From Falseniella ignava CCUG 37419 (lineage in GTDB: Bacteria > Bacillota > Bacilli > Lactobacillales > Aerococcaceae), in the NCBI RefSeq assembly GCF_000301055.1, contig NZ_JH932301.1, forward strand, positions 421,212-485,211: a DNA stretch of 64,000 bases. The letters are read 5' to 3'. Under the pieces are notes generated by a model that had not been told where the DNA came from, searched no databases, and saw only the letters and a list, made by a program, of their open reading frames with translations. Position 1 is the stretch's first letter; each line of letters starts with the position of its first letter. A program made the translations under genes and the position numbers. Of the stretch, positions 1 through 64,000 are shown piece by piece.

Positions 1-48
1 AATTTTGGCATCTGAGCATGTAATCTAATTACCATCCAAACCACACTT

Positions 49-95
49 CCAACATACTAAAATCAATCTATCCCTTACCCCCAACACATGTTGAG
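49..95. repeat. Dispersed intergenic repeat, copy A
   Basis: This 47-bp stretch, from CCAACATACTAAAATC to ACACATGTTGAG, is repeated base for base at 21653-21699. The segment ACATGTTGAGACGGTA at 86-101 also recurs at 4142-4157. Looser relatives lie near 2105-2258 and 3170-3300. All copies are between genes, most next to decayed ones. I read it as a degenerate dispersed element of unknown type; no transposase is attached. Confidence 0.7.
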
Positions 96-192
96 ACGGT
101 AGTATTGATGACAAGGAGTGTTTAGATTTTTAGCATAATAATATGAAACAGAAGCAATAAATGCCAAAGTAGTACATTATCATGGAGGACCA

Positions 193-687
193 ATGAAAAA
201 AGACCTATTTAATGAATTTAAAATAATATGTGTACATTTAAACAATGTTGGAATTGTGCCAACTTTAATGGGGTCCTTGGGTTTAGAGTTTATCTCAAAA
301 ACTTCTTGGGAACCATCAGATATAGACATTCATGTTCCAGGTGATCCAAGAGGATGGGAGGCTCCTGACCAGCTTAGAATTTATAATTGGGGTACAATAT
401 CCAAAGTCATGGAAGACCTAGGCTATGAATTAATAGACCTTCATGAACATGAATTTCAAAAAAATGGCCTTAGTGTAGAGTATGGCACCATTGATTCCCT
501 ATACGACTTTGCTGGAATAAGAGTATCAGACCTAGACCTTATTCAAGTAGATGGTATAACGTTTCGTCTCCCCAACCTAAGGCAGTTTTTAAAAATCTAT
601 CAAGCATCTTCAAAGGATTCTTATAGAAATGACAATAATAACAACAAAGATTTTAAGAAAATTGATTTTTTGAAAAAGCATATATAG
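193..687 (+). CDS. Nucleotidyltransferase-like hypothetical protein
   Basis: A 164-residue soluble protein behind a good ribosome site (TGGAGG, 5 bases before ATG). Near residues 26-48 it reads GSLGLEFISKT followed by DIDIHVPGD, which resembles the GS...DxD core of the minimal nucleotidyltransferase fold used by aminoglycoside nucleotidyltransferases and MNT-type antitoxins. No second catalytic domain is visible. The C-terminus is rich in Asn and Lys. Close homologues are, as I recall, often labelled phosphoribosylanthranilate isomerase; nothing here supports that, since the sequence has no TIM-barrel pattern and is too short. It stands alone, with repeat DNA upstream and a gene-poor stretch downstream. 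The reading frame is secure; the function is inferred from one motif. Confidence 0.7.
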   Translation: MKKDLFNEFKIICVHLNNVGIVPTLMGSLGLEFISKTSWEPSDIDIHVPGDPRGWEAPDQLRIYNWGTISKVMEDLGYELIDLHEHEFQKNGLSVEYGTIDSLYDFAGIRVSDLDLIQVDGITFRLPNLRQFLKIYQASSKDSYRNDNNNNKDFKKIDFLKKHI

Positions 688-1103
688 TTAAGAGTTAATG
701 TTAGACAAGTATTTTTCCTAACCTTAAGTGGAGCTTTTACTTTTAAGTTAATATATATATAGCAAGTTATAAGGGAATTAAATAGAAATAAAAAGATAGC
801 AGTGGTAAAAAACCATCTTGTGTAGCAATGGGAAGGGGTTAGATAAGTGATTAAAAAAGAATATTTAACTAAAATAGAAATGTTATTTAATTTAAATTAT
901 TGGTATTATAAGTCCTTTTTAAATATATATCCTTTAGAAAAAGATATTTTAAAGGATTGAAAATCGCTTTTTGACCTAACGATCTAGAAAGTAGTCATCG
1001 TGAGTGAATAGCGCGAAATTAAATGAGATTATTGATTTAACTTGGTTTAAATCATTAATAAATATGAACAATTCGTTTGAAATTGCATAATAAGGAGGCG
1101 AAT
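688..1103. other. AT-rich intergenic stretch
   Basis: About 415 AT-rich bases between the nucleotidyltransferase-like gene and the rhuM remnants. I see no ORF with a ribosome site and no clean terminator. Short imperfect complementarity between CCTTTTTAAATATATA near 915 and GATATTTTAAAGGATT near 943 could form a weak hairpin. Confidence 0.5.
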
Positions 1104-2096
1104 ATGAGTGACGAATTCGGATAGCAACGGGGAAATCATCATCTACCAAAGTGAAGATGGAACTAGTAAATTAGACGTTAAACTTGAAGATGAAACCGTT
1201 TGGTTGACACAAGCACAACTCGTAGAATTATTTCAGTCTAGTAAAGCTAATGTTAATGAACATATAAAAAACATCTTCGATGAAGGAGAACTTGAAGAAA
1301 GTTCAACTGTTCGGGAATTCCGAATAGTTCGTCGAGAAGGAAGTCGAGATGTTGCTCGTAACATTAAACATTATAATCTGGATATGATTATCTCCCTTGG
1401 CTACCGCATCCAATCTAAAGTCGCTACGCACTTTCGTCGTTGGGCCACTGACCGTCTAAAAGAATACATCATTAAAGGATTCGCCCTAGATGATGAACGA
1501 CTTAAAGGTCAAGCAGGTGGCAATTATTGGAAAGAATTATTGGATCGTATCCGCGATATTCGCTCATCAGAAAAAGTCATGTACCGACAAGTCCTAGATT
1601 TATATGCAACGAGTGTTGATTATGATCTCAAGAACCAAGAATCTATCGCTTTCTTCAAGATGCAGCTCATGGGCATACAGCAGCTGAAGTGATTTATCAA
1701 AGAGCGGATGCAAACCAACCTTTTATGGGACTGACTACCTTTGCAGGTGCCATTCCGACTCTGAAAGATATTCAAGTGGCTAAGAACTACTTAAAGGAAG
1801 ATGAATTAAAAATTTTGAACAACTTAGTTTCTGGGTACTTTGATTTTGCTGAGGTTCAAGCTATACAACATAATCCCATGCATATGAGTGATTACGTTGA
1901 CCATTTGGATCGTGTCCTCAGTGTGACTGGCCGACCTGTCCTGCAATCCGCAGGCAAGATCAGTCACCAACAGGCCATGGATAAAGCGAAGAAAGAGTAT
2001 CGTGAGTATCAAAAGAATACTTTGTCGTCAGTGGAAGAGGATTATTTGCAGACAATTAAAGCACTGGAGCAAGAGGTCAAGAATGAAGGTAAATAA
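1104..2096 (+). pseudogene. rhuM: RhuM-family protein, frameshifted (copy 1)
   Basis: RhuM proteins are widespread island-borne proteins of unclear function, first named from a Salmonella pathogenicity island. The N-terminal part (EIIIYQSEDG, DETVWLTQAQL, REFRIVRREGSRDVAR, HYNLDMIISLGYRIQS) and the C-terminal part (IYQRADA, MGLTTFAG, YFDFAE) both match the family but are in different frames. The break lies near 1660, just before codons that read AHGHTAAEVIYQRA in the second frame; the expected segment resembling TVQNKMHW has gone, so a deletion caused the shift. The start is also damaged: ATG 1104 follows AAGGAGG ideally but hits TAG after six codons, while the coding frame begins with GTG 1108. 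Two in-frame ORFs result, 1108-1692 and 1689-2096. Probably inactive. Confidence 0.82.
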
Positions 2097-2104
2097 TAAT
2101 CTCG

Positions 2105-2258
2105 CCAACCATACTCCCTATCCACCATACCAAGAACAATCCAACTCCTATACTCGACATATATGGAGACATGCGCTGTCTTAACGAAGTCGAGCGCAAG
2201 CGAAGACTAAGTTTAGACGCGAAGTCGGTCTGCGACGATAGGAGCAGAGCATCCTTAA
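2105..2258. repeat. Dispersed intergenic element, divergent copy B
   Basis: This non-coding stretch between the two rhuM remnants shares CTATCCACCATA with the region at 3180 and the theme CCAA...CAATCC...ACATATATGGAG with the ACATGTTGAG copies at 86 and 4142. The match is loose, so membership in the family is an inference. Confidence 0.35.
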
Positions 2259-3082
2259 GAATCAACTATCCGGAAATTCCGGATAGTTCAAACAGAAGGC
2301 TCTCGTCAGGTAGCTCGTAACACCTTGCACTATAATCTTCAAATGATAATTGCTGTAGGTTTCAAGGTTAATTCAGAACGCGCAGTCCAATTTCGTAAAT
2401 GGGTGAATCAAATTACAAAGGATTATACGATCAGAGGGTGAGTCATGGATGATGAACGACTGAAACGCGGCACCTTTCTGATAGATAAATATTTCGATGA
2501 GCAGTTAGAACGTATTCGAGAAATTCGCGCAAGCGAAAGAAAGTTTTATCAAAAAGTAACTGATTTGTATGCTACAGCCATTGATTACGACAGAAATTCC
2601 GCGACAACACGACGATTTTACGCTTCCGTTCAAAAAAAATGCATTACGCAGTTCATGGGCACACAGCAGCTGAATTGATTGTAGAAAGAGCAAATCACTC
2701 CAGAAAGCATATGAATTAACGGACTTGGTCGGATGCGCCTGACGGAAAGATTAAGAAAAGTGATGTAACGATTGCCAAAAACTACTTAAGTCAAAGTGAA
2801 ATAAAACAACTAAATCGTATGGTAACGGCGTACTTGGATTTTGCTGAGACTATGACATTAAGGCATATCCCACTTACCATGCAAGACTGGGAGAAAAGAC
2901 TTAACAGTTTTATTGAAATGTTCGAATACGGCATTTTACAAGATGCAGGGAAAGTATCAGCTGAAATCGCTAAAATTCATGCTGAAACAGAATTTGAAAA
3001 ATATCGTGTGATTCAGAACCAACTATTTGTGTTAGATTTTGATAAATATTTATTGGAATTGGAAAATAAAAGGAAGGATTAA
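2259..3082 (+). pseudogene. RhuM-family protein, truncated and broken (copy 2)
   Basis: A second rhuM-like gene without its N-terminal third. It enters at ESTIRKFRIVQTEGSRQVAR and continues HYNLQMIIAVGFKVNSERAV. A TGA at 2440-2442 replaces the Trp expected in RGWVMDDERL. A one-base deletion in an A8 run near 2632 then throws the frame; the shifted frame reads MHYAVHGHTAAELIVERAN. A further lesion follows near 2700, where GLTT should be. The 3' part (2819-3082; YLDFAETMTLRHIPLTMQDW) is intact in frame. The two copies diverge clearly from each other, so they are separate acquisitions or an old duplication rather than a recent tandem copy. Confidence 0.85.
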
Positions 3083-3581
3083 TGGGATTATTTTCGGTTG
3101 TTTTAGAATATGTAGTTTTTTAAATCAATAGTGGTTGAAGCGAAGGTTGACAGCAAATGGATCTTCAAACAAAACCACCTATCCACCATAACCAAATCAA
3201 TCCATAGCTTAAGGTTGATACATGTGGAGGCAGTGGCATTACTTATGAGAAGTGAGGAAATGATTCGTGACAGCGAACTGCTGAGTGTGTAATATTGATA
3301 AAAAACTAAGTTAAAAATCATATAAGAACGAGGTTTCTTGGCGTTTATTGCATGAGAGAGTTTTAGCATTATAAAAAGAAACGAATGAACTTCAGCCATA
3401 AAATTCCCGACCAAATCGGAATTCGATTCCAGATTAGTCGATTTAATGCTTGATTATGCAACAAAAATTTTACGGATAATATTAAAGATGAAATCATTTC
3501 ATAGAGCTTATTAATTAATCATTTATTATAGTGTAGTGAAAATAGAACTTATTTATTAATTATTCTAATTGGGAGGAATAA
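3083..3581. other. Non-coding stretch with dispersed repeat copy C
   Basis: About 500 bases with no convincing gene on either strand. Positions 3178-3260 carry a degenerate copy of the dispersed element (CCTATCCACCATAACC, AATCAATCC, ACATGTGGAGGC, GGCATTACTTATGAG). The rest is AT-rich; the last 60 bases hold the ribosome site (GGGAGGAATAA) of the acetyltransferase gene that follows. Confidence 0.45.
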
Positions 3582-4031
3582 ATGAAATTAGCTCAAATTA
3601 CAGAGAAAAATATTTATGATGTAATGGCCTTGAGACTTAAGAATAATCAAGAAACTTTTGTAAGAGATCCACAGTTTTCCTTAGCGGAGAGTTATTACTA
3701 CCGAGATGATGATACTGTGCTCTTATTCGCTTTAGAAGAAGAGGGCAAGGTTGTCGGATTTTTGTCTCTAATTACTGAAATCGAAGAAAAGACCGTTTAT
3801 ATTTGGAGAATTGTTATAGGAGATCAATTCCAGTCCAAAGGATATGGAAGAAAAGCTCTAAGAAGCATTGAAGATTATGTACGTAGCCTTGAGGGATACG
3901 AAAAAATTGTATCGGATTATGTGATGAATAATGTGGCTATGAAGCATCTATTAGAATCTGAAGGATATATTGAGACTGGAAAGCAAGAAGAGTGGAATGA
4001 AATCATAATGACTAAAAGACTAGAGAGATAA
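3582..4031 (+). CDS. GNAT-family N-acetyltransferase
   Basis: A 149-residue protein of typical single-domain GNAT length, which would transfer an acetyl group from acetyl-CoA to an amine. The acetyl-CoA loop is visible as IGDQFQSKGYGRKALRSIE (near residues 83-101; the Q-x-x-G-x-G/A pattern appears as QSKGYG), preceded by the strand EKTVYIWRIVI and followed by NNVAMKHLLESEGYIETG, the usual ending where an Asn and a hydrophobic helix close the fold. The start is fixed by GGGAGG 6 bases upstream. It stands alone between repeat-rich spacers, so the substrate cannot be read from context. Confidence 0.88.
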   Translation: MKLAQITEKNIYDVMALRLKNNQETFVRDPQFSLAESYYYRDDDTVLLFALEEEGKVVGFLSLITEIEEKTVYIWRIVIGDQFQSKGYGRKALRSIEDYVRSLEGYEKIVSDYVMNNVAMKHLLESEGYIETGKQEEWNEIIMTKRLER

Positions 4032-4141
4032 AATAGCATAATTTTTATTTGATTGGAATTGAAAAATAGTGTGACTACTTCAAATTGTTGATATAGTAAT
4101 TTTTTTAGGCTTAGTTTCTTATGACCAATAAGCTAGAAATT

Positions 4142-4310
4142 ACATGTTGAGACGGTATATTACTTACAGTGAATGAAACGAAACAGCGAACAATTACGTA
4201 GACCTGTGAGATAGCTGTCGAATGCTTTAGCCGCAGAAACGTAGTGACGTACGGATCTAATGCGCGAAATGGAGCTAGAGAAATGATACGACGAATTGAG
4301 GTGAAAGTTT
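4142..4310. repeat. Dispersed intergenic element, copy D
   Basis: ACATGTTGAGACGGTA at 4142-4157 is identical to 86-101. The following 150 bases (TATTACTTACAGTGAATG, then several GCGA/AACG motifs) are non-coding and lie directly before a decayed regulator gene. Confidence 0.5.
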
Positions 4311-4330
4311 TTTAAAACTATCAGCTTTAA

Positions 4331-4663
4331 AAAGAGTATGCAGATTATGAACTAGGTGTTAAGGATTTTATCAATAAATCCGTTGAAATTGATGAATTAG
4401 TTAAACGACTTAAAGCAGCTAAACTTGGAATGAGTACATCGCGACCAAAGAAAATTCTTGATCGTCTAACACCTCGAGAGATTGAATTATTGCAAAAGCT
4501 CGTCCAGAGTCAAAGCATGAAAGAGCTAGCCAAAGAATTGTATATTAGCGAACGAACTTTATAGAATCATTTAACGAATATTTATAGTAAGTTGGATGCC
4601 AGTAACTTAATCGAAGCCTATAATAAGGCCATGGAATTGGGCTATATTAATCCAGTGATGTAA
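4331..4663 (+). pseudogene. LuxR/NarL-type response regulator, 3' remnant
   Basis: Only the linker and output domain of a two-component response regulator survive. The text reads YELGVKDFINKSVEIDELV (the end of a receiver domain, where the Lys-Ser pair of GAxGYLxKxxxxxEL-type regulators sits), then a LuxR-type helix-turn-helix: LTPREIELLQKLVQ, SMKELAKELYISERTL, NHLTNIYSKL. A TAG at 4561-4563 interrupts the recognition helix between ERTL and NHLTNIYSKL, where the family has V-x-x-H. The phosphoacceptor domain is missing and no start codon or partner kinase remains. It is therefore dead. Confidence 0.85.
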
Positions 4664-4684
4664 TTATTAAAGGGGGGATCAACT

Positions 4685-4903
4685 ATGAAAAATACAGGTA
4701 AATGTCCAAAATGCGGGGAATCCGATTTGATTTATGTTCCAGGTTCTGTCGCCTATGGTGTGGGTAATAATATTATGATAGGATTGACCACACTATCTGC
4801 TGTCCGGGTGAATCGCTATGTATGTGCAACATGTGGCTTTACTGAAGAGTGGATAAATTTAGAAGATATTGCTAAGGTTCAGAAGGCCTATAAGCGTCCA
4901 TAA
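4685..4903 (+). CDS. Small zinc-ribbon protein
   Basis: A 72-residue protein with two CxxC knuckles, CPKC (near residues 8-11) and CATC (near 53-56), which together would bind one zinc ion. The first is followed by GESDLIYVPG and the second by GFTEEWINLEDI. This is the layout of small stand-alone zinc-ribbon proteins of Firmicutes whose partner is unknown. The start follows AAAGGGGGG by 7 bases. It lies 21 bases after the dead LuxR remnant and faces the XRE gene on the other strand. Confidence 0.8.
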   Translation: MKNTGKCPKCGESDLIYVPGSVAYGVGNNIMIGLTTLSAVRVNRYVCATCGFTEEWINLEDIAKVQKAYKRP

Positions 4904-4962
4904 ATATTAGAAAAAGGTTGTGAGTAAGATGATTCGACAAATAATCGAGGTCACTCTATTAA

Positions 4963-5379
4963 TTATTTTAGTTTATCTTTTTGCTTCCTATCTAAATATT
5001 TGTATACACAGTAAAATACGATGGCTGTAATCAACTCAGTGACTATATTGAATTTTATCCCTAACAAATTGTTGAGAATTAAAGTTATTCCAAAAAATGA
5101 GATGATAAATAAAGGTAGCTCAATATACCATTTTAAGATAAAACGGCCCCTATTTACTTCCTTGTCCAATTGACCTGTCATTTCTACATCTCCTTTCAAT
5201 AGATAGTCAAGAGAAACTGAAAAGTGATCAGAAATTTGAACCAAGGTTGTTATATCTGGGTAAGATGCTTTAGTTTCCCATTTCGAAATAGAACTCCTTG
5301 AAACTTTTAAAATATCAGCTAAGTCCTGCTGTGTTAAATTCTGATTTTTTCTAAGCTCTTTAATTTTTGATGCAAACAT
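4963..5379 (-). CDS. XRE-family regulator with C-terminal membrane anchor
   Basis: A 138-residue protein. Residues 1-60 form a classic Cro/C1 helix-turn-helix: IKELRKNQNLTQQDLADIL then KVSRSSISKWETKASYPDI and LDYLLKGD. The C-terminal half has two probable membrane helices (WYIELPLFIISFFGITLIL and ITAIVFYCVYKYL). Membrane-tethered XRE regulators of this size are common in Firmicutes, usually next to an effector or membrane gene they control; here the convergent zinc-ribbon gene is the nearest neighbour. GGAGGGG precedes the ATG. What it senses is unknown. Confidence 0.85.
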   Translation of the reverse strand: MFASKIKELRKNQNLTQQDLADILKVSRSSISKWETKASYPDITTLVQISDHFSVSLDYLLKGDVEMTGQLDKEVNRGRFILKWYIELPLFIISFFGITLILNNLLGIKFNIVTELITAIVFYCVYKYLDRKQKDKLK

Positions 5380-5575
5380 TTTTCCCCTCCATGATTTTAT
5401 CTTACAAGATTAACAAATTATATTGTGTTCTTCTCTTTCACAAAGCTTGATGTGAAGAGAATTCACATGTATTAAATAATAAAATGAATAATGATAATTT
5501 AAAATACTCAGAATCAAATAGATGAGATCCACCTAGACCTATTGAAGTAAAGTATATACATTTTTACTCTTTAAA

Positions 5576-5674
5576 ACGATGAATTTCAATAATTATTGCA
5601 ATTCATCGTAAGCAAAAAATTTTCTATAGAATAAAATCAGTTTGCAGAGCTGAATAGAATAGCAATTCATTGTA
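5576..5674 (+). promoter_or_regulatory. Repeated palindromic half-sites upstream of a VbhA-like remnant
   Basis: ACGATGAATT (5576-5585) and AATTCATCGT (5600-5609) form a near-perfect inverted repeat whose middle, CAATAA/TTATTG, is also palindromic. A third related half-site, GCAATTCATTGTA, lies at 5662-5674, just ahead of the ribosome site. The spacing and orientation recall an autoregulated toxin-antitoxin operator and resemble the arrangement before the two Fic genes in this window, though the sequence differs. Confidence 0.55.
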
Positions 5675-5704
5675 CAATTAAATTGAAAAAAGCGAGGAGA
5701 TATT

Positions 5705-5908
5705 ATGGAGATTGATTCCAAATTAATTTCTGTTGATGAAAGTCAGAAAAGTATTATGGGTGTAAAATTTAATTCTGATAAGAAATATCGTGCTGCCGTA
5801 TACACTATTTCATCTAATATGATTGAGGGATGGAACCCAACAAGAGATGATGTTAGGTAGTTAAAAAGCGAACCGATGAGGTTTTTGATAAATATGGAGA
5901 AGAATAGA
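5705..5908 (+). pseudogene. VbhA-like Fic antitoxin remnant
   Basis: After GCGAGGAGA and ATG 5705 the frame encodes 51 residues, ending at TAG 5858. The protein contains SSNMIEGW, which fits the S-x-x-x-E-G inhibitory helix of Fic antitoxins (VbhA type), set in the context RAAVYTISSNMIEGWNPT that resembles the VbhA family. After the TAG, a frame shifted by one base continues KKRTDEVFDKYGEE and stops at 5908, so the gene has both a nonsense codon and a frameshift. No Fic toxin follows; the next bases to about 6050 are unreadable remnants. Assignment to the antitoxin family rests on a short motif. Confidence 0.5.
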
Positions 5909-6104
5909 TGAAGATAAATATATTCAGAAAAGTGTACTAACAGCTTAAATGATTTTTTGAATGAGTCAATGAGTAAAGCTACAGAATGGATCATAAAACA
6001 TGGGTCTAGAAGTGCTAGTAAGAATAATTAAAAAATGAATGTGAGGCATTTAATACGAGCTAAGTAGGCTATGTTGAAAATGATAGAAATTTATAGGAGG
6101 AACT

Positions 6105-6854
6105 ATGATAATAGATAGTTATGATAAAGATACAGAGCCAGTTATAAGTCTAAAAGACTTTTATGGAGAAAAGAAAAACATCGTAGATAAATGCTTGATA
6201 ATATTTTCGAAAAGCCTGTTAGAATATTTACTTGATAACTTTGAATGCCAAGAAATTGGCAATATAGAGTCTGTAAATGGATCGAGGGCAGTATACAAGA
6301 GCACCTTTGAAGGTCAAGAATTTGCCTTTTATCTTACGATGATGGGTTCAGCCCTTGCATCAACAGATTGTGTCGAAGTTAATTGGCTTACAGGTGCTAA
6401 CAAATTTATTATGTTTGGATCTTGTGGTAGTCTCGATAAGGAACAGACTTTTGGCAAGTATATTATACCTACAGAGGCTTATCGAGGAGAAGGGGCGTCT
6501 TATTATTATGCTGCTCCTTCAGATTACCTGGATATCAAAAACCATAATGAGCTTGAAGAATTTTTTATCAAAGAAAAAGCACCCTATACTAAGGGAAAGG
6601 TCTGGACGACAGATGTGATGCTTCGTGAGACTCGTGGGCTTGTCTCAAAGAGAAAGTCGGAGGGTTGTATTGCCGTCGAAATGGAGCTGGCTGGTGTACA
6701 GGCAGCCTGTGATTTTTACGGACTAGAACTGTACAACTTCCTTGAAGCAGGAGATGTTTTAAATGAGAGATCTTATGAAGTTGAGGGACTCCATAGTGCC
6801 AACCATGATCTTGGAAAGTTGTACCTGGCTTTAAAATTATTAAAAGAAATATAG
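6105..6854 (+). CDS. Nucleoside phosphorylase family protein
   Basis: A 249-residue protein of the PNP/UDP phosphorylase family, which splits nucleosides with phosphate into a base and ribose 1-phosphate. Family marks are the phosphate loop MFGSCGSLDKE (near residues 105-115), the upstream strand YLTMMGSALASTD, and IAVEMELAGVQAACDFYG (near 190-207), where VEMEL supplies the ribose-binding Met-Glu. A late Asp (AGDVL, near 216) sits where purine-specific enzymes place the base-binding residue. RBS AGGAGG is 5 bases before the ATG. It is a single gene, away from other nucleoside genes, so substrate specificity is open. Confidence 0.85.
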   Translation: MIIDSYDKDTEPVISLKDFYGEKKNIVDKCLIIFSKSLLEYLLDNFECQEIGNIESVNGSRAVYKSTFEGQEFAFYLTMMGSALASTDCVEVNWLTGANKFIMFGSCGSLDKEQTFGKYIIPTEAYRGEGASYYYAAPSDYLDIKNHNELEEFFIKEKAPYTKGKVWTTDVMLRETRGLVSKRKSEGCIAVEMELAGVQAACDFYGLELYNFLEAGDVLNERSYEVEGLHSANHDLGKLYLALKLLKEI

Positions 6855-6989
6855 GATAGATAATTAAAGAGAATAGATTTGGAATCTTTATATTTCAATA
6901 AAACTTAGCTAGTTCTATACTCTTTGCAAAAGACTCACTCAATACAAGTGAGTATGTTTATGGTGATAGAAGATTGATAGTATGTTAAT

Positions 6990-7087
6990 CTCGCCATTTT
7001 TGATTACTCATAGCCAAATTCATCTAAATGGCGAGTTTTATCTCGCCGATATTGTTTTATATACGCCAAATGTGGTATAATGGCGAG
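6990..7087 (+). promoter_or_regulatory. Promoter and duplicated operator of the first fic gene
   Basis: Two 46-bp elements, 6990-7035 and 7042-7087, each begin CTCGCC, carry GCCAAAT at the same internal position, and end AATGGCGAG. They start exactly 52 bp apart, about five helical turns. The second one contains the promoter: TTGTTT (7052-7057), 17-18 bases of spacer, TATAAT (7076-7081). A repressor bound there would block RNA polymerase. The gene product itself has a C-terminal winged helix, so autorepression is the simplest model. Confidence 0.75.
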
Positions 7088-7104
7088 AAGGGTGGTGATA
7101 GTTC

Positions 7105-8148
7105 ATGAGGGAATTTAATTATTCAAAATTACTTAGTTTAAATATTCCAGCAACGATGTATGATCTAATATCAAAAATATATGAGTATAAGGGAAAACAA
7201 GAACTGTATGTAGCTAATTTCCCGGATGTACTGGAAAAAATGGTAGAAGTCGCTAAAATTCAATCAACAAAATCATCAAATGCAATTGAAGGAATTTCTA
7301 CCAATGATAGTCGATTAGAAGAATTGATGAATAAAAAAAGTCAGCCCAGAAATAGAAATGAAGAAGAAATCTATGGGTATAGAGAAGTACTCGATATCAT
7401 TCATGAAAACTATGAGAACATTAAACTTACAAAAAATAATATTTTGACCTTACACAACAGATTATATTCTTACTCAGGGGAAAGTCATAAAGGGAAATTT
7501 AAGAGGATGGATAATAGTATCGTTGAAACTAACGAACTTGGAGAGAAAAGAATAAGATTTCAGCCTGTATCAGCGTTTGAAACAGAATATTATATTGATA
7601 AAATGATCAGTGCTTACGATGAAGCTATCAGTTTAAACATACCACCATTGTTACTAATTCCAGTTGTAGTTCATGATTTTTTATGTATTCACCCCTTTTC
7701 TGATGGGAATGGGAGAATGTCTAGGTTGCTAACACTACTACTTCTTTATCAAAATGGTTTTTTTGTAGGAAAATATATTTCTTTAGAAATGATTATCGAA
7801 GATACGAAAGATTTGTATTATGAAGAGTTACAAGCTTCAAGTGAAAATTGGCACTCAGGATATAACGACGAGTTACCATTTATAAAATTTATGTTATCAA
7901 TCATTTATAAAGCATATAGTGAATGTGATGAAAGATTTAAGATCATCGGAGAGAAATCACTGACATCCGCAGAAAGAGTGATGAAGGTATTTGAAAATTC
8001 CTTAGAAGCGCTATCCAAATCAGATATTGTTATACTTTGTCCGGATATTTCAAAGAGAACCATTGAGAGAGCATTAAAAGAACTAAAAGATGGAGGATTA
8101 ATCAAACAAGTTGGCAGTGGAAGAGCGACGAAATATATTAGAGCTTAA
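7105..8148 (+). CDS. Fic-domain protein with C-terminal winged helix
   Basis: A 347-residue stand-alone Fic enzyme, which would attach AMP from ATP to a protein target. The catalytic loop HPFSDGNGRMSR (near residues 196-207) is complete, with the catalytic His and the Asn-Gly-Arg that hold ATP. The autoinhibitory helix is on the same chain: SSNAIEGIS near residue 60 fits S-x-x-x-E-G, a class II arrangement in which activity is restrained until the helix moves. Residues from about 285 onward (SAERVMKVFENS, ISKRTIERALKELKDGGLI, GSGRATKYIRA) form a winged helix. The upstream DNA carries a duplicated operator, so self-regulation is likely. The ribosome site is weak (GGTGG). Confidence 0.92.
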   Translation: MREFNYSKLLSLNIPATMYDLISKIYEYKGKQELYVANFPDVLEKMVEVAKIQSTKSSNAIEGISTNDSRLEELMNKKSQPRNRNEEEIYGYREVLDIIHENYENIKLTKNNILTLHNRLYSYSGESHKGKFKRMDNSIVETNELGEKRIRFQPVSAFETEYYIDKMISAYDEAISLNIPPLLLIPVVVHDFLCIHPFSDGNGRMSRLLTLLLLYQNGFFVGKYISLEMIIEDTKDLYYEELQASSENWHSGYNDELPFIKFMLSIIYKAYSECDERFKIIGEKSLTSAERVMKVFENSLEALSKSDIVILCPDISKRTIERALKELKDGGLIKQVGSGRATKYIRA

Positions 8149-8325
8149 GATTATTAGCATCTACAAAAGTAGGTGCTTTTCTTATACCTAATTTCAGAAG
8201 GTGGCAAAATAGGTATTTTAAATTTAATAATTGCCCCAAGCAAATTGTTTGATGTTCATCCAATACAATCATACAGTTAATTAGAAAGAATGACGAACAT
8301 CCGATAGGAAAGAGAGGAATAAAAA

Positions 8326-9177
8326 GTGATATTTCATCAGAAACCCGCAACCTATGTTGGTGAAGTCCAGTTGAAAGTAAGTAATTTGAGTGAATCGATT
8401 CGTTTTTATGAAGAGGTTATTGGGTTAACGATTAAAGATCAGTCAGTATCGCAAGCATCATTTACAACGAATGGGAAAGACACTTTACTAACGATTATTG
8501 AACCCGAAGGTATTCAATCTAAAAAAGGCCAAACGACCGGGTTATATCATTTTGCCTTATTACTGCCAACACGTGCAGACTTAGCACAAGTCGTTGGACA
8601 CTTTATACAAGACGGAATTCGCTTTGCTACGGGCGACCATTTAGTGAGTGAGGCAATATATTTAGCGGATCCGGATGGAAATGGAATCGAAATTTATGCA
8701 GATCGTAATTCAGATGAGTGGGAATGGCAAGATGGGGAAGTTGCAATGACGACCGTCGCGGTTGATATCGAAGATTTATTGCAAGAGAAAACAACGGATG
8801 CATGGCAAGGGTTACCAGAAAATACCGTCATGGGACATATTCATTTACAAGTAAATGATCTCGAAGAAAATGAAAAGTTCTATATTGATGGGCTTGGATT
8901 TTCCGTGGTCAATCGTCATGGGGATTCAGCGTTATTTATTTCAGATCATGATTACCATCATCATATTGCACTTAATACATGGGCAAGTCGATCTGCGCGA
9001 CATGCTGAAAAATCAGAAACAGGCATTAACGCTTATACCATTCTTTTTCCAAGTGAAGAAGTGAGAAATGAGAAAATAGCACAATTAAAGAGAATCGGAG
9101 CAACCATCCATGAAGAAAATGGTGCTTATTATACGTATGACCCTTCACAAATTAAAATTATTTTAAAGGAAAGCTGA
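8326..9177 (+). CDS. Two-domain VOC/glyoxalase protein, CatE-like
   Basis: A 283-residue protein made of two vicinal-oxygen-chelate modules, about residues 5-125 and 165-280. Metal-ligand positions are visible: VGEVQLKVSNL and GLYHFALLLP, then DPDGNGIEIYADR in the first module; MGHIHLQVNDL and DYHHHIALNTW in the second. The length and order match Firmicutes CatE/YfiE-type proteins annotated as catechol-2,3-dioxygenase; the true substrate in Lactobacillales is unclear. The start is GTG 8326 after AGAGAGGA; no ATG fits. A strong terminator follows, and the gene appears monocistronic. Confidence 0.85.
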   Translation: MIFHQKPATYVGEVQLKVSNLSESIRFYEEVIGLTIKDQSVSQASFTTNGKDTLLTIIEPEGIQSKKGQTTGLYHFALLLPTRADLAQVVGHFIQDGIRFATGDHLVSEAIYLADPDGNGIEIYADRNSDEWEWQDGEVAMTTVAVDIEDLLQEKTTDAWQGLPENTVMGHIHLQVNDLEENEKFYIDGLGFSVVNRHGDSALFISDHDYHHHIALNTWASRSARHAEKSETGINAYTILFPSEEVRNEKIAQLKRIGATIHEENGAYYTYDPSQIKIILKES

Positions 9178-9216
9178 TTAGGATACAGTTTATAAAGAAT
9201 GATGCAGTTTGAAGTC

Positions 9217-9237
9217 GCCCCTGAAAAGGGGCTTTTT
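9217..9237 (+). terminator. Intrinsic terminator after the VOC gene
   Basis: GCCCCT, loop GAAA, AGGGGC, then TTTTT: a textbook intrinsic terminator 40 bases past the stop codon. Confidence 0.92.
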
Positions 9238-9397
9238 CATCTTAAATCGAGTTATTAGACATTGAATGAAAACCCTTGTAAAATATTAGTTAGTATATAT
9301 TAGGAGTAATCACGAAAAACAAAAGGAGGTATGCGACAATATTTCAATTGAGCGCCGAAAGAAGTTGAATGTTGATAAGCAACGAGATGGAGGTATT

Positions 9398-10807
9398 ATG
9401 AAATTCGAAAAATTATATATCAATGGTGAGTATGTAGATTCTACTTCTGGGGAATTTATCGAAGTAGAAAACCCAGCCACAAATGAAATTATCGGAAGAG
9501 TTCCTCGAGGAAATGCAGAAGATGTTGAGAAAGCTGCTCTAGCTGCGAAAGAAGCGTTTAAAACGTTTAGTTTAACTAGCCTTGATGAGCGCATTGAAAT
9601 AATGGAAAAATTCGCAGCCTATCTAAAAGAAAATCTTGATGACATTGCTGAATTAATTACGAAGGAATTAGGATCACCCATTGCGTTTTCTAAAAAGACC
9701 CACGTACAATTTCAAATAAACCGGGTTGAAAAATATATCAACATCGCAAAAGATTACGAGTTCTCAAGAAGAGATGGTGGAGCCCTGATCGTTAAAGAAC
9801 CAGCAGGGGTTGTAGGATGTTTAACGCCTTGGAATTATCCACTTGGACAAATTATTCAAAAAGTTGTCTTTGCGATTTTAGCGGGTAATACGATTGTATT
9901 GAAGCCAAGCCAGCAAACACCGCTTGTGGCCTATTACGTCGTCGATGGTTTTGAAAAAGCAGGCCTTCCAAAAGGAGTCTTAAACCTCATAACAGGAGCC
10001 GGCGGTGAAGTAGGTAATGCAATTGCCACAAGTAAACATATTGACGTCATCTCCTTTACTGGATCGACGAAAGGCGGAAGTGAAGTTGCAAAACTTGCCC
10101 AAGAAGCGGTTAAGAGAACAACACTCGAGTTAGGTGGTAAGTCGCCTGCGATCTTCTTAGACAAGGAAAATCTAGAACTTGGCGTCAAACAACTGTTAGG
10201 TATCGTCATCCGAAATACCGGACAAACTTGTTCAGCTTGGTCGCGTGCCATCGTTTTAGAATCCGTGCGTGAAGAATTTGAAGCAGAAGTCAAAAAACAA
10301 TTCCCCGAATTTAAAGTTGGAGACCCAAATGACTCAAACAGCATCGCTGGACCGTTAGCCTCTAAAAAACAATACGATAAGGTCACAGCTTATATTGAAA
10401 AGGGCAGAGAAATTGCTGATGTATTAGTCGAGGGTGATTATGACTTCCCAGAAAAAGGCTACTATGTCAATCCAATTGTCTTTAATGATGTGAAGAATGA
10501 TGCAATCATCGCGAGAGATGAAATATTTGGACCGGTACTTTGTGTCATCTATGTGAAAGATAAGGAAGAAGCAATCGAAGTTGCGAATGATACAGAGTAT
10601 GGCTTAGCTGGTGCTGTATTTGGCAATCAAGATGACGCTCTTGAAGTGGCGAAGTTGATTCGCACCGGAACGATCACAGTAAATGATGGACCTGGCGAAA
10701 CAGGGACACCTTTTGGTGGCTATAAGATGAGTGGCTACGGTAGAGAAGGTGGCATCGAAGGTCTAGAAGAATACTTAGAAACCAAGACCATTAATGTGAA
10801 AGCGTAG
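9398..10807 (+). CDS. NAD(P)-dependent aldehyde dehydrogenase
   Basis: A 469-residue aldehyde dehydrogenase that would oxidise an aldehyde to the acid with NAD(P). Visible: the cofactor-side segment CLTPWNYPLGQIIQKV with the conserved Asn, FTGSTKGG (Rossmann turn), TLELGGKSP with the general-base Glu, GQTCSAWSR with the catalytic Cys, and EIFGPVLCV near the C-terminus. The ATG at 9398 is chosen because TGGAGGT lies 6 bases ahead; a TTG at 9365 keeps the frame but lacks such a site. It belongs to the broad-specificity aldH/ywdH-like group; the substrate is not readable. It has its own terminator. Confidence 0.9.
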   Translation: MKFEKLYINGEYVDSTSGEFIEVENPATNEIIGRVPRGNAEDVEKAALAAKEAFKTFSLTSLDERIEIMEKFAAYLKENLDDIAELITKELGSPIAFSKKTHVQFQINRVEKYINIAKDYEFSRRDGGALIVKEPAGVVGCLTPWNYPLGQIIQKVVFAILAGNTIVLKPSQQTPLVAYYVVDGFEKAGLPKGVLNLITGAGGEVGNAIATSKHIDVISFTGSTKGGSEVAKLAQEAVKRTTLELGGKSPAIFLDKENLELGVKQLLGIVIRNTGQTCSAWSRAIVLESVREEFEAEVKKQFPEFKVGDPNDSNSIAGPLASKKQYDKVTAYIEKGREIADVLVEGDYDFPEKGYYVNPIVFNDVKNDAIIARDEIFGPVLCVIYVKDKEEAIEVANDTEYGLAGAVFGNQDDALEVAKLIRTGTITVNDGPGETGTPFGGYKMSGYGREGGIEGLEEYLETKTINVKA

Positions 10808-10850
10808 AAAATAGACGGTTTGTTAGATCAGGTCAATGAACACTTATAAG

Positions 10851-10886
10851 GAGCTAAGTTGCATTTTGCAGCTTAGTTCTTTTTTT
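10851..10886 (+). terminator. Intrinsic terminator after aldehyde dehydrogenase
   Basis: GAGCTAAG and CTTAGTTC (one G-U pair), joined by a short inner stem, are followed by a run of seven T. This matches an intrinsic terminator 45 bases past the stop. Confidence 0.85.
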
Positions 10887-11109
10887 CTTTTCATATAATT
10901 GACAACCTTGATATGGAAGTATTTCGATTCAACACATACATAGTTCAAAAAATTTCTAAATCCGCTTGGAGATGTTAAAATGAAGCCAAATAGGTTGATG
11001 AATTAGGACATTTAAATGGATTGGAAGAATCGGGAAATTTTATTTCTTAACAAAATAATCGTGTATGGTCTGGACTTGTGTAAAATGTAAAAAAACAAGG
11101 AGCGAAAAA

Positions 11110-11949
11110 ATGAAAAGAAAATTATTGGTTGGAATAATGATTGGACTCACGACGATGATGACTTCTTGTCAGACTATTGAAAAAGCAGTAGAAGAAACAT
11201 TCGCTACGCAGCCCCAAAAGCTAAATGTAGAGGAAAAAGAAGACAAAAATTTTTTAGACAAAGTTAAGGATTTCTTTTTTGATGAAAGTAATGACCCCGT
11301 TTTTTTATTAGACATCATTAGCGATGCAGAAGACAAAATTGACTTTGAATTTTCGAGTGAACTCGATTCCTATTTTAAGAGTTATCTTTTGGAGAATGAA
11401 ATTCAACGGTATTTATCCGAAGAAGAAGTCATTGAAATTGTTGAAAAATTTGACGAAAATAACTTCATATTAAATCCTGATAAACGTGATGAAGTGATGG
11501 AAGAGTTATTTGAACTGGTAGGTACGAGAGATTTCTATATTTATGAAGCTCGATTTAGACTTTATGATAGCAGTATCTATATTTATATCGTGAATCCTGA
11601 CATCCTTAAATATGTAGATCTGTATTATTATAATTCAGGAATTGGCTCATGGCATATCATTCCGGAAAAATTGAGTGCGGATGTTGATCCTAGGGCAGGA
11701 GCAATATTGTTATCAGATATTGATTTTGAGAATTTTAACAAGATTATGGAAGTCGGCACTGAAATCTTGAAAGAAATAGGAGATTACAGAGAGTTCAATA
11801 TAATGAATAATGAACTCGGAATTAACATGATTAGTACACATTGGCAGGGTGAAGATTTAGTTTTTAAAGCTGAAGTGAAGGGCGTTAGAGAAGACTATAA
11901 TTTAACATTTGATGCAAAGGGTAATCTAATCGAGAAAGAGAGGAAATAA
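11110..11949 (+). CDS. Predicted lipoprotein of unknown function
   Basis: A 279-residue exported protein. The start ATG 11110 follows AAGGAGCG by 6 bases and opens a lipoprotein signal: MKRKLLVGIMIGLTTMMTSC, with TTMMTSC as the lipobox and Cys 20 as the likely lipidated residue. The rest is acidic and rich in Glu, Asp and Tyr; no catalytic motif is evident. It would sit on the outer face of the membrane. The next gene, a membrane protein, begins one base after its stop, so the two are almost certainly one transcript and may act together. Confidence 0.75.
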   Translation: MKRKLLVGIMIGLTTMMTSCQTIEKAVEETFATQPQKLNVEEKEDKNFLDKVKDFFFDESNDPVFLLDIISDAEDKIDFEFSSELDSYFKSYLLENEIQRYLSEEEVIEIVEKFDENNFILNPDKRDEVMEELFELVGTRDFYIYEARFRLYDSSIYIYIVNPDILKYVDLYYYNSGIGSWHIIPEKLSADVDPRAGAILLSDIDFENFNKIMEVGTEILKEIGDYREFNIMNNELGINMISTHWQGEDLVFKAEVKGVREDYNLTFDAKGNLIEKERK

Positions 11950-11950
11950 T

Positions 11951-12898
11951 ATGGCGTTCATATTTTTATTCGTGTTTTTCATGTATATTTTCCCTATATT
12001 TTTTCTTGCCGTACCAGTTGTTCGGACAACGCCTATTGTTGCTACAGCGCTCTTAGTTATTGGTGTAATTCTTTGGTTAGTACAAACTTACATGATTTCA
12101 AAGTTTATCACGATACCTAAAAAAAAGGCGAAGCAACATAAAAAGATTCAACAAAACGGAAAGGCAGTCCAAGCTGAAATCTTAGCTTGGGAGCATGATG
12201 GATTGATAGAAGATGATCCTTCCAAAAAAATATTACTTACCTTTACGAATTTAGCGGGGAGTCAAGTCAAGACCTATCTGCATCTTGTTGACACTAAGGA
12301 ACATGAAAAAAGGTTCGAGCCTGGAAAAGAAATTACTATAAAATTAAATCAAAGTGGTTTTGAACCGCCATTTGCCGTTGGAAAAGGAGAATACGCGACA
12401 TCACCTCGACCTTGGATCTGGGTTTGGCTGATTTTTAATATTCTCTATATGGTTGGCTTATTCCTTGCTTCCTATTATTTTCAGAGTGATGGTTACGGTT
12501 GGCGTTTTCTAAATCCATTCTCGTCATGGTTTTGGGCACCCATTTTCGGAATATCTATTATAAATTTCTTGTTAAAAACATTTGGCAGCCAAGATATTAT
12601 TAGCAAATTCTACCAACTTACCTCGGTTCGTTCTGATAAAGATTTTGGCGAACTATTATTATATGGTAAAACAACGCAAGGTGAAATTATTAACTATTCT
12701 CAGACAGGAAAGTATATTAATGAACAACCTCAAGTGCGTTTCGATGTCCATTTTTTAAATGACCAGGGAGACTTGATAAGTAAAAAGTTTAAACAAATCA
12801 TTCCTCTGACAGATTTACACGAATTAAAAAAAGGCGAAGCTGAGGTTATCTACCTCCCGAGAGATACGGATATCTTTATGGTCAAGCCTTCTCAATAG
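11951..12898 (+). CDS. Membrane protein, DUF3592-like
   Basis: A 315-residue membrane protein. Two helices open it (IFLFVFFMYIFPIFFLAVP, and VIGVILWLVQTYMISKFI), then a soluble beta-rich segment (VQAEILAWEHDG ... ILLTFTNLAG), two more helices near residues 155-205, and a second soluble segment (TQGEIINYSQTG ... VRFDVHFLNDQG). The repeated A/G-E-I-x...V-x-F pattern resembles the extracytoplasmic fold of DUF3592 proteins. It follows the lipoprotein gene by one base, without a clear ribosome site of its own beyond GAGAGGAAA. Function unknown. Confidence 0.7.
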   Translation: MAFIFLFVFFMYIFPIFFLAVPVVRTTPIVATALLVIGVILWLVQTYMISKFITIPKKKAKQHKKIQQNGKAVQAEILAWEHDGLIEDDPSKKILLTFTNLAGSQVKTYLHLVDTKEHEKRFEPGKEITIKLNQSGFEPPFAVGKGEYATSPRPWIWVWLIFNILYMVGLFLASYYFQSDGYGWRFLNPFSSWFWAPIFGISIINFLLKTFGSQDIISKFYQLTSVRSDKDFGELLLYGKTTQGEIINYSQTGKYINEQPQVRFDVHFLNDQGDLISKKFKQIIPLTDLHELKKGEAEVIYLPRDTDIFMVKPSQ

Positions 12899-12961
12899 GA
12901 GTGATCATAGTAGAGTTAATTAGATTGATTTCCTATTTTACAGAAAGAGAAGGTTTGTATT

Positions 12962-13045
12962 ATGGGGAAAACATTAAGAGAATTATTAAATGAAGAACTA
13001 ACTAATCTGGAATTTAAAACGGAGTGGGATAATTTAGAGGATTAA
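12962..13045 (+). pseudogene. HigA/XRE-type antitoxin, N-terminal remnant
   Basis: Twenty-seven codons, GKTLRELLNEELTNLEFKTE and then WDNLED, look like the N-terminal helix of HigA-type antitoxins, whose genes usually continue with a helix-turn-helix. A TAA follows; past it the same frame reads FQINFKLDPTIIF for 18 codons and stops again. No toxin gene is beside it. The assignment is tentative because only the pre-HTH helix remains. Confidence 0.4.
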
Positions 13046-13142
13046 TTTCAAATTAATTTTAAGCTTGATCCCACGATTATATTTGTGGCGAAATTTTTGT
13101 AAATAAATGGGCTCTTTATCAATGAAAGAGAGTATTCTTTTT

Positions 13143-13179
13143 AGGAATTAGGCTGCTTTTAGCGCTTAGTTCCTTTTTT
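13143..13179 (+). terminator. Terminator-like hairpin before the metal ATPase
   Basis: GGAATTAGGC and GCGCTTAGTTCC pair imperfectly around a TGCTTTTA loop and are followed by TTTTTT. It probably ends transcription from the lipoprotein/DUF3592 genes. Confidence 0.65.
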
Positions 13180-13215
13180 GTATCTTTCTTCAGTCAATTT
13201 TTTGAGGGAGTTTGA

Positions 13216-13257
13216 TTGACAGCCGTCAAGGTGAGTTTAAGTTATTCCCTGTATGAT
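13216..13257 (+). promoter_or_regulatory. FNR-type box and promoter of the P-type ATPase gene
   Basis: TTGAC-AGCC-GTCAA (13216-13229) is a perfect dyad of Crp/Fnr type. The -10 hexamer TATGAT (13252-13257) lies 36 bases from the start of the dyad, which would put its centre at -41.5, the class II activator position. An identical layout occurs at 15155-15196. The FLP-like regulator gene at 15837 is the obvious candidate to bind both. Confidence 0.78.
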
Positions 13258-13290
13258 TGAATCAAAGAAATCAAACAGGGGAGAGAAATT

Positions 13291-15153
13291 ATGATGCAGA
13301 AATTTATTCAGTGGACACTCAGACATAAAACTCAGATCATGGTCACTCAGCTATTCTTCATTGTCATTGGTTTTGGATCAAGATTTACAATCAATTCGAT
13401 GAAACTCTTTAATTTTAGTTTAGTGATTGCTTCGATTATTGGAATTTTACCTATTCTATTCCAGGCCTATTCTGCACTGAAGGTAAAAGTTGTTTCTATT
13501 GACGTTTTAGTCTCGATTGCGGCATTGGCTGCTTTCTTTATCCAAAATTTTGAGGAAGCCGCGATTGTTACTTTTCTATTCTTATTTGGAAGTTGGTTAG
13601 AGGCGAAAACGCTCGATTATACGCGTTCCTCTATTAAAGAATTGACAGAGATGGCACCCGATACTGCTTGGGTTAAACAAGCGGATGGTTCATTTGAAGA
13701 GATCGACGTCGATTTTGTCGAGGTTGATGATATCATTCAAGTCAAAACGGGAGGTAGAGTCCCCGTGGATGGAACCATTATTGAGGGGGCAGGTTATTTA
13801 AATGAAGCCTCAATTACCGGTGAGTCGATCCCAGTGAATAAAGCAATCGATGATGAAGTTTATTCCGGCTCGCTGTTAGAAAATGGAACCGTCTATCTTC
13901 GAGCAGACCGAGTGGCGGAAGATTCGACTTTTGGTAAAATTCTTGAATTGGTTGAAGAAGCTCAGGATGCTAAGAGTTCAACAGAGAAATTTATCGATCA
14001 GTTCTCTAAATACTATACATATGCGGTCTTAGTGATTGGTTTGATGGTAGGACTTCTAACACGAGATATCGAACTCGCAGTAACAATTCTTGTCTTAGGG
14101 TGCCCGGGTGCGCTTGTGATTGGTGTGCCAGTATCGAATGTTGCCGGGATAGGTAACGGCGCAAAAAATGGGATTCTCCTTAAGGGATCAGAAACGATTC
14201 AAGATTTTGCAGCTGTGGATACTATGATTTTCGATAAAACCGGAACCTTAACGGAAGGGGAACCCAAAGTAGCTGACGTGGCCGTTTATTCAGATCAGGG
14301 AGATCAGGCTCTCGCTTATTTATTGGCCATTGAAAAAGAATCCGATCATCCATTAGCTCGAGCGATTATTGAATACCTAGAAAATGAAGATACCGTTTTG
14401 AAGATTGATTCGAGTGAAGCAATAAAGGGTGCAGGAATTATAGCTATGATTGAGGCCAACCATGTGGCGGTCGGAAATTTAAAATTGATGGAGGAACAAG
14501 GATATTCAATCTCTCAGAAAGTTCGAGACGATGTGCGAGACTTTGAAAGTAAAGGAAATTCGATTGTTCTGACCGCTGTGAATGGAAAGATCGAAATTTT
14601 AATGGGAATTCGAGATCAGCTAAGAGCGGGTGTGAAAGAGCAATTACAGAAACTAAGAAAACAAGGGATTAACAATTTGATTGTTGCATCAGGAGATAAT
14701 CAAGGCTCTGTTGACCTAGTCGCTAATGAATTAGGCTTGACACAAGCGATGGGTAATATGCTTCCTCAAGATAAAGCAAACCTTGTTAAACAACTCGTTC
14801 AGGCTGGCCATACCGTTGCATTTATCGGTGATGGAATTAACGATAGTCCGTCCTTGGCTAATGCACAAGTAGGTATTGCGATGGGATCGGGGACAGATAT
14901 CGCGATCGAAACATCTGATGTGGTGCTTGTTCAATCTGATTTTGACCACCTTAATCACGCTTTAGGATTGAGTCAGGCAACGAATCGAAATATGAAGCAA
15001 AATATTGTTATTTCTATAGGGGTTGTCGTTATTTTAGTGTCAATGTTGCTGTTTACACCTTGGATGAGCATGTCGATTGGAATGTTGATTCATGAAGGAA
15101 GTATTTTAGCGGTGATTCTCAATGCGATGAGATTACTCCGATATAAACGATAA
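13291..15153 (+). CDS. P1B-type metal-transporting ATPase with CPG motif
   Basis: A 620-residue heavy-metal P-type ATPase that would pump a metal ion, probably Zn/Cd/Co-like, across the membrane. Order of motifs: membrane helices from residue 15, actuator TGES (ITGESIPVN, near 177), CPGALVIGVP in the metal-binding helix (near 270), DKTGTLTEGEP with the phosphorylated Asp (near 314), the HP signature ESDHPLARAI (near 350), GDGIND (near 513). The usual CPC is CPG here, so a metal-ligand Cys is missing. No N-terminal HMA domain is present; one is encoded separately at 15520. Transcription is likely driven by the FNR-type box upstream. Confidence 0.9.
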   Translation: MMQKFIQWTLRHKTQIMVTQLFFIVIGFGSRFTINSMKLFNFSLVIASIIGILPILFQAYSALKVKVVSIDVLVSIAALAAFFIQNFEEAAIVTFLFLFGSWLEAKTLDYTRSSIKELTEMAPDTAWVKQADGSFEEIDVDFVEVDDIIQVKTGGRVPVDGTIIEGAGYLNEASITGESIPVNKAIDDEVYSGSLLENGTVYLRADRVAEDSTFGKILELVEEAQDAKSSTEKFIDQFSKYYTYAVLVIGLMVGLLTRDIELAVTILVLGCPGALVIGVPVSNVAGIGNGAKNGILLKGSETIQDFAAVDTMIFDKTGTLTEGEPKVADVAVYSDQGDQALAYLLAIEKESDHPLARAIIEYLENEDTVLKIDSSEAIKGAGIIAMIEANHVAVGNLKLMEEQGYSISQKVRDDVRDFESKGNSIVLTAVNGKIEILMGIRDQLRAGVKEQLQKLRKQGINNLIVASGDNQGSVDLVANELGLTQAMGNMLPQDKANLVKQLVQAGHTVAFIGDGINDSPSLANAQVGIAMGSGTDIAIETSDVVLVQSDFDHLNHALGLSQATNRNMKQNIVISIGVVVILVSMLLFTPWMSMSIGMLIHEGSILAVILNAMRLLRYKR

Positions 15154-15154
15154 C

Positions 15155-15196
15155 TTGACGGTGGTCAAGGAAGGTTTCGACCAAACTAGCTAAGAT
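15155..15196 (+). promoter_or_regulatory. FNR-type box and promoter of the Ric-like/HMA operon
   Basis: TTGAC-GGTG-GTCAA (15155-15168) starts two bases after the ATPase stop codon. A -10 hexamer, TAAGAT (15191-15196), is 36 bases from its start, the same distance as in the copy at 13216. This predicts a second class II promoter for the two small genes that follow. Confidence 0.75.
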
Positions 15197-15216
15197 AACA
15201 GTAAGGGGGAATCAAA

Positions 15217-15504
15217 ATGCAAGAAAGTATTGAGTTTTTAAAGAATCACCATGACCAATTAGATACTTTTACGAAGGCTGTCGCGAAGGTCCATGGAAAT
15301 CATCATCCAGAAGTGATTGAAGTAAGAAAAATTTACCAACAAATTGACCAAAAATTAAACGACGGAATTAATGATCTTGACGCTGAGTTTGATTCGTTAC
15401 GAAAAGTAACATCGAATTATGAAATACCTGATGACGCATGCGAAGCCTTTTCGACCGTATATCAAGTATTACATCAAGCAGACACATTAAGAAATAAAAA
15501 ATAA
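15217..15504 (+). CDS. Ric-like hemerythrin-type small protein
   Basis: A 95-residue protein whose N-terminus (FLKNHHDQLDTFTKAVAKVH, then GNHHPEV) and centre (SNYEIPDDACEAFSTVYQVL) resemble the iron-sulfur repair di-iron protein Ric of streptococci and enterococci, a hemerythrin-like four-helix protein. The C-terminus ends DTLRNKK, where I would expect a segment like DTFxHIHLENN that supplies iron ligands, so the di-iron site is probably incomplete. It is preceded by GTAAGGGGG and follows an FNR-type box, consistent with oxygen or redox control. Sixteen bases separate it from the HMA gene. It could be a truncated Ric or a variant with a different role. Confidence 0.65.
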   Translation: MQESIEFLKNHHDQLDTFTKAVAKVHGNHHPEVIEVRKIYQQIDQKLNDGINDLDAEFDSLRKVTSNYEIPDDACEAFSTVYQVLHQADTLRNKK

Positions 15505-15519
15505 AAGGAGTGTTTAATT

Positions 15520-15753
15520 ATGCAAAAAGCAACATTAAAATTAGAGACATTGGCTTGTCCATCTTGTTTACAAAAAATAGAAGCAGGTATCAAAACATTG
15601 AATGGGATTGATCCGGAGGACGTGAAAGTCATGTTTAACGCAAGTAAGGTAAAGGTGCGTTTTGACGACCAGAAGACTTCACTTAAAGAAATAGAAAATA
15701 TGATTGAATACTTGGGGTATCAAGTATTAAAATCAATCGCTAAGAGTGAATAA
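15520..15753 (+). CDS. Stand-alone heavy-metal-associated (HMA) domain protein
   Basis: A 77-residue ferredoxin-like HMA domain. The metal site is LACPSCLQKIEAGI: C-P-S-C in place of the commoner M-x-C-x-x-C. The closing strand is IEYLGYQVLKS. Such proteins act as metal chaperones or as detached N-terminal domains of P1B ATPases; the nearby ATPase lacks its own HMA domain, so a partnership is likely. It shares a transcript with the Ric-like gene (AAGGAG ribosome site) and ends at a terminator. Confidence 0.85.
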   Translation: MQKATLKLETLACPSCLQKIEAGIKTLNGIDPEDVKVMFNASKVKVRFDDQKTSLKEIENMIEYLGYQVLKSIAKSE

Positions 15754-15760
15754 AGCGAAA

Positions 15761-15792
15761 AAAGCAAACATATGACTGTTTGCTTTTTACTT
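15761..15792 (+). terminator. Intrinsic terminator after the HMA gene
   Basis: AAAGCAAACA, loop TATGAC, TGTTTGCTTT and a T-rich tail. Perfect 10-bp stem. Confidence 0.92.
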
Positions 15793-15836
15793 TTACTGTA
15801 AAATAAGGATAATAGGAGACAAGGAGGCGATTAAAG

Positions 15837-16514
15837 ATGACAAAGCATCAATCGTGCTTGCATCTGGTTCCCATATTTAATCATTTGGATGACTCATCCA
15901 TGCAGCTCATCGCCAAAAAGATTAAACATCAGTCCTTTAAGAAAGGTGACTTTTTATTTCAAGCAGGAGACCAAACAGATAAGCTCTATGTTGTTCATAA
16001 AGGAAGTATTAAAATTTATCGACTCTTAGCAAATGGCCGCGAGCAAGTCGTCAAAATTTTAAAAACAGGTGATTTTATTGGCGAAACAAGTATTTTCAAA
16101 AAAGATACCTATCATGAAGATTACGCTGAAATATTAGAAGATAGTGAAGTGTGCGTGATCGAGCAAAAAGACCTGACTCAAATTTTAAAAGACTACCCAG
16201 AGATTTCGCTCAAAATTATTGAACAAATGTCAAAGCGACTGAATGATTCCTATAAGCAAACGACGCAAGTTACCACGGAGAGTATTGGCGTCCGTCTGGC
16301 TATGTACTTAGTGGATCTTGTGGACTCAGACAGTGAAAGTCCAACCGTTACGCTACCTACTTCACGAAAAAATATTGCTTATTATTTAGGTACAACCCCG
16401 GAGTCAATCAGCCGAAAATTTAAAGAACTAGAGGAAAAAGGACTGATTATTCAAGAAAGTTCCTCCTTAATTAAAATAAATAATCTCGATGATTTAGTCT
16501 ATTATTCTGAATAA
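15837..16514 (+). CDS. Crp/Fnr-family regulator, FLP-like
   Basis: A 225-residue Crp/Fnr protein: cyclic-nucleotide-type beta barrel (GDFLFQAGDQTDKLYVVHKG, GDFIGETSIF), dimer helix, and a Crp-type helix-turn-helix (TSRKNIAYYLGTTPESISRK) with the E-S-x-S-R recognition pattern typical of FNR-like factors. It has no FNR-type cluster of Cys residues. Instead Cys 7 and Cys 106 lie almost where Lactobacillus FLP forms a redox disulfide (Cys 5 and Cys 102 as I recall). Two TTGAC-N4-GTCAA boxes stand upstream of the metal ATPase and the Ric-like operon. A redox-controlled activator of this neighbourhood is the likely role. Start supported by AAGGAGG. Confidence 0.88.
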   Translation: MTKHQSCLHLVPIFNHLDDSSMQLIAKKIKHQSFKKGDFLFQAGDQTDKLYVVHKGSIKIYRLLANGREQVVKILKTGDFIGETSIFKKDTYHEDYAEILEDSEVCVIEQKDLTQILKDYPEISLKIIEQMSKRLNDSYKQTTQVTTESIGVRLAMYLVDLVDSDSESPTVTLPTSRKNIAYYLGTTPESISRKFKELEEKGLIIQESSSLIKINNLDDLVYYSE

Positions 16515-16533
16515 ATATATACATTCACGTTGT

Positions 16534-16577
16534 GACCCGACTCACCGCTGGATAATGCGAAATGAGTCGGGTCTTTT
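16534..16577 (+). terminator. Intrinsic terminator after the FLP-like gene
   Basis: GACCCGACTCA and TGAGTCGGGTC form an 11-bp perfect stem, followed by TTTT. Confidence 0.9.
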
Positions 16578-16691
16578 GATGTTCTATAATAAATAAGGTT
16601 GATGAAAAAATTTTTTCCCAGCTGATTTAATGTTAAAATAAAGAAAAAAGTCTCGACAGAAGGTTAATGAGATAGAGAAAGGATAACCAAA

Positions 16692-16873
16692 ATGAAAAAA
16701 TTAATGAAAATATTTTTAAAATAACTTTGATTATGGGGATTATTATTGTGTTCTTAAATTTAATTTATTTTGTCGTATATAAAGATGCTTTTTTTAATAA
16801 AAATACATATTCAGGAATTTTAATTATAATATTTAGTCTATATTTCAGAAATATCGATTCAGTTTCTAATTGA
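16692..16873 (+). pseudogene. Small membrane peptide, frameshifted
   Basis: ATG 16692 opens ten codons (MKKLMKIFLK) and stops. A frame shifted by one base continues from 16718 as KITLIMGIIIVFLNLIYFVV and SGILIIIFSLYFRNIDSVSN, two hydrophobic helices, to TGA 16871. The join is in an AT-rich run. I do not recognise the family. It may be a decayed small membrane protein or an intact one starting inside at ATG 16733. Confidence 0.4.
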
Positions 16874-16979
16874 AATACTGCGCTGATAGCATTACTAAGA
16901 ATACCCTTGCCATATTAAACGCCATATATAAGAAAAAGTATTTTAAGATGCTATGTTACAAAAAGTGAGGTGCAAGAGA

Positions 16980-17456
16980 TTGGATTTCGCCGTTTATACG
17001 TTCCCTTTTGGATTCTTGAAGATTGGCTATCGGGGAGAAGTTTTATTATTGCTACAGAAGATTGATGCGTCCGCTGATGCTGGAAGGAAGACAGACTTCA
17101 CAGAACGTGTCTATACAGAAATTATGGAGTATTTGAAGGGTGAACGAACGTCGTTCGATATTGCATATGAGCTAGAAGGAACGGAATTTCAAAAGAAAAT
17201 TTGGGAAGAACTAACAAAGATTCCCTATGGTGAAACGCGCACCTACAAAGAGATTGCCGTGGCGATTGGCAACCCTAACGCCAGTCGTGCCGTTGGAATG
17301 GCTAACAACAAAAACCCGCTGATGATGATAGTCCCTTGCCACAGAGTGATTGGGGCAAATGGCAAGCTGGTAGGTTATGGCGGGGGGCTTGCTATGAAGA
17401 GAGAGCTGTTAGCGATGGAAAGGCGGGCCATGAAAGGGGATCATGCTACCTCATGA
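16980..17456 (+). CDS. ogt: Methylated-DNA--protein-cysteine methyltransferase
   Basis: This suicide enzyme takes the methyl group off O6-methylguanine. The active site reads IVPCHRVIG with the acceptor Cys; GYGGGLAMKRELLAMER follows as in the family. The N-terminal half (FHPTG-type domain) is divergent. The DNA-binding helix is IPYGETRTYKEIA with ASRAVGMANNKNP after it. I prefer TTG 16980, which follows GTGAGGTG by 7 bases, giving 158 residues; ATG 16953 has no ribosome site. The stop overlaps the ATG of a truncated acetyltransferase-like fragment. Confidence 0.9.
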   Translation: MDFAVYTFPFGFLKIGYRGEVLLLLQKIDASADAGRKTDFTERVYTEIMEYLKGERTSFDIAYELEGTEFQKKIWEELTKIPYGETRTYKEIAVAIGNPNASRAVGMANNKNPLMMIVPCHRVIGANGKLVGYGGGLAMKRELLAMERRAMKGDHATS

Positions 17457-17575
17457 AATTAAAAGACATTAAAACCTACCGCAATCAACATCATTTGAGG
17501 AATTGTTATATTCAATTTGATTTGAATGATGAGGTTCTGTTTACTTCTCATTTGTTCTGTCAGTTGTATTTTTAA
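17453..17575 (+). pseudogene. Truncated duplicate of the GNAT-like gene at 32550
   Basis: Forty codons from ATG 17453, overlapping the ogt stop as ATGA. The segment IKTYRNQHHLRNCYIQFDLN is nearly identical to the N-terminus of the protein at 32550-33275, and the DNA at 17468-17530 matches 32613-32675 with only three differences in 63 bases. The rest of the gene is missing; a short unrelated tail follows to the stop. It is a partial gene duplication or the scar of a recombination event. Confidence 0.8.
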
Positions 17576-17630
17576 TTAATATGACCTATATTTATTCATA
17601 AAGTGACAATATAGAACCGAGGTGTACTAC

Positions 17631-19607
17631 ATGAAAATGTTGAAATGCATGCGTTGGATAATGTTAGTAGCAGGGATGAGTTTGTTAACAGGTGAGCCAG
17701 TCAGAGCAAATGAAGAGCTCCCTGAATACTATCGCCCTGTAATTGAGGATTATGAGAAGAATTTGGACCGGATATTGGATGCTGATTTCACGGGTCTTTA
17801 TGATAGTCCTTATATTTCTGAACTAGGAATTGCAAATGCGCGTCCTAGCGATAAAATTATTTATTCTATTCAGGACCTAGACCATAATGGGATTCCTGAA
17901 TTGCTATTGACTGGTGTGAATGAATACCGGAGTTTGTTCCATATCTTTACCTTTAATGGAGAAGAAGTTGTTACTGTCGCCGGTTACGACTATCCAGAAA
18001 GACCTGATACAGGAGAAATTGAAGCCCCATATGTTCATCTATCTCCTAAAAGCGGGTTAGATTTCTATCAGGATGGTAGGTTAGGTTATAGATTAACGTT
18101 CTCTGCCAGTGGAAGCTTCTATGCATTTGTTACCTTCAATGAAGGGGGTGACGATATTGTCCCGATTGCCGAATATTCTTCTTACTCACAAAACGACACA
18201 ATGGTGTACGAAGATAAAACACATCAAAAATTCCTAACAGAAGATGAATACCGTTCAATCATGCCTGGAGATGATGAATTGATTGATATTTATGAAGATT
18301 GGCAATGGTATGAGATTGGCGGCGGAGAGAGTGTCCAAGAGTCAAGCCAAGTTGATGTGGCCTTCTCCGAAGAGATGCAAGATTACTTGAACCGACTGCG
18401 GGATTTGAATCATCGCTGGTATGAGTTGCTTGATACATCATGGGATACGGAGCAAATCACTGTACACGACTTGATGGCATTGGATATTCAAGTATTTGAT
18501 GATGCGAATGTTTATCACCCCATTATTCCAGCAATGTATCGCAAAGCTCAAGATGTTGCTGCTGAATATGACGAGTCGGAAGACGCACATTATCGGATTA
18601 GAAATATTTCCGATTTAAAGACGATTGCCCAGAATACCTTTGCGATTGAGAAGATGCTTCTTCCTGAATTAACGGATGAATCACTCGAGGCACTCAATCA
18701 CTTAAGATTTTATTGCTTAGCAGCTTATTATGAAGCTATCAATCAGGCAGAAAAGGAAACTGGATTCTTATCGTACGGCTTCATACTAGAATCTTTAGAT
18801 GGCATGAAATACGATGTCGCAGAACTGTTCACGGTGGATGATGCCAGATATGACTTACTCAATCGGATTAGCATTGTTGCCGGAGAATCCGCAGAAATCA
18901 ATGGATTTGGCTTCAAATATTGGCAAATGGAATATTTCCAGAATCCATATCCAGAAGGCACGCACCATATTGTATCGATGCGAACATCAGCTGGTGCACA
19001 AGATATTAGTGGGGTCGGGATTTTCTTCATTGACAAATATACTGGTGAAATGCAATTCGCAACACTAGGGAACACTAATAATCCGCAAGAGATTGATCCA
19101 TTTGATTATCAAGCATACTATCAAGTAGATGTGACGAATCATTATCCAGCTTTTGAACCTGTTGAGTTCCCTGAATTACCGGCACCATCATTCGATGCTA
19201 AGGCTCATGAACGATTAGGCAATATTATGCAAAGTTGGGGAAGCACGATGAATCAAGTCTATCAACAATATACTCTCGAACATCCGGTTGATTTCTACGG
19301 CGGAACATTCCCGCGTAAGACGTTCGAAATCAATCTCGACGGTGAGATTACAACGATTCACTATCAGCACGACGGTGACGGAATTCTTGGTATCCGAATT
19401 GATGCCGTCTACTCAGATATTGAAGATACTGCAAATTCATCTGATGAACGACACTTATACTTATTTGTAGCTGACCCAACTCACCCTAGAGTCCTTGTAG
19501 CGTTACAGGGACCAGATGCCGATGGCCATACCCTCTTCTGGGACACTCAGAACTCCGATCTCATCGGACGCTTCAATTTCCTCGTGAAGGAACTTTATCA
19601 GGAATAA
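17631..19607 (+). CDS. Large secreted protein with EF-hand-like loop
   Basis: A 658-residue exported protein. Residues 1-28 form a signal peptide (WIMLVAGMSLLTGEPVRA, then ANEELPEYY after the likely cleavage site); there is no lipobox Cys. Near residue 83 the segment DLDHNGIPELLLTG has the D-x-D-x-N-G-x-x-E spacing of a calcium-binding loop found in many secreted Firmicutes proteins. The body is acidic and aromatic, without a recognisable catalytic motif or sortase signal. The start ATG 17631 follows GAGGTG by 6 bases. I do not recognise the family. It is a single gene, with repeat DNA downstream. Confidence 0.75.
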   Translation: MKMLKCMRWIMLVAGMSLLTGEPVRANEELPEYYRPVIEDYEKNLDRILDADFTGLYDSPYISELGIANARPSDKIIYSIQDLDHNGIPELLLTGVNEYRSLFHIFTFNGEEVVTVAGYDYPERPDTGEIEAPYVHLSPKSGLDFYQDGRLGYRLTFSASGSFYAFVTFNEGGDDIVPIAEYSSYSQNDTMVYEDKTHQKFLTEDEYRSIMPGDDELIDIYEDWQWYEIGGGESVQESSQVDVAFSEEMQDYLNRLRDLNHRWYELLDTSWDTEQITVHDLMALDIQVFDDANVYHPIIPAMYRKAQDVAAEYDESEDAHYRIRNISDLKTIAQNTFAIEKMLLPELTDESLEALNHLRFYCLAAYYEAINQAEKETGFLSYGFILESLDGMKYDVAELFTVDDARYDLLNRISIVAGESAEINGFGFKYWQMEYFQNPYPEGTHHIVSMRTSAGAQDISGVGIFFIDKYTGEMQFATLGNTNNPQEIDPFDYQAYYQVDVTNHYPAFEPVEFPELPAPSFDAKAHERLGNIMQSWGSTMNQVYQQYTLEHPVDFYGGTFPRKTFEINLDGEITTIHYQHDGDGILGIRIDAVYSDIEDTANSSDERHLYLFVADPTHPRVLVALQGPDADGHTLFWDTQNSDLIGRFNFLVKELYQE

Positions 19608-19760
19608 AATTAAAGAGAGACTGAGACATTCGTTCTATAATCGTTGCTAGATACGAAAAATATAGATAATACGCACATATTATCTACAAAATATTGTAAA
19701 ATAATATATTGAGGATACAAAAAAACAGTAATTATCCGAAGAAGAATGTATAGACTTAAA

Positions 19761-19823
19761 ACGAGGCTGGGACAAAAGTCTCTAAAAAATCGACGAGCGT
19801 AAAATTTAATTTAACGCTCGTCG
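19761..19823. repeat. Intergenic repeat with a long hairpin
   Basis: CGAGGCTGGGACAAAAGTC (19762-19780) is the kind of short intergenic repeat seen across streptococci, enterococci and staphylococci. It is followed by CGACGAGCGT (19791-19800) and ACGCTCGTCG (19814-19823), an almost uninterrupted palindrome that could serve as a bidirectional terminator. A related start, GAGACTGAGACATTCG, occurs at 19617. Confidence 0.6.
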
Positions 19824-19937
19824 GTTATATTTATTATAGAACCTTAATGCCTACTGCCTGCAACATGATACAGTTGTATGAAGGTGTTTAAAATGTTATT
19901 ATCTAGCCAACTTGTATTTTAAGTGGAGGTGCCTCGA

Positions 19938-20030
19938 GTGTCTGATTATGGGAAGGTCAAATTGAAGATAGACCAGCAACTTAAAATAAGTGGCATGAGT
20001 AAAAATCAACTGGAGGAGAAGGCGAAGTAA
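19938..20030 (+). pseudogene. YozG-like XRE helix-turn-helix fragment
   Basis: GTG 19938, after TGGAGGTG, encodes 30 codons ending KVKLKIDQQLKISGMSKNQL EEKAK and then TAA. The text matches the first helix and turn of small XRE regulators of the YozG kind, which sit beside membrane genes. The rest of the domain is absent; the sequence runs straight into recombinase coding DNA, so a deletion joined the two. Confidence 0.6.
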
Positions 20031-20033
20031 CCT

Positions 20034-20413
20034 TTACTCTGGCAAACGAAAGAAGAAGCGGTTCATCAAGGGAAGTATGCTTTAACAGGGAAAGTGTTTT
20101 GTAGTCACTTTGGGATATCTTCCGACGCATCAAGTGGAATAGTCGGGGAAGTAAGGCTATCATTTAGCGGTGTGTGACTCGAGTTAAAAATCATACCCAA
20201 TGTCCAGCCCGAACAATCAAAGAGGAAGTGCTACATCAAGCAATTGTGGATGTGTTGAACCAAATGCTTGAGGGAAAAGAGAGTTATTTAGGCCAATTAG
20301 AACGTAATATTAGTCAGGTTTTGGACCAAACTTATGATCAAAAGGTTGAGCGAGCGGATGACCAGCTTGAAATGACTTTGAAAACGGGAGAAATCGTAAG
20401 GATAGACAAATAA
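20034..20413 (+). pseudogene. Serine recombinase, C-terminal remnant
   Basis: The reading KYALTGKVFCSHFG, then after frame changes CVTRVKNHTQCPARTIKEEV and LHQAIVDVLNQML, is the zinc beta-ribbon part of a large serine recombinase (resolvase/integrase type). One Cys of the first knuckle has become Phe and at least one frameshift separates the first knuckle from the second. An open frame remains from 20174 to 20413. The catalytic domain is gone. It marks an earlier mobile element at the edge of the defence island. Confidence 0.78.
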
Positions 20414-20468
20414 GAGAGACCTAGAGCTATGTTGTGACGCTGACATAGTTCTGTGTCTCTTATTTTTA
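20413..20468. terminator. Bidirectional terminator
   Basis: AGAGACCTAGAGCTATGT pairs with ACATAGTTCTGTGTCTCT around a short loop, with T-rich tails on both strands. It lies between a rightward remnant and the leftward abi gene and can serve both. A relative occurs at 38074. Confidence 0.8.
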
Positions 20469-20479
20469 GTCGAACAACT

Positions 20480-21508
20480 TTATAACAATTGGTCTAAGCT
20501 TTGAACAATATTAATTTTAAGGAGTTCCTTCCAATCATCAACAAATCCTATTTTTGATAAGTGAACTATTTTTGAATCTTGGCTAAGTCGTTCATCCAGT
20601 GTTTCTAGAAAAACATTCCATCGTTGATGTGTCTCCCTGGAGTCGAAGAGTAAGATATTCTTAAGGCTGATTAAATAGGCAAACAGGTCTCTATTATCAT
20701 TTTTCTTTTTTCCATAGCGTTTCATTTTACGCATGTCATGAGAGTAAAGCTGTGGATTACCACTGATCAGCAATTTACCATATATACGCTGGTTGTGTGC
20801 GCATAAGTTTCTGAGAAACCAGGCAGCAGAAAACCATGAAAATAATCTAGCCTGGATTTCTTCCCCTTTAATTTTCTTTAACTTTTGATGCCGTGAGAGG
20901 AAACCATAGTAAACCCAGTTTTTCTTGATATCGTTATTCAGTGATGAAAAGAAGAAAGAAATTTGGCCAAATGTCATTTCTTCTGCCAAGACCCATAAAG
21001 GGATACGCCCCTGTTTCTTGTCGAGATGGTGTTTGAAAGCAAGGGAAGTTTGATTTTCTTCGACAGTTTTTTCAAGACTTTCAAGCACTTCGTTATACTT
21101 TTCAGTGTTTAAATACAGCTTTTCATCTAGATAGCATTCTCCTTTTTGATAAGGACCTTTATAATTAACACAGGCACTTGTAACGACCGTTGTTTTCATC
21201 ATTTCCTCTATTCGATAGGTAAATGGACTGATTGCCTGCCTTAAAAACTCATCGAAATGAGCTAGCTGCATTAGGTCTGAAAAAGTAAATGAATTATGTT
21301 GATTGTCGTAGGGCAGTTGTTTTTTATATATGGATAGGGAATAGTAGTTTCTTGTTTTGAGAACAAGCCTTGCTTCAGATCTTTCAGAGGTAGAAAAAGT
21401 TAGCGGCAAATTATCAGAGCACTCTAAACGATGAATGAGTCCATCAATATTTAAGAAAGGTTTTACCAATGTAGAAGTTTCCCTAGAAAATTTGAATGAC
21501 TCTGGCAT
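20480..21508 (-). CDS. Abi family protein (AbiD/AbiF-type, Abi_2)
   Basis: A 342-residue abortive-infection protein. The Abi_2 family defends lactococci against phages, probably as a HEPN-type ribonuclease; the R-x4-6-H signature appears as FLRNLCAHNQRIYG (near residue 240). Other family text: RNYYSLSIYKKQLP, FDEFLRQAISPFTYRIEEMM, PLWVLAEEMTFGQISFFFSS. The start at ATG 21508 is set by GAGGAGG nine bases ahead; the open frame runs further but would translate that ribosome site. A terminator-like RNA hairpin lies between promoter and gene, as in abiF RNA loci. It neighbours a restriction-modification system. Confidence 0.9.
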   Translation of the reverse strand: MPESFKFSRETSTLVKPFLNIDGLIHRLECSDNLPLTFSTSERSEARLVLKTRNYYSLSIYKKQLPYDNQHNSFTFSDLMQLAHFDEFLRQAISPFTYRIEEMMKTTVVTSACVNYKGPYQKGECYLDEKLYLNTEKYNEVLESLEKTVEENQTSLAFKHHLDKKQGRIPLWVLAEEMTFGQISFFFSSLNNDIKKNWVYYGFLSRHQKLKKIKGEEIQARLFSWFSAAWFLRNLCAHNQRIYGKLLISGNPQLYSHDMRKMKRYGKKKNDNRDLFAYLISLKNILLFDSRETHQRWNVFLETLDERLSQDSKIVHLSKIGFVDDWKELLKINIVQSLDQLL

Positions 21509-21524
21509 TTTCACTAACCTCCTC

Positions 21525-21575
21525 AAAAAAATGACCCACTACGTTTTGAATCAGGGAACGTAGCGGGTTCTGGTA
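21525..21575 (-). ncRNA. Leader RNA with terminator hairpin (abiF-type RNA candidate)
   Basis: Read on the minus strand, ACCCGCTACGTT and AACGTAGTGGGT form a 12-bp stem (one G-U pair) around CCCTGATTCAA and are followed at once by CATTTTTTT and then the GAGGAGG ribosome site of the abi gene. The promoter is so close that the RNA would begin only about six bases before the stem. Most transcripts should stop here, giving a stable RNA of roughly 50 nt. Abi_2 genes are known to be preceded by the conserved abiF RNA motif, proposed to act like a type III antitoxin. I match it by position and shape, not by alignment. Confidence 0.68.
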
Positions 21576-21580
21576 CCTAG

Positions 21581-21609
21581 ATTATAACGGAAAATTTTCT
21601 TAAATACAA
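21581..21609 (-). promoter_or_regulatory. Promoter of the abi leader RNA
   Basis: On the minus strand TTGTAT (21609-21604), 17 bases, TATAAT (21586-21581). Perfect -10 and fair -35 at ideal spacing. Confidence 0.75.
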
Positions 21610-21652
21610 GGGTCAAGCCGAATTTTGGTGATTTTCAAACTATGCTACTTAC

Positions 21653-21699
21653 CCAACATACTAAAATCAATCTATCCCTTACCCCCAACACATGTTGAG
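21653..21699. repeat. Dispersed intergenic repeat, copy E
   Basis: Identical over 47 bases to 49-95. It sits between the divergent abi promoter and the restriction-modification operon, 21.6 kb from its twin. The downstream flank (TGCGTCGTATTGATTG) partly matches copy A (ACGGTAGTATTGATGA). Confidence 0.75.
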
Positions 21700-21766
21700 T
21701 GCGTCGTATTGATTGAAAAGAAAAGCTGATAGGGATAGGGTTTGTATAGATTTACGATGTAGAAGG

Positions 21767-21791
21767 AAGCTCCTGAGAGGGGGCTTTTTTC
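21767..21791 (+). terminator. Terminator-like hairpin upstream of the methylase gene
   Basis: AAGCTCC, loop TGAGAG, GGGGCTT and a T run. No intact gene precedes it on this strand, so it may end a lost gene or belong to the repeat. Confidence 0.65.
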
Positions 21792-21973
21792 TGTTGAGGG
21801 AAGGAAAATGATGGAAATGTGGGTGGGCGTATGTGGGAACTGATCGACTTATTATTAACTGATTATCGGACTTGCATGTGATGTAAAAGCTTTCAATATA
21901 TGCTAGAATATACATTAATGAAAGTGAATAGATTTAACAAATACTAGTCTAAATCTTGGGAGGGAATTGCTTG

Positions 21974-22738
21974 ATGGGAAATAAAGAAGTGATTATTAAA
22001 AGTAAGAAGCGCGTTCAAAAGCATGGAGAAGTTTTCACTCCCAAGCGGATTGTCAAAATGATGCTTGATCAACCAGGAATCAAGGAAGCTTGCGAATCAG
22101 TTACTGCTACCTTTTTGGAACCTTCAGCTGGAGAAGGGGCATTTTTAATTGAAATACTCAAACGAAAACTTAGTATCGTACAAAAGAACTATAATGAGAA
22201 TCTCGCTCAGTATGAGAATTATTCCCTCCTTGCGTTAACCACGCTCTATGGAGTAGAGCTCTTAGAAGATAACGCGCAGCGATGTGTCATGAATTTGTAT
22301 AAAATATATAATGATTTTTATCGCGAAGCGGCTGAAGCGCACGAAACCAAAGTTAGAGATAAGATATTTCGAGCCGCTCAATATATCATTTCTAAAAATA
22401 TTGTCCAAGGGAACTTTTTGACAAAAGAACAAGTTAATGGAGATCCAATCATATTCACGGAATGGAAACTATTAGATACAAGAGCGAATCAGAAAAAACT
22501 CAAAGTTCAAAGAACGGAATATAGTTTAGAAGAAATTGCAGAGGGTACGGAACATGAATCGGGCTATATTCATGGAACTTTATTGCCAGTGGAAGAAGCT
22601 CAATTAAGCTTGTTCGACTTATTTGAGGATGAGATATCAGATGAAGAACCAGAAAAAAACTATCGTTACTTGCCATGTTGGATTGAAGATGTTCATTTAG
22701 AGGAAATGGAGGAAATCGATGAGTCGGACACAAATTAA
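21974..22738 (+). CDS. N6-adenine methylase-like subunit of a restriction-modification system
   Basis: A 254-residue protein with a clear SAM-binding motif I, FLEPSAGEGAFLIEILKR, preceded by GEVFTPKRIVKMMLD, a stretch seen before motif I in Eco57I/type I modification proteins. YGVELLEDNAQRCVMNLY follows. It has no NPPY catalytic motif of its own; that motif is in the next protein. Similar two-gene pairs occur in many Firmicutes. The start ATG 21974 follows GGGAGGG; its 3' end overlaps the next gene by 20 bases, so the two are translationally coupled and probably act as one complex. Confidence 0.82.
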   Translation: MGNKEVIIKSKKRVQKHGEVFTPKRIVKMMLDQPGIKEACESVTATFLEPSAGEGAFLIEILKRKLSIVQKNYNENLAQYENYSLLALTTLYGVELLEDNAQRCVMNLYKIYNDFYREAAEAHETKVRDKIFRAAQYIISKNIVQGNFLTKEQVNGDPIIFTEWKLLDTRANQKKLKVQRTEYSLEEIAEGTEHESGYIHGTLLPVEEAQLSLFDLFEDEISDEEPEKNYRYLPCWIEDVHLEEMEEIDESDTN

Positions 22739-25700
22739 ACCTTTCGAGGAACTCAATCTAAAGATCTATGGTTATACATTGCCCCAAGTGCCTGATCATG
22801 ATGGTTATATTAAGATAGGTGAGACCTCACGAGAAGTAGAAGCTCGAATTCACGAACAAGTAGGGACTGCGGGATTAACTCCTGAAATTCAATTCCACCG
22901 TGTCGCTCAAAGAAAAGATGGACAATGGTTCCATGATAGTGATCTTCACCGTTATCTTATATCTCGAGGAATCCGCCGTCATAATTTTGGTACGAGCGCC
23001 AATGAATGGTTCTACTTTAATGGTCAGATTGAAAGAGCGGAGACTTTAACGGATGAGTTCATCCAATCAGGCGCCAGTAAACAACAAGTAACCATTGAAC
23101 CGATAGATTATGAGCTTCGAAGTGAACAGGCTGAAGCTGTTGAGGAAACATTGGCATACTATCGTCAAGAAGGCAACGACCGAGAATTTTTGTGGAATGC
23201 TAAACCACGCTTTGGTAAGACGTTAACGACGTATGATTTGATGCTGCAGCTAGGGGCTGTTAATACGCTAATTGTCACGAATCGCCCGGCGATTGCGAAC
23301 TCTTGGTATGAGGACTTCCATAAATTCATTAGTCATCAAGAACCGAATATGAAGTTCGTCTCCGAAACAGATGCCTTAAAAGGGAAAGGCATGACACGGG
23401 ATGAATTTATCGAATTTGTCGTCTCAGAAGAGGCTGGAGATGCTAAACAAGTGACGTTTATTTCGCTACAAGATTTGAAAGGGGCACGTTTTGCAGGAGG
23501 TCCTCATAAAAAGTTAGACTGGGTAGCTGAAATTCCTTGGGATCTCTTAGTCATTGATGAAGCGCACGAAGGGGTAGATACTCGTAAGACGGACCGCGCT
23601 TTTGAGAAAATTAATCGCGACTTTACACTTCATTTATCTGGAACGCCATTTAAAGCCATTGCGAATGAGAAGTTTTTGGCGGATCAAATATATAATTGGT
23701 CTTATCTTGATGAGCAACAAGCGAAGGCGAACTGGGATCCGACACTTGATACCAATCCTTATGAAAAATTACCTACCTTAAGTCTTTTTACTTATCAGAT
23801 GAGTAGCCTCGTTCAAGATCGACTACAAAGAGGGGCGAACCTAGAAGAAGACGGTAATATGGATTATGCTTTTGACTTGAACGAATTCTTCGCAACGAAG
23901 GATAATGGGCGTTTTGAGTATGAGGCGAGTGTCCTAAAGTTCTTGGATAATTTGTCGCAAGGCAAGATGCCTTTTTCACCGACGGAGTATCGTCACCAGT
24001 TAGATCATACATTTTGGCTCCTACCAAGAGTTGCCTCTGCCAAGGCGCTTGAAGCATTATTGAAGAAACATCCTGTCTTCAAGGATTACCAAATCATCTT
24101 AGCTGCTGGGGATGGTGAAAGTCTAATTGATAGTGAAACGGAATTAGAACAAAGTCAAGAAGTTAAGAAAAATAAAAAATCATACGATAAAGTCAAAGCA
24201 GCGATTGAGAAATATCCTAAGACAATTACCCTATCTGTTGGGCAACTTACAACAGGGGTAACGATTCCTGAGTGGACAGCTGTGTTGATGTTGTCAAATA
24301 TTAAGTCACCTGCGTTATATTTCCAAGCAGCCTTTAGAGCACAGAACCCTTATGAGTATGAAAAGGATGGACAACTCTTCCGTAAAGAGAATGCTTATAT
24401 CTTTGACTTTGCGCCAGAACGTACGTTGATTCTCTTTGATGAGTTTGCGAATAACCTAACACCTGGTCAATCAGAGACAACAAAGCAACGTCACGACCAG
24501 ATTAAGACGTTGTTGAATTTCTTCCCGGTGATTGCAGAAGATGATCAAGGGGAGATGCAAGAGCTCAATGCCGAGGAAGTATTGACCATTCCGCGTCATA
24601 TTAAAGCACGTGAAGTCGTTCGTCAAGGCTTCATGTCTAACCTGCTCTTCAATAATATTGTAGGAATCTTCGGCGCGCCAAAAGAATTGGTTGGAATTAT
24701 TAATAAGATTAAGCCCGAAGAAAATAAGAAGCATGCGAAAGAAGCACGGCCGATTGATTTACAGAATCCGATGCTGAATGATCGCGGTGAAGTTGAAATT
24801 CCTGATGAAATCGTGATTAACCGAACTCGAGATATCTTTGGTGATAAAGTCTTCCAAGTCGAAGATAAGCCGGAATCTGTAACAGTGACGGATTTAACCA
24901 ACCGCTTCATGGATAGTATTAAAGAGGACTTTGACGAGTTAAAAGATCAATTTGACTTGAATATAACCCAGACTAATCGTGTTCAAGATAATGTCAGACG
25001 AAATATCAAAGATGTGGTTGAGGAAGAAGTGAACTACTTTACAACCCAGACAACTTACATTCAAAAAGACTATAATGATGCGCTTGTAAATCCTAATAAT
25101 ACCAAAACCATGACCGAACTTGATGAAGAGCGTCAAGCAAAAGAAAGAGAACTCCGCCAAGAGTTCCAACAAAATATTCAAAAAAGAACCCAAGAAACAT
25201 TGAACAAAACTGTCGAAACAGAATATAAGAAAATTGAAGAACGGAAGAAAAACAAAACGGAGCAAGATACCCGAGATCATCTACGTGGATTTACTCGGAC
25301 GATTCCAGCCTTCCTCATGGCGTATGGTGACCGAGATACAAGGTTAAATAATTTTGAACAGAACATTGCCCCAGATACTTTCTTGGAAATCACATCGATT
25401 ACGATTGAAGAATTTAGAAAGTTACGTGATGGCTTTAAGTATGTCGATGATGAGGGTCAAGAACGTGAGTTTAAAGGGTTCTTTGATGAGACGGTCTTTA
25501 ATGCCAGTGTCCAAGAATTCTTTGATAAGAAAGACGAACTAGCGAATTACTTTGATGAGAAACTACCTGAAGACATTTTTGACTATATTCCGAATCAACA
25601 GACCAATCAGATTTATACGCCACGAGGGGTCGTTAAATTGATGGTAGATAAGTTAGAAGAAGAGAACCCTGGAATCTTCCAGGATAAGCATATGAAGTTT

Positions 25701-27014
25701 GCGGACTTATATACTAAGAGTGGACTCTATCTAACGGAATTGGTGAAACGATTGAATGAAGGCTTAGCCGATCAAATCCCTAATCAAGAAGCGCGAATTA
25801 AGTGGATCTTAGAGAATCAGGTCTATGGGGTTGCTCCAAGTAATATAATTTATAATATTGCTAAAAACTATGTCTATGGCATTCACGGGGATATTGATAC
25901 CCGTAATTTGGTTCAATGGGACATGGCAAAATCCGCCCAAGAAGGAACAATGAAAGAAGATTTAATCAAAGCCTATGGAGGTGAGAAAGTGAAGTTTGAT
26001 GTGATTGTAGGGAATCCACCGTATCAGGATGAATCAGCCGGAAATAATAAGACATATGCACCACCAATTTATCACCTGTTTTTAGATAGTGCCTATGAAA
26101 TTGCTGAAAAAGTTGAGATGATACATCCAGCTAGGTTTTTATTCAATGCCGGAAGCACACCTAAAGCTTGGAATAATAAAATGCTGAGAGATAATCATTT
26201 GAAAATTTTATTTTATGAAGAAGATTCTTCAATAATTTTTCCGAATACAGATATTAAAGGGGGGATAGCTGTATCATATCGAGACATTAACAAACTAATT
26301 GGACCGATTGGAATTTTTTCGCCTTATCCTATGCTAATAGAAATTTATGGGAAGGTACAAAAATTATCTGAAGATAGCCTGATGAATGTAATTTATACTC
26401 AAAATCGATTCGAATTAGAAAAATTGTATAATGATTACCCAAATTTAAAAAGTAAAATTGGGAGTAATGGGAAAGATAAAAGATTAAGAAATAATACTTT
26501 TGAAAAAATCCCACTATTTTTAGAAAAAGCAAAATCAAACACAGATATAGCTATTATCGGTGTGATTAAGAATAAAAGGTACTGGAGATACATACTCGAA
26601 GAATATATTGCTAAAGAACACGAGAATCTATTTAAATGGAAAGTTATTGTGCCAAGGGCTAATGGGAAAGGGTTGTTAGGCGAACAACTTAGTTCTCCAG
26701 AAATTATTGGTCCTAGGAAAGGATATACTCAAACTTTTTTAGGTATAGGAGCTTTTGAGAAAGAACTAGAAGCAGAAAACTTGTTGAAATACATAAAAAC
26801 GAAATTCACGAGAGCCATGTTGAGTATTTTAAAAATTGATCAGCACAATGAGAAAGATACATGGGAATGTGTTCCGATCCAAGACTTCACTTCCAATTCC
26901 GATATCGATTGGTCAAAATCTATTCCGGAAATTGATCAGCAATTGTATGCAAAGTATGGTTTGAGTGAGGAAGAAATTCAGTTTATTGAAGAGAATGTTC
27001 AGCCAATGGAATAA
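22719..27014 (+). CDS. GIY-YIG / DEAH helicase / Eco57I-type methylase fusion
   Basis: A 1431-residue one-chain restriction-modification enzyme. Residues about 12-115 look like a GIY-YIG nuclease of the T5orf172 kind (IYGYTLPQV, GYIKIGETSREVEARIHEQ, NEWFYF). The motor follows: Walker A KPRFGKTLTT (near 162), DEAH as VIDEAHEG (near 277), SGTPF (near 306), and QAAFRAQNP (near 540). A coiled-coil stretch covers about 760-860. The methylase part has a divergent motif I (FADLYTKSGLYLTELV) and NPPY as VGNPPYQDE (near 1098). The last 300 residues, probably the target-recognition domain, are visibly more AT-rich than the rest. The ATG is preceded by GGAGG inside the upstream gene. Confidence 0.88.
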   Translation: MSRTQIKPFEELNLKIYGYTLPQVPDHDGYIKIGETSREVEARIHEQVGTAGLTPEIQFHRVAQRKDGQWFHDSDLHRYLISRGIRRHNFGTSANEWFYFNGQIERAETLTDEFIQSGASKQQVTIEPIDYELRSEQAEAVEETLAYYRQEGNDREFLWNAKPRFGKTLTTYDLMLQLGAVNTLIVTNRPAIANSWYEDFHKFISHQEPNMKFVSETDALKGKGMTRDEFIEFVVSEEAGDAKQVTFISLQDLKGARFAGGPHKKLDWVAEIPWDLLVIDEAHEGVDTRKTDRAFEKINRDFTLHLSGTPFKAIANEKFLADQIYNWSYLDEQQAKANWDPTLDTNPYEKLPTLSLFTYQMSSLVQDRLQRGANLEEDGNMDYAFDLNEFFATKDNGRFEYEASVLKFLDNLSQGKMPFSPTEYRHQLDHTFWLLPRVASAKALEALLKKHPVFKDYQIILAAGDGESLIDSETELEQSQEVKKNKKSYDKVKAAIEKYPKTITLSVGQLTTGVTIPEWTAVLMLSNIKSPALYFQAAFRAQNPYEYEKDGQLFRKENAYIFDFAPERTLILFDEFANNLTPGQSETTKQRHDQIKTLLNFFPVIAEDDQGEMQELNAEEVLTIPRHIKAREVVRQGFMSNLLFNNIVGIFGAPKELVGIINKIKPEENKKHAKEARPIDLQNPMLNDRGEVEIPDEIVINRTRDIFGDKVFQVEDKPESVTVTDLTNRFMDSIKEDFDELKDQFDLNITQTNRVQDNVRRNIKDVVEEEVNYFTTQTTYIQKDYNDALVNPNNTKTMTELDEERQAKERELRQEFQQNIQKRTQETLNKTVETEYKKIEERKKNKTEQDTRDHLRGFTRTIPAFLMAYGDRDTRLNNFEQNIAPDTFLEITSITIEEFRKLRDGFKYVDDEGQEREFKGFFDETVFNASVQEFFDKKDELANYFDEKLPEDIFDYIPNQQTNQIYTPRGVVKLMVDKLEEENPGIFQDKHMKFADLYTKSGLYLTELVKRLNEGLADQIPNQEARIKWILENQVYGVAPSNIIYNIAKNYVYGIHGDIDTRNLVQWDMAKSAQEGTMKEDLIKAYGGEKVKFDVIVGNPPYQDESAGNNKTYAPPIYHLFLDSAYEIAEKVEMIHPARFLFNAGSTPKAWNNKMLRDNHLKILFYEEDSSIIFPNTDIKGGIAVSYRDINKLIGPIGIFSPYPMLIEIYGKVQKLSEDSLMNVIYTQNRFELEKLYNDYPNLKSKIGSNGKDKRLRNNTFEKIPLFLEKAKSNTDIAIIGVIKNKRYWRYILEEYIAKEHENLFKWKVIVPRANGKGLLGEQLSSPEIIGPRKGYTQTFLGIGAFEKELEAENLLKYIKTKFTRAMLSILKIDQHNEKDTWECVPIQDFTSNSDIDWSKSIPEIDQQLYAKYGLSEEEIQFIEENVQPME

Positions 27015-27029
27015 AAACGTGTAAATAAA

Positions 27030-27064
27030 GGGTTTCTAATCACTTATCAAGTGGTTAGAAACCC
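27030..27064 (+). terminator. Terminator hairpin after the restriction-modification operon
   Basis: GGGTTTCTAATCACTT and AAGTGGTTAGAAACCC pair almost perfectly 15 bases past the stop. The T run after it is short, so efficiency is uncertain. Confidence 0.75.
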
Positions 27065-27075
27065 TGATGCTTTTC

Positions 27076-27181
27076 ATTTGATTTTACGCTCACCATCTAC
27101 TTATTTAGAGGAGACGGATATATGAATCTTTTAAACGTGGATTTTATCATTAAGTTAGCCACCTGTAAAATAAGTTTGTGA
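27076..27181 (+). pseudogene. Leader and first codons of a lost GNAT-like gene copy
   Basis: The 40 bases 27076-27115 match 32501-32540, the leader of the GNAT-like gene (TTTGATTTTAC, TCACCATC, TTTAGAGGAGAC). After the ribosome site an ATG at 27122 opens only 19 codons (MNLLNVDFIIKLATCKISL). It seems the body of a duplicated gene was lost, perhaps when the IS30 remnant next to it inserted. Confidence 0.55.
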
Positions 27182-27240
27182 AAACAAAAAAGCCATATGA
27201 TTTCATGTTACTATAAGTGCGTCGAATACTATAGAAAAGG

Positions 27241-27421
27241 ATGAAATCATATAACTTACACCCATTAAAACGCAAAATATTGCTCACATCTATCTGAATT
27301 TGAACGAGGCAAGATAGCGGCATGGAAGGCAGAAGGGATTTCAAACCGCGAAATTGCTCGTCGTCTAGGATGTTCACCTCAAACGATCAATAAGTCCTAT
27401 CCAAAATCATTAGAGATTTAA
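27241..27421 (+). mobile_element. IS30-family transposase, N-terminal remnant
   Basis: ATG 27241 begins MKSYNLHPLKRK; after one extra A in an A run near 27275 the frame continues SHLSEFERGKIAAWKAEG and ISNREIARRLGCSPQTINK. This is the N-terminal helix-turn-helix of IS30 transposases, where SxxERxxIxxxxxxGxSxxxIARxLxRSxSTI is typical. The DDE catalytic part is absent. ATATGATTTCAT (27194-27205) and ATGAAATCATAT (27241-27252) form an inverted repeat over the start. It bounds the defence island on the right. Confidence 0.75.
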
Positions 27422-27493
27422 CGTGATTCCCCAAAAAAGAGGCAACCTATTATGGTCATTTTCTTGACAACATACTCATTTCTGTTCATTAAC

Positions 27494-27553
27494 TGAAACG
27501 ATGTTTCTTTCTGTAAGCGATTAATTGAAATTTTGTTTCATTCGTTTTATAAT
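27494..27553 (+). promoter_or_regulatory. MurR operators and promoter of the MurNAc operon
   Basis: Two dyads of the form TGAAA-N5-TTTCA lie at 27494-27508 (TGAAACGATGTTTCT) and 27526-27540 (TGAAATTTTGTTTCA), 32 bases apart. The second overlaps the -35 hexamer TTGAAA (27525-27530), which stands 17 bases from TATAAT (27548-27553). RpiR-type regulators bind this kind of dyad, so the operon's own first gene should repress here. TGTAAGCGATTA between them resembles half of a CcpA cre site. Confidence 0.75.
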
Positions 27554-27590
27554 TTAATTTAGTAATTTATTTAATAAGAGAGGTGGTGTC

Positions 27591-28448
27591 GTGTCAATTT
27601 TATCTGTTCGACTTCGAGAGCATCACATCGAGGCGACACAGACGGAGAAGGTAATCATCGATTATATCCTTTCATCCCTTGATTCTATGCCGGAATTAAC
27701 AATTTATCAGCTTGCCGAACAGACTTTTGCTTCGCCCGCTTCAATTAGTCGCTTATGCAAGAAGCTTGGATTTAAGGGGTATAGTGATTTTCAGAAAGCT
27801 GTAATCTACGAACAAGCCTCCCGCAACACCTATCTCGAGGGTAGGGTGATTGATTTCGCGAAGAATTCAACTATTGAAGAGATTATGGATGGAATGATTT
27901 CCCGCAACATTCTAGGTATGGAAGAGCTCAAGCAATTGATGAGTGAAGAAAGTATCTTAAAGACCGTTGAGCTGATTGAAGCATCCAATAATTTGTCATT
28001 CTTTGGAATGGGTGCCTCACTGATTGTGGCCATGGATGCTCAGATGAAGTTCATCCGGGGTAATAAGATGGCGATGGTCAATCAAGACTGGCACTCCCAA
28101 CTCTTAGTTGCGCGGAATATGAAGAGGGGTGATTTGGCTTTTACGATTTCTTATTCTGGAGAGACAGAGGAGATGGTTGAGGTTACTCGAGCGGCCAAGT
28201 CCAATGGCGCCAAGATTATTACCTTGACCAATCAAGACAATTCGACGATAGCCAATCTAGCTGATGTCAATTTATTTATACCGTCCAATGAGTTACCCTT
28301 GCGAAGTGCTGCGACGGTCTCGAGGCTCATGCAACTGAACTACATCGATGTCATCTTCCAGACTTATCTGAGTCGGAGTGAAGATTCGATAGAGATCTTA
28401 GAGCGAACAAGAATAAATAAGTTAAGTGAAGGAGGGGATAGAATTTGA
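27591..28448 (+). CDS. murR: MurR/RpiR-family repressor
   Basis: A 285-residue regulator with the RpiR layout: N-terminal helix-turn-helix (YQLAEQTFASPASISRLCKK, then LGFKGYSDFQKAV) and a C-terminal SIS sugar-phosphate domain (NLSFFGMGASLIVAMDAQMK ... GDLAFTISYSGETEEM). It should sense MurNAc 6-phosphate and control the operon it leads. The start is GTG 27591 behind AGAGAGGTGG. Its stop overlaps the TTG start of murQ. Naming rests on the neighbouring murQ-murP-mupG genes. Confidence 0.88.
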   Translation: MSILSVRLREHHIEATQTEKVIIDYILSSLDSMPELTIYQLAEQTFASPASISRLCKKLGFKGYSDFQKAVIYEQASRNTYLEGRVIDFAKNSTIEEIMDGMISRNILGMEELKQLMSEESILKTVELIEASNNLSFFGMGASLIVAMDAQMKFIRGNKMAMVNQDWHSQLLVARNMKRGDLAFTISYSGETEEMVEVTRAAKSNGAKIITLTNQDNSTIANLADVNLFIPSNELPLRSAATVSRLMQLNYIDVIFQTYLSRSEDSIEILERTRINKLSEGGDRI

Positions 28449-29341
28449 AAGAAGAACCCAAGTATACAACAGAACAGCGTAATCCAGCGAGTATGAATCT
28501 AGATCAATTACCGACTCTGGAAGCCTTGAGAATCTTCAATGAAGAAGATCGTAAGGTACCAGAGGTCATCTCCGGACTGCTCCCTGAGATTGCTCAAGCA
28601 ATCGATAGTGTAGTTGATTCCTTCGAGCAGGGTGGTCGACTCATCTATATCGGGGCAGGGACCAGTGGACGTCTAGGTGTCCTAGATGCCTCTGAAGCAC
28701 CTCCGACGTTCGGCGTGAGTCCAGATATGGTTGTAGGAGTCATTGCTGGTGGCGAAGAGGCTATTCGGAATCCGATTGAAGGGGCTGAGGACGATGGCTT
28801 GCAAGGTCAACGAGACCTTGAGACGATTAATCTCTCGTCCAAAGACACAGTCATCGGGATTGCCGCATCAGGTAGGACCCCCTATGTCATCGGCGCCTTA
28901 GAATATGCTCAGTCAATAGGTGCTCACACCGTTGCGATTGCCAACAATCAGGATTCTAAGATAGGCAAGGTTGCAGATATAGCAATCGAAGCGGAGGTCG
29001 GACCGGAAATCCTCACAGGATCAACCCGTCTCAAGTCAGGTACGGCCCAGAAATTGATTATCAATATGATTTCGACCATGGCGATGGTCAGAATCGGTAA
29101 GGTCTATCAGAATCTTATGGTGGATGTCCAGACTTCCAATGAGAAATTACGTCATCGTGCAGTAACGATTGTCATGGATGCGACAGGTGTCAGTGAAGCA
29201 CTTGCAGTTGCGAAGTTAAAGGAAAGTGATGGGGATGTAAAGAAAGCAATCGTCATGATTTTACTCAATCAAGATTTAGAGGTCGCCACTAAATCTCTAT
29301 CAGATGCTCACGGTAAGATTCATAATTTAATTAACAAATAG
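28445..29341 (+). CDS. murQ: N-acetylmuramic acid 6-phosphate etherase
   Basis: MurQ cleaves the lactyl ether of MurNAc 6-phosphate to give GlcNAc 6-phosphate and D-lactate in cell-wall recycling. At 298 residues it has normal family length. Signatures: YIGAGTSGRLGVLDASEAPP (near residues 66-85), VIAGGEEAIRN, the SIS core GIAASGRTPYVIGALEYA, and GSTRLKSGTAQK with the catalytic-site Glu/Lys region. The start is TTG 28445, 8 bases after AGGAGGG and overlapping the murR stop as TTGA, so translation is coupled. MurP is 17 bases downstream. Confidence 0.95.
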   Translation: MKEEPKYTTEQRNPASMNLDQLPTLEALRIFNEEDRKVPEVISGLLPEIAQAIDSVVDSFEQGGRLIYIGAGTSGRLGVLDASEAPPTFGVSPDMVVGVIAGGEEAIRNPIEGAEDDGLQGQRDLETINLSSKDTVIGIAASGRTPYVIGALEYAQSIGAHTVAIANNQDSKIGKVADIAIEAEVGPEILTGSTRLKSGTAQKLIINMISTMAMVRIGKVYQNLMVDVQTSNEKLRHRAVTIVMDATGVSEALAVAKLKESDGDVKKAIVMILLNQDLEVATKSLSDAHGKIHNLINK

Positions 29342-29358
29342 AATTGGAGGAATAAATA

Positions 29359-30825
29359 ATGTCAAATCAAGCTTTGATTCAAAATATTCTTACGGCAATC
29401 GGAGGCGCAGAGAATATTGACAACGTTACTAACTGTATGACGCGGATGAGAGTAAAACTTAAGGATAATAGCAAGGTCGACATGGAGAAGTTAAAGAATA
29501 CGGATCGAGTCTTAGGTGTCGTTGAAGCCGAGACACTCCAAATTGTCTTAGGCCCAGGGACGGCTAAGAAGGTCACCGATGAGTTAATCGAGACGCATCA
29601 ATTGAATCGAGGGTTGAATCCTCAAGACGATCCGATGGCCACCAATGTGAATGAAAGCACTGGTGTCACTGCGGATTGGCAAGGTAATAAGGAGTCGGTA
29701 AAACAAAGCCGTAAGCAGAGTCCACTTAGACGAGGACTTGAATTGATTGCGAATATCTTTATTCCGATGATTCCAGCAATTATTGCAGCGGGTCTGTTCT
29801 CAGGCTTGAGTACCTTAATTGGTCAACTCATCGCGCAAGAGGTTGTTGCGGGTAATTTCTGGGAAGGTACACGAATTCTCTTCTCACTCCTAGGGACTTC
29901 CTTCCTTGGATACTTTGCAATCTACACTGGGGTCAACTCAGCTAAGCAATTCGGTGCGACTGAAGCTCTCGGAGGTATGGTCGGTGCGATGTCCATCGCA
30001 GCACCCTTAATTGACTTCGCAACACTCCTTGGTCTCTATAATGCAGATCAACCACTTAATTCTATCTTAACGACAGGTAAGGGTGGGATTATTGGGGTTA
30101 TCATCGGTGTATGGGTCTTATCTAAGATAGAGAAGATTGTTCGCAAACATACGCCAGATGTCCTGGATTTAATTGTCACGCCATTCGTGACCTTATTGAT
30201 TACAGGATTATTAATGGTTATGGTTATTATGCCGGTTTCTGGATATGTATCTGATATTTTAGTTAACTTCTTGAATCTCTTTATCGGATCATCTAATCCA
30301 ATTATTTCTGTTCTATCAGGCTATATCTTATCAGCAGTCTTTCTACCAATGGTCTTACTCGGATTACACCATGGCTTAATCCCAATCTATGCTATCCAAT
30401 TGGAGAATCTAGGCGGTGTTAGCCTCTTCCCAGTCTTGGCGATGGCAGGAGCTGGTCAAGTAGGGGCAGCGATTGCGATCTATCTCTATGCACGTAAACG
30501 TAACAATCAGAGACTTCAAAAAATTATTACCGGTGCACTTCCAGCAGGATTCCTCGGTGTTGGTGAACCATTGATTTACGGGGTAACTTTACCGCTTGGT
30601 AAGCCATTTATTACAGCAGGATTAGGGGCAGGATTCGGTGGTGCCTATGTCATGTTAATGGGTGTTCAATCCACTGCATGGGGTCCTTCAGGACTGGTAG
30701 CGATTCCGCTCATGTTCCCAGATAAGATGATTCATTACTTCATCGGTTTAGTCATTGCTTATATTGGTGGATTTATTATGACCCGTCTTTTCATGAAGCC
30801 AAGCGATTTAGAATTATTAGATTAA
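29359..30825 (+). CDS. murP: MurNAc-specific PTS transporter, EIIBC
   Basis: A 488-residue PTS permease of the glucose-sucrose superfamily, importing and phosphorylating MurNAc. The EIIB domain (residues 1-85) carries the phosphorylated Cys in NVTNCMTRMRVKLKD (Cys 26). The EIIC domain has about ten membrane helices, with IPAIIAAGLFSGLS, and the sugar-site segment PAGFLGVGEPLIYGVTLPLG. There is no EIIA domain, so a general EIIA-Glc must supply phosphate, as known for MurP. Between murQ and mupG, its assignment is firm. Confidence 0.93.
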   Translation: MSNQALIQNILTAIGGAENIDNVTNCMTRMRVKLKDNSKVDMEKLKNTDRVLGVVEAETLQIVLGPGTAKKVTDELIETHQLNRGLNPQDDPMATNVNESTGVTADWQGNKESVKQSRKQSPLRRGLELIANIFIPMIPAIIAAGLFSGLSTLIGQLIAQEVVAGNFWEGTRILFSLLGTSFLGYFAIYTGVNSAKQFGATEALGGMVGAMSIAAPLIDFATLLGLYNADQPLNSILTTGKGGIIGVIIGVWVLSKIEKIVRKHTPDVLDLIVTPFVTLLITGLLMVMVIMPVSGYVSDILVNFLNLFIGSSNPIISVLSGYILSAVFLPMVLLGLHHGLIPIYAIQLENLGGVSLFPVLAMAGAGQVGAAIAIYLYARKRNNQRLQKIITGALPAGFLGVGEPLIYGVTLPLGKPFITAGLGAGFGGAYVMLMGVQSTAWGPSGLVAIPLMFPDKMIHYFIGLVIAYIGGFIMTRLFMKPSDLELLD

Positions 30826-30830
30826 ACAAT

Positions 30831-30863
30831 CAAGGTCGTGGAGTTCGCTTCACGGCCTATTTT
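30831..30863 (+). terminator. UUCG hairpin between murP and mupG
   Basis: GGTCGTGGAG, loop TTCG, CTTCACGGCC, then TATTTTT: a 10-bp stem with a very stable tetraloop, only 13 bases before the mupG ATG region. It looks like a leaky terminator that lowers mupG expression relative to murQP. Confidence 0.8.
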
Positions 30864-30875
30864 TAGGAGGATAGC

Positions 30876-31928
30876 ATGTTACACAAATTAGGTATAAGTT
30901 CCTATGTCAGCAAATTTAATGAATATAAGGATTGGTACGCTCAATTCACCGGCCAACATGTACCCGTCTTCACATCCTTGCATATTCCTGAGGAGATGAA
31001 TCCAGACTATGCCAAGCAAGCCGAGGAGATGTTGACTTGGTTCAAAGATCGAGACTTCTATCTCATCGTCGATATATCACCAAGGACGTTAACGATGCTA
31101 GAGCTGGATTCCTTAGACGCTCTAGTGGACAAGTTTGGCATTCAGAATATTCGGTTAGACTTTGGTTTTGAGGTAGAAGATGTCTTGAATATGACCACTC
31201 AACCAGATATCACCTTTAATGCTTCTCAGCAAGCTTTATTCAATGAAATCCAGCAACATCAATTGACTCAGAATTATTACTTCATGCATAACTTCTATCC
31301 AAGACCTGAGACTGGCAATGATGCCGATTATTTTGAAGCTATGAACCTAGCGATTCGTGAGTTAGGGCAGGAGCCCATTGCCTTCATTGCAAGTAATCTG
31401 GCACAACGAGGGCCTATCTATGAAGGACTTCCGACCTTAGAGCACCACCGCAATCTCTTACCTTATATCCAATTTGTCGAGTTGGTGCGCATATACGGCA
31501 TTCAAGCGATTTTCATCGGAGACTATCGAATCGATGATGTTCAGTTGAAGCTAATCAAAGACTTTATCGAAACAAATATCGTTAGTATTCCAATTGAAGT
31601 CGACGATGATTATCAAGAGATTCTCAACCAGACCTTCACCATTCGGACGGACTCACCAAAGGACATCTTTAGGCTCGTGGAATCCCGAGATTACAAGCCG
31701 AAAGACGATTGGACTCTCCCACGGAACCATCTGGTGACAGGTCGCAGAACTGGGGATATTACCTTGGATAATGACGGATATGAGCGTTACGCTGGGGAAT
31801 TACAGATTCTGAATACAGCGCTTCCAGCTGATTCAAGAGTTAATGTTATTGGGCGAGTTGATGAGGAATATATCCCATTGTTAGCGAGTCTCCAGCGAGA
31901 TACGAAGCTAAGATTCATTCGACAATAA
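30876..31928 (+). CDS. mupG: 6-phospho-N-acetylmuramidase (DUF871/MupG)
   Basis: A 350-residue TIM-barrel protein of the DUF871 family, shown in staphylococci to split MurNAc-6P-GlcNAc taken up by the PTS. Family text: LGISSYVSKF, VFTSLHIPEE, NIRLDFGFEVEDV, HNFYPRPETG (near residues 145-154) and FIASNLAQRGPIYEGLPTLE. AGGAGG precedes the ATG by 7 bases. Its place right after murQP agrees with recycling of the wall disaccharide: cleavage here, then MurQ on the MurNAc-6P product. Confidence 0.92.
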   Translation: MLHKLGISSYVSKFNEYKDWYAQFTGQHVPVFTSLHIPEEMNPDYAKQAEEMLTWFKDRDFYLIVDISPRTLTMLELDSLDALVDKFGIQNIRLDFGFEVEDVLNMTTQPDITFNASQQALFNEIQQHQLTQNYYFMHNFYPRPETGNDADYFEAMNLAIRELGQEPIAFIASNLAQRGPIYEGLPTLEHHRNLLPYIQFVELVRIYGIQAIFIGDYRIDDVQLKLIKDFIETNIVSIPIEVDDDYQEILNQTFTIRTDSPKDIFRLVESRDYKPKDDWTLPRNHLVTGRRTGDITLDNDGYERYAGELQILNTALPADSRVNVIGRVDEEYIPLLASLQRDTKLRFIRQ

Positions 31929-32002
31929 TTCAGACTTGAGACTGATAACTTAGGGAGCAGGGCATCGTATAATAGGGTTAGTAATAGGAAAGGTGGTTTA
32001 CG

Positions 32003-32275
32003 ATGACTCAATTAATGAATAAAAGCACACGTATGTCCATTGGCAAGTTCATCCGAGCTTTATTTAAGAAGGATACCCCGATTTCCATTAAATTAATCGT
32101 TGGGCTTGCGCTGATCTATACAATCGTGCCCATTGATTTGTTACCTGGCTTCTTAGGCATCGTAGGTCTAATGGATGATGCCGCAGTAATCGCACTCTTA
32201 ACATCCTTCGCGATGAAACTTCTTGATCATCATGAAGAAAAAATGATGATGCAGTCAACTGCCAATGTACAATAA
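32003..32275 (+). CDS. YkvA/DUF1232 small membrane protein
   Basis: A 90-residue DUF1232 protein. The signature IYTIVPIDLLPGFLGIVGLM followed by DDAAVIALL is typical, with one or two membrane helices. Function is unknown; relatives are often near cell-wall or stress genes. GGTGG precedes the ATG. It has its own terminator and perhaps its own promoter in the 75-base gap after mupG. Confidence 0.88.
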   Translation: MTQLMNKSTRMSIGKFIRALFKKDTPISIKLIVGLALIYTIVPIDLLPGFLGIVGLMDDAAVIALLTSFAMKLLDHHEEKMMMQSTANVQ

Positions 32276-32293
32276 AATAATCAAGTCTACCCC

Positions 32294-32334
32294 GCGAATT
32301 GTCCTTAAAATGTGAGGACGATTCGCATTTTTTT
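32294..32334 (+). terminator. Intrinsic terminator after the DUF1232 gene
   Basis: GCGAATTGTCCT and AGGACGATTCGC (one G-U pair) with seven T. Strong intrinsic terminator. Confidence 0.92.
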
Positions 32335-32500
32335 GTAGTCTTTTTGAATTATTAACACTCGCGTAGGAGTGCTCTAACTCACATATCGAATTCCATAAGT
32401 GAGTTACACAAGTTCTACAATCGTAATTTATGGATTTATAAGATAATTTATGGCTCGTTGTGATATACTTACTGTTGACTCAGTCGCTTCTATAGCTTTT

Positions 32501-32540
32501 ATTTGATTTTACATTCACCATCCACTTGTTTAGAGGAGAC
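32501..32540 (+). repeat. Leader segment duplicated at 27076
   Basis: This 40-base leader of the GNAT-like gene, with the ribosome site AGAGGAGAC at its end, recurs at 27076-27115 with a few changes. Together with the coding fragment at 17453 it shows that at least two more copies of this gene once existed. Confidence 0.7.
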
Positions 32541-32549
32541 TATCATTAT

Positions 32550-33275
32550 ATGAATGAATCAAAACAAAATAATAGGTATCAGATAGAGGAAAACGGAAGG
32601 CGATTAGCTACAATCAAAACCTACCGCAATCAATATCATTTGAGGAATTGTTATATTCGATTTGATTTGAATGATCATGAAAAGATTATTGATCCTTCGA
32701 TTTTACAATCAATCGCGGACGAGCAGAAGTGCCCGCTACAAGCAATGATTGCTTCTTCTGAAACTCAGAAAGCTAATTTCCTAAAGGAACAAGGCTTTAA
32801 AAAGGTGAGAGTGTGTTATGAATTAGAAGTTGAAAAGGATGATTTGTTTGTAACCGAACCTTTTCAAGAGATAAAGATACTCAAAGCAAATCGTGGTGAT
32901 GCTGACTATCTATCTTGTTGTGAGATGCTTTTTGAATACTATAAAGTAACTCATGAGGCGATTAACCCTTTAACTTCACCCTTTGAAGAATTTATCGAGT
33001 TAATACCTGATGAAGTTCTCTATTCCAAGGATAACGATATAATCCAACACGCTGCCTTCGTAGAAGATGATGAAATAGCTTATGTCAGTTCGATCGATGA
33101 AAACACATTTGCTCGTTTCGTATTAACGGTTGTGAATATGCTCTTTGAGGTTTACCCGTCGATTATTTTTGAAGCAGATAATACCGATTGGGTAGCGATG
33201 ACCTTAAAAAATCTGTTCAATGTTGCTAGTACAGTGACCTTTGATACTTGGATCTATGAGAGTAGTGGGAATTAA
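32550..33275 (+). CDS. GNAT-fold acetyltransferase-like protein
   Basis: A 241-residue protein. The N-terminal 95 residues (LATIKTYRNQYHLRNCYIRF, SIADEQKCPLQAMIASSETQ, ANFLKEQGFKKVRVCYELEV) read like the second half of a GNAT fold: substrate helix, then the F-L-x-x-x-G-F-x-x-V strand. The C-terminal half (EYYKVTHEAINPLT, AAFVEDDEIAYVSSIDENTF) suggests a second degenerate GNAT repeat. The acetyl-CoA loop is not obvious. ATG 32550 is chosen because AGAGGAGA ends 10 bases ahead. Its N-terminal coding segment is duplicated after ogt at 17453 and its leader at 27076. Confidence 0.65.
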   Translation: MNESKQNNRYQIEENGRRLATIKTYRNQYHLRNCYIRFDLNDHEKIIDPSILQSIADEQKCPLQAMIASSETQKANFLKEQGFKKVRVCYELEVEKDDLFVTEPFQEIKILKANRGDADYLSCCEMLFEYYKVTHEAINPLTSPFEEFIELIPDEVLYSKDNDIIQHAAFVEDDEIAYVSSIDENTFARFVLTVVNMLFEVYPSIIFEADNTDWVAMTLKNLFNVASTVTFDTWIYESSGN

Positions 33276-33549
33276 CGCCATCTTATTTAAATCAATCAAT
33301 TAGATGAATCATTATCAGCCTTAGATAAAGAAAATTACCATCGAATCGAAAATTATTTGCTTAATCAATATTACGCACAGAGATTCAAGTAATCTTAGTC
33401 AATATGACCAAGTGCTAGATTTGGATCAGTTAGATTAGAAGAAATTTGATTTGATTTGTATCACAACGAACGAAGTTAGGTGAAATACCTAACTTTTTTA
33501 TTTTGCTTGCTTTATACAGGGGATATAGCATAGAATCTGGCAAAAGACA
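33276..33549. other. Decayed stretch before the ars operon
   Basis: Bases 33290-33410 could encode NQLDESLSALDKENYHRIEN and YLLNQYYAQRFK before stops, possibly a remnant of a small DUF1048-like or two-component-associated protein, but I cannot place it. No start codon with a ribosome site is visible. A terminator hairpin follows at 33473. Confidence 0.35.
33473..33500 (+). terminator. Intrinsic terminator
   Basis: AAGTTAGGT, loop GAAAT, ACCTAACTT with six T. It insulates the ars promoter from upstream. Confidence 0.88.
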
Positions 33550-33603
33550 TTGACAGCTATCGATATGAAGAGTAAACTATAAATCACATCGATAAGTATC
33601 GAT
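33550..33603 (+). promoter_or_regulatory. ars promoter and ArsR operator
   Basis: TTGACA (33550-33555), 17 bases, TAAACT (33573-33578). ATCGATA-AG-TATCGAT at 33588-33603 is a perfect dyad just past the -10, and ATCGATAT also occurs in the spacer (33559-33566). ArsR-type repressors bind such sites until arsenite releases them. Confidence 0.8.
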
Positions 33604-33632
33604 ATGATCAATTGAATCGAAGGAGTGAGAGG

Positions 33633-33932
33633 ATGGATAATGATTATCGAAATTCGGCGAAACTGTTAAAAGTCATTGCTGAAGAAACGCGCTTAAAAAT
33701 TATTGATATGCTCTCGTGCGGTGAGATGTGTGCATGTGATATTTTAGAAAAATTAAGTATCTCCCAATCGACACTAAGTTATCATATGAACTTACTCGCG
33801 AAGCATGAGCTGGTGCATGCACGAAAAGATGGTTCTTGGATGCGCTATACATTAAACGATGTGACATTTAATGAATTAAAATCATTCCTTGAAATGATTA
33901 CAACAACGAAAACGGATTGTATTTGTAAATGA
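33633..33932 (+). CDS. arsR: ArsR-family arsenic-responsive repressor
   Basis: A 99-residue winged-helix repressor. MLSCGEMCACDILEKL contains the C-x-C pair in the position of the ArsR arsenite site (ELCVCDL in the classic protein), with one more Cys four residues earlier. The recognition helix is SISQSTLSYHMNLLAKHELV and the wing KDGSWMRYTLND. ATG 33633 lies 7 bases after AAGGAG. The genes that follow, arsC and acr3, fix the function. Confidence 0.9.
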   Translation: MDNDYRNSAKLLKVIAEETRLKIIDMLSCGEMCACDILEKLSISQSTLSYHMNLLAKHELVHARKDGSWMRYTLNDVTFNELKSFLEMITTTKTDCICK

Positions 33933-33950
33933 TAAAAAGGAAGAAAATCT

Positions 33951-34352
33951 ATGAAAAAGAAAGTCGCTTTTATTTGTGTTCATAATTCCTGTCGAAGTCA
34001 AATTGCTGAAGCACTGATGAAAAAACATGGTAGTGAATGGTTTGATGTATATTCTGCTGGAACAGAATTAAAATCCCAGATCAATCAAGATGCTGTGAGA
34101 TTGATGAAAGATTTACATCAAATCGATATGGAACAGACTCAAGCACCGAAGCTAATCACTCAAATTCCGGCGGTCGACTATTTGGTGACGATGGGGTGCA
34201 ATGTGACCTGTCCAATTCTACCTTACAAGTATGAAAGTGAAGATTGGGGGTTAGCTGATCCAACCGGTAAATCAGATGAGGAATTTATTGAAGTAATCCA
34301 GCTTATTGAGCGGAAAGTCTTAGATTTTATTGATAAAGTAAAGGAGTGCTAA
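33951..34352 (+). CDS. arsC: Arsenate reductase, low-MW phosphatase type
   Basis: A 133-residue ArsC of the thioredoxin-coupled, protein-phosphatase-like class that reduces arsenate to arsenite. The P-loop FICVHNSCRSQIAEAL holds C-x5-R with the nucleophilic Cys near residue 8. A pair further on, MGCNVTCPILP (near residues 81-91), matches the resolving cysteines. DPTGKSDEEF follows as in the family. It sits 18 bases after arsR and one base before acr3. Confidence 0.93.
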   Translation: MKKKVAFICVHNSCRSQIAEALMKKHGSEWFDVYSAGTELKSQINQDAVRLMKDLHQIDMEQTQAPKLITQIPAVDYLVTMGCNVTCPILPYKYESEDWGLADPTGKSDEEFIEVIQLIERKVLDFIDKVKEC

Positions 34353-34353
34353 A

Positions 34354-35388
34354 ATGAAAAATAAAGAGATCAGTTTTTTTGAAAGAAATCTAACATTATG
34401 GGTTTTGATCTGTATGATAATCGGGGTTCTCATTGGGAAATTTCTACCGGTGATCCCAGATACATTATCGAAATTTGAATTTTATAATGTATCGATTCCA
34501 ACGACCATTTTATTATGGATTATGATTTATCCGATGATGCTAAAAATTAATTTTAGTAGTATTAAAAGAATTAAGGATAATCCAAAAGGATTATTTATCA
34601 CTTGGATTGCCAATTGGATTATTAAACCTCTATCGATGTATCTTATCGCATATTTATTCTTTTTCATTATTTATGGTCGTTTATGGGGCGTGGATTTGGC
34701 GACGGAATATTTAGCAGGTGCGGTCTTATTAGGTGCTGCTCCTTGTACGGCAATGGTCTTTGTATGGAGTAAGTTAACGAATGGGGATAGCGCATATACG
34801 CTCGTTCAAGTGGCATCGAATGACTTAATTATTCTGGTGGCGTATATCCCAATTGTTAGTTTTTTACTGAATATGAGTAATATTCATATTCCATGGAAGA
34901 CGTTATTCTTATCTGTAATATTATTTATTGTAGTCCCACTTGTTGTTAGTATTTTGACGCGAAGGCATATTATCTCTAAATACAGTGAAGACTACTTAGA
35001 GAAGGTTTTTATTCCTAAATTTGATAAATACACCATGGTTGGGTTGTTATTGACGTTGATTATTATTTTTTCTTTCCAAGGTTACCGAATTATAGAACAA
35101 CCTGCGAATATCGTGCTTATTTCAATCCCGCTGATCATTCAAACCTTATTGATATTTGCAATTACGTTTGCGATGGCACACTTTGCGAAATTACCATACT
35201 CGATCGCTGCGCCATGTGCGATGATCGGCGCTTCTAATTTCTTTGAATTGGCAGTGGCAGTGGCTATTTCATTATTTGGGTTATCATCAGGAGCTACGCT
35301 TGTAACGGTCGTGGGTGTTTTAGTAGAAGTGCCAGTCATGTTATTTCTAGTTAGAGTAGCGAATGCAATGGAAAATAAATTTCAATAA
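34354..35388 (+). CDS. acr3: ACR3-type arsenite efflux permease
   Basis: A 344-residue permease with ten predicted helices, which exports arsenite. Family text: ERNLTLWVLICMIIGVLIGK, TTILLWIMIYPMMLKI, LGAAPCTAMVFVWSKLTNGD (with the Cys essential in ACR3) and PCAMIGASNFFELAVAVAIS. It starts one base after the arsC stop. This is ACR3, not the unrelated ArsB family, although it is often labelled arsB. Confidence 0.93.
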   Translation: MKNKEISFFERNLTLWVLICMIIGVLIGKFLPVIPDTLSKFEFYNVSIPTTILLWIMIYPMMLKINFSSIKRIKDNPKGLFITWIANWIIKPLSMYLIAYLFFFIIYGRLWGVDLATEYLAGAVLLGAAPCTAMVFVWSKLTNGDSAYTLVQVASNDLIILVAYIPIVSFLLNMSNIHIPWKTLFLSVILFIVVPLVVSILTRRHIISKYSEDYLEKVFIPKFDKYTMVGLLLTLIIIFSFQGYRIIEQPANIVLISIPLIIQTLLIFAITFAMAHFAKLPYSIAAPCAMIGASNFFELAVAVAISLFGLSSGATLVTVVGVLVEVPVMLFLVRVANAMENKFQ

Positions 35389-35455
35389 ATAGAAAAGTTA
35401 GGACTTGGACAAGTTAGTGAATGAACTTGCCAAAGGGATATAGAAGGGATACTAT

Positions 35456-35677
35456 ATGACACTTTTAAAAATAATCTTGTTGATCGTAGGATTGGCGTTC
35501 TTGACCTTTGGTTATTTGATTTATTTCAAAAAGCAATACCATTTGATTAATGGGTTTGAATCGGCCTTTAAAGCAGGTCGAAAGACCGCAGCCGATGCTG
35601 ATAAAGTTGGGAGGGTTGAGTTAATCCTTGGTGGCGTGTGTTTGTTGGGCTGGATTTATCTGATGGTTTTTAAGTAG
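35456..35677 (+). CDS. Small membrane protein, DUF3784-like
   Basis: A 73-residue protein with two membrane helices (IILLIVGLAFLTFGYLIYF and LILGGVCLLGWIYLMVF). The intervening KKQYHLINGFESAFKAGRKT matches DUF3784, a family of two-helix proteins of unknown function. The ribosome site (GAAGGGAT) is 6 bases before the ATG. It may be co-transcribed with acr3, 68 bases upstream. Confidence 0.75.
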   Translation: MTLLKIILLIVGLAFLTFGYLIYFKKQYHLINGFESAFKAGRKTAADADKVGRVELILGGVCLLGWIYLMVFK

Positions 35678-35748
35678 TATAAAATCATGAAAATACTGTT
35701 TTGATTTTTAAAGGTCAGCTTACCATATAGAATCTTATTTTATGTCGC

Positions 35749-35814
35749 TTTACCTAATATTTACATAATCTTTACCTAGAATTTAATAATTTATTGACAT
35801 TATCATGATATGAT
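35749..35814 (+). promoter_or_regulatory. Probable Pho box and promoter
   Basis: TTTACC (35749), TTTACA (35760), TTTACC (35771) and TTTAAT (35782) recur at exactly 11-bp steps, the spacing of PhoP/PhoB half-sites (TT-H-ACA). A -10 hexamer TATGAT lies at 35809-35814 with no proper -35, as expected for a Pho-activated promoter. TTATCAT-GAT-ATGATAA (35800-35816), a perfect dyad over the -10, could be a second regulator's site. Confidence 0.65.
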
Positions 35815-35848
35815 AACTTTAAAACACACTAGTAGGAGGAAGATAAAG

Positions 35849-36625
35849 ATGCACCTCAAGCGATTATGGAGATTTGTTGTGACATTGTCACTTACCTTTT
35901 TTGTGGTTTTTCAAAGCGTTTCAGCTCAGAGCTTAACCGATTTAGCGGGAGAATATCAAATTGATAATAATGAGTTCGCGTATCAACTGGAAAAATTTAT
36001 TGGAGAGGAAATGAATTTTCTTAAGTCAGGCGGGGAGAGTCGTCTCATTCTTTCCGACCAGGGTGAGATTGAATTGGATATGAGTACTGAAGATGTAAGT
36101 GATGATTTTCCAATAGAGAAAATCACTTTCAAGACCGGACTTGCAGAGACAGAAATACCAGATCAATATAAATTGAATCTGGATCAGTATGAATTGAATC
36201 TCGCGGCCAACGCGGAGAAGCTCTATCAAGTAGTGAATGCTGAATTAGGCGATAGCTCAATTGAAGTTAGCTCTTTGGAGGATCTAGTGGACTTGATGAA
36301 ACTGACCGCCAAATTGGACAAAGAGGAGTTTTCACCAGAAGAAAAGGCCTTAATCACACTTGTGATGGATCAATTAGAGGAAAAAGATGGAATGATCTAT
36401 CTTTCCTGTAATCGAGAGATGGTCCAAGAAATCTTTGAAATTTTTAAGACTGATAATCTGACGGACCCTGATTTAACCTTTATAGAACACTTGTTAGAAT
36501 ACATCCCATTCAAGTTAACGAGAGCAGAGGATCAACTGCAAGTTCAAATCTCACTAGAACCCTTTACGGGGGCAGAAGGGTCAGGAGAAGCTGTGTTGAA
36601 CTTAACTTTCAACGCTGTTCAATAG
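35849..36625 (+). CDS. Secreted protein of unknown function
   Basis: A 258-residue exported protein. ATG 35849 follows AGGAGG by 9 bases and opens a signal peptide: RLWRFVVTLSLTFFVVFQSV with cleavage after SVSA. There is no lipobox and no anchoring motif. The mature part is acidic, without a known motif; EYIPFKLTRAEDQLQVQISL near the end looks like beta strands. The layout recalls the shorter secreted protein at 54313. An apparent Pho box lies in front of it. Confidence 0.7.
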   Translation: MHLKRLWRFVVTLSLTFFVVFQSVSAQSLTDLAGEYQIDNNEFAYQLEKFIGEEMNFLKSGGESRLILSDQGEIELDMSTEDVSDDFPIEKITFKTGLAETEIPDQYKLNLDQYELNLAANAEKLYQVVNAELGDSSIEVSSLEDLVDLMKLTAKLDKEEFSPEEKALITLVMDQLEEKDGMIYLSCNREMVQEIFEIFKTDNLTDPDLTFIEHLLEYIPFKLTRAEDQLQVQISLEPFTGAEGSGEAVLNLTFNAVQ

Positions 36626-36630
36626 TATCA

Positions 36631-36671
36631 AGCATCATAGAGGAAATGCTGTTTCCTTTATGATGTTTTTT
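36631..36671 (+). terminator. Intrinsic terminator
   Basis: GCATCATAGAGGAAA and TTTCCTTTATGATGT pair across a TGCTG loop and run into TTTTTT. Confidence 0.88.
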
Positions 36672-36745
36672 GTATTTTTATATAGCTAATTTTGCGGTCT
36701 CGAGCACGCTGGGAGGCAGAGAATATCTAAAGAAGTAAAGTCAAA

Positions 36746-36837
36746 TTGAAATAAATCGTCTATATTTACGCGTCTTATTTCAAAAACTGTTAACTTTTTG
36801 AAATAACAATGGTAAAATAACTTTATTATTTCAAAAA
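36746..36837 (+). promoter_or_regulatory. Promoter and multi-half-site operator of the second fic gene
   Basis: The half-site TTATTTCAAAAA occurs at 36775-36786, inverted at 36795-36806, and again direct at 36826-36837 next to the ribosome site; a shorter TTGAAATAA is at 36746-36754. The inverted pair is perfect over 12 bp. The promoter, TTAACT (36790-36795), 17 bases, TAAAAT (36813-36818), starts inside the dyad. Binding would both cover the -35 and sit over the message start, as in the first fic gene. Confidence 0.75.
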
Positions 36838-36851
36838 CAGGAGGTTTGGAG

Positions 36852-38021
36852 ATGACTAAAGATCGAGCTGGAACGTTTATCCCTAATTTATCTGGGGATT
36901 CTACTTTTTATTCATTTAAACCCAACCCCTTGCCACCAGAACCACCGATTCAACTGGATGATGTTTTGCTTAACCTTGTCGTGGAAGCTCACCGACTATT
37001 AGCGGTCCTTGATGATCGGGCTACTCATTTACTAGATATGGATTTATTTATTTCCATGTATGTTCAGAAGGAAGCACTTCTTTCGTCGCAAATCGAAGGG
37101 ACACAAGCGACACTTGAAGACCTGTTTCATTCAGAAATAGACAAGCATATCAATGAAGATGTCAGTCAAGTCGTGAATTACGTTCAAGCTACTCATTATG
37201 CGATTGACCAGCTAAGTAAGTTACCTTTGTGTAATCGTCTTTTATTGAATACGCATAAAATGCTATTATCAGATGTTCGTGGGAAAGAGAAAAATCCAGG
37301 AGAGTTTAGGAGGAGTCAGAATTGGATTGGAGGGACGGGTTCAAGCCTAAAAACTGCCCGCTATATTCCGCCTAATGTTGAAGATATGACGATGAGTCTT
37401 CATCAGTTAGAGGATTATTTAAATACCGAAAATGGCTATGATCCCTTAATCAAAGCAGCGCTGATTCATTATCAATTTGAAACGATTCATCCTTTCTTAG
37501 ATGGAAATGGACGCATTGGTCGTTTGTTAATCATTCTTTATTTACTGGAACAGGAAGTTATTCAGACACCCGCCTTATACCTATCTTATTATTTGAAGCA
37601 GAATCGAGTGGAGTATTATGACAGAATGACGGCAGTAAGAGAAACTGGAGACTTTGAGCAATGGGTAAGATTTTTTATTCAAGGAACGGTGATCTCTGCT
37701 AGGTCTTGCATTGAAACGGCAGATCGATTAATTCAATTAAAGGAAGAAGCGATTCAATTGATTAAAAATCAGGATTTTACCCCACGAAGCTTAGAAACGG
37801 TGTTAGAGCTATACCATTATTTGTTGACGCATCCAGTTGTTAATATCACACAGACGGCTGAAGCGATGGGCGTCGCTTATAATACAGCAAGTACAGCCAT
37901 TCAACGGCTTTGTGATTTAGATATTTTAAAGAACATTTCTACACAACGACGTTCTAAAGTGTTTGCCTATCAAGACTACTTGGATATTTTAAATGAAGGG
38001 GCAGAAATTGAAGGGGTATAA
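36852..38021 (+). CDS. Fic-domain protein with C-terminal winged helix (second)
   Basis: A 389-residue AMP-transferring Fic protein of the Shewanella SoFic kind. Catalytic loop HPFLDGNGRIGR (near residues 213-224) is intact. The inhibitory helix SSQIEGTQATLEDL (near 80-93) is N-terminal, S-x-x-x-E-G, so this is class II. QNWIGGTGSSLKTARYIPP before the Fic core is typical. The C-terminus (ITQTAEAMGVAYNTASTAIQ, RLCDLDILKNIS) is a winged helix. ATG 36852 is preferred over TTG 36846, since AGGAGG is 7 bases before the ATG. Only about 37% of its text resembles the first Fic protein by eye; they are distinct lineages with distinct operators. Confidence 0.93.
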   Translation: MTKDRAGTFIPNLSGDSTFYSFKPNPLPPEPPIQLDDVLLNLVVEAHRLLAVLDDRATHLLDMDLFISMYVQKEALLSSQIEGTQATLEDLFHSEIDKHINEDVSQVVNYVQATHYAIDQLSKLPLCNRLLLNTHKMLLSDVRGKEKNPGEFRRSQNWIGGTGSSLKTARYIPPNVEDMTMSLHQLEDYLNTENGYDPLIKAALIHYQFETIHPFLDGNGRIGRLLIILYLLEQEVIQTPALYLSYYLKQNRVEYYDRMTAVRETGDFEQWVRFFIQGTVISARSCIETADRLIQLKEEAIQLIKNQDFTPRSLETVLELYHYLLTHPVVNITQTAEAMGVAYNTASTAIQRLCDLDILKNISTQRRSKVFAYQDYLDILNEGAEIEGV

Positions 38022-38073
38022 TAAATAGGTGGGAAGTGTATGTGGTAGTTTTACCTCAGTCTATAAAGAAAAT

Positions 38074-38127
38074 AGAGACATAGGACTGCGCTTGTTAAAG
38101 TGGCATCGTTCTGTGTCTCTTATTTTG
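38074..38127 (+). terminator. Terminator after the second fic gene
   Basis: AGAGACATAGGAC pairs with GTTCTGTGTCTCT and is followed by TATTTTG. The stem resembles the one at 20413-20468 (AGAGAC...GTGTCTCTTATTTT), so this terminator type is a small repeat family here. Confidence 0.78.
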
Positions 38128-38178
38128 ATATAATTTATTTGAGGAAGCAAAGTGAAGTGGACAGGAAGGGGGAGCGGG

Positions 38179-38985
38179 ATGGGACAGATTATTGAGTTCC
38201 CAGATGATAAGAAAGCGCGGGAGAGAGTAGAAGCGTTAAAGCAAACGTTGGAAGAACTAATTTTTGAGAAAAATCATCTGCAATACATTATTTGTGAGAA
38301 TATCCAAATGGAATACATGCTGATTTTCGGGAGCCTTGAATATGAACTGTATCAATCTTACTGCAAGTATTTGCGTTTGCGGCGAAAAAGAGAGTTGATT
38401 CAAGCGAAGATAAATCGACAAGAGAAAATTAATATGAAAATAATTGAGCTTCAGCTTGATGAAGAGTTTGAAGCGTATCAACAGCAACTGAATGAAAAGA
38501 TTGAGGAAATTAACCAGGCTCTAGCACGCTCGAAGGCGGATGCGTTGTCTGAAGACCAAGCAGCCCAACTCAAAAAAAGTTACCGGAGTATCGTAAAGAA
38601 ATTGCATCCGGATCTTAATCCGAATATTACTGAAGCAGAAAAAGAAATGTTTTATCATGCGACGGATGCTTATAAGGACGGAGATCTTCAAACGATCCAA
38701 CTTATATTTGAGATTGTATGTAGTGATGGGATGGAGAGTGAAGCGACTTTAAAAGGTAAATCGTTGCATGAAGAAGTTGAACGACTTGAAGGGTTAGTGA
38801 GTCAAATTCAAAATGAAATTGAACAGATACAAACTACCCCGCCTTACATTTGGAGTATTTATCTAACCGATGAGACGAAAAAAACCGAGAAGTTAGACGA
38901 GTTAAAGCAGGATATTGAAGAATTTAAACAGGCAATACGGATTCAAGAAGAATATATTGAGCAGTTAATGAGGGATGCGACATGA
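38179..38985 (+). CDS. J-domain protein with coiled coils
   Basis: A 268-residue soluble protein. Residues about 128-180 form a J-domain: LKKSYRSIVKKLHPDLNPNI has the HPD that stimulates Hsp70 ATPase. Both sides are long charged helices (residues 10-110 and 190-265) rich in Glu, Gln and Lys, probably coiled coils. This is not DnaJ itself: it lacks the Gly/Phe region and zinc centre. ATG 38179 follows GGGGGAG. The stop overlaps the next gene's ATG, so it is translationally coupled to a HIRAN-domain protein. It probably brings DnaK to that partner or its target; this is inference. Confidence 0.75.
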   Translation: MGQIIEFPDDKKARERVEALKQTLEELIFEKNHLQYIICENIQMEYMLIFGSLEYELYQSYCKYLRLRRKRELIQAKINRQEKINMKIIELQLDEEFEAYQQQLNEKIEEINQALARSKADALSEDQAAQLKKSYRSIVKKLHPDLNPNITEAEKEMFYHATDAYKDGDLQTIQLIFEIVCSDGMESEATLKGKSLHEEVERLEGLVSQIQNEIEQIQTTPPYIWSIYLTDETKKTEKLDELKQDIEEFKQAIRIQEEYIEQLMRDAT

Positions 38986-39383
38986 GTGATTTGATAAATA
39001 GAAACCAAGGTGATTTATTCCGCTATCTATTAAATAGTGAGACAGGGATTGAAATACCGAAGCCTTTTGAGCGGGATATTTATTTATTTGATACGTATGT
39101 GGCGGGCACTGCGCATATTGAAGGAATTGATGCGATTGCAGGTCAACTTCAAGTAGGCGACAGATTAGTATTTTATCGTGAACCCGAGAATGAATACGAC
39201 TCGCAAGCGATACGAATCGAAACGTTGAAGCAAGAGAAGATTGGCTACGTGCCACGGCAAGATAATGTTATTTTCTCAAGGCTGATGGACTCTGGGAAAG
39301 TTTTGTTCGCGAAAGTGATTGAAAAAGAAGAGCGGGGTAATTGGGTAAAGATCAGTATTCAAATTTATTTGCATGAGAGTTAG
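38982..39383 (+). CDS. HIRAN-domain protein
   Basis: A 133-residue protein whose C-terminal 100 residues form a HIRAN domain: YVAGTAHIEGIDAI, LQVGDRLVFYREPENEYDSQ and IGYVPRQDNVIFSRLMDSGK. HIRAN domains bind the 3' end of single-stranded DNA in the helicase HLTF and occur in stand-alone bacterial proteins of unknown role. The N-terminal 30 residues are a short lead (GDLFRYLLNSETGIEIPKPF). It starts inside the J-domain gene's stop (ATGA). A role in DNA repair, restriction or defence is plausible but not shown. Confidence 0.82.
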   Translation: MSDLINRNQGDLFRYLLNSETGIEIPKPFERDIYLFDTYVAGTAHIEGIDAIAGQLQVGDRLVFYREPENEYDSQAIRIETLKQEKIGYVPRQDNVIFSRLMDSGKVLFAKVIEKEERGNWVKISIQIYLHES

Positions 39384-39396
39384 GGAAGTAATAAAA

Positions 39397-39451
39397 ATAC
39401 GTCGTATGCGATCCTATTGTATTGACAACGTATTGCTTTCGTAAGTATAAT
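39397..39451 (+). promoter_or_regulatory. Promoter of the relB-like antitoxin gene
   Basis: TTGACA (39422-39427), 18 bases, TATAAT (39446-39451). ATACGTCGTAT (39397-39407) is a perfect short dyad upstream, a candidate operator for RelB autoregulation. Confidence 0.65.
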
Positions 39452-39472
39452 TAAGTCGAAGGAGTGATAGGG

Positions 39473-39745
39473 ATGGCAACGACTAATTTAAATATTAGGA
39501 CAGATAGAGAAGTAAAAGAAGCAGCAGAAAAAATTTATTCAAGATTAGGTATTAATATGACGACTGCAGTAAATATGTTTTTAAGAGCAAGTATTAGAGA
39601 GTGTGGCATTCCTTTTGATTTAAAACTGAATGTTCCAAATCAAGAAACCCTCAAAGCGATGGAGGAGGCTAGAGAGATTGCTAAGGATAATAGTGCTGTT
39701 TCTTATGACAACATCGATGATTTGAGGTCTGCTCTTGAAGTATAA
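39473..39745 (+). CDS. RelB/DinJ-family antitoxin
   Basis: A 90-residue antitoxin. The ribbon-helix-helix reads TTNLNIRTDREVKEAAEKIY followed by SRLGINMTTAVNMFLRASIR, a very typical RelB/DinJ start with the G-x-x-x-x-x-A-x-N pattern. The C-terminus, which would wrap the toxin, is acidic. ATG 39473 lies 8 bases after AAGGAG. It overlaps the toxin reading frame by 11 bases. Since the toxin is frameshifted, this antitoxin is an orphan that may still bind DNA. Confidence 0.9.
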   Translation: MATTNLNIRTDREVKEAAEKIYSRLGINMTTAVNMFLRASIRECGIPFDLKLNVPNQETLKAMEEAREIAKDNSAVSYDNIDDLRSALEV

Positions 39746-40014
39746 AATTAAATTTACGAGTCGCTTTAAGAAGGATTTAAAGCTAGCTAAAAAACAAGGA
39801 AAAAATATCGATAAACTGTTTTGAAGTGATTGAAAAGTTAGCGAATGATGAAATACTAGATGAAAAATATAAAGATCACCAACTGATTGGAAACTATAAA
39901 GGAACGAGAGAATGCCATATCGAGCCAGATTTTCTTCTTATCTATGAGAAATTTGAAAAGATACTTGTATTATCATTAGTAAGAACGGGATCTCATTCAG
40001 ATTTATTTAAATAA
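39735..40014 (+). pseudogene. YafQ/RelE-family toxin, frameshifted
   Basis: TTG 39735 opens KYKIKFTSRFKKDLKLAKKQ and GKNIDKLF, then TGA. Removing one T from TTTT at 39819-39822 restores FEVIEKLANDEILDEKYKDH, QLIGNYKGTRECHIEPDFLL and VLSLVRTGSHSDLFK, the full YafQ-type ribonuclease with its conserved His (RECHIEPDF) and C-terminal GSHSDLF. One inserted base inactivates the toxin. A sequencing error is possible, yet the run is short and the window has many real pseudogenes. Confidence 0.88.
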
Positions 40015-40052
40015 ATGGTATTTCTAACTTTTGCTAAATCAAGGAGGCAACT

Positions 40053-40502
40053 GTGATTCAAATAATCGTATTGGCGATGTTTTTATTGGGGTTTGCTTAT
40101 AATGTTCATTTGAAGCGAAAAGTTACATGTCAAGTCAAGCAATCATCTCTCGTATGGGGAGTGGTGGGTAGCTTTTCGATGGTTGCTTTAATGATGGCGT
40201 ATCATTGGAGTTCGACGGTGATGGGCTATACAATCGCTGTCAGTTCGATGCTATTGGTATATTCCATGGCGTTTTTTCAAGGGGCAGGGCCAGACGGGAT
40301 TATTGTTTTCATGGGAACGACACCATTATTAAGAAAAATCTCATGGCAAGAGGTAACGTTATTGGAATCAACTCCAATAAAAAATACCCATGACCTCGAG
40401 CTTAAAGTTAAAGCGCACGGTGATGAGTATAAACAAAGATATGCTCAAGCAGATTGGGAAGTTTTATGGAATGAGCTGAACGATTTCAAATTTTTGGGCT
40501 AA
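40053..40502 (+). CDS. Hypothetical membrane protein
   Basis: A 149-residue protein with three or four hydrophobic helices (IIVLAMFLLGFAYNVHL, LVWGVVGSFSMVALMMAYHW, GYTIAVSSMLLVYSMAFF) and a soluble C-terminal segment (LLRKISWQEVTLLESTPIKN). I do not recognise the family; the tail could be a DUF-type PH-like fold found after such helices. The start is GTG 40053 after AAGGAGG. Its stop overlaps the stop of the convergent hydrolase gene by four bases. Confidence 0.65.
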   Translation: MIQIIVLAMFLLGFAYNVHLKRKVTCQVKQSSLVWGVVGSFSMVALMMAYHWSSTVMGYTIAVSSMLLVYSMAFFQGAGPDGIIVFMGTTPLLRKISWQEVTLLESTPIKNTHDLELKVKAHGDEYKQRYAQADWEVLWNELNDFKFLG

Positions 40503-41437
40503 GGATATTGCTGTAGAAACTGACTGACGATTTGACGATAGGTGGCGGTATCTTCACGTGGGAAGACGGCATGTTTGAATCCTTTAGCAGTGTACAGTTG
40601 TTTTTTCTCGTGTGGAATAGCTTCAAAGAGTGCCTCTCCCATATGAGGTGGTGTCAGAGTATCTTGATCTGCGTTCGTAATAAGTACTGGAATGGTGATA
40701 TTTTTGAGGTAATCCGACGCATCAATATCTTTAAATGAAAAATGTAATTTCAGCATTGTGTAAAGATTTCCTGCGAATTTCATATAATTTGCAGGGATTT
40801 TTTGTTGGGCTTCAATATCATAAAGTTCTTGATCGAGTAACTCGTTTGAATCGGCTACGGGAGATTCAAGAATTAAGTAATCAATGGATTCCTCGTTCCG
40901 GCCGGCAGCGATAGCGGCACTGGCCCCTCCGTAAGATTCACCCCACAATACGAGCTTGCCTTCCTCAGACATTTCATCTTTCGCATAATCAATCGCATCT
41001 AAAATATCATAGGATTCAAGCACCCCGAAAGTATTATAAGGGGCGAGGTTATCGCCTGAATAGCGTTGGTCAATGGCGAGCACGTTATATCCGAGATCAA
41101 GAAAAACGCCCATCACATCCGTTAGAGAACGGCTCGTCCCGCCCATTCCATGGACAAGGACAGCGATATCTTTGTTTTGGTCTTCTTTAATTAAAATGGC
41201 TGGGATTTGGTGGTCGTACTTACTGGATGGAAATTCAACTTTTTGGAAATTTTTGTCTTTAACAAAATTGTCGAATTTTTCAAGATATGTTTCCGCATAG
41301 GTTAAGGTATCTTCTCTAGAAACCGCATTGGTGTAGCCTTCGAAGACTTGTTGGCCGATAAAAAGTGTCAAGCCGATAGCGAGAACAACAAGTAATCCAA
41401 CAATCCATAGTATGATTTTAGTAATTTTGCGTCGCAT
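40499..41437 (-). CDS. Membrane-anchored alpha/beta hydrolase
   Basis: A 312-residue serine hydrolase with an N-terminal membrane helix (ITKIILWIVGLLVVLAIGLT) that puts the enzyme outside the cell. The fold is clear: VLVHGMGGTSRSL (oxyanion loop), VLAIDQRYSGDN, nucleophile elbow LWGESYGGASAAIAAG, ILESPVADSN, then the acid in NADQDTLTPP and the His in GFKHAVFP. This is the family annotated as alpha/beta hydrolase or S9-like esterase in Firmicutes; the substrate is unknown. It shares its stop region with the convergent gene. Confidence 0.88.
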   Translation of the reverse strand: MRRKITKIILWIVGLLVVLAIGLTLFIGQQVFEGYTNAVSREDTLTYAETYLEKFDNFVKDKNFQKVEFPSSKYDHQIPAILIKEDQNKDIAVLVHGMGGTSRSLTDVMGVFLDLGYNVLAIDQRYSGDNLAPYNTFGVLESYDILDAIDYAKDEMSEEGKLVLWGESYGGASAAIAAGRNEESIDYLILESPVADSNELLDQELYDIEAQQKIPANYMKFAGNLYTMLKLHFSFKDIDASDYLKNITIPVLITNADQDTLTPPHMGEALFEAIPHEKKQLYTAKGFKHAVFPREDTATYRQIVSQFLQQYP

Positions 41438-41595
41438 GGCTACCCCCTTGTTTTAATCATTCGATTAAATTAATTTTAAAGAATATAGGGTAGTATCTCA
41501 AGTAAAGATTATGTAAAGTAAGTCGATGTTCGTATTGTTGAGGTTATTTTGCTAAGATAAAGCAAGGTACTATTGTTCAAGAGGAGGTAGTGAGT

Positions 41596-42345
41596 ATGCA
41601 AGAGAATCAAGCATTTTACTGTGGAACGCAAAAGATGTTACAAGCAGCGTATCGGGAATTATTGTTGGAAGATTATCAACCAACAGTAGATACAATGCTA
41701 GAACGAATCGGTGAGCGTCCAAATTCGGCCTTGGAGTTAGGCTGTGGCGTAGGATTGGCTGCGATTAATTTAAGTAAGTTAGGTGTTGAGGTAACAGCCA
41801 TTGATTTCGAGCCGACAGTTCACCAGATTGCGCTGGAAAACAAAGCGAAGTACGCAGCAGAGGTGAATTTTTTTAGAGAGGATTTTTACCAATTTGATGC
41901 GGCGTCGCAATTTAACTTAGTCTATTATTTAGATGGATTTGGGATTGGTGAGGATGCCGATCAATTGAAGTTGTTGGAAAAGATTAAGGAATGGCTTACT
42001 CCAGAGGGGAAAGCGTATATTGAGGTCTATAATCCGAATCATTGGCGGAAAGCAGATGGGGTTACGTTACCGTTAGTTGAGGATGTGTCGCATCACTATC
42101 GCTTTGATGAAGCCGCGCATGAAATGATCGATATTTGGAAGCGAGAAGGTTCTGAGGTAGCGTACACTCAACGATTGAAATGTTACTTGCCAGAAGACTT
42201 TGAGCAACTCGTTAAGCGAGCTGGCTTTGAAGTAGTAGCGTTCTATCCAGAGGGAAGGATGGACTACGAGACAATGCAATACCATCCACAAGCGTCATTG
42301 ACCGACTGCTTATCATATTCCGCAGTGATCGTTCCCGTTAATTAA
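41596..42345 (+). CDS. Class I SAM-dependent methyltransferase
   Basis: A 249-residue methyltransferase. Motif I is ALELGCGVGLAAINL (near residues 46-60), the acidic end of strand 2 is VTAIDFEP, and motif IV is FNLVYYLDGFGIG. The post-core segment (LKCYLPEDFEQLVKRAGFEV) is usual for small-molecule methyltransferases. ATG 41596 is preferred over GTG 41590, as GAGGAGG is eight bases ahead. It is monocistronic with a strong terminator; the substrate is unknown. Confidence 0.85.
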   Translation: MQENQAFYCGTQKMLQAAYRELLLEDYQPTVDTMLERIGERPNSALELGCGVGLAAINLSKLGVEVTAIDFEPTVHQIALENKAKYAAEVNFFREDFYQFDAASQFNLVYYLDGFGIGEDADQLKLLEKIKEWLTPEGKAYIEVYNPNHWRKADGVTLPLVEDVSHHYRFDEAAHEMIDIWKREGSEVAYTQRLKCYLPEDFEQLVKRAGFEVVAFYPEGRMDYETMQYHPQASLTDCLSYSAVIVPVN

Positions 42346-42359
42346 GAAAAAAGCAAAAG

Positions 42360-42390
42360 ACCGGTGCCATGGGTTTGGCACCGGTTTTGT
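42360..42390 (+). terminator. Intrinsic terminator after the methyltransferase
   Basis: ACCGGTGCCA, TGGGTT, TGGCACCGGT followed by TTTTG. Perfect 10-bp GC-rich stem. Confidence 0.92.
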
Positions 42391-42445
42391 TGTTTGGTTG
42401 AACCGATTTCTGCAGTATGTGTCCTCGGTTCGAATAATATTTTGC

Positions 42446-42736
42446 GAGTTTTAGTAGAATGGGTCGTCTGTTGTACAAACTTTGTGCGAGTTTTAGTAGA
42501 ATGGGTCGTTTGTTGTACAAACTTTGTGTGAGTTTTTGTAGAACAAGTCGTTTGTTGTACAAACTCAATGTGAGTATTTGTAGAACGCGGCACCTGTTGT
42601 ACAAATTTTCTGTGTATTTTAGTAGAACAGGCCTCGATTCTCGCATTCTCGAACGAAAGTTGTGAGAATGGGTTGCTGGTTCTCGTATTCTCGAGCGAAA
42701 GTTGTGAGAATGAGTTGCTGGTTCTCGTATTTATCA
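42446..42736 (+). repeat. Tandem 42-bp repeat array, two sequence types
   Basis: Units start at 42446, 42488, 42530, 42572 and (partial) 42614, exactly 42 bp apart. Each begins GAGTTTTAGTAGAA, contains TTGTACAA and ends ACTTTGTGT. From about 42637 a second type takes over with the same 42-bp period (starts 42638, 42680, 42722): TTCTCGTATTCTCGAGCG, AAAGTTGTGAGAATG, GTTGCTGG. CATTCTC/GAGAATG inside it can form a hairpin. Open frames through the array are by-products of 42 being divisible by 3. The array lies directly after the flavodoxin gene. There are no unique spacers, so it is not CRISPR. Confidence 0.85.
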
Positions 42737-42753
42737 GTGCTTACCAGATTTTA

Positions 42754-43362
42754 TTACGCGTTAATTTTTTCGGTAATATCGAGTAGGCGGTGTACCATAT
42801 CTTGTACAGCTTGTTTAACCGTATCGTGATCTTCTTGGAAGAAGGCGCCAGATTCGTCTGAGCTTGTTGTGACAGAAATACCGTATGGATTTCCTAGTGT
42901 TGAGATGGCTTCGCTTGTGAATCCGGGTGTAACAATCACAGCACCCCAGTGCATCATTTGAGTGTAGAGTGATTGTACGGTTATCTCTTGACCACCGTGG
43001 GTAGTATTAGTGCTAGTAAAGGCCGTAACGACTTTATTAACTGTTTTACCTTGTGCCCAAAGTCCGCCGAGCGTATCGATAAATTGTTTCATTTGGGATG
43101 CCATGACTCCGAAACGAGTTGGGAAGCTGAAGATAATCGCTTCGCTCCACTCCACATCTTCTGCAGTCGCAACAGGAATATGTGAAGTTGCATCGACATG
43201 TTGTCTCCAAGCTGGTTGCGAGTCAATCGCAGCATCAGGTGCTAATTCGGTAACTTTACGAACACGTACTTCTGCGCCTTTTGCTTCGCCAGCTTCAGCA
43301 GCTAGGCGTGCTAGTTCAGCGTTTGTACCGTATGAGCTGTAGTATAAGATAAGTAATTTCAT
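42754..43362 (-). CDS. WrbA-like NAD(P)H:quinone oxidoreductase (flavodoxin fold)
   Basis: A 202-residue flavodoxin-fold protein, the WrbA type that reduces quinones by two electrons with FMN. LLILYYSSYGTNAELARLAA is the FMN phosphate loop, and IIFSFPTRFGVMASQMKQFI with DTLGGLWAQGKTVNKV and FTSTNTTHGGQE are the usual flavin and dimer segments. The ATG at 43362 is chosen for GGAGACG ahead of it; the frame is open further upstream. It is flanked on both sides by 42-bp repeats in opposite orientation. Protection against quinone or oxidative stress is the likely role. Confidence 0.88.
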   Translation of the reverse strand: MKLLILYYSSYGTNAELARLAAEAGEAKGAEVRVRKVTELAPDAAIDSQPAWRQHVDATSHIPVATAEDVEWSEAIIFSFPTRFGVMASQMKQFIDTLGGLWAQGKTVNKVVTAFTSTNTTHGGQEITVQSLYTQMMHWGAVIVTPGFTSEAISTLGNPYGISVTTSSDESGAFFQEDHDTVKQAVQDMVHRLLDITEKINA

Positions 43363-43495
43363 TAAATCATCGTCTCCTTTATATTTGACATATGAAAATA
43401 TATTAACTGAAATTTGTAACAAATATCAAATTTTTTGCTCAAGCATTCGATTATGCAGTTGACTGGCGAAAATATTCGTATAAGAAAGTAACGAA

Positions 43496-43537
43496 ACCTC
43501 TGATAGTAGGCATAGCGCCTGCATCAGAGATTTTTTG
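43496..43537 (+). terminator. Orphan terminator-like hairpin
   Basis: CCTCTGATAGTAGGC and GCCTGCATCAGAG pair and are followed by ATTTTTTG. No gene ends here on this strand. TTGACT (43459) and TATAAG (43479) upstream leave room for a short RNA of about 50 nt, but the 14-base spacer is poor. Confidence 0.55.
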
Positions 43538-43597
43538 GTGATGAGTGAGTATCGGTGGTTTAGACCTCGTTGAGTTAGATTAGTAGAACCGTCGTCT

Positions 43598-43660
43598 CAT
43601 TCTCGTAACTTTCGCTGGAGAATACGAGAACCGTTGCTCCATTCTCGTAACTTTCTCAGT
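43598..43660 (-). repeat. 42-bp repeat units, inverted copy
   Basis: CATTCTCGTAACTTTCG begins at 43598 and again at 43640, 42 bp apart, with GCTGGAGAATACGAGAACCG between. This is the reverse complement of the second repeat type at 42638-42736. The flavodoxin gene thus lies between inverted arrays about 0.9 kb apart. Confidence 0.8.
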
Positions 43661-43678
43661 CCTACAATCTGTTTCACT

Positions 43679-43732
43679 CAAAAAGCCCCCCTCGCTGCTA
43701 CACTTAAGTGCATCAGGTAAAGGTGGCTGAGA
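43679..43732 (-). terminator. Terminator of brnQ
   Basis: On the minus strand AGCCACCTTT and AGGGGGGCT pair imperfectly around an inner TGCACTTAAGTGTA hairpin and run into TTTTTGA, just past the brnQ stop. Confidence 0.6.
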
Positions 43733-43738
43733 ACAAGC

Positions 43739-45052
43739 TTAAGTCAAACTAACTTTGTCACGTTGCCAGGCAAACAAGGTAAAGACAGCGGACAAGCAAA
43801 TAGCAGGGAGCAACCACTCGAGGCCGAATTGGCTGAGCGGTAACTGAGTCGTCCAATCGGCGATCGGGGCGGCCCAAGTTTTAGTCAAAGCCGGGCCGGT
43901 GCTAGCGAGAACTTGAACCAGTCCAATGAGACCAGCCGCAATCACACCGCCAGTGTACGTCGCGTCATAGCGAATTTTTCGGTCAAAGAGTGACCAAATA
44001 ATGAGGATCATAACCATCGGATAAATGATGTTAAGAACGGACGAGGCAATGCCAATAATTTGTTGCGTCCCAATCAGCGAGATAATGAACTCCGTAATGA
44101 CGCAAATAATGCAAATCACTTGATAAGACCAGCGACCTCCAGATGCTTCGTGGAAGAAATTACTGCAAGCGGAAGTGAGTCCGATCGCAGTCGTCAAACA
44201 GGCAAGTGCCACGCAAATTCCCATTAACAAATGTCCCCATTGCCCGAGAATTAAGAGAATCATCCCATTAAATACTTCGGTTCGCCCATGTTCAAAGCCG
44301 TAGTGGGTTGAAATTTGAGAACCAGCGTAGGCGAGAGCAATATAGACCACTGCCAACAAGATAAAAGCAACCAGTCCTACCAGGCTTCCAGCCTTAATTT
44401 GTTGGCGACCGGAGGCATAGCCACGTTGTTTGAGTTCATTCATCACAATGCTTGCCATCAACGAAGCACCCAATGCATCCATTGTTTGGTAACCTTCTTT
44501 AAAACCATGGGCAAAAGGATGTGGTAATCGGTTAGCAGCAATTGTCTCAGTCGGGTTGAACAAAATCACCACCACTAAAATAAAGATAATCATCAAAATA
44601 CTCGGTGTTAAATACTTCCCAATATGTTCGACGACTTTCTTTGGATTTAAAGCTAAATAAGCAGTTAAACTAAAGAAAATTAAACTGGTCACCCAGATTG
44701 GGACGCTTGGGAATACTTGATGAACGAAAATTTCGTGGGTGGTAGCACCGGTTCGCGGCACCGAAAAGAGTGGGCCGATTAACAAGATCGCAATTCCGGC
44801 TAAGATCATGCCGAATTTCGGATGGATTCGTTTGCCGAGGTCATGGGTCTGTCCACCGAGTTGAATCGTCACGAGTACGCCCAAAACAGGGAAGAAAGGG
44901 TCCGATGCTAAAAAGCCCCCGATGGCTTTCCACCACGCTTGTCCGCTAAGGACACCGAGATAAGGTGGAAAAATTAAATTGCCTGCGCCAAAGAAGATGG
45001 CAAAAAGAGCCAGTCCTGTAATTAAAATGTCTTTCGGTTTAATATGCGTCAT
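43739..45052 (-). CDS. brnQ: Branched-chain amino acid transporter BrnQ
   Basis: A 437-residue Na+- or H+-coupled carrier for Leu, Ile and Val. The N-terminal signature ALFAIFFGAGNLIFPPYLGV is characteristic, with twelve predicted helices and TDPFFPVLGVLV-type text (here LASDPFFPVLGVLV) and TACSNFF-like segment LTSACSNFFHEASGG. GGAAG precedes the ATG. It is monocistronic, with a terminator 5' to the repeats. Confidence 0.94.
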   Translation of the reverse strand: MTHIKPKDILITGLALFAIFFGAGNLIFPPYLGVLSGQAWWKAIGGFLASDPFFPVLGVLVTIQLGGQTHDLGKRIHPKFGMILAGIAILLIGPLFSVPRTGATTHEIFVHQVFPSVPIWVTSLIFFSLTAYLALNPKKVVEHIGKYLTPSILMIIFILVVVILFNPTETIAANRLPHPFAHGFKEGYQTMDALGASLMASIVMNELKQRGYASGRQQIKAGSLVGLVAFILLAVVYIALAYAGSQISTHYGFEHGRTEVFNGMILLILGQWGHLLMGICVALACLTTAIGLTSACSNFFHEASGGRWSYQVICIICVITEFIISLIGTQQIIGIASSVLNIIYPMVMILIIWSLFDRKIRYDATYTGGVIAAGLIGLVQVLASTGPALTKTWAAPIADWTTQLPLSQFGLEWLLPAICLSAVFTLFAWQRDKVSLT

Positions 45053-45324
45053 AAGTCTTCCACCTGTTCTGTAAAATGATTTGTCCCTATCTTACCATAG
45101 TTAACGGATAAAAATAAGTGAATTATTATTTAATTTTAATCATTTACTAATAATTAGACGCCGCCTCTCCGAAAAATTATGCCTATTTTGAATGAATCTA
45201 ATGAGGTTTTTGTAATGATTCTTGTTTTCTCGCTATGGTAGTTTTACACTTTTTTATCTGTTAAACTAACCAAAGTGAGACAATCATTTTACATATTTAG
45301 AAAGCTTTGGAAGGAGCCAATAAC

Positions 45325-46302
45325 ATGTTCAAGAAGCAATTTAAATTTTTACTATTAACTTTATTGTTAATTGCGGGCGCGATGAATCCTACAAATATCG
45401 CTGCGGAAAATGATACTGTGACGATTACCGATGCGACTGGGGAAGTGACCGTTCCGAAAAATCCCCAAAAAGTCGTAGCGCTCGATAATCGAACCTTTGA
45501 AACACTCGAGCAATGGGGAATTCAACCGGTGGCGGTACCTAAAGATGTAATGTACCCAGCGAGTGCTTTTGTCAGTGATGATAACATTGCTAACGTCGGG
45601 AACCACCGCGAACCGAATTTAGAAGTCATCGCAGCAGCACAACCCGATTTAGTCATTGTCGGTCAACGTTTTGCTTCTTATTACGAAGAGATTAAAGCTC
45701 TCGTGCCTGAAGCAACAGTGATTAACCTTGATATTGATGTGAGCCAAGAGAGCGAGGACCCAGGCCGTAATTTGACGGAAGGGTTAATTGAAACAACCCG
45801 AACACTCGGAGAAATCTTTGATAAACAAGCGGAAGCAGACCAATTAATTCAAGAGTTTGAAGCTTCCATTGAGCGGGCCAAAGCAGCCTATCCGGCTGAT
45901 GAGACCGTGATGAGTCTCGTTGTATCGGGCGGTAATCTTGGTTATGCAGCGCCTCAGATTGGACGTGTCTGGGGACCGTTATACTCGATTCTCGATTGGA
46001 ATCCTGCTTTAGAAATCGAAAATGATTCAACGGATCATAAAGGCGATGATATCTCGGTTGAGGCCATCGCAGAAAGCAATCCCGACTGGTTGATGGTTTT
46101 AGATCGGGATGCAGCGATTCGTCAAGATGATCAACCGGCGCAACCTGCGCAAGATGTGGTTGAAAATTCTAAAGCACTTGCGAATACAACGGTGATTAAA
46201 AATCAGCAAATTGTTTACGCACCGGCTGATACTTACACGAATGAGTCGATTCAAACCTTTACGAAATTATTTAATTTAATTGCCGATGCAATGGCCCAAT
46301 AG
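45325..46302 (+). CDS. Siderophore ABC transporter, substrate-binding protein
   Basis: A 325-residue cluster III binding protein (FecB/FatB/YclQ type): signal peptide KFLLLTLLLIAGAMNPTNIA, then DATGEVTVPKNPQKVVALDN, LVIVGQRFASYY and NPDWLMVLDRDAA. The signal has no lipobox Cys, which is unusual for a Gram-positive binding protein; it may stay by an uncleaved anchor or be released. ATG 45325 is set by AAGGAG nine bases ahead. A terminator-like hairpin separates it from the permease genes, as often seen where the binding protein must be more abundant. The gene order matches yclNOPQ/fatBCDE systems. Confidence 0.85.
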   Translation: MFKKQFKFLLLTLLLIAGAMNPTNIAAENDTVTITDATGEVTVPKNPQKVVALDNRTFETLEQWGIQPVAVPKDVMYPASAFVSDDNIANVGNHREPNLEVIAAAQPDLVIVGQRFASYYEEIKALVPEATVINLDIDVSQESEDPGRNLTEGLIETTRTLGEIFDKQAEADQLIQEFEASIERAKAAYPADETVMSLVVSGGNLGYAAPQIGRVWGPLYSILDWNPALEIENDSTDHKGDDISVEAIAESNPDWLMVLDRDAAIRQDDQPAQPAQDVVENSKALANTTVIKNQQIVYAPADTYTNESIQTFTKLFNLIADAMAQ

Positions 46303-46317
46303 TCACTGCATAAAAAA

Positions 46318-46357
46318 CCAGCGATAGCGTTTGAACGTTGTCGCTGGCTATTTTTAC
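46318..46357 (+). terminator. Leaky terminator between binding protein and permeases
   Basis: CCAGCGATAGCGTT and AACGTTGTCGCTGG pair over a TG loop region and run into CTATTTTTACTTTT. It would reduce read-through to the membrane genes. Confidence 0.82.
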
Positions 46358-46422
46358 TTTTGAAGTCTGTTGGTGGATTGTGAACGATCGTTTAGAGAAA
46401 ATAAAATGAAAGGCGGGATTAG

Positions 46423-47412
46423 ATGAAGTCAGCACATCCTCAAACTGAAAGAAAAAATCAAACGCACCCTCGCAGATGGGGTCTCGGGCTACTGATCGGA
46501 TTAGTGATTTTATTAGCCGTCCTTTCACTGTTAACGGGGGCATATAATCTTACGGCGCGTCCGGAAGGGTGGCAGATGCTGTGGATTACACGGGTTCCAA
46601 GGACGGCAGCCTTGATGTTGAGTGGAAGTGCGATGGCACTGTCTGGACTCGTGATGCAACAGATCAGTCAAAATCGCTTCGTCGAACCGACAACAACGGG
46701 TACGATTGAATGGGCCGGGTTAGGCCTGATTCTCTGTTATATAGGGGTACCCTCGCCCTCGCTATTTTTACGTATGACCTTTGCGATGGTCGCTGCAATG
46801 ATTGGAACGAGCTTGTTTTTTATCTTGGTTCGCCAAATTCACCTGAAATCAAGTTTGACACTGCCATTAATTGGGATGATGCTCGGCGCTGTCATTTCAG
46901 CGGTAACAACGCTACTGGCTCTAACGTTCAATTTAAGTCATACACTTGAAATTTGGTTTACTGCCTCTTTTGCTTCAATTGAACAAGGGCGCTACGAGTA
47001 TTTGTGGTTGATTTTAGTCATGGTGGTCGCGATCTATTATTTAGCTGATCGATTGACGATTGTTGGACTGGGTCCCGAAGTTGCGACCAACCTAGGGGTA
47101 AATTATCAGCGGGTGACAGTGATTAGTACGATCTTGGTGTCATTTGCAGTAGGGATTGTTGCCAGTGTAGCAGGTTATTTACCGTTTATCGGATTAATTG
47201 TTCCGAACACGATTTCGCTACTGTTAGGTGATCATATTCGTTCGAATTTACCATGGGTGTCGCTTTCAGGGATGGCCGTGATGCTTAGCTGTGACTTGCT
47301 GTCACGTACGCTCATTGCGCCGTTTGAATTACCTGTATCTGTGATTTTGGGGACCGTCGGGTCGGCTACATTCATTGGCTTATTACTGTATCAAAGGAGG
47401 CGATGGGCATGA
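46423..47412 (+). CDS. FecCD-family siderophore permease 1
   Basis: A 329-residue permease with eight to nine helices. LWITRVPRTAALMLSGSAMA followed by LSGLVMQQISQNRFVEPTTT is the R-x-P-R...G-x-x-L-Q...N-P/R signature of FecCD proteins, of the YclN/FatD branch that has EPTT. GLGPEVATNLGVNYQRVTVI carries the ATPase-contact EAA-like loop. The stop overlaps the next gene's start. Confidence 0.92.
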   Translation: MKSAHPQTERKNQTHPRRWGLGLLIGLVILLAVLSLLTGAYNLTARPEGWQMLWITRVPRTAALMLSGSAMALSGLVMQQISQNRFVEPTTTGTIEWAGLGLILCYIGVPSPSLFLRMTFAMVAAMIGTSLFFILVRQIHLKSSLTLPLIGMMLGAVISAVTTLLALTFNLSHTLEIWFTASFASIEQGRYEYLWLILVMVVAIYYLADRLTIVGLGPEVATNLGVNYQRVTVISTILVSFAVGIVASVAGYLPFIGLIVPNTISLLLGDHIRSNLPWVSLSGMAVMLSCDLLSRTLIAPFELPVSVILGTVGSATFIGLLLYQRRRWA

Positions 47413-48431
47413 TGCAACCGGGAGCTTATTTTCCAGCTTTTAATCATTCGCGCGATCGTCAGCGTTTCTGGTTAGTATGGGGTGGGATCCTCATCTTGGG
47501 TATATTATTTTCTGTGGGACTTTTATGTTTTAGACAACCCGTTCCGATGGATTCTCCTTCATTTTATCCGGTAATCAAACGCCGTGCCATGGCAGTTCTA
47601 ACAATCATTGTGGTTGCTTTCTGCCAATCGATTTCCACGATTGCCTTTCAGACTTTAAGTCACAATCGGATGGTGACACCCTCGTTGCTGGGATTCCCAT
47701 CGCTTTATATTGCGATTCATACCGTCCTCGTATTTTTTGGAGGGGTGCAGTCGTTAATTCAAATGTCGAGTACCGTTCTATTTATAATGCAACTGGTGAT
47801 CATGGTCATGGTCAGTTTACTGCTTTATCAGACATTACTGACAGGAAAATATGGCAGCATGGATGTGATGTTGCTGGTGGGAGTCATGTTAGGGATGGGA
47901 TTAAATTCTTTAGCGACCTTTATGCGACGTGTGTTATCTCCTTCAGAATTTGACATCTTACAAGCGCGTTTATTTGCCTCAGTCAATCACGCTGATGGGG
48001 AGCAACTGCTGTTAGCACTGCCGTTTTTGGTGTTGGCGACGTGGGGATTATTTAAGCTCAGTTCACAATTAAATGCCCTTTCGCTTGGGGAAGACACGGC
48101 TAAAAATCTAGGAATTAACACTGGACAAATTAATCGGCGCACGCTTATTTATATTACGATATTAATGGCGATTTCAACCGCATTGATGGGACCCTTATCC
48201 TTTTTTGGCTTTTTAGTGGCTAACTTATGTTATCAATGGGTACCGAGTTACGATCATCGTTATCTTTTTATGATGTCGATTGTCTTGGCTTTTGCCTTTT
48301 TATCGGGTGCTTATTTTATTTTAACGCATCTCTTTCACGCGCAAGGGGTAGTGAGTATTGTGATTGAATTAGTGGGTGGTATTGGTTTTTTAATGACATT
48401 CTTTCGAAGTAAGAAAGGAGGACTGGCATGA
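47409..48431 (+). CDS. FecCD-family siderophore permease 2
   Basis: A 340-residue second permease of the YclO/FatC branch. The text RRAMAVLTIIVVAFCQSIST and TLSHNRMVTPSLLGFPSLYI corresponds to the signature loop in the first permease; LGEDTAKNLGINTGQINRRT is the ATPase-contact loop. ATG 47409 overlaps the previous stop (ATGA) and stands 8 bases after AAGGAGG; ATG 47403 would be only 2 bases away from it. Confidence 0.9.
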   Translation: MMQPGAYFPAFNHSRDRQRFWLVWGGILILGILFSVGLLCFRQPVPMDSPSFYPVIKRRAMAVLTIIVVAFCQSISTIAFQTLSHNRMVTPSLLGFPSLYIAIHTVLVFFGGVQSLIQMSSTVLFIMQLVIMVMVSLLLYQTLLTGKYGSMDVMLLVGVMLGMGLNSLATFMRRVLSPSEFDILQARLFASVNHADGEQLLLALPFLVLATWGLFKLSSQLNALSLGEDTAKNLGINTGQINRRTLIYITILMAISTALMGPLSFFGFLVANLCYQWVPSYDHRYLFMMSIVLAFAFLSGAYFILTHLFHAQGVVSIVIELVGGIGFLMTFFRSKKGGLA

Positions 48432-49183
48432 TCGAGATTCAACAATTGGTCAAGCATTATGATCCACATACGCAAATAGGGCCGCTTGACTTTCAGATTC
48501 CGAGTCAAAGCTTAACAGCACTGATCGGACCGAATGGGGCGGGCAAGACGACGTTACTCACGATGTTAGGTCGGTTGTTAACACCCGATGCAGGCGATAT
48601 TTTGATTGAAGGGCAGTCACTATCAAAGTACGCCCAGTCACGCTTTGCGACGCAAGTCGCGATTTTACGTCAGGAAAATCATTTTATGACACGATTAACG
48701 GTTAAACAGCTTGTCGCTTTTGGTCGCTTCCCCTATAGTCAGGGGCGCTTAACACCATCGGATTATGAAATCATCGACCGCTATATTGACTTTCTCAACC
48801 TATCTCCGCTAGCTGATCGATATTTAGACCAGTTGTCGGGTGGGCAACGTCAACGGGCTTATGTAGCGATGGTGTTAGCTCAAGAGACTCCTTATATTTT
48901 GTTAGATGAACCGCTAAATAATCTAGATATTGCCAGTTCAATTCAAATGATGCAACACTTACGCTATGTGGTGAAGTCGTTTGACCGGACGATTATTGCA
49001 GTCTTACATGATATCAATATGGCGGCACGTTATGCTGATTATATTTATGCAATGCAATCAGGTCAGCTCATTCATTCTGGTACACCTAAAGAAGTGATTA
49101 CGACAGCCTGTCTTCAAGATGTTTATGGCACACAAATTCAAGTGATTGAAAGTGAATTTGGTCCGATTGCGGTTTATGCGTGA
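48428..49183 (+). CDS. Siderophore ABC transporter ATPase
   Basis: A 251-residue ATPase of the FepC/YclP type that powers the two permeases. Walker A IGPNGAGKTTLLTM, signature LSGGQRQRAYVAMVL, Walker B YILLDEPLNNLD and the switch His in AVLHDINMAARY are all present. It starts inside the previous stop (ATGA). Together with the genes at 45325, 46423 and 47409 it makes a complete iron-chelate importer, probably for a catecholate siderophore or petrobactin-like ligand; the ligand is not readable. I saw no convincing Fur box. Confidence 0.93.
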   Translation: MIEIQQLVKHYDPHTQIGPLDFQIPSQSLTALIGPNGAGKTTLLTMLGRLLTPDAGDILIEGQSLSKYAQSRFATQVAILRQENHFMTRLTVKQLVAFGRFPYSQGRLTPSDYEIIDRYIDFLNLSPLADRYLDQLSGGQRQRAYVAMVLAQETPYILLDEPLNNLDIASSIQMMQHLRYVVKSFDRTIIAVLHDINMAARYADYIYAMQSGQLIHSGTPKEVITTACLQDVYGTQIQVIESEFGPIAVYA

Positions 49184-49250
49184 CAGTTTGATAATTGCGA
49201 AACTGTGGTAGAATAGGATTGTTATAAATTTCTTTATTGGAGTGAAAAAG

Positions 49251-50070
49251 ATGTTGGAGTGGTTAGCCGGATTAAATCCGATTGTTCAAGCGGGACTGGC
49301 TGGTGTTATGACTTGGTTCGTAACAGCGCTAGGTTCGAGCTTGGTATTTTTTATGCGAGAAGTCAATCGCAAAGTGCTCGATTTTATGAATGGCTTTGCG
49401 GCGGGGGTCATGATAGCTGATTGCAGCCAGTTTCTGGTCATTATTAGCCCCTTCGATTGATTATGCCGAAGTAGCTGGCTACGGTTTTTGGTCGTTTGTA
49501 CCTGCCATAACAGGCTTTATGGTTGGGGGAATTTTCTTAAGTATTTTAGATAAGATTATCCCGCATTTGCACTTGGACCAACAAACAGCTGAAGGGGTTC
49601 CAACGCAATTATCATCAACGACATTATTATTCTTAGCGATTACGATTCATAATATTCCTGAGGGATTGTCGGTCGGAGTTGCCTTTGGTGCGGCCGGAAT
49701 GGGGCTTTCATCCGCAACGTTAGCGAGCGCATTGTCACTAACGCTAGGAATCGCATTACAAAACTTCCCGGAAGGAGCGGCTTTAGCGATGCCGATTCGA
49801 GCCAATGGTAAGAGCAATCGTTATGCTTTTAACTTAGGTCAAGCGAGTGCGCTAGTTGAGATTGTGGCGGCAATTATCGGGGCTTGGTTGGTTACAGAAA
49901 TTACGGTCATTTTACCGTATGCTTTAGCCTTTGCTGCCGGTGCGATGATCTTCGTTTGTGTTGAAGAATTAATTCCGGAGTCGCAATCGAATGGTAATGA
50001 GGACTTAGCAACCTTAGCATTAATTATTGGCTTTGCCTTGATGATGACGTTGGACGTGGCACTCGGATAA
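49251..50070 (+). pseudogene. ZIP-family metal transporter, frameshifted
   Basis: The first frame (MLEWLAGLNPIVQAGLAGVM ... NGFAAGVMIA) ends near 49415; the frame then shifts by one base and continues AASFWSLLAPSIDYAEVAGY and on to TLLFLAITIHNIPEGLSVGV, LQNFPEGAALAMP and FVCVEELIPESQ. HNIPEG and NFPEG are the metal-site helices of ZIP zinc transporters. The junction reads ATAGCTGATTGCAGCC, about one base (or four) too many. Unless it is a sequence error, the transporter is inactive: no restart codon gives a full protein, though 49519-50070 could make a fragment. ATG 49251 follows GGAGTG. Confidence 0.88.
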
Positions 50071-50093
50071 GTAGTATTTAAAAGACGGACGAT

Positions 50094-50118
50094 GAGCCCA
50101 TGGGAGTATGGGCTTTTT
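50094..50118 (+). terminator. Intrinsic terminator after the ZIP gene
   Basis: GAGCCCAT, loop GGGAGT, ATGGGCTTTTTG. Confidence 0.9.
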
Positions 50119-50187
50119 GTCTGCCAAAAATTAACGACAGATTATGCTATAATAGAGTAGCATTTAATATCGATTACAGGAGGGATG

Positions 50188-51108
50188 ATGTTGCATTCAT
50201 CAAATCAAAATCAAGCCCGGGTCGGCTATCTTTATATTTTACTTGCGGGTGCTTTATGGGGGATTAGTGGTATTTTTATCACCCATCTATCTCGACTTGA
50301 GATGTCCAATGCGATGGTTACATTCAGTTCATTATTTACCACATCGATTATTTTAGGGGTGATCGTTTGGTTTAAATCGGGCTGGCAAGGGTTCAAACTT
50401 AGCCGACGCGGTTTGGGATTGATGTTAATCTTAGGGGTATTTTCGAAAGGTTTATTCAAAATGGCTTATGACGGCGCCATGATCTTAACGGGTGTGGCAA
50501 CGGGAACTATTTTACTTTATTTATCGCCTTTTTTTGTATCGATTATGTCAACGATTTTATTTAAAGAGAAAATTACTCTCGAGAAATTCATCGCTTTGTG
50601 TATCAATTTAATTGGTTGTATTTTAGTGGTGACGGGTGGACGACTCACTGCTTTAGAAATTTCAGCCTTAGGCGTGCTGCTAGGGATTCTTTCAGGTATT
50701 TTGTATGCACTGATGACAATTATTGGTATCCTTGCTGGCGAAGATGATACACCCCCTTGGACCTCGACTTTCTATATGACTTTTTTCGGACTGTTAACGA
50801 CAATCCCTTTTGCTCAACCGTGGAAGTATGCCCAAGTTTTTACGGTACCTACTTATTGGTGGTATTCGATTAGCTTTGCGTTACTACCTGGTACCATCTC
50901 AAACTTTTTATTTCTTAATGGGTTAACTTACCCGATTGAAGCATCTAAAGCGCAGATTGTTGCGTCGGTTGAAGTAATTGTGGCGACGTTAGTGGGCGTG
51001 CTTTACTTTAAAGAAGCGCTCAATTACGTTAGTCTCATCGGCATCGCGATTATGCTTGCTTCGATCGTATTAATGAATATGCAACCGTCGAGTTCGAAGT
51101 CAGCGTAA
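50188..51108 (+). CDS. EamA/DMT-family transporter
   Basis: A 306-residue protein with ten predicted helices arranged as two EamA repeats: LYILLAGALWGISGIFITHL at the start, GVATGTILLYLSPFFVSIMS closing the first repeat, and KAQIVASVEVIVATLVGVLY closing the second. Members export amino acids or other small metabolites; the substrate is unknown. The exact start is uncertain: ATG 50185, ATG 50188 and TTG 50191 all follow AGGAGGG, at 0, 3 and 6 bases. A terminator follows. Confidence 0.88.
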   Translation: MLHSSNQNQARVGYLYILLAGALWGISGIFITHLSRLEMSNAMVTFSSLFTTSIILGVIVWFKSGWQGFKLSRRGLGLMLILGVFSKGLFKMAYDGAMILTGVATGTILLYLSPFFVSIMSTILFKEKITLEKFIALCINLIGCILVVTGGRLTALEISALGVLLGILSGILYALMTIIGILAGEDDTPPWTSTFYMTFFGLLTTIPFAQPWKYAQVFTVPTYWWYSISFALLPGTISNFLFLNGLTYPIEASKAQIVASVEVIVATLVGVLYFKEALNYVSLIGIAIMLASIVLMNMQPSSSKSA

Positions 51109-51121
51109 TAATTAATTTACC

Positions 51122-51157
51122 ATCCTGTTTGATCATAATATCAAGCAGGATTTTTTG
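51122..51157 (+). terminator. Intrinsic terminator after the EamA gene
   Basis: ATCCTGTTTGAT and ATCAAGCAGGAT (one G-U pair) with six T. Confidence 0.9.
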
Positions 51158-51159
51158 TT

Positions 51160-51557
51160 GTTCAGCTGTTTTATTGCTAAGCAGGGTATAAATGAGTTGA
51201 AATTGATAAGGTGAATCAAGATGACCAAATACAAATTATGTATCAAGATCGAATGAAATGTGCGCCGGAACTGACAATATTCTGTCAATTCAAAAACTTC
51301 CAACATGGAGTGTTAGTTGGGATGCTTGGATACTTTATAACTGATAACTTCTAATCAACGAGGTAATGTACAGTCCGTTTGTCCACGGAGATTGCGGATA
51401 GCCAATACTATTTGTTATTCTAATGCCCTTTGTCAACTTTCAGCAATCTCCTCATTCATTTAAAATTTAATTCTCTAGATCCAGCCTTTCAATACGTTCT
51501 TGGATAACAACGCAGATAGGAGTTATTAGGACTTGTTAGCATTCTCGAATTAATGAT
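51160..51557. other. Non-coding stretch before the cad operon
   Basis: About 400 bases with no gene I can support. A frame around 51210-51360 would read DDQIQIMYQDRMKCAPELTI without start or ribosome site, possibly a gene scrap. Nothing else stands out until the cad promoter. Confidence 0.4.
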
Positions 51558-51610
51558 TGACGAAATAGGAAAAATACATTATATTATAGTTGAACAATTG
51601 TTCAACTATT
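51558..51610 (+). promoter_or_regulatory. cad promoter and perfect 24-bp operator
   Basis: TTGACG (51558-51563), 17 bases, TATATT (51581-51586). Directly after it, ATAGTTGAACAA and its exact reverse complement TTGTTCAACTAT form a gapless 24-bp palindrome at 51587-51610, covering the transcription start. This is the form of operator expected for CadC/SmtB-type repressors. Confidence 0.85.
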
Positions 51611-51626
51611 AAAACGAGGTGATGTT

Positions 51627-51977
51627 ATGAATCAATCAATGTGTGAGAGCGATGCTATTCATGAAGCCGTTGTTCACGATACTTTATCCAAGATGAGAGC
51701 AGAAGATGATTATATTGATTTAGCTGATTTGTTTAAAATGTTTGCCGATAAGACACGTGTGAAGATATTGTATGCGCTAGAGCAGAACGAACTTTGTGTA
51801 TGTGATCTGGCTGTCGTTTTGTCGATGACTAAGTCCGCTATCTCTCATCAATTGAAGGGATTACGACTGGCTAATTTGGTCAAGTCGAGACGAGAGGGCC
51901 AAATTGTCTATTATTCTTTGGCTGATGACCATGTCAAGGAAATACTAGATATCGGGTTTGCGCATCGTGATGAGTAA
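51627..51977 (+). CDS. cadC: ArsR/SmtB-family metal repressor, CadC-like
   Basis: A 116-residue winged-helix repressor. The N-terminal extension has a Cys (MNQSMCESD), and the alpha-3 site is NELCVCDLAVVL with C-V-C, as in CadC, where both regions bind Cd/Pb/Bi. The recognition helix is SMTKSAISHQLKGLRLANLV. Ending HVKEILDIGFAHRDE would carry the second zinc site (alpha-5 D/H). A perfect palindrome overlaps its own promoter, and CadA follows 19 bases downstream, so autorepressed metal-induced expression is the clear model. Confidence 0.9.
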   Translation: MNQSMCESDAIHEAVVHDTLSKMRAEDDYIDLADLFKMFADKTRVKILYALEQNELCVCDLAVVLSMTKSAISHQLKGLRLANLVKSRREGQIVYYSLADDHVKEILDIGFAHRDE

Positions 51978-51996
51978 GGAAGTGAGAGGTGTTATC

Positions 51997-54099
51997 ATGG
52001 AAAAAACATATATTCTTAGAGGACTGAACTGTGCGAATTGCGCAGCTAAAATTGAAAAAGAAGCCAGGGAACTCGAAGGTGTCCATTCTTCTCATGTAGA
52101 TTTAGTTAAGCAGACGCTTAAAATCCAGGCCGATGAGTCAGTAGACTCCAGTCTATCTCATCAAGTCGAAGAGATTGTCCATAGTCATGAACCAGATATT
52201 ATTGTGCTGGATGCAGCCGCTGAGAGTTCTGAGGATGTCGAAGAGTCTGGGCATCAACAGACCACGTTATGGCGCTTATTCATCGGTGCATTGTTATTTA
52301 TCATTGGGATAGTACTTCAAGAAGTGATGGCGGTGTCACTACCTATCTCATTATCGTTCTTTCTCTTAGCCTATCTTATTCTAGGTGGAGATGTCATTAT
52401 GCGTGCGGCTCGCAACATTGCCAAAGGGCGGGTATTCGATGAGAATTTCTTGATGAGTATATCAACGATAGGAGCTCTGATTATTGGGGAATATCCAGAG
52501 GCAGTCGCTGTCATGCTATTCTATCAAATCGGTGAATACTTCCAAGATATGGCAGTCAATCGTTCACGCAAATCGATTGCAGATTTAATGGATATTCGTC
52601 CAGATTACGCGACGGTAATAAGAGAAGGCGAACACATAGTTGTATCGCCTGAGAATGTATCGATTGATGAAATGATACTTGTCAAGCCAGGAGAGCGTGT
52701 ACCACTCGATGGTGTGGTCATCCAAGGAGAATCGATGCTAGATACAAGGGCATTAACTGGCGAATCCGTTCCGAGAAAGGTAAGCGAAGGGGATGAGATT
52801 CTCTCTGGTTGTATTAACCAACAAGGTGTATTAACCGTACAAGTTACGAGAACATTTGAGACATCGACTGTTTCGAAGATTATCGATTTAGTGGAGAATG
52901 CATCGAGCCATAAAGCACCGACAGAGAATTTTATTACAACATTTGCTCGGTATTATACACCCGTCGTTGTGATTCTTGCGTTACTATTAGCTGTTATACC
53001 GCCCCTATTATTCAGTGGAGAATGGAATGATTGGGTATATCGCGCCTTGATTTTCTTAGTTATTTCTTGTCCGTGTGCGCTTGTAATTTCTATTCCTCTT
53101 ACATTCTTCGGAGGAATTGGTGCCGCGTCCAAACATGGTGTTCTAGTGAAAGGCAGCAACTACTTAGAAGCATTGAATCATGTGGAGACGATAGTGTTTG
53201 ACAAGACTGGAACGCTCACGCAAGGTGTATTTGAAGTTCAAGCCATCTATCCGGCAGAAGGATATTCTGAAGATGATCTTCTTCATTGGGCAGCTGAAGC
53301 TGAATATTATTCGAATCATCCTATTGCTCAATCGATTATCAATGCGTATGATCAAGAGATTGATTCAACACGTATCTCTAATTATCAAGAGTTATCTGGC
53401 CATGGTGTCAGTGCAGTTATAGATCAATGCACAGTTCTAGCAGGTAATCATAAATTAATGACATCTGAAGAGATTCGTTATGAACAATGTACGCAAGCTG
53501 GAACCAAAGTCTATATTGCTGTCGATGGTAACTATGCAGGATGTATTCTCATTGCCGACCAAGTCAAAGAAGATAGCCCTTTAGCAATCGAGCAGCTGAA
53601 ACAGGCAGGTGTCACGAAGACAGTGATGTTAACGGGCGATGATGAGACAATAAGTCATGCGATCTCTGAAAAGCTAGGTATTGATGAATATTACGCACAG
53701 TTGTTACCAGAAGATAAAGTGACGAAGTTGGAAGAGATTGAACGTCACAAACGACCAGACAGCAAACTCGCATTTGTAGGTGATGGGATTAATGATGCCC
53801 CCGTCTTAGCGCGTGCGGATGTAGGGATTGCGATGGGCGGTCTCGGTTCAGATGCAGCTATTGAAGCGGCGGACGTAGTCTTAATGACAGATGAACCGAT
53901 GAAGCTCGTGGAAGCGATGCGAATTGCGAAGGAAACGAAGCGCATTGTCACCCAAAATATTGTGATTGCATTAGGAGTGAAAGGCTTCTTCTTAATACTC
54001 GGTGCACTAGGTATGGCGACTATGTGGGAAGCCGTCTTCGGTGATGTTGGTGTCACAGTAATTGCCGTTCTGAATGCGATGAGAATATTAAGGAAATAA
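51997..54099 (+). CDS. cadA: Cadmium/zinc-exporting P1B ATPase
   Basis: A 700-residue P1B-2 ATPase that exports Cd, Zn or Pb. One N-terminal HMA domain (RGLNCANCAAKIEKEA), actuator TGES (ALTGESVPRKV, near 248), CPC in ISCPCALVISIPL (near 350), DKTGTLTQG (near 400), the HP motif YSNHPIAQSI, and GDGINDAPVLARADVGIAMG. All catalytic residues are intact, in contrast to the CPG enzyme at 13291. ATG 51997 follows GAGAGGTG; the frame is open upstream but without a site. Confidence 0.93.
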   Translation: MEKTYILRGLNCANCAAKIEKEARELEGVHSSHVDLVKQTLKIQADESVDSSLSHQVEEIVHSHEPDIIVLDAAAESSEDVEESGHQQTTLWRLFIGALLFIIGIVLQEVMAVSLPISLSFFLLAYLILGGDVIMRAARNIAKGRVFDENFLMSISTIGALIIGEYPEAVAVMLFYQIGEYFQDMAVNRSRKSIADLMDIRPDYATVIREGEHIVVSPENVSIDEMILVKPGERVPLDGVVIQGESMLDTRALTGESVPRKVSEGDEILSGCINQQGVLTVQVTRTFETSTVSKIIDLVENASSHKAPTENFITTFARYYTPVVVILALLLAVIPPLLFSGEWNDWVYRALIFLVISCPCALVISIPLTFFGGIGAASKHGVLVKGSNYLEALNHVETIVFDKTGTLTQGVFEVQAIYPAEGYSEDDLLHWAAEAEYYSNHPIAQSIINAYDQEIDSTRISNYQELSGHGVSAVIDQCTVLAGNHKLMTSEEIRYEQCTQAGTKVYIAVDGNYAGCILIADQVKEDSPLAIEQLKQAGVTKTVMLTGDDETISHAISEKLGIDEYYAQLLPEDKVTKLEEIERHKRPDSKLAFVGDGINDAPVLARADVGIAMGGLGSDAAIEAADVVLMTDEPMKLVEAMRIAKETKRIVTQNIVIALGVKGFFLILGALGMATMWEAVFGDVGVTVIAVLNAMRILRK

Positions 54100-54131
54100 A
54101 AGGACGCACCACAGCTATTCCAAGTATATAT

Positions 54132-54166
54132 TAGTGATGTTGCATATTTGCACATCACTTTTTTAT
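54132..54166 (+). terminator. Intrinsic terminator after cadA
   Basis: AGTGATGT, inner GCATATTTGC, ACATCACT with TTTTTT. Confidence 0.9.
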
Positions 54167-54228
54167 TTATTACGATGGATGCATACAGTAAGATACGCTA
54201 CTTAAACATTCAATAGGATAATCAAAAA

Positions 54229-54268
54229 CACGGCTGACATCCACTAAAGTTGGAGATTCGCCGTGTTT
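54229..54268 (-). terminator. Terminator of the leftward secreted-protein gene
   Basis: On the minus strand AAACACGGC and GCCGTGTTT enclose TCTCCAACTTTAGTGGATG, itself partly self-paired, and a T-rich tail follows. Confidence 0.72.
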
Positions 54269-54312
54269 AAATGTATCGTTATTCAATGTCACTATCGTCT
54301 ATTTCATCCTGC

Positions 54313-54852
54313 TTATTCTTGACTTAATGTATATTCAACACCATCGAATATTAATACGTCATCTTCAAGCTGAGCTTCGAAGAATTCTTCATTCATAAAC
54401 TTCGCTCGTATAATACCTTCGGTCTCAGTCACTTTAGCACCATTAATAATAAAAATAACGGTACCGTCACCTTTGATTGTATTATAGATACCTTCGATAT
54501 GGTAAGGAAGCTGGCGATAAATATCTCTATTAGGAAGACCTTCTTCTTCGAATGATTCGATTAAAGCGATTAAAGATTCATTCTCCGGAATATCTTCATT
54601 TGTCATATCGGGATTAATATTTCTTGTTATAGCCTCATCTTCTAATTGTAAGAGGGGTAGGAAAATCTCGATATTCTCATATAGGCTATCAAGTGAAGTA
54701 ATGAATACAACAAATTCTTCGTTCATAATGATTTGTTCAAATGCAGTATCTTCAGCTGAAGTCGTATATGTTCCAGTCGTCTGTGCATGAACAGGTGTAT
54801 GGAGTAGAAGGGACGATAGAAATAATATAATGAGTAATTTTAGCTTCTTCAT
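54313..54852 (-). CDS. Small secreted protein of unknown function
   Basis: A 179-residue exported protein. Signal peptide LKLLIILFLSSLLLHTPVHA with cleavage after VHA; no lipobox. The mature part is strongly acidic with Glu/Asp/Ile-rich stretches (LQLEDEAITRNINPDMTNED) and ends with beta-strand text (LEDDVLIFDGVEYTL). I do not recognise the family; its style recalls the secreted protein at 35849. AAAGG stands before the ATG. The divergent neighbour is a secreted peptide with an ABC system. Confidence 0.68.
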   Translation of the reverse strand: MKKLKLLIILFLSSLLLHTPVHAQTTGTYTTSAEDTAFEQIIMNEEFVVFITSLDSLYENIEIFLPLLQLEDEAITRNINPDMTNEDIPENESLIALIESFEEEGLPNRDIYRQLPYHIEGIYNTIKGDGTVIFIINGAKVTETEGIIRAKFMNEEFFEAQLEDDVLIFDGVEYTLSQE

Positions 54853-55237
54853 AATATTTGCAACCTTTCGTATGTATTAGATAAATGAATACGAGCACTA
54901 TTCCGAGTATTTGTTCTAACATAGTCACTTTACCCATCATAGACGTGTATACCACTTTCTCTCACTCTTCTCTCCTTTCCAAAGTTAGACCGACTTGTTG
55001 GTAGTGCTGTCAATCGTATTCTATCATTATTTTTTTATTAGTAAATAATTATATATGAGATAAGTTAATGTAATATAAAGGTTAAATAAATAGGTTAAGA
55101 GATAGCCACAACTTTATCATTACAAATAATAAAAAAATCTTTTTTTTTGGGGGAAAATATATTATAATTATAACGTAAGCGTTTTACTACTGTGTTTGTT
55201 TTTGATGATTGTTGTGTCTTAGAACTTGGAACTTGTC
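54853..55237. other. Divergent regulatory spacer
   Basis: This AT-rich stretch separates two divergent exported-protein genes. Towards the right are a T9 run (55141-55149), a -10-like TATAAT near 55164 and GTAAGCGTTTTAC (55180-55192), a near-palindrome similar to CcpA cre sites. Nothing else is evident. Confidence 0.45.
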
Positions 55238-55588
55238 ATGCAGACAAATAGAAAGGAAGAATCTATAATAAAGAAGTTTTTGAAATGGTTGATTATATCA
55301 GTACTTTTGAATTTGTCAATAATCACTCCGGTTTATGCAGTTAACGAGAGTGAAGAGATTATTGAGACCCATGAGATTATTAACTATATTCCACCTATAC
55401 AAAATATGGTTAGAGGTGTGACACGTAATTGGGTCGGGACACATGCATATGTGGTTAATAATATCAATGGATATCATTACGGTGGATGGGTTCCTCTTGT
55501 TGAAACTCTACCGACAGGCCATTGTGTTTATATGGGGCTAGCAACATTACTTGGAGCAGATTATAATTTATTTTCATACGTTACTTAG
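55238..55588 (+). CDS. Secreted peptide, bacteriocin-like candidate
   Basis: A 116-residue precursor. Residues 1-34 form a Sec signal (FLKWLIISVLLNLSIITPVY, cleavage after VYA), leaving about 82 residues rich in Gly, Tyr, Trp and Asn (WVGTHAYVVNNINGYHYGGW) with a single Cys. ATG 55238 has a weak ribosome site. A strong terminator right after the stop separates it from a large ABC-2 permease and an ATPase. Peptide, membrane protein, ATPase is the order of lactococcin 972-type loci. I see no direct similarity to lactococcin 972, so this is a structural analogy. It could also be a signalling peptide. Confidence 0.55.
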   Translation: MQTNRKEESIIKKFLKWLIISVLLNLSIITPVYAVNESEEIIETHEIINYIPPIQNMVRGVTRNWVGTHAYVVNNINGYHYGGWVPLVETLPTGHCVYMGLATLLGADYNLFSYVT

Positions 55589-55626
55589 GACTAAACAAAA
55601 GAGTGGATTTGTTTAGTCCTTTTTTA
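55587..55626 (+). terminator. Terminator between peptide and ABC genes
   Basis: AGGACTAAACAAA and TTTGTTTAGTCCT form a perfect 13-bp stem with TTTTTT, overlapping the peptide's stop codon. It should make the peptide far more abundant than the downstream transporter. Confidence 0.9.
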
Positions 55627-55641
55627 GAAAGGACACATACG

Positions 55642-58209
55642 ATGAATAAATATTTGTTTGAGCTCAAAAAACTTTATCGTAATGGTAGCTTCTTAGTTCT
55701 TTTAGTTGTTTCTGTCATGTTATCGATATTGAATATTTTTATGGTGCAGTCGCAAAACTTACAAGACAATTTTAATTCGGCCAACTATGAGCAATACTCA
55801 ATGAAGTTTATGACAATATTTCAAGGTGAATCGGATGACTTGGAAGATAAGTTAGATGCGTCGCTTGATGTGTCTCCTGGACAATTGCATATGTGGTCAG
55901 TCTATGAGGACCCCGAAGCCATCGTTGTTGCGACTGAAGATGGTAGAGGGATGTCGATTGAAAATAAAGAACTTGAATTTAAATATATTCGAGAAGCGCT
56001 AGAAATTGACCAGATTGAATTGAATCAAGAACAGAAGGACGCACTTGATTACATTGAGATGCTTGCTAATTATGAGAAGAAGCAAAAAGAATCGAATGAT
56101 TCTTATCAACATCAAGGAGCCATTACTACATTGTTAGCGGATGGTAGTCTCCTCTTAGGTATAATACCTCTACTCATTATCGCTATTCTGTCAATTCGTT
56201 ATGTTGGCGAAGATTGGGAAGAAGGGAGTATCGTATTCCAGCGCACATTACCTGTTCGAAGAAGTCAAGTGATGTTCTATCGATATTTGAGTAGCGTCAG
56301 CTTATTAATCATTTATCTTGGACTCATCACTTTAATGACAATTATGATCCATCTCATCATGGGTTCAGAGATAGGTGATTGGTTCTATCCATATCGGATA
56401 TTAATATCGAACTGGGCTCACTTGCCAGCTTATCAAATATATAGTATTTATCTCTTAATCTTCTTAGTGAAAGGTATGTTGTTAATAGGCTTTACTTATT
56501 TATTAGTCGCAAGTATTAAAAAGGTCAATTTAGCCTATTTATTGACGGTCTCGTTATTCGGCTTAATAAGCATACTAACGTTATTCTTCCAACAGATGCA
56601 AAGTATCTGGAATCCTTTCTTTGTGAGATTACAAGAGCAGGTGATGGGCTTTCTTAAGTTAGTTCCGGTCAATCGATTTCGTGCAGAACCTATGCTAGTA
56701 GGAACGCCATTGAGGTGGGGTGTACTCTTAGTATGGCTGTTATTCAGTGTCTTATTTATTAGCTTAGCTATTTACCAATTTAAGCAAAATAAGAGTGTTT
56801 CTTATTTGTTTAAATCACGTGAAGTCATTCGTATTCACCGTCCAGAGTGGCGAACATTCACAATGGAATCACTTAAGTTGAATCATTTCTTATCGAAACA
56901 ATTCCTCTCCGGAATTCTTGCCGTTATCATCGCCGGCATCGCAAGTATTATCTTACTTGAAAATCGGTCGCATCACGTTCAACCTGTGATAGCTGATTAT
57001 TTCAAAGAGAATTATGCAGAGATTATTAATGACTACACGAGTCAACTCGAAGAGTACCAAGTATTATTAGATCAAGAACCCGTCGGGAGCGACCGTGCCT
57101 TTATGATTGAGTCATTGATGGATTTCATTGAAAATGACTTTTTAAACTACTATCAAACAATATATGATTCAATGTCTGAACGAATCCAGGCCTACGAAAC
57201 TGGAGACAGTCAGACGTATTATCAGTCGTTCGAACCAGAACTTTCAATATATTATAATCCGAATCAAATGTATCAATCACTTGATGATGGCTTATTTTAT
57301 CTACCTAGAGAGGATTATTATGAGACAGGAGATTTCCCTTCGGAATATGGTTATCGTATAAGTCAGGAACGATTAGAAGAAATGATTCGGCGTGATATTC
57401 GTCCGATTCTAGGATCAGGTATCACTTATACAGAATATGACCGTCCGAAAGAAGCGGCAGATTATTGGAGTGAACGAGCGAACTACCAGTTGCGAGATAA
57501 TTCTTCGTTAGGGCTACTCTATCGATTCATACATATTTATCGTTTCGATTTAATAATATTAGTATTAATAACTGTCGCTGCAGGTGCGGGATATAGTCTG
57601 GAAGGGCGCAAACGAGCGTCTCTTGCGTGGGTGTATACATTACCTCAAGAGAGAGTTGAAGTGATGCATCAGAAGTTACTGGTTGCATTACGGAGAACGT
57701 TTACCATTATATTATCGAGCGTCTTAGTGATCGGACTTATAGGAGTGCTCTCTGATGGTTTCGGTCAATGGCAAACCCCGATATTGCATTATGATCGACT
57801 TGTAGATTTGACGAATATTGCGAATGAATTTGAAAGAAGTTATCATTGGATGGCATTAGGAAGTGTCATCGTTCATAGTTTACTCTATGTATGTCTATCG
57901 AGCATCTTCGTTATTTTAATCTCACTCGTCTTATCCACTTATTTCAGTCAACCTTGGTTCGTAGGCGGAAGTACATTATTAATGTTAGGCATCGGCTATA
58001 GTCTGAATTATTTACCATGGAGTGGTTGGCAATCATATTTACCATTTAATTATTTAAATATCGTACCGATACTTGATGGTTCTTATATATTTACAATGAA
58101 TATTGGACAAATCAACTTAATAGTAGGTTATATTGTATTAATTATTTGGATTGTATTAGCCTACAGTCTATTGCGTTATCGTTTGAAGAGAATGCGACTG
58201 TTTCAATAA
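55642..58209 (+). CDS. Large ABC-2 type permease
   Basis: An 855-residue membrane protein with two similar halves. The first helix (GSFLVLLVVSVMLSILNIFM) is followed by a long outside domain and a block of helices near residues 170-380; residue 430 onward repeats the plan (FLSGILAVIIAGIASIILLE, outer domain, helices from about 640). Such double-length ABC-2 permeases export or remove peptides and often give self-immunity. ATG 55642 follows AAAGGA. The ATPase begins 12 bases after its stop. Specificity is unknown. Confidence 0.82.
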   Translation: MNKYLFELKKLYRNGSFLVLLVVSVMLSILNIFMVQSQNLQDNFNSANYEQYSMKFMTIFQGESDDLEDKLDASLDVSPGQLHMWSVYEDPEAIVVATEDGRGMSIENKELEFKYIREALEIDQIELNQEQKDALDYIEMLANYEKKQKESNDSYQHQGAITTLLADGSLLLGIIPLLIIAILSIRYVGEDWEEGSIVFQRTLPVRRSQVMFYRYLSSVSLLIIYLGLITLMTIMIHLIMGSEIGDWFYPYRILISNWAHLPAYQIYSIYLLIFLVKGMLLIGFTYLLVASIKKVNLAYLLTVSLFGLISILTLFFQQMQSIWNPFFVRLQEQVMGFLKLVPVNRFRAEPMLVGTPLRWGVLLVWLLFSVLFISLAIYQFKQNKSVSYLFKSREVIRIHRPEWRTFTMESLKLNHFLSKQFLSGILAVIIAGIASIILLENRSHHVQPVIADYFKENYAEIINDYTSQLEEYQVLLDQEPVGSDRAFMIESLMDFIENDFLNYYQTIYDSMSERIQAYETGDSQTYYQSFEPELSIYYNPNQMYQSLDDGLFYLPREDYYETGDFPSEYGYRISQERLEEMIRRDIRPILGSGITYTEYDRPKEAADYWSERANYQLRDNSSLGLLYRFIHIYRFDLIILVLITVAAGAGYSLEGRKRASLAWVYTLPQERVEVMHQKLLVALRRTFTIILSSVLVIGLIGVLSDGFGQWQTPILHYDRLVDLTNIANEFERSYHWMALGSVIVHSLLYVCLSSIFVILISLVLSTYFSQPWFVGGSTLLMLGIGYSLNYLPWSGWQSYLPFNYLNIVPILDGSYIFTMNIGQINLIVGYIVLIIWIVLAYSLLRYRLKRMRLFQ

Positions 58210-58221
58210 GGAGGAAACGAT

Positions 58222-58926
58222 ATGGATATTATTAATGTAGAACAAGTTCATAAGTCGTTCGGTAATCATCATGTTCTAAAAGGTGTAACTTTTTCCATTC
58301 AAGAACCTGGTATTGTCGCACTCGTCGGTCCTAATGGTTCTGGTAAGTCGACGTTAATGAATATTATCATGAATTTAATCGATGCGGACAGTGGAGATGT
58401 CAAGATTCTAGGTGAGTCTCCTTCGAATGTTAATATTTTCCAGAATGTCTCCTTCTTGAAAGATAATTCGGTGTTGTATCATTATTTAACCGGTCGTGAT
58501 CACTTAGATTATGCAGCGAGTCTGTACGGACTTAATCAAGAGCGTGTGCATGAAGTGATTGATAAGATTGGCATTGATACCTATGTGGATAAGCGAGTCG
58601 AGCAGTACTCACTAGGGATGAAGCAACATTTGTTGATTGCCTTAGCCATTCTTAATCAGCCGAAATTTATCTTGATGGATGAGCCTCTGAATGGATTAGA
58701 TCCTACAAGTGTCATTCATACACGGCAATTAATTCTTGAATTAGCAGCAGCAGGTACATCTATTCTAATGTCCTCGCATACACTGAGTGAAGTTGATGCG
58801 GTGACGAATCATATTCTCTTCTTAAGAGAAGGGATTGTGCAAGAAGAATATCTCAGTGGCGAGCATGTCCAACGCAAGAAAACAGCCGAAGAACGTTATA
58901 TGGAGCTATATCTTGATGAATTATAA
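58222..58926 (+). CDS. ABC transporter ATPase
   Basis: A 234-residue ATPase partnering the permease before it. Walker A ALVGPNGSGKSTLMNI, signature YSLGMKQHLLIALAI (LSGGQ degenerate as YSLGMKQ, usual in ABC-2 peptide systems), Walker B FILMDEPLNGLDP and the switch His in SSHTLSEVD. The AAGGAGG ribosome site is 7 bases ahead. Confidence 0.93.
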   Translation: MDIINVEQVHKSFGNHHVLKGVTFSIQEPGIVALVGPNGSGKSTLMNIIMNLIDADSGDVKILGESPSNVNIFQNVSFLKDNSVLYHYLTGRDHLDYAASLYGLNQERVHEVIDKIGIDTYVDKRVEQYSLGMKQHLLIALAILNQPKFILMDEPLNGLDPTSVIHTRQLILELAAAGTSILMSSHTLSEVDAVTNHILFLREGIVQEEYLSGEHVQRKKTAEERYMELYLDEL

Positions 58927-58947
58927 TAATAAATAATGACGCAAAGT

Positions 58948-59142
58948 GACTGTGACAAATGTATCTTTGATATTTCAATAACGAACAATGATTATCTGTA
59001 GAGCATCGGTCCGAGCCGATTAGGCTGGGTATGATGAGTGACTTGATTCACGAAGTGAGCCTTAGCCCCTCACATACTCCTTCTGATAATCATTGTTCGT
59101 TTTGTTGTATCTAGCAACTATTTTACAACGAATGTTACAGTC
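58948..59142. repeat. Nested inverted-repeat element
   Basis: Outer arms GACTGTGACA (58948-58957) and TGTTACAGTC (59133-59142) pair with one G-U; inner arms AACGAACAATGATTATC (58980-58996) and GATAATCATTGTTCGTT (59085-59101) pair perfectly over 17 bp. Inside lie further hairpins: ATCGG/CCGAT, GTGA/TCAC and GGGTATG-TGAG/CTCACATAC. The whole could fold as a multi-branch RNA or a cruciform. No ORF. It may be a small non-autonomous element, a large terminator for the ABC operon, or a structured RNA. Confidence 0.65.
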
Positions 59143-59370
59143 TCTTACTAGATGAGCGATTTTGATTTTTTGACTGATGGTTGACCGCGGTCCAGATAAT
59201 TTCAGTTTATATTGATTTGTCTCGTAGAGTTAGGCGTTGCACAAAATTCAATAATAAGAAAAGAAGGTTATTGTTTAATTAATGAATGATTTCCAATGAT
59301 TGAAAATGACTGAATTTGATTTATTTTGATTTCGTTTTCTTTTATACTAGGGTCAGAAAGGAATACGGCT
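59143..59370. promoter_or_regulatory. Leader region of a lost sugar operon
   Basis: This spacer before the decayed fructose-PTS genes has repeated TGATTGAAAATGA / TGAATTTGATT words near 59295-59330, like DeoR/FruR operator half-sites, and TATACT (59343-59348) as a -10. The genes it served are broken. Confidence 0.4.
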
Positions 59371-59763
59371 ATGTTAAAAGAAGAAAGATTATCTAAAATT
59401 ATTCAGATTAGACGACTTTACAATTGATCCAGCGAACTTTGGTTCGAATACACCTACAGCGGCTCTATTTAATCAAATTGGTGGAGCAGCCTTTGGTTTT
59501 ATGTTACCTGTTCTAGCTGGATTTATTGGGATGTCAATTGCCGATAGACCAGGATTGACAGTCGTTTTTTTGTCGGAGGATACTTAGCGAATACAGGTGG
59601 TGCAGGATTTCTAGGGGCATTAGTGGCTGGTTTCTTATCAGGGTACATTATTCTCTTCTTAAGAAAAATCACGAAGCCTCTACCTAAGTCACTCGACGGT
59701 ATTAAGCCGATGCTTATATTCCCACTCTTTGTGACTTTGGCGATAGGCGCTATCATGATTTTA
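59371..59763 (+). pseudogene. DeoR start fused to fructose-PTS EIIC remnant
   Basis: ATG 59371 begins MLKEERLSKIIQI, the usual N-terminus of DeoR-type sugar regulators, and within 12 codons the text becomes LDDFTIDPANFGSNTPTAAL with NQIGGAAFGFMLPVLAGFIG and MSIADRPGLTV, a fructose PTS EIIC. A frameshift near 59565 is followed by YLANTGGAGFLGALVAGFLS and LRKITKPLPKSLDGIKPMLI in another frame. The EIIC ends abruptly near 59763 at an AraC-type fragment. At least two large deletions and one frameshift are needed. Confidence 0.8.
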
Positions 59764-59764
59764 T

Positions 59765-60001
59765 TTGACGCGTTATGCATTATTCCGCTTAATCAAGAAA
59801 TATTACGGTGTATCTCCTAAACAATTAATCGTATCAATGAGAATGTTCGAAGACAAAAAGATGTTGCTGAATAGTTCGTTACAAATATATGAAATTACAA
59901 ATCTAGTAGGCTATAAAGATGCGTTCCAATTTTCTAAAATATTCAAGTCACAAATTGGCCTGAACCCCAGTCATTTTCGCAAAGAGAATGCAGACTCGTA
60001 A
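59765..60001 (+). pseudogene. AraC-family regulator, C-terminal remnant
   Basis: ALFRLIKKYYGVSPKQLIVS, MRMFEDKKMLLNSSLQIYEI and VGYKDAFQFSKIFKSQIGLN with PSHFRK is the second half of an AraC-type DNA-binding domain (G-Y-x-D-x-x-x-F-x-x-x-F-K). The sensor domain and first helix-turn-helix are missing. It is joined directly to EIIC sequence, so it has no start of its own. The few codons before ALFRL derive from the junction. Confidence 0.82.
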
Positions 60002-60082
60002 ATAGAGTGGGAATAGCTTATTCTGTGTTCATCTTTGTGATAATGAAGATTGTTAAAGTAAGGTAAATTTGATGATTAATGA

Positions 60083-60111
60083 TTGACTAAAATATATTAT
60101 ATTGATATAGT
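60083..60111 (+). promoter_or_regulatory. Promoter of the pur operon
   Basis: TTGACT (60083-60088), 17 bases, TATAGT (60106-60111). The transcript would begin about six bases later, at the start of the riboswitch. Confidence 0.7.
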
Positions 60112-60113
60112 TG

Positions 60114-60262
60114 CGGTGAGAGCTCAAGATAATGAGTGAAAGTGTATCTAGGGATCCGGAATCAATTCAAGGACCGAGCGGTACAGGTACAACATGTACT
60201 ACACCAGAGGGAGAAAAGCCCAGGAGGATAGGTTTCGCGTACCTATCGTTCTTGGGCTTTTT
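60114..60262 (+). promoter_or_regulatory. ykkC-family (PRPP-type) riboswitch with terminator
   Basis: The leader has the conserved words of ykkC-family aptamers in order: CTAGGGATCCGG (60148-60159), GGACCGAGCG (60171-60180), then ACACC-AGAGGGAGAAAAGCCC-A-GGAGG (60201-60226), with a variable GTACA/TGTAC hairpin between. The aptamer end overlaps an intrinsic terminator: GCCCAGGAGGATAGGT (60218-60233) with ACCTATCGTTCTTGGGC (60241-60257) and TTTTT. Guanidine, ppGpp and PRPP variants exist; the place before purC and purL favours PRPP (ykkC subtype 2b), which turns purine genes on when PRPP is high. Confidence 0.88.
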
Positions 60263-60283
60263 AATATTCTAAGGAGTGAAAAA

Positions 60284-60970
60284 ATGGAAGCAATCTACCA
60301 AGGCAAGACTAAGGACGTATTAGTAGCAGATGGCAAATGTTATTTGAAGTTCAAAGATGATGTAACTGGGACAGATGGTGTCATTGATACGGGTGGTAAT
60401 GAAGTTGCAGGAAGTGTTGAAGGGTCAGGTCTAGTGAACTTAAAAGTTTCAACATTTTTCTTCGAAGAAATTGAAAAAAGAGGCATTCCAACGCACTATA
60501 TTGCGAGTGATTTCGATCAAACGTTAATGGAAGTGAAGGAAGCGACACATTTCGGTCATGGATTGGAAGTGATTACGCGATTAAAAGCTGTCGGATCATT
60601 TATAAGACGTTACGGTCTATATATTGAAGAGGGGTCAGATTTGGATTTCTATACAGAGATTACATTAAAAGATGACCAACGAAACGATCCGCTCATTATT
60701 AAAGAAGGACTTGTTCAACTTAATATTGTGACAGCTGAAGAATATGAGCAATTAATTCAATTAAATAAAGAAATTACACAAATCATTAGAGATATTTTGG
60801 CAGAGAATGGTCTCGTACTTTACGATATTAAATTAGAGTATGGAAGAGATAAAGAAACGTCTGAAATTATATTAATTGACGAAGTCTCTGGGGGTAATAT
60901 GCGTGTCTATAAAGACGAGGAATACGTAGAACCGATTGATCTTATAAATCATATCAATATAGGAGGATAA
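60284..60970 (+). CDS. purC: SAICAR synthetase
   Basis: PurC joins aspartate to CAIR with ATP in purine synthesis. The 228-residue protein has IYQGKTKDVL at the start, FKDDVTGTDG, FFEEIEKRGIPTHYIASDFD, and the SAICAR signatures VITRLKAVGSFIRRYGLYIE and LYDIKLEYGRDK with LIDEVSGGNMRVYKDEEY. In the usual consensus LVDFKLEFG and LADEISPDTCRLWD, so the second signature deviates (SGGNMRVYKD), as in the streptococcal-type branch. ATG 60284 follows AAGGAG by 7 bases; the frame opens earlier only through the terminator. Confidence 0.93.
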   Translation: MEAIYQGKTKDVLVADGKCYLKFKDDVTGTDGVIDTGGNEVAGSVEGSGLVNLKVSTFFFEEIEKRGIPTHYIASDFDQTLMEVKEATHFGHGLEVITRLKAVGSFIRRYGLYIEEGSDLDFYTEITLKDDQRNDPLIIKEGLVQLNIVTAEEYEQLIQLNKEITQIIRDILAENGLVLYDIKLEYGRDKETSEIILIDEVSGGNMRVYKDEEYVEPIDLINHINIGG

Positions 60971-60971
60971 G

Positions 60972-63900
60972 ATGAGTCTAATTTATGCCAAGAAATATAA
61001 AGGATTTGATGAAGAAAGTCAGAAGTGGGCAACAGAAGCTGCAGAATATTTAAATATTCATGGGGAGTTCAATTTTTATGATGTATATGACTTCGTTGCC
61101 ATTTCTGAAGCAGCCTTTGATGTGATTAAAAAGAAGATATTCAATGACAATACGAGTGAATATGTGACTGAATGTCCAGATTTCAAAGGACGGACTTTTA
61201 GATATAGTGAAGTAACCGGTCAATATAATGAACGCCAAGATATGGTTGAATGTGCAGCTAATTTGTTAGTTGATGAACGAATTGTATTAAATCATTCAAG
61301 AATCGTTGAAATCTTAAATGTCGACGAAGCAGCGTTCAATCAATTTAAAGATTATTTTCTTAATCCAATGGAGAATGTCGAGATTCCTATGGAAGGGAAA
61401 GACAAACGTATATTCACCTCTTCTTGGGATGAATTAGAACCGGTCAGCGGGTTTAGAAACTTTACTGAAGAGGAATTAGAAGCCTATCGAACGAACTTCT
61501 CATTTGATATGCAAGATTTGAAGTTAGTCCAAGCGTACTTCCAACGTGAAGAACGCGATCCGAATGTATCCGAGCTTAAGATGATTGATACTTACTGGTC
61601 GGATCACTGTCGCCATACAACATTCTTAACTGAGATTGAGAACGTGACATTCGAAGAAGGATTATATTCCGAAGTAATCGAACAAGCTTATCACGATTAC
61701 CTAGAGACGCGAGAATTTGTCTACGGTGAGCATAAGAAGCCCATGAGCTTGATGGATCTTGGGACAATCAATGCGCGACTATCACGCAAAAAAGGTGAAT
61801 TAGACGACGAAGATAAGTCGGACGAAGTCAATGCATGTACGGTTAATGTGGTTGTCAATGTCGATGATATCGAGCAAGATTATTTACTTTATTTCAAGAA
61901 TGAGACGCATAACCATCCAACCGAAATCGAACCGTTCGGAGGGGCTTCAACATGTATCGGTGGAGGTATTCGTGATCCACTGTCTGGTCGTAGCTTCCCT
62001 TATCAAGGTCTCCGCCTGACCGGATCGAAGTCGCCATTAACGGCATATGAGGATACGATTCCAGGGAAACGTTCTTCACGTCAAATTTGCCAAGTCGCGA
62101 TGGAAGGTTTCTCAGACTATGCGAATCAAATTGGGATTAATGCTGGAGTTGCGAAGGAATTTTACCATCCAGGATTTGAAGCTAAACGATTAGAATTAGG
62201 TGCGGTTGTCGCCGTAGCGGCCAAAGAAGATGTGAAGCGCGAACAACCTGTGGTAGGTGACAAAATCTTATTAATGGGTGGTAGTACCGGACGCGATGGT
62301 CTAGGCGCCGCCGTAGGTTCATCTAAAATCCAGACCGATGAATCGTTAGAAAAAGCCGGCACAGATGTTCAAAAAGGGAACCCTTCTGCAGAACGTAAAA
62401 TTATTCGCGTATTTAATAATCCTAAAGCCTCACGCTTGATTAAAAAATCGAACGACTTTGGTGCAGGGGGTGTCGCTGTTGCCATTGGAGAATTAGCTGA
62501 TGGACTCAGCATCTATCTTGATCGCGTACCTGTTAAATATGAAGGGATGCACCCAGGTGAGATTGCCTTATCAGAATCGCAAGAGCGAATGGCAGTAGTT
62601 ATTGCGCCTGAAGATGTCGAAGAATTTCTAACATATTGCCACGCAGAAGATGTTCAAGTCGCTGTCGTAGCTGATGTGACGGAATCACGCCGAATTGAAA
62701 TGTATTACGACGGAGAGAAAGTGATTGATATATCGCGGGAGTTCCTCGATACGAATGGCGGTCGAAAATTCCAAGATGTCACCGTCGTACCGACCGAACA
62801 ATCGATAGCACAGCCGGTTGAGCATGATCTAGTTGCATTATTATCCGAAGTAGAGAATGCCTCACAACAAGCACTCATAGATAACTTTGATGCCACTATC
62901 TACAGCGGTAATGTCTTATATCCTCTCGGAGGGAAATATAAATTAACGCCGCAACTCGGCATGGTTCACAAAATTCCTGTTCATTTATTTGGTGGGCTAA
63001 AAACAGACGATGCGTCAGTGATGACTTACGGCTACGATCCTTATCTAGCAGTCAAGTCACCTTATTATGGGGGCTATCATGCGATTATGAACTCTGTATT
63101 AAAGGCCGTCGCATTAGGAGTAGATGCTTCTACGATTCGACTGACTGTTCAAGAATATTTTGAGAGCTTAAAAGGCAATCCAGAACGTTGGGGCAAACCT
63201 TTAGAAGCTCTATTAGGAGCATACACGGCGATGCGTCAAGTCAACTTACCAAGTATTGGTGGTAAAGATTCCATGAGTGGTAGTTTTGAAGATATTGACG
63301 TTCCACCGAGTGTCGTATCTTTCGCCGTCGGGATGACACAAGTTGACCGAGTCGTCTCACGCGAATTCAAACAATTGGGCAGTGATATCTTACTTATTTC
63401 GCTACCATTATTAGAAGATGGGAAAGTGGATAATCAACGTCTATTTGACGTCTTCAAGCTGATTCATGAAGCATTATTAGGGGAGCAAATATTAGCAATT
63501 TCTACCTTATCACCGCAAGGTGGTGCCCTAGATCTATTCGAGATGGCAGCAGGGAATCATATTGGATTTGAAGTCAATGAAGATGCGCTCAACGACTTAT
63601 TTACTGAAAATCAATTAGGCTTCTTAATCGAGACGACGAACGTCGAATTCTTCGAAGGCTATGCACAGTTAATAGGTCGGACAGCAGAAGATGTGAAGAT
63701 AGGCCAAGCGTCGTATGAGTTAGAACAATTAATTGCGACATGGCAAGCGCCGTTGAATTCCGTCTATGGTTTGATGCCGCTGGTTGATTATGTACAGTGC
63801 CAGCCGCAACAGCAACCACAAGTCGTTGAATCAACGAAACGTGTCGTGATTCCTGTCTTATTAGGGGCCTCAGGGGAATATGATCTACGCAAAGAATTCA

Positions 63901-64000
63901 CACTTAGAAATTGTGAAGTGGAAGAAGTGATTATTCATACTAGTACGAAAGAAGCTTATGACCAGTCGCTAGCAACACTTGTAGAAGCAATCCATCGTAG
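60972..64000 (+). CDS. purL: FGAM synthase, single-chain, 3' end outside the window
   Basis: PurL makes formylglycinamidine ribotide from FGAR, glutamine and ATP. The reading frame is open from ATG 60972 (AGGAGG six bases ahead, one base after the purC stop) to the window edge, 1009 codons. This is the large one-chain form of proteobacteria and streptococci, about 1240 residues in full. Landmarks: MIDTYWSDHCRHTTFLTEIE (near 198), FKNETHNHPTEIEPFGGAST (near 307), LLMGGSTGRDGLGAAV, GAGGVAVAIGELADGL, SIGGKDSMSGSFED. At about residue 956 the glutaminase domain begins (RVVIPVLLGASGEYDLR); its catalytic Cys lies beyond the edge. Confidence 0.95.
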   Translation, partial: MSLIYAKKYKGFDEESQKWATEAAEYLNIHGEFNFYDVYDFVAISEAAFDVIKKKIFNDNTSEYVTECPDFKGRTFRYSEVTGQYNERQDMVECAANLLVDERIVLNHSRIVEILNVDEAAFNQFKDYFLNPMENVEIPMEGKDKRIFTSSWDELEPVSGFRNFTEEELEAYRTNFSFDMQDLKLVQAYFQREERDPNVSELKMIDTYWSDHCRHTTFLTEIENVTFEEGLYSEVIEQAYHDYLETREFVYGEHKKPMSLMDLGTINARLSRKKGELDDEDKSDEVNACTVNVVVNVDDIEQDYLLYFKNETHNHPTEIEPFGGASTCIGGGIRDPLSGRSFPYQGLRLTGSKSPLTAYEDTIPGKRSSRQICQVAMEGFSDYANQIGINAGVAKEFYHPGFEAKRLELGAVVAVAAKEDVKREQPVVGDKILLMGGSTGRDGLGAAVGSSKIQTDESLEKAGTDVQKGNPSAERKIIRVFNNPKASRLIKKSNDFGAGGVAVAIGELADGLSIYLDRVPVKYEGMHPGEIALSESQERMAVVIAPEDVEEFLTYCHAEDVQVAVVADVTESRRIEMYYDGEKVIDISREFLDTNGGRKFQDVTVVPTEQSIAQPVEHDLVALLSEVENASQQALIDNFDATIYSGNVLYPLGGKYKLTPQLGMVHKIPVHLFGGLKTDDASVMTYGYDPYLAVKSPYYGGYHAIMNSVLKAVALGVDASTIRLTVQEYFESLKGNPERWGKPLEALLGAYTAMRQVNLPSIGGKDSMSGSFEDIDVPPSVVSFAVGMTQVDRVVSREFKQLGSDILLISLPLLEDGKVDNQRLFDVFKLIHEALLGEQILAISTLSPQGGALDLFEMAAGNHIGFEVNEDALNDLFTENQLGFLIETTNVEFFEGYAQLIGRTAEDVKIGQASYELEQLIATWQAPLNSVYGLMPLVDYVQCQPQQQPQVVESTKRVVIPVLLGASGEYDLRKEFTLRNCEVEEVIIHTSTKEAYDQSLATLVEAIHR

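What the first reader, a model, noticed from the sequence alone, without database searches (positions are those of the whole stretch)
6990..8148. Fic-HTH gene with two 46-bp operators exactly 52 bp apart
Seen: two elements (6990-7035, 7042-7087) share CTCGCC at the start, GCCAAAT at the same internal offset and AATGGCGAG at the end; the second one covers the -10. Known: class II Fic proteins carry their own S-x-x-x-E-G inhibitory helix. Inferred: the C-terminal winged helix of this Fic protein binds the elements, so one protein combines AMPylation, self-inhibition and autorepression.
Basis: partly seen in the sequence, partly recalled or inferred. Interest (0 to 1): 0.75.

Follow-up and report, generated by a model that had tools for sequence, protein, structure and literature searches.

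The report
Fic enzyme gene with self-matching operators
This bacterial protein-modifying (Fic) enzyme gene most likely switches itself off by binding a patterned set of short DNA sites at its own promoter, and the same layout, with a different DNA 'word' in each branch, occurs in front of its relatives across several bacterial phyla.

Summary
In detail: two 46-bp elements (6990-7035, 7042-7087) lie 52 bp apart upstream of a class II Fic gene (7105-8148). Their exact pattern occurs only there in the window, and in the 1.77-Mb genome at identical spacing. Autorepression through the C-terminal winged helix is well supported. The 'internal GCCAAAT' is a third half-site, so each element is left-middle-right, 20 bp apart. 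Half-sites are conserved in nine relatives (86% versus 59% for spacers). Across 161 homologues a four-part array (two direct and two inverted copies, about 20 bp apart) recurs. It scores above threshold in 69/161 fic promoters, 0/377 neighbouring genes and 0.12% of shuffles. Half-site sequence differs by branch and tracks recognition-helix residues (R318 with GCC; R322 with C at position 7 in 83/84 loci). However, only two independent changes occur on the tree, so this code is suggestive. The kind is known: Yersinia CccR is a Fic-HTH autorepressor with a 46-nt 10-N26-10 footprint (PMC9755527). New here are the 20-bp multi-half-site architecture, its breadth, the specificity code and a directly testable site. 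DNA binding and enzyme activity were not tested.

The parts
6989..6996 (+). Half-site L1, TCTCGCCA (left arm of element 1)
   Evidence: Sequence; mean pairwise identity 0.85 over 6990-6996 in 9 non-redundant promoters
7009..7016 (+). Half-site M1, CATAGCCA (the 'GCCAAAT' word), 20 bp after L1
   Evidence: Identity 0.92 over 7013-7017; CCAAA invariant; perfect half-site copy at this place in homologues
7029..7036 (-). Half-site R1, inverted (TGGCGAGT on + strand), 20 bp after M1
   Evidence: Identity 0.85 over 7029-7035
7041..7048 (+). Half-site L2, TCTCGCCG (left arm of element 2)
   Evidence: Identity 0.85 over 7042-7048
7061..7068 (+). Half-site M2, ATACGCCA, between -35 and -10
   Evidence: Identity 0.96 over 7064-7068
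7081..7088 (-). Half-site R2, inverted (TGGCGAGA on + strand), abuts the -10 box
   Evidence: Identity 0.82 over 7081-7087
7052..7057 (+). Probable -35 (TTGTTT; TTGATT/TTGACT in relatives), 18 bp before the -10
   Evidence: Sequence and alignment; only 3 of 6 to consensus, not listed by the scan
7076..7081 (+). -10 box TATAAT with TG at 7073-7074 (extended -10)
   Evidence: Sequence; identity 0.93 in relatives
7105..8148 (+). fic gene, 347 aa class II Fic protein with C-terminal winged helix
7276..7293 (+). Codons 58-63, inhibitory motif S-N-A-I-E-G
   Evidence: Sequence; S58, N59, E62 and G63 invariant in 33 homologues
7690..7725 (+). Codons 196-207, Fic motif HPFSDGNGRMSR
   Evidence: Sequence; near-invariant in homologues
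8053..8091 (+). Codons 317-329, predicted recognition helix including R318 and R322
   Evidence: AlphaFold2 model; residue/half-site association
8156..8177 (+). Intrinsic terminator-like hairpin just after the stop codon; gene appears monocistronic

Best explanation
A class II Fic AMP-transferase represses its own transcription. Its C-terminal winged helix recognises an about 8-bp half-site (here TCTCGCCA). The promoter carries six of them as two tandem left-middle-right triplets, neighbouring half-sites about 20 bp (two helical turns) apart and the triplets 52 bp (five turns) apart, so the corresponding sites lie on one face of the DNA. Element 2 covers both the -35 and the -10, so occupancy would block RNA polymerase; element 1 lies just upstream and probably adds cooperativity. 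The gene is monocistronic, so protein level sets its own synthesis, while the S58-xxx-E62-G63 helix holds the enzyme off. Shown by computation: the array, its conservation, its recurrence with clade-specific half-sites, and its near-exclusive location at fic genes. Inferred: binding by the Fic dimer, repression, AMPylation, self-inhibition. The broader role is probably phage defence or another abortive response, because relatives lie in prophages, plasmids and restriction loci; that part is weaker.
For: Exact double element, 0 of 100 shuffles, and found at identical 46-bp spacing only here in the genome. Half-site columns 0.86 versus spacer 0.59 identity in 9 promoters, p = 1e-7. In 77 homologue promoters, direct copies of the arms peak sharply at 20-21 bp upstream (36/77) and 20 bp downstream (37/77), against 0-5 at nearly all other offsets (up to 7 at the adjacent 19 bp). 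Four-part score >= 10.5 in 69/161 fic promoters, 0.12% of shuffles and 0/377 neighbouring ORFs. CTCCGCCA-N11-14-TGGCGGAG occurs 10 times in 298 genomes of the order, 9 of them just upstream of a fic match. R322 with C7 in 83/84 loci, R318 with GCC in 12/12. Recognition helix is the region with the highest partial correlation to half-site distance, 0.22 versus <= 0.05 for the Fic parts. CccR is an experimentally shown Fic-HTH autorepressor with a 46-nt 10-N26-10 footprint.
Against: No binding or expression data. R322/C7 changes only twice on the tree, so the association is not phylogenetically independent; in the column scan some Fic-domain columns correlated as well as recognition-helix ones, as clade markers would. 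The strict four-part model does not call the window's own locus, which lacks the downstream R' copy, and scores below threshold in 92 of 161 loci. Direct repeats L-M cannot be bridged by one symmetric dimer, so stoichiometry is unclear. CccR's measured stoichiometry is 1:2, and its core half-site spacing is 4 bp shorter than L-R here by my registration.
Confidence: 0.85

Rival explanations
1. The elements are operators of a different host transcription factor, not of the Fic protein.
For: No binding data exist here; elements overlapping a promoter could serve any regulator (sequence).
Against: The half-site sequence changes with the fic clade while the geometry stays; sites are essentially confined to fic genes; they travel with fic on prophages and plasmids of distant hosts; no regulator gene is conserved next to fic; CccR precedent.
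Confidence: 0.07
2. The repeats act as RNA or DNA secondary structure (attenuator, terminator of the upstream gene, or a mobile-element end) rather than as protein-binding sites.
For: 7029-7048 scores as a terminator-like hairpin and the arms can pair.
Against: The hairpin lies upstream of and overlapping the fic promoter, and L and M are not transcribed from it. The upstream gene has its own terminator-like hairpin at 6933-6953. Direct repeats at 20 bp do not form hairpins, yet they are the recurrent feature.
Confidence: 0.04
3. The winged helix binds the sites but mainly controls enzyme state (DNA-bound dimer silent or deAMPylating) or another gene, with little repression of fic.
For: CbFic2 is proposed to change from AMPylating monomer to deAMPylating dimer on DNA binding (PMC10628234).
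Against: Sites cover the -35 and -10 of the fic promoter; the gene is monocistronic; CccR represses its own promoter 3.3-fold.
Confidence: 0.04

Closest known systems
CccR (YPK_0951), Yersinia pseudotuberculosis, Fic + C-terminal HTH autorepressor (PMC9755527)
   Same: Fic domain plus C-terminal winged helix; operator near -35/-10 of its own promoter; outer arms 10-N26-10 = 46 bp; half-site AGATAATCAT resembles the NNNNATCA(T) class found here in other homologues.
   Different: Distant in sequence (PDB 7xux, presumed to be CccR: phmmer E 7.5e-5, about 18% identity by Foldseek); one element reported rather than two triplets; no middle half-site described; secreted T6SS effector in a Gram-negative host.
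CbFic2 of Coxiella burnetii (PMC10628234, PDB 8cil)
   Same: Class II Fic with C-terminal winged helix that binds DNA; fold match.
   Different: Only random DNA was tested; no specific site or autorepression known; host-directed.
SoFic / EcSofic anti-phage Fic proteins (PMC12249575; PADLOC SoFic)
   Same: Class II Fic plus C-terminal domain; PADLOC SoFic hit E 4e-39; relatives of the window gene on prophages and plasmids.
   Different: Far below the NCBIfam SoFic equivalog cut-off (49 versus 550 bits); no AS1-like antitoxin downstream; DNA binding had not been shown for SoFic as of PMC10628234.
Bordetella bronchiseptica Fic family protein (PDB 8uqu)
   Same: Closest solved relative, E 3e-79 along the full length.
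   Different: Only the N-terminal domain is resolved; regulation not described in the papers held.

Membership tests
Class II Fic AMP-transferases | HPFx(D/E)GNGRxxR catalytic motif | tested here: met
   HPFSDGNGRMSR at residues 196-207, near-invariant in homologues
Class II Fic AMP-transferases | Inhibitory S/T-xxx-E-G/N motif N-terminal to the Fic core | tested here: met
   S58-N-A-I-E62-G63; invariant positions
Class II Fic AMP-transferases | AMPylation and its release on inhibitory-glutamate mutation | not testable with these tools
   Needs biochemistry
CccR-type Fic-HTH autorepressors | C-terminal winged helix | tested here: met
   AlphaFold2 model, pLDDT about 90, helices 305-311 and 317-329 with beta wing; Pfam DIP2311-like_C 24.7 bits, just under cut-off 27
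CccR-type Fic-HTH autorepressors | Inverted-repeat operator over the promoter of its own gene | tested here: met
   6990-7087, conserved and recurrent
CccR-type Fic-HTH autorepressors | DNA binding by the HTH and repression of the own promoter | not testable with these tools
   Needs gel shift, footprint and reporter
CccR-type Fic-HTH autorepressors | Secretion by a T6SS | not tested
   Host genome is in the same family as Trichococcus (Lactobacillales), where T6SS is not expected (general knowledge)
SoFic anti-phage system (NCBIfam NF046030 equivalog) | Equivalog score cut-off of 550 bits | tested here: not met
   49 bits
SoFic anti-phage system (NCBIfam NF046030 equivalog) | PADLOC SoFic profile | tested here: met
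   E 4.4e-39, 132.9 bits
SoFic anti-phage system (NCBIfam NF046030 equivalog) | Small downstream antitoxin gene (AS1, 47 aa, described for EcSofic) | tested here: not met
   Terminator-like hairpin 8156-8177 right after the stop; only 26- and 35-aa ORFs downstream on the same strand
Phd-Doc / FicT-FicA toxin-antitoxin modules | Separate antitoxin gene in the operon | tested here: not met
   Monocistronic gene; nothing conserved beside it in most homologues

The most novel reading that the evidence does not exclude
In a widespread family of Fic-winged-helix enzymes the operator is both transcriptional switch and enzyme latch: several dimers assemble on 20-bp-phased half-sites of a branch-specific sequence, shutting off both their gene and their AMPylating activity. 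In one branch the same device would sit at the head of a fic-hsdM (type I restriction) operon, making the Fic protein its controller.
Probability: 0.25. Interest if true: 0.82.

Novelty: new variant of a known kind. Interest (0 to 1): 0.62.

Why it matters
Fic enzymes with winged helices are widespread and include anti-phage proteins. DNA binding changes the activity of one (CbFic2), yet its specific site is unknown, and in the literature held here only one member (CccR) has a mapped operator. A predicted operator for about 70-80 homologues, with a simple layout and a candidate residue-to-base code, makes regulation of this family directly testable by gel shift, reporter fusions and activity assays with and without cognate DNA. 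It also lets members be recognised from promoter sequence.

Tried and rejected
Single best-palindrome search without fixed geometry: finds the signal but mixes registers, replaced by the geometry model. Partial Mantel and column scan: recognition helix is the best region (0.22) but individual columns are dominated by clade markers such as 136 and 167, so I do not claim column-level proof. Tree-based independent pairs: only 1-3 independent changes, no significance possible. Hairpin/attenuator and foreign-regulator readings: rejected as primary, see rivals. Conserved partner gene: none overall; only subclade associations. Paper searches beyond CccR, CbFic2 and SoFic found no other Fic-wHTH operator in the open-access library held. 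The CccR promoter itself was not fetched, so its 26-bp spacer could not be checked for a middle half-site.

Full report
What is there. The gene at 7105-8148 encodes a 347-residue Fic protein (Pfam Fic 2.2e-16). The catalytic motif HPFSDGNGRMSR (196-207) and the class II inhibitory motif S58-N-A-I-E62-G63 are intact, and S58, N59, E62 and G63 are invariant in 33 homologues. An AlphaFold2 model built from that alignment has mean pLDDT 91.7 and shows a C-terminal winged helix with the recognition helix at 317-329. The closest solved relative is a Bordetella bronchiseptica Fic protein (8uqu); the fold also matches SoFic, CbFic2 and 7xux, presumably CccR. A terminator-like hairpin follows the stop codon at once (8156-8177) and no convincing small downstream gene exists, so the gene looks monocistronic.

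The elements. The outer pattern CTCGCC-N34-GGCGAG is found twice in the window and in 0 of 100 shuffles; in the whole genome it has this spacing only here. The internal GCCAAAT is a third half-site. Written as 8-mers ending in A (L2 ends in G), the half-sites are L1 TCTCGCCA (6989), M1 CATAGCCA (7009), R1 inverted (7029), L2 TCTCGCCG (7041), M2 ATACGCCA (7061) and R2 inverted (7081): steps of 20, 20, 12, 20 and 20 bp. Element 2 contains a perfect extended -10 (TATAAT, 7076-7081) and a weak -35 (7052-7057) that is better in relatives.

Conservation close to home. Eleven promoters of genes 69-100% identical to this one (the window included), from several genera and from prophage contigs, keep both elements, though element 1 is weakened in a few. 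After removal of near-duplicates (nine left), half-site columns have mean pairwise identity 0.86, spacer columns 0.59 and the -10 0.93 (Mann-Whitney p = 1e-7). The middle half-sites are the best conserved of all (0.92 and 0.96), which is the main reason to count them as part of the operator.

Conservation of layout, change of word. Homologues at 38-55% identity have different half-sites but the same layout: CTCCGCCA in enterococci, CTCCATCA or CTGCATCA in many Clostridia, Bacteroidales and Spirochaetes, TCCCTTAA in another clostridial branch, TCGCCTAA, CTATGTCA, TTTTATCA and others. In 77 non-redundant promoters a direct copy of the left palindrome arm lies 20-21 bp upstream in 36, and of the right arm 20 bp downstream in 37; nearly all other offsets give 0-5, with 7 at the adjacent 19 bp. 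A four-part model (L-20-M, inverted R, R-20-R') scores at least 10.5 in 69 of 161 fic promoters, against 0.12% of shuffles and 0 of 377 neighbouring genes in the same loci. The strict model misses loci with degenerate or differently arranged copies, including the window itself, which has L-M-R twice and no R'.

Dedicated to fic. In 298 genomes of the order the core CTCCGCCA-N11-14-TGGCGGAG occurs ten times. Nine lie just upstream of a fic gene found independently, two of these in front of broken fic copies; the tenth (G253) is a different perfect inverted repeat with N13. This argues for a regulator whose main or only target is its own gene.

Who binds. The half-site differs by fic branch in step with the recognition helix. 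R318 goes with GCC in 12/12, K318 with GTC in 3/4, and V/T/I318 mostly with ATC. R322 goes with C at position 7, and G/N/I/V/K/S/A with A, in 83 of 84 loci. For five loci of the window's own group the half-site was assigned by hand from the alignment. The recognition helix has the highest partial correlation with half-site distance given Fic-domain distance (0.22, 0 of 2000 permutations; Fic regions <= 0.05). The caution is real: R322 status changes only twice on the tree, so this is not independent statistical proof, and several Fic-domain columns correlate as clade markers.

Mechanism and precedent. CccR of Yersinia pseudotuberculosis is a Fic-HTH protein that represses its own promoter 3.3-fold, binds as a dimer through its HTH, and protects 46 nt, AGATAATCAT-N26-ATGATAATCT, near the -35 and -10 (PMC9755527). 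The outer-arm layout here is the same 10-N26-10. By my registration of the core 8-mers, CccR's L-R distance is 36 bp and here it is 40, so the match is of type rather than exact register. The paper reports 70.2 A between the DNA-binding helices of the CccR dimer. At 3.4 A per bp this equals 20-21 bp, the M-R spacing found here; I infer that a dimer bridges M and R, with L (and R' where present) held by further subunits. For CbFic2, DNA binding is proposed to convert an AMPylating monomer into a deAMPylating dimer, but only random DNA was used (PMC10628234); the operators here offer cognate DNA for that test in this branch. SoFic-type proteins defend against phage (PMC12249575, PMC11514479). 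The window protein matches PADLOC SoFic but fails the NCBIfam equivalog cut-off, so I do not file it as SoFic.

Verdict. Confirmed observation; interpretation right in kind, amended in architecture, and preceded by CccR in principle. New variant of a known kind. What is shown is sequence pattern, conservation and specificity by location; binding, repression and enzyme control are inference.

Noticed in passing
L039, L051, L057, L058, L061, L067, L069, L079, L086 (e.g. L061 2501-5153): In this branch fic lies directly upstream, same strand, of a type I restriction hsdM gene (PADLOC MTase_I 3e-182 in L061), so the Fic operator could control a restriction operon, like a C protein.
   Followed up: partly
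L143 295-5020; also L013, L024, L149, L151, L155, L158: fic sits between terminase large subunit and portal genes in a prophage contig (86% identical to the window protein), and near terminase-like genes in other loci.
   Followed up: partly
window 1108-3082: Several consecutive short ORFs, the first a RhuM (Virulence_RhuM) match, look like decayed or frameshifted RhuM copies.
   Followed up: no
G086 (L112), G114 (L110): Broken fic copies with internal stops still have an intact CTCCGCCA operator upstream.
   Followed up: no
G030 C1:1469806-1470842 (L003, L011): A 91-92% identical relative in the same family matches in two overlapping pieces, as if frameshifted, while its operators are largely intact.
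   Followed up: no
L039 upstream 200 bp: In the hsdM-linked branch two palindromic elements flank the promoter rather than overlap it, a different use of the same half-sites.
   Followed up: no
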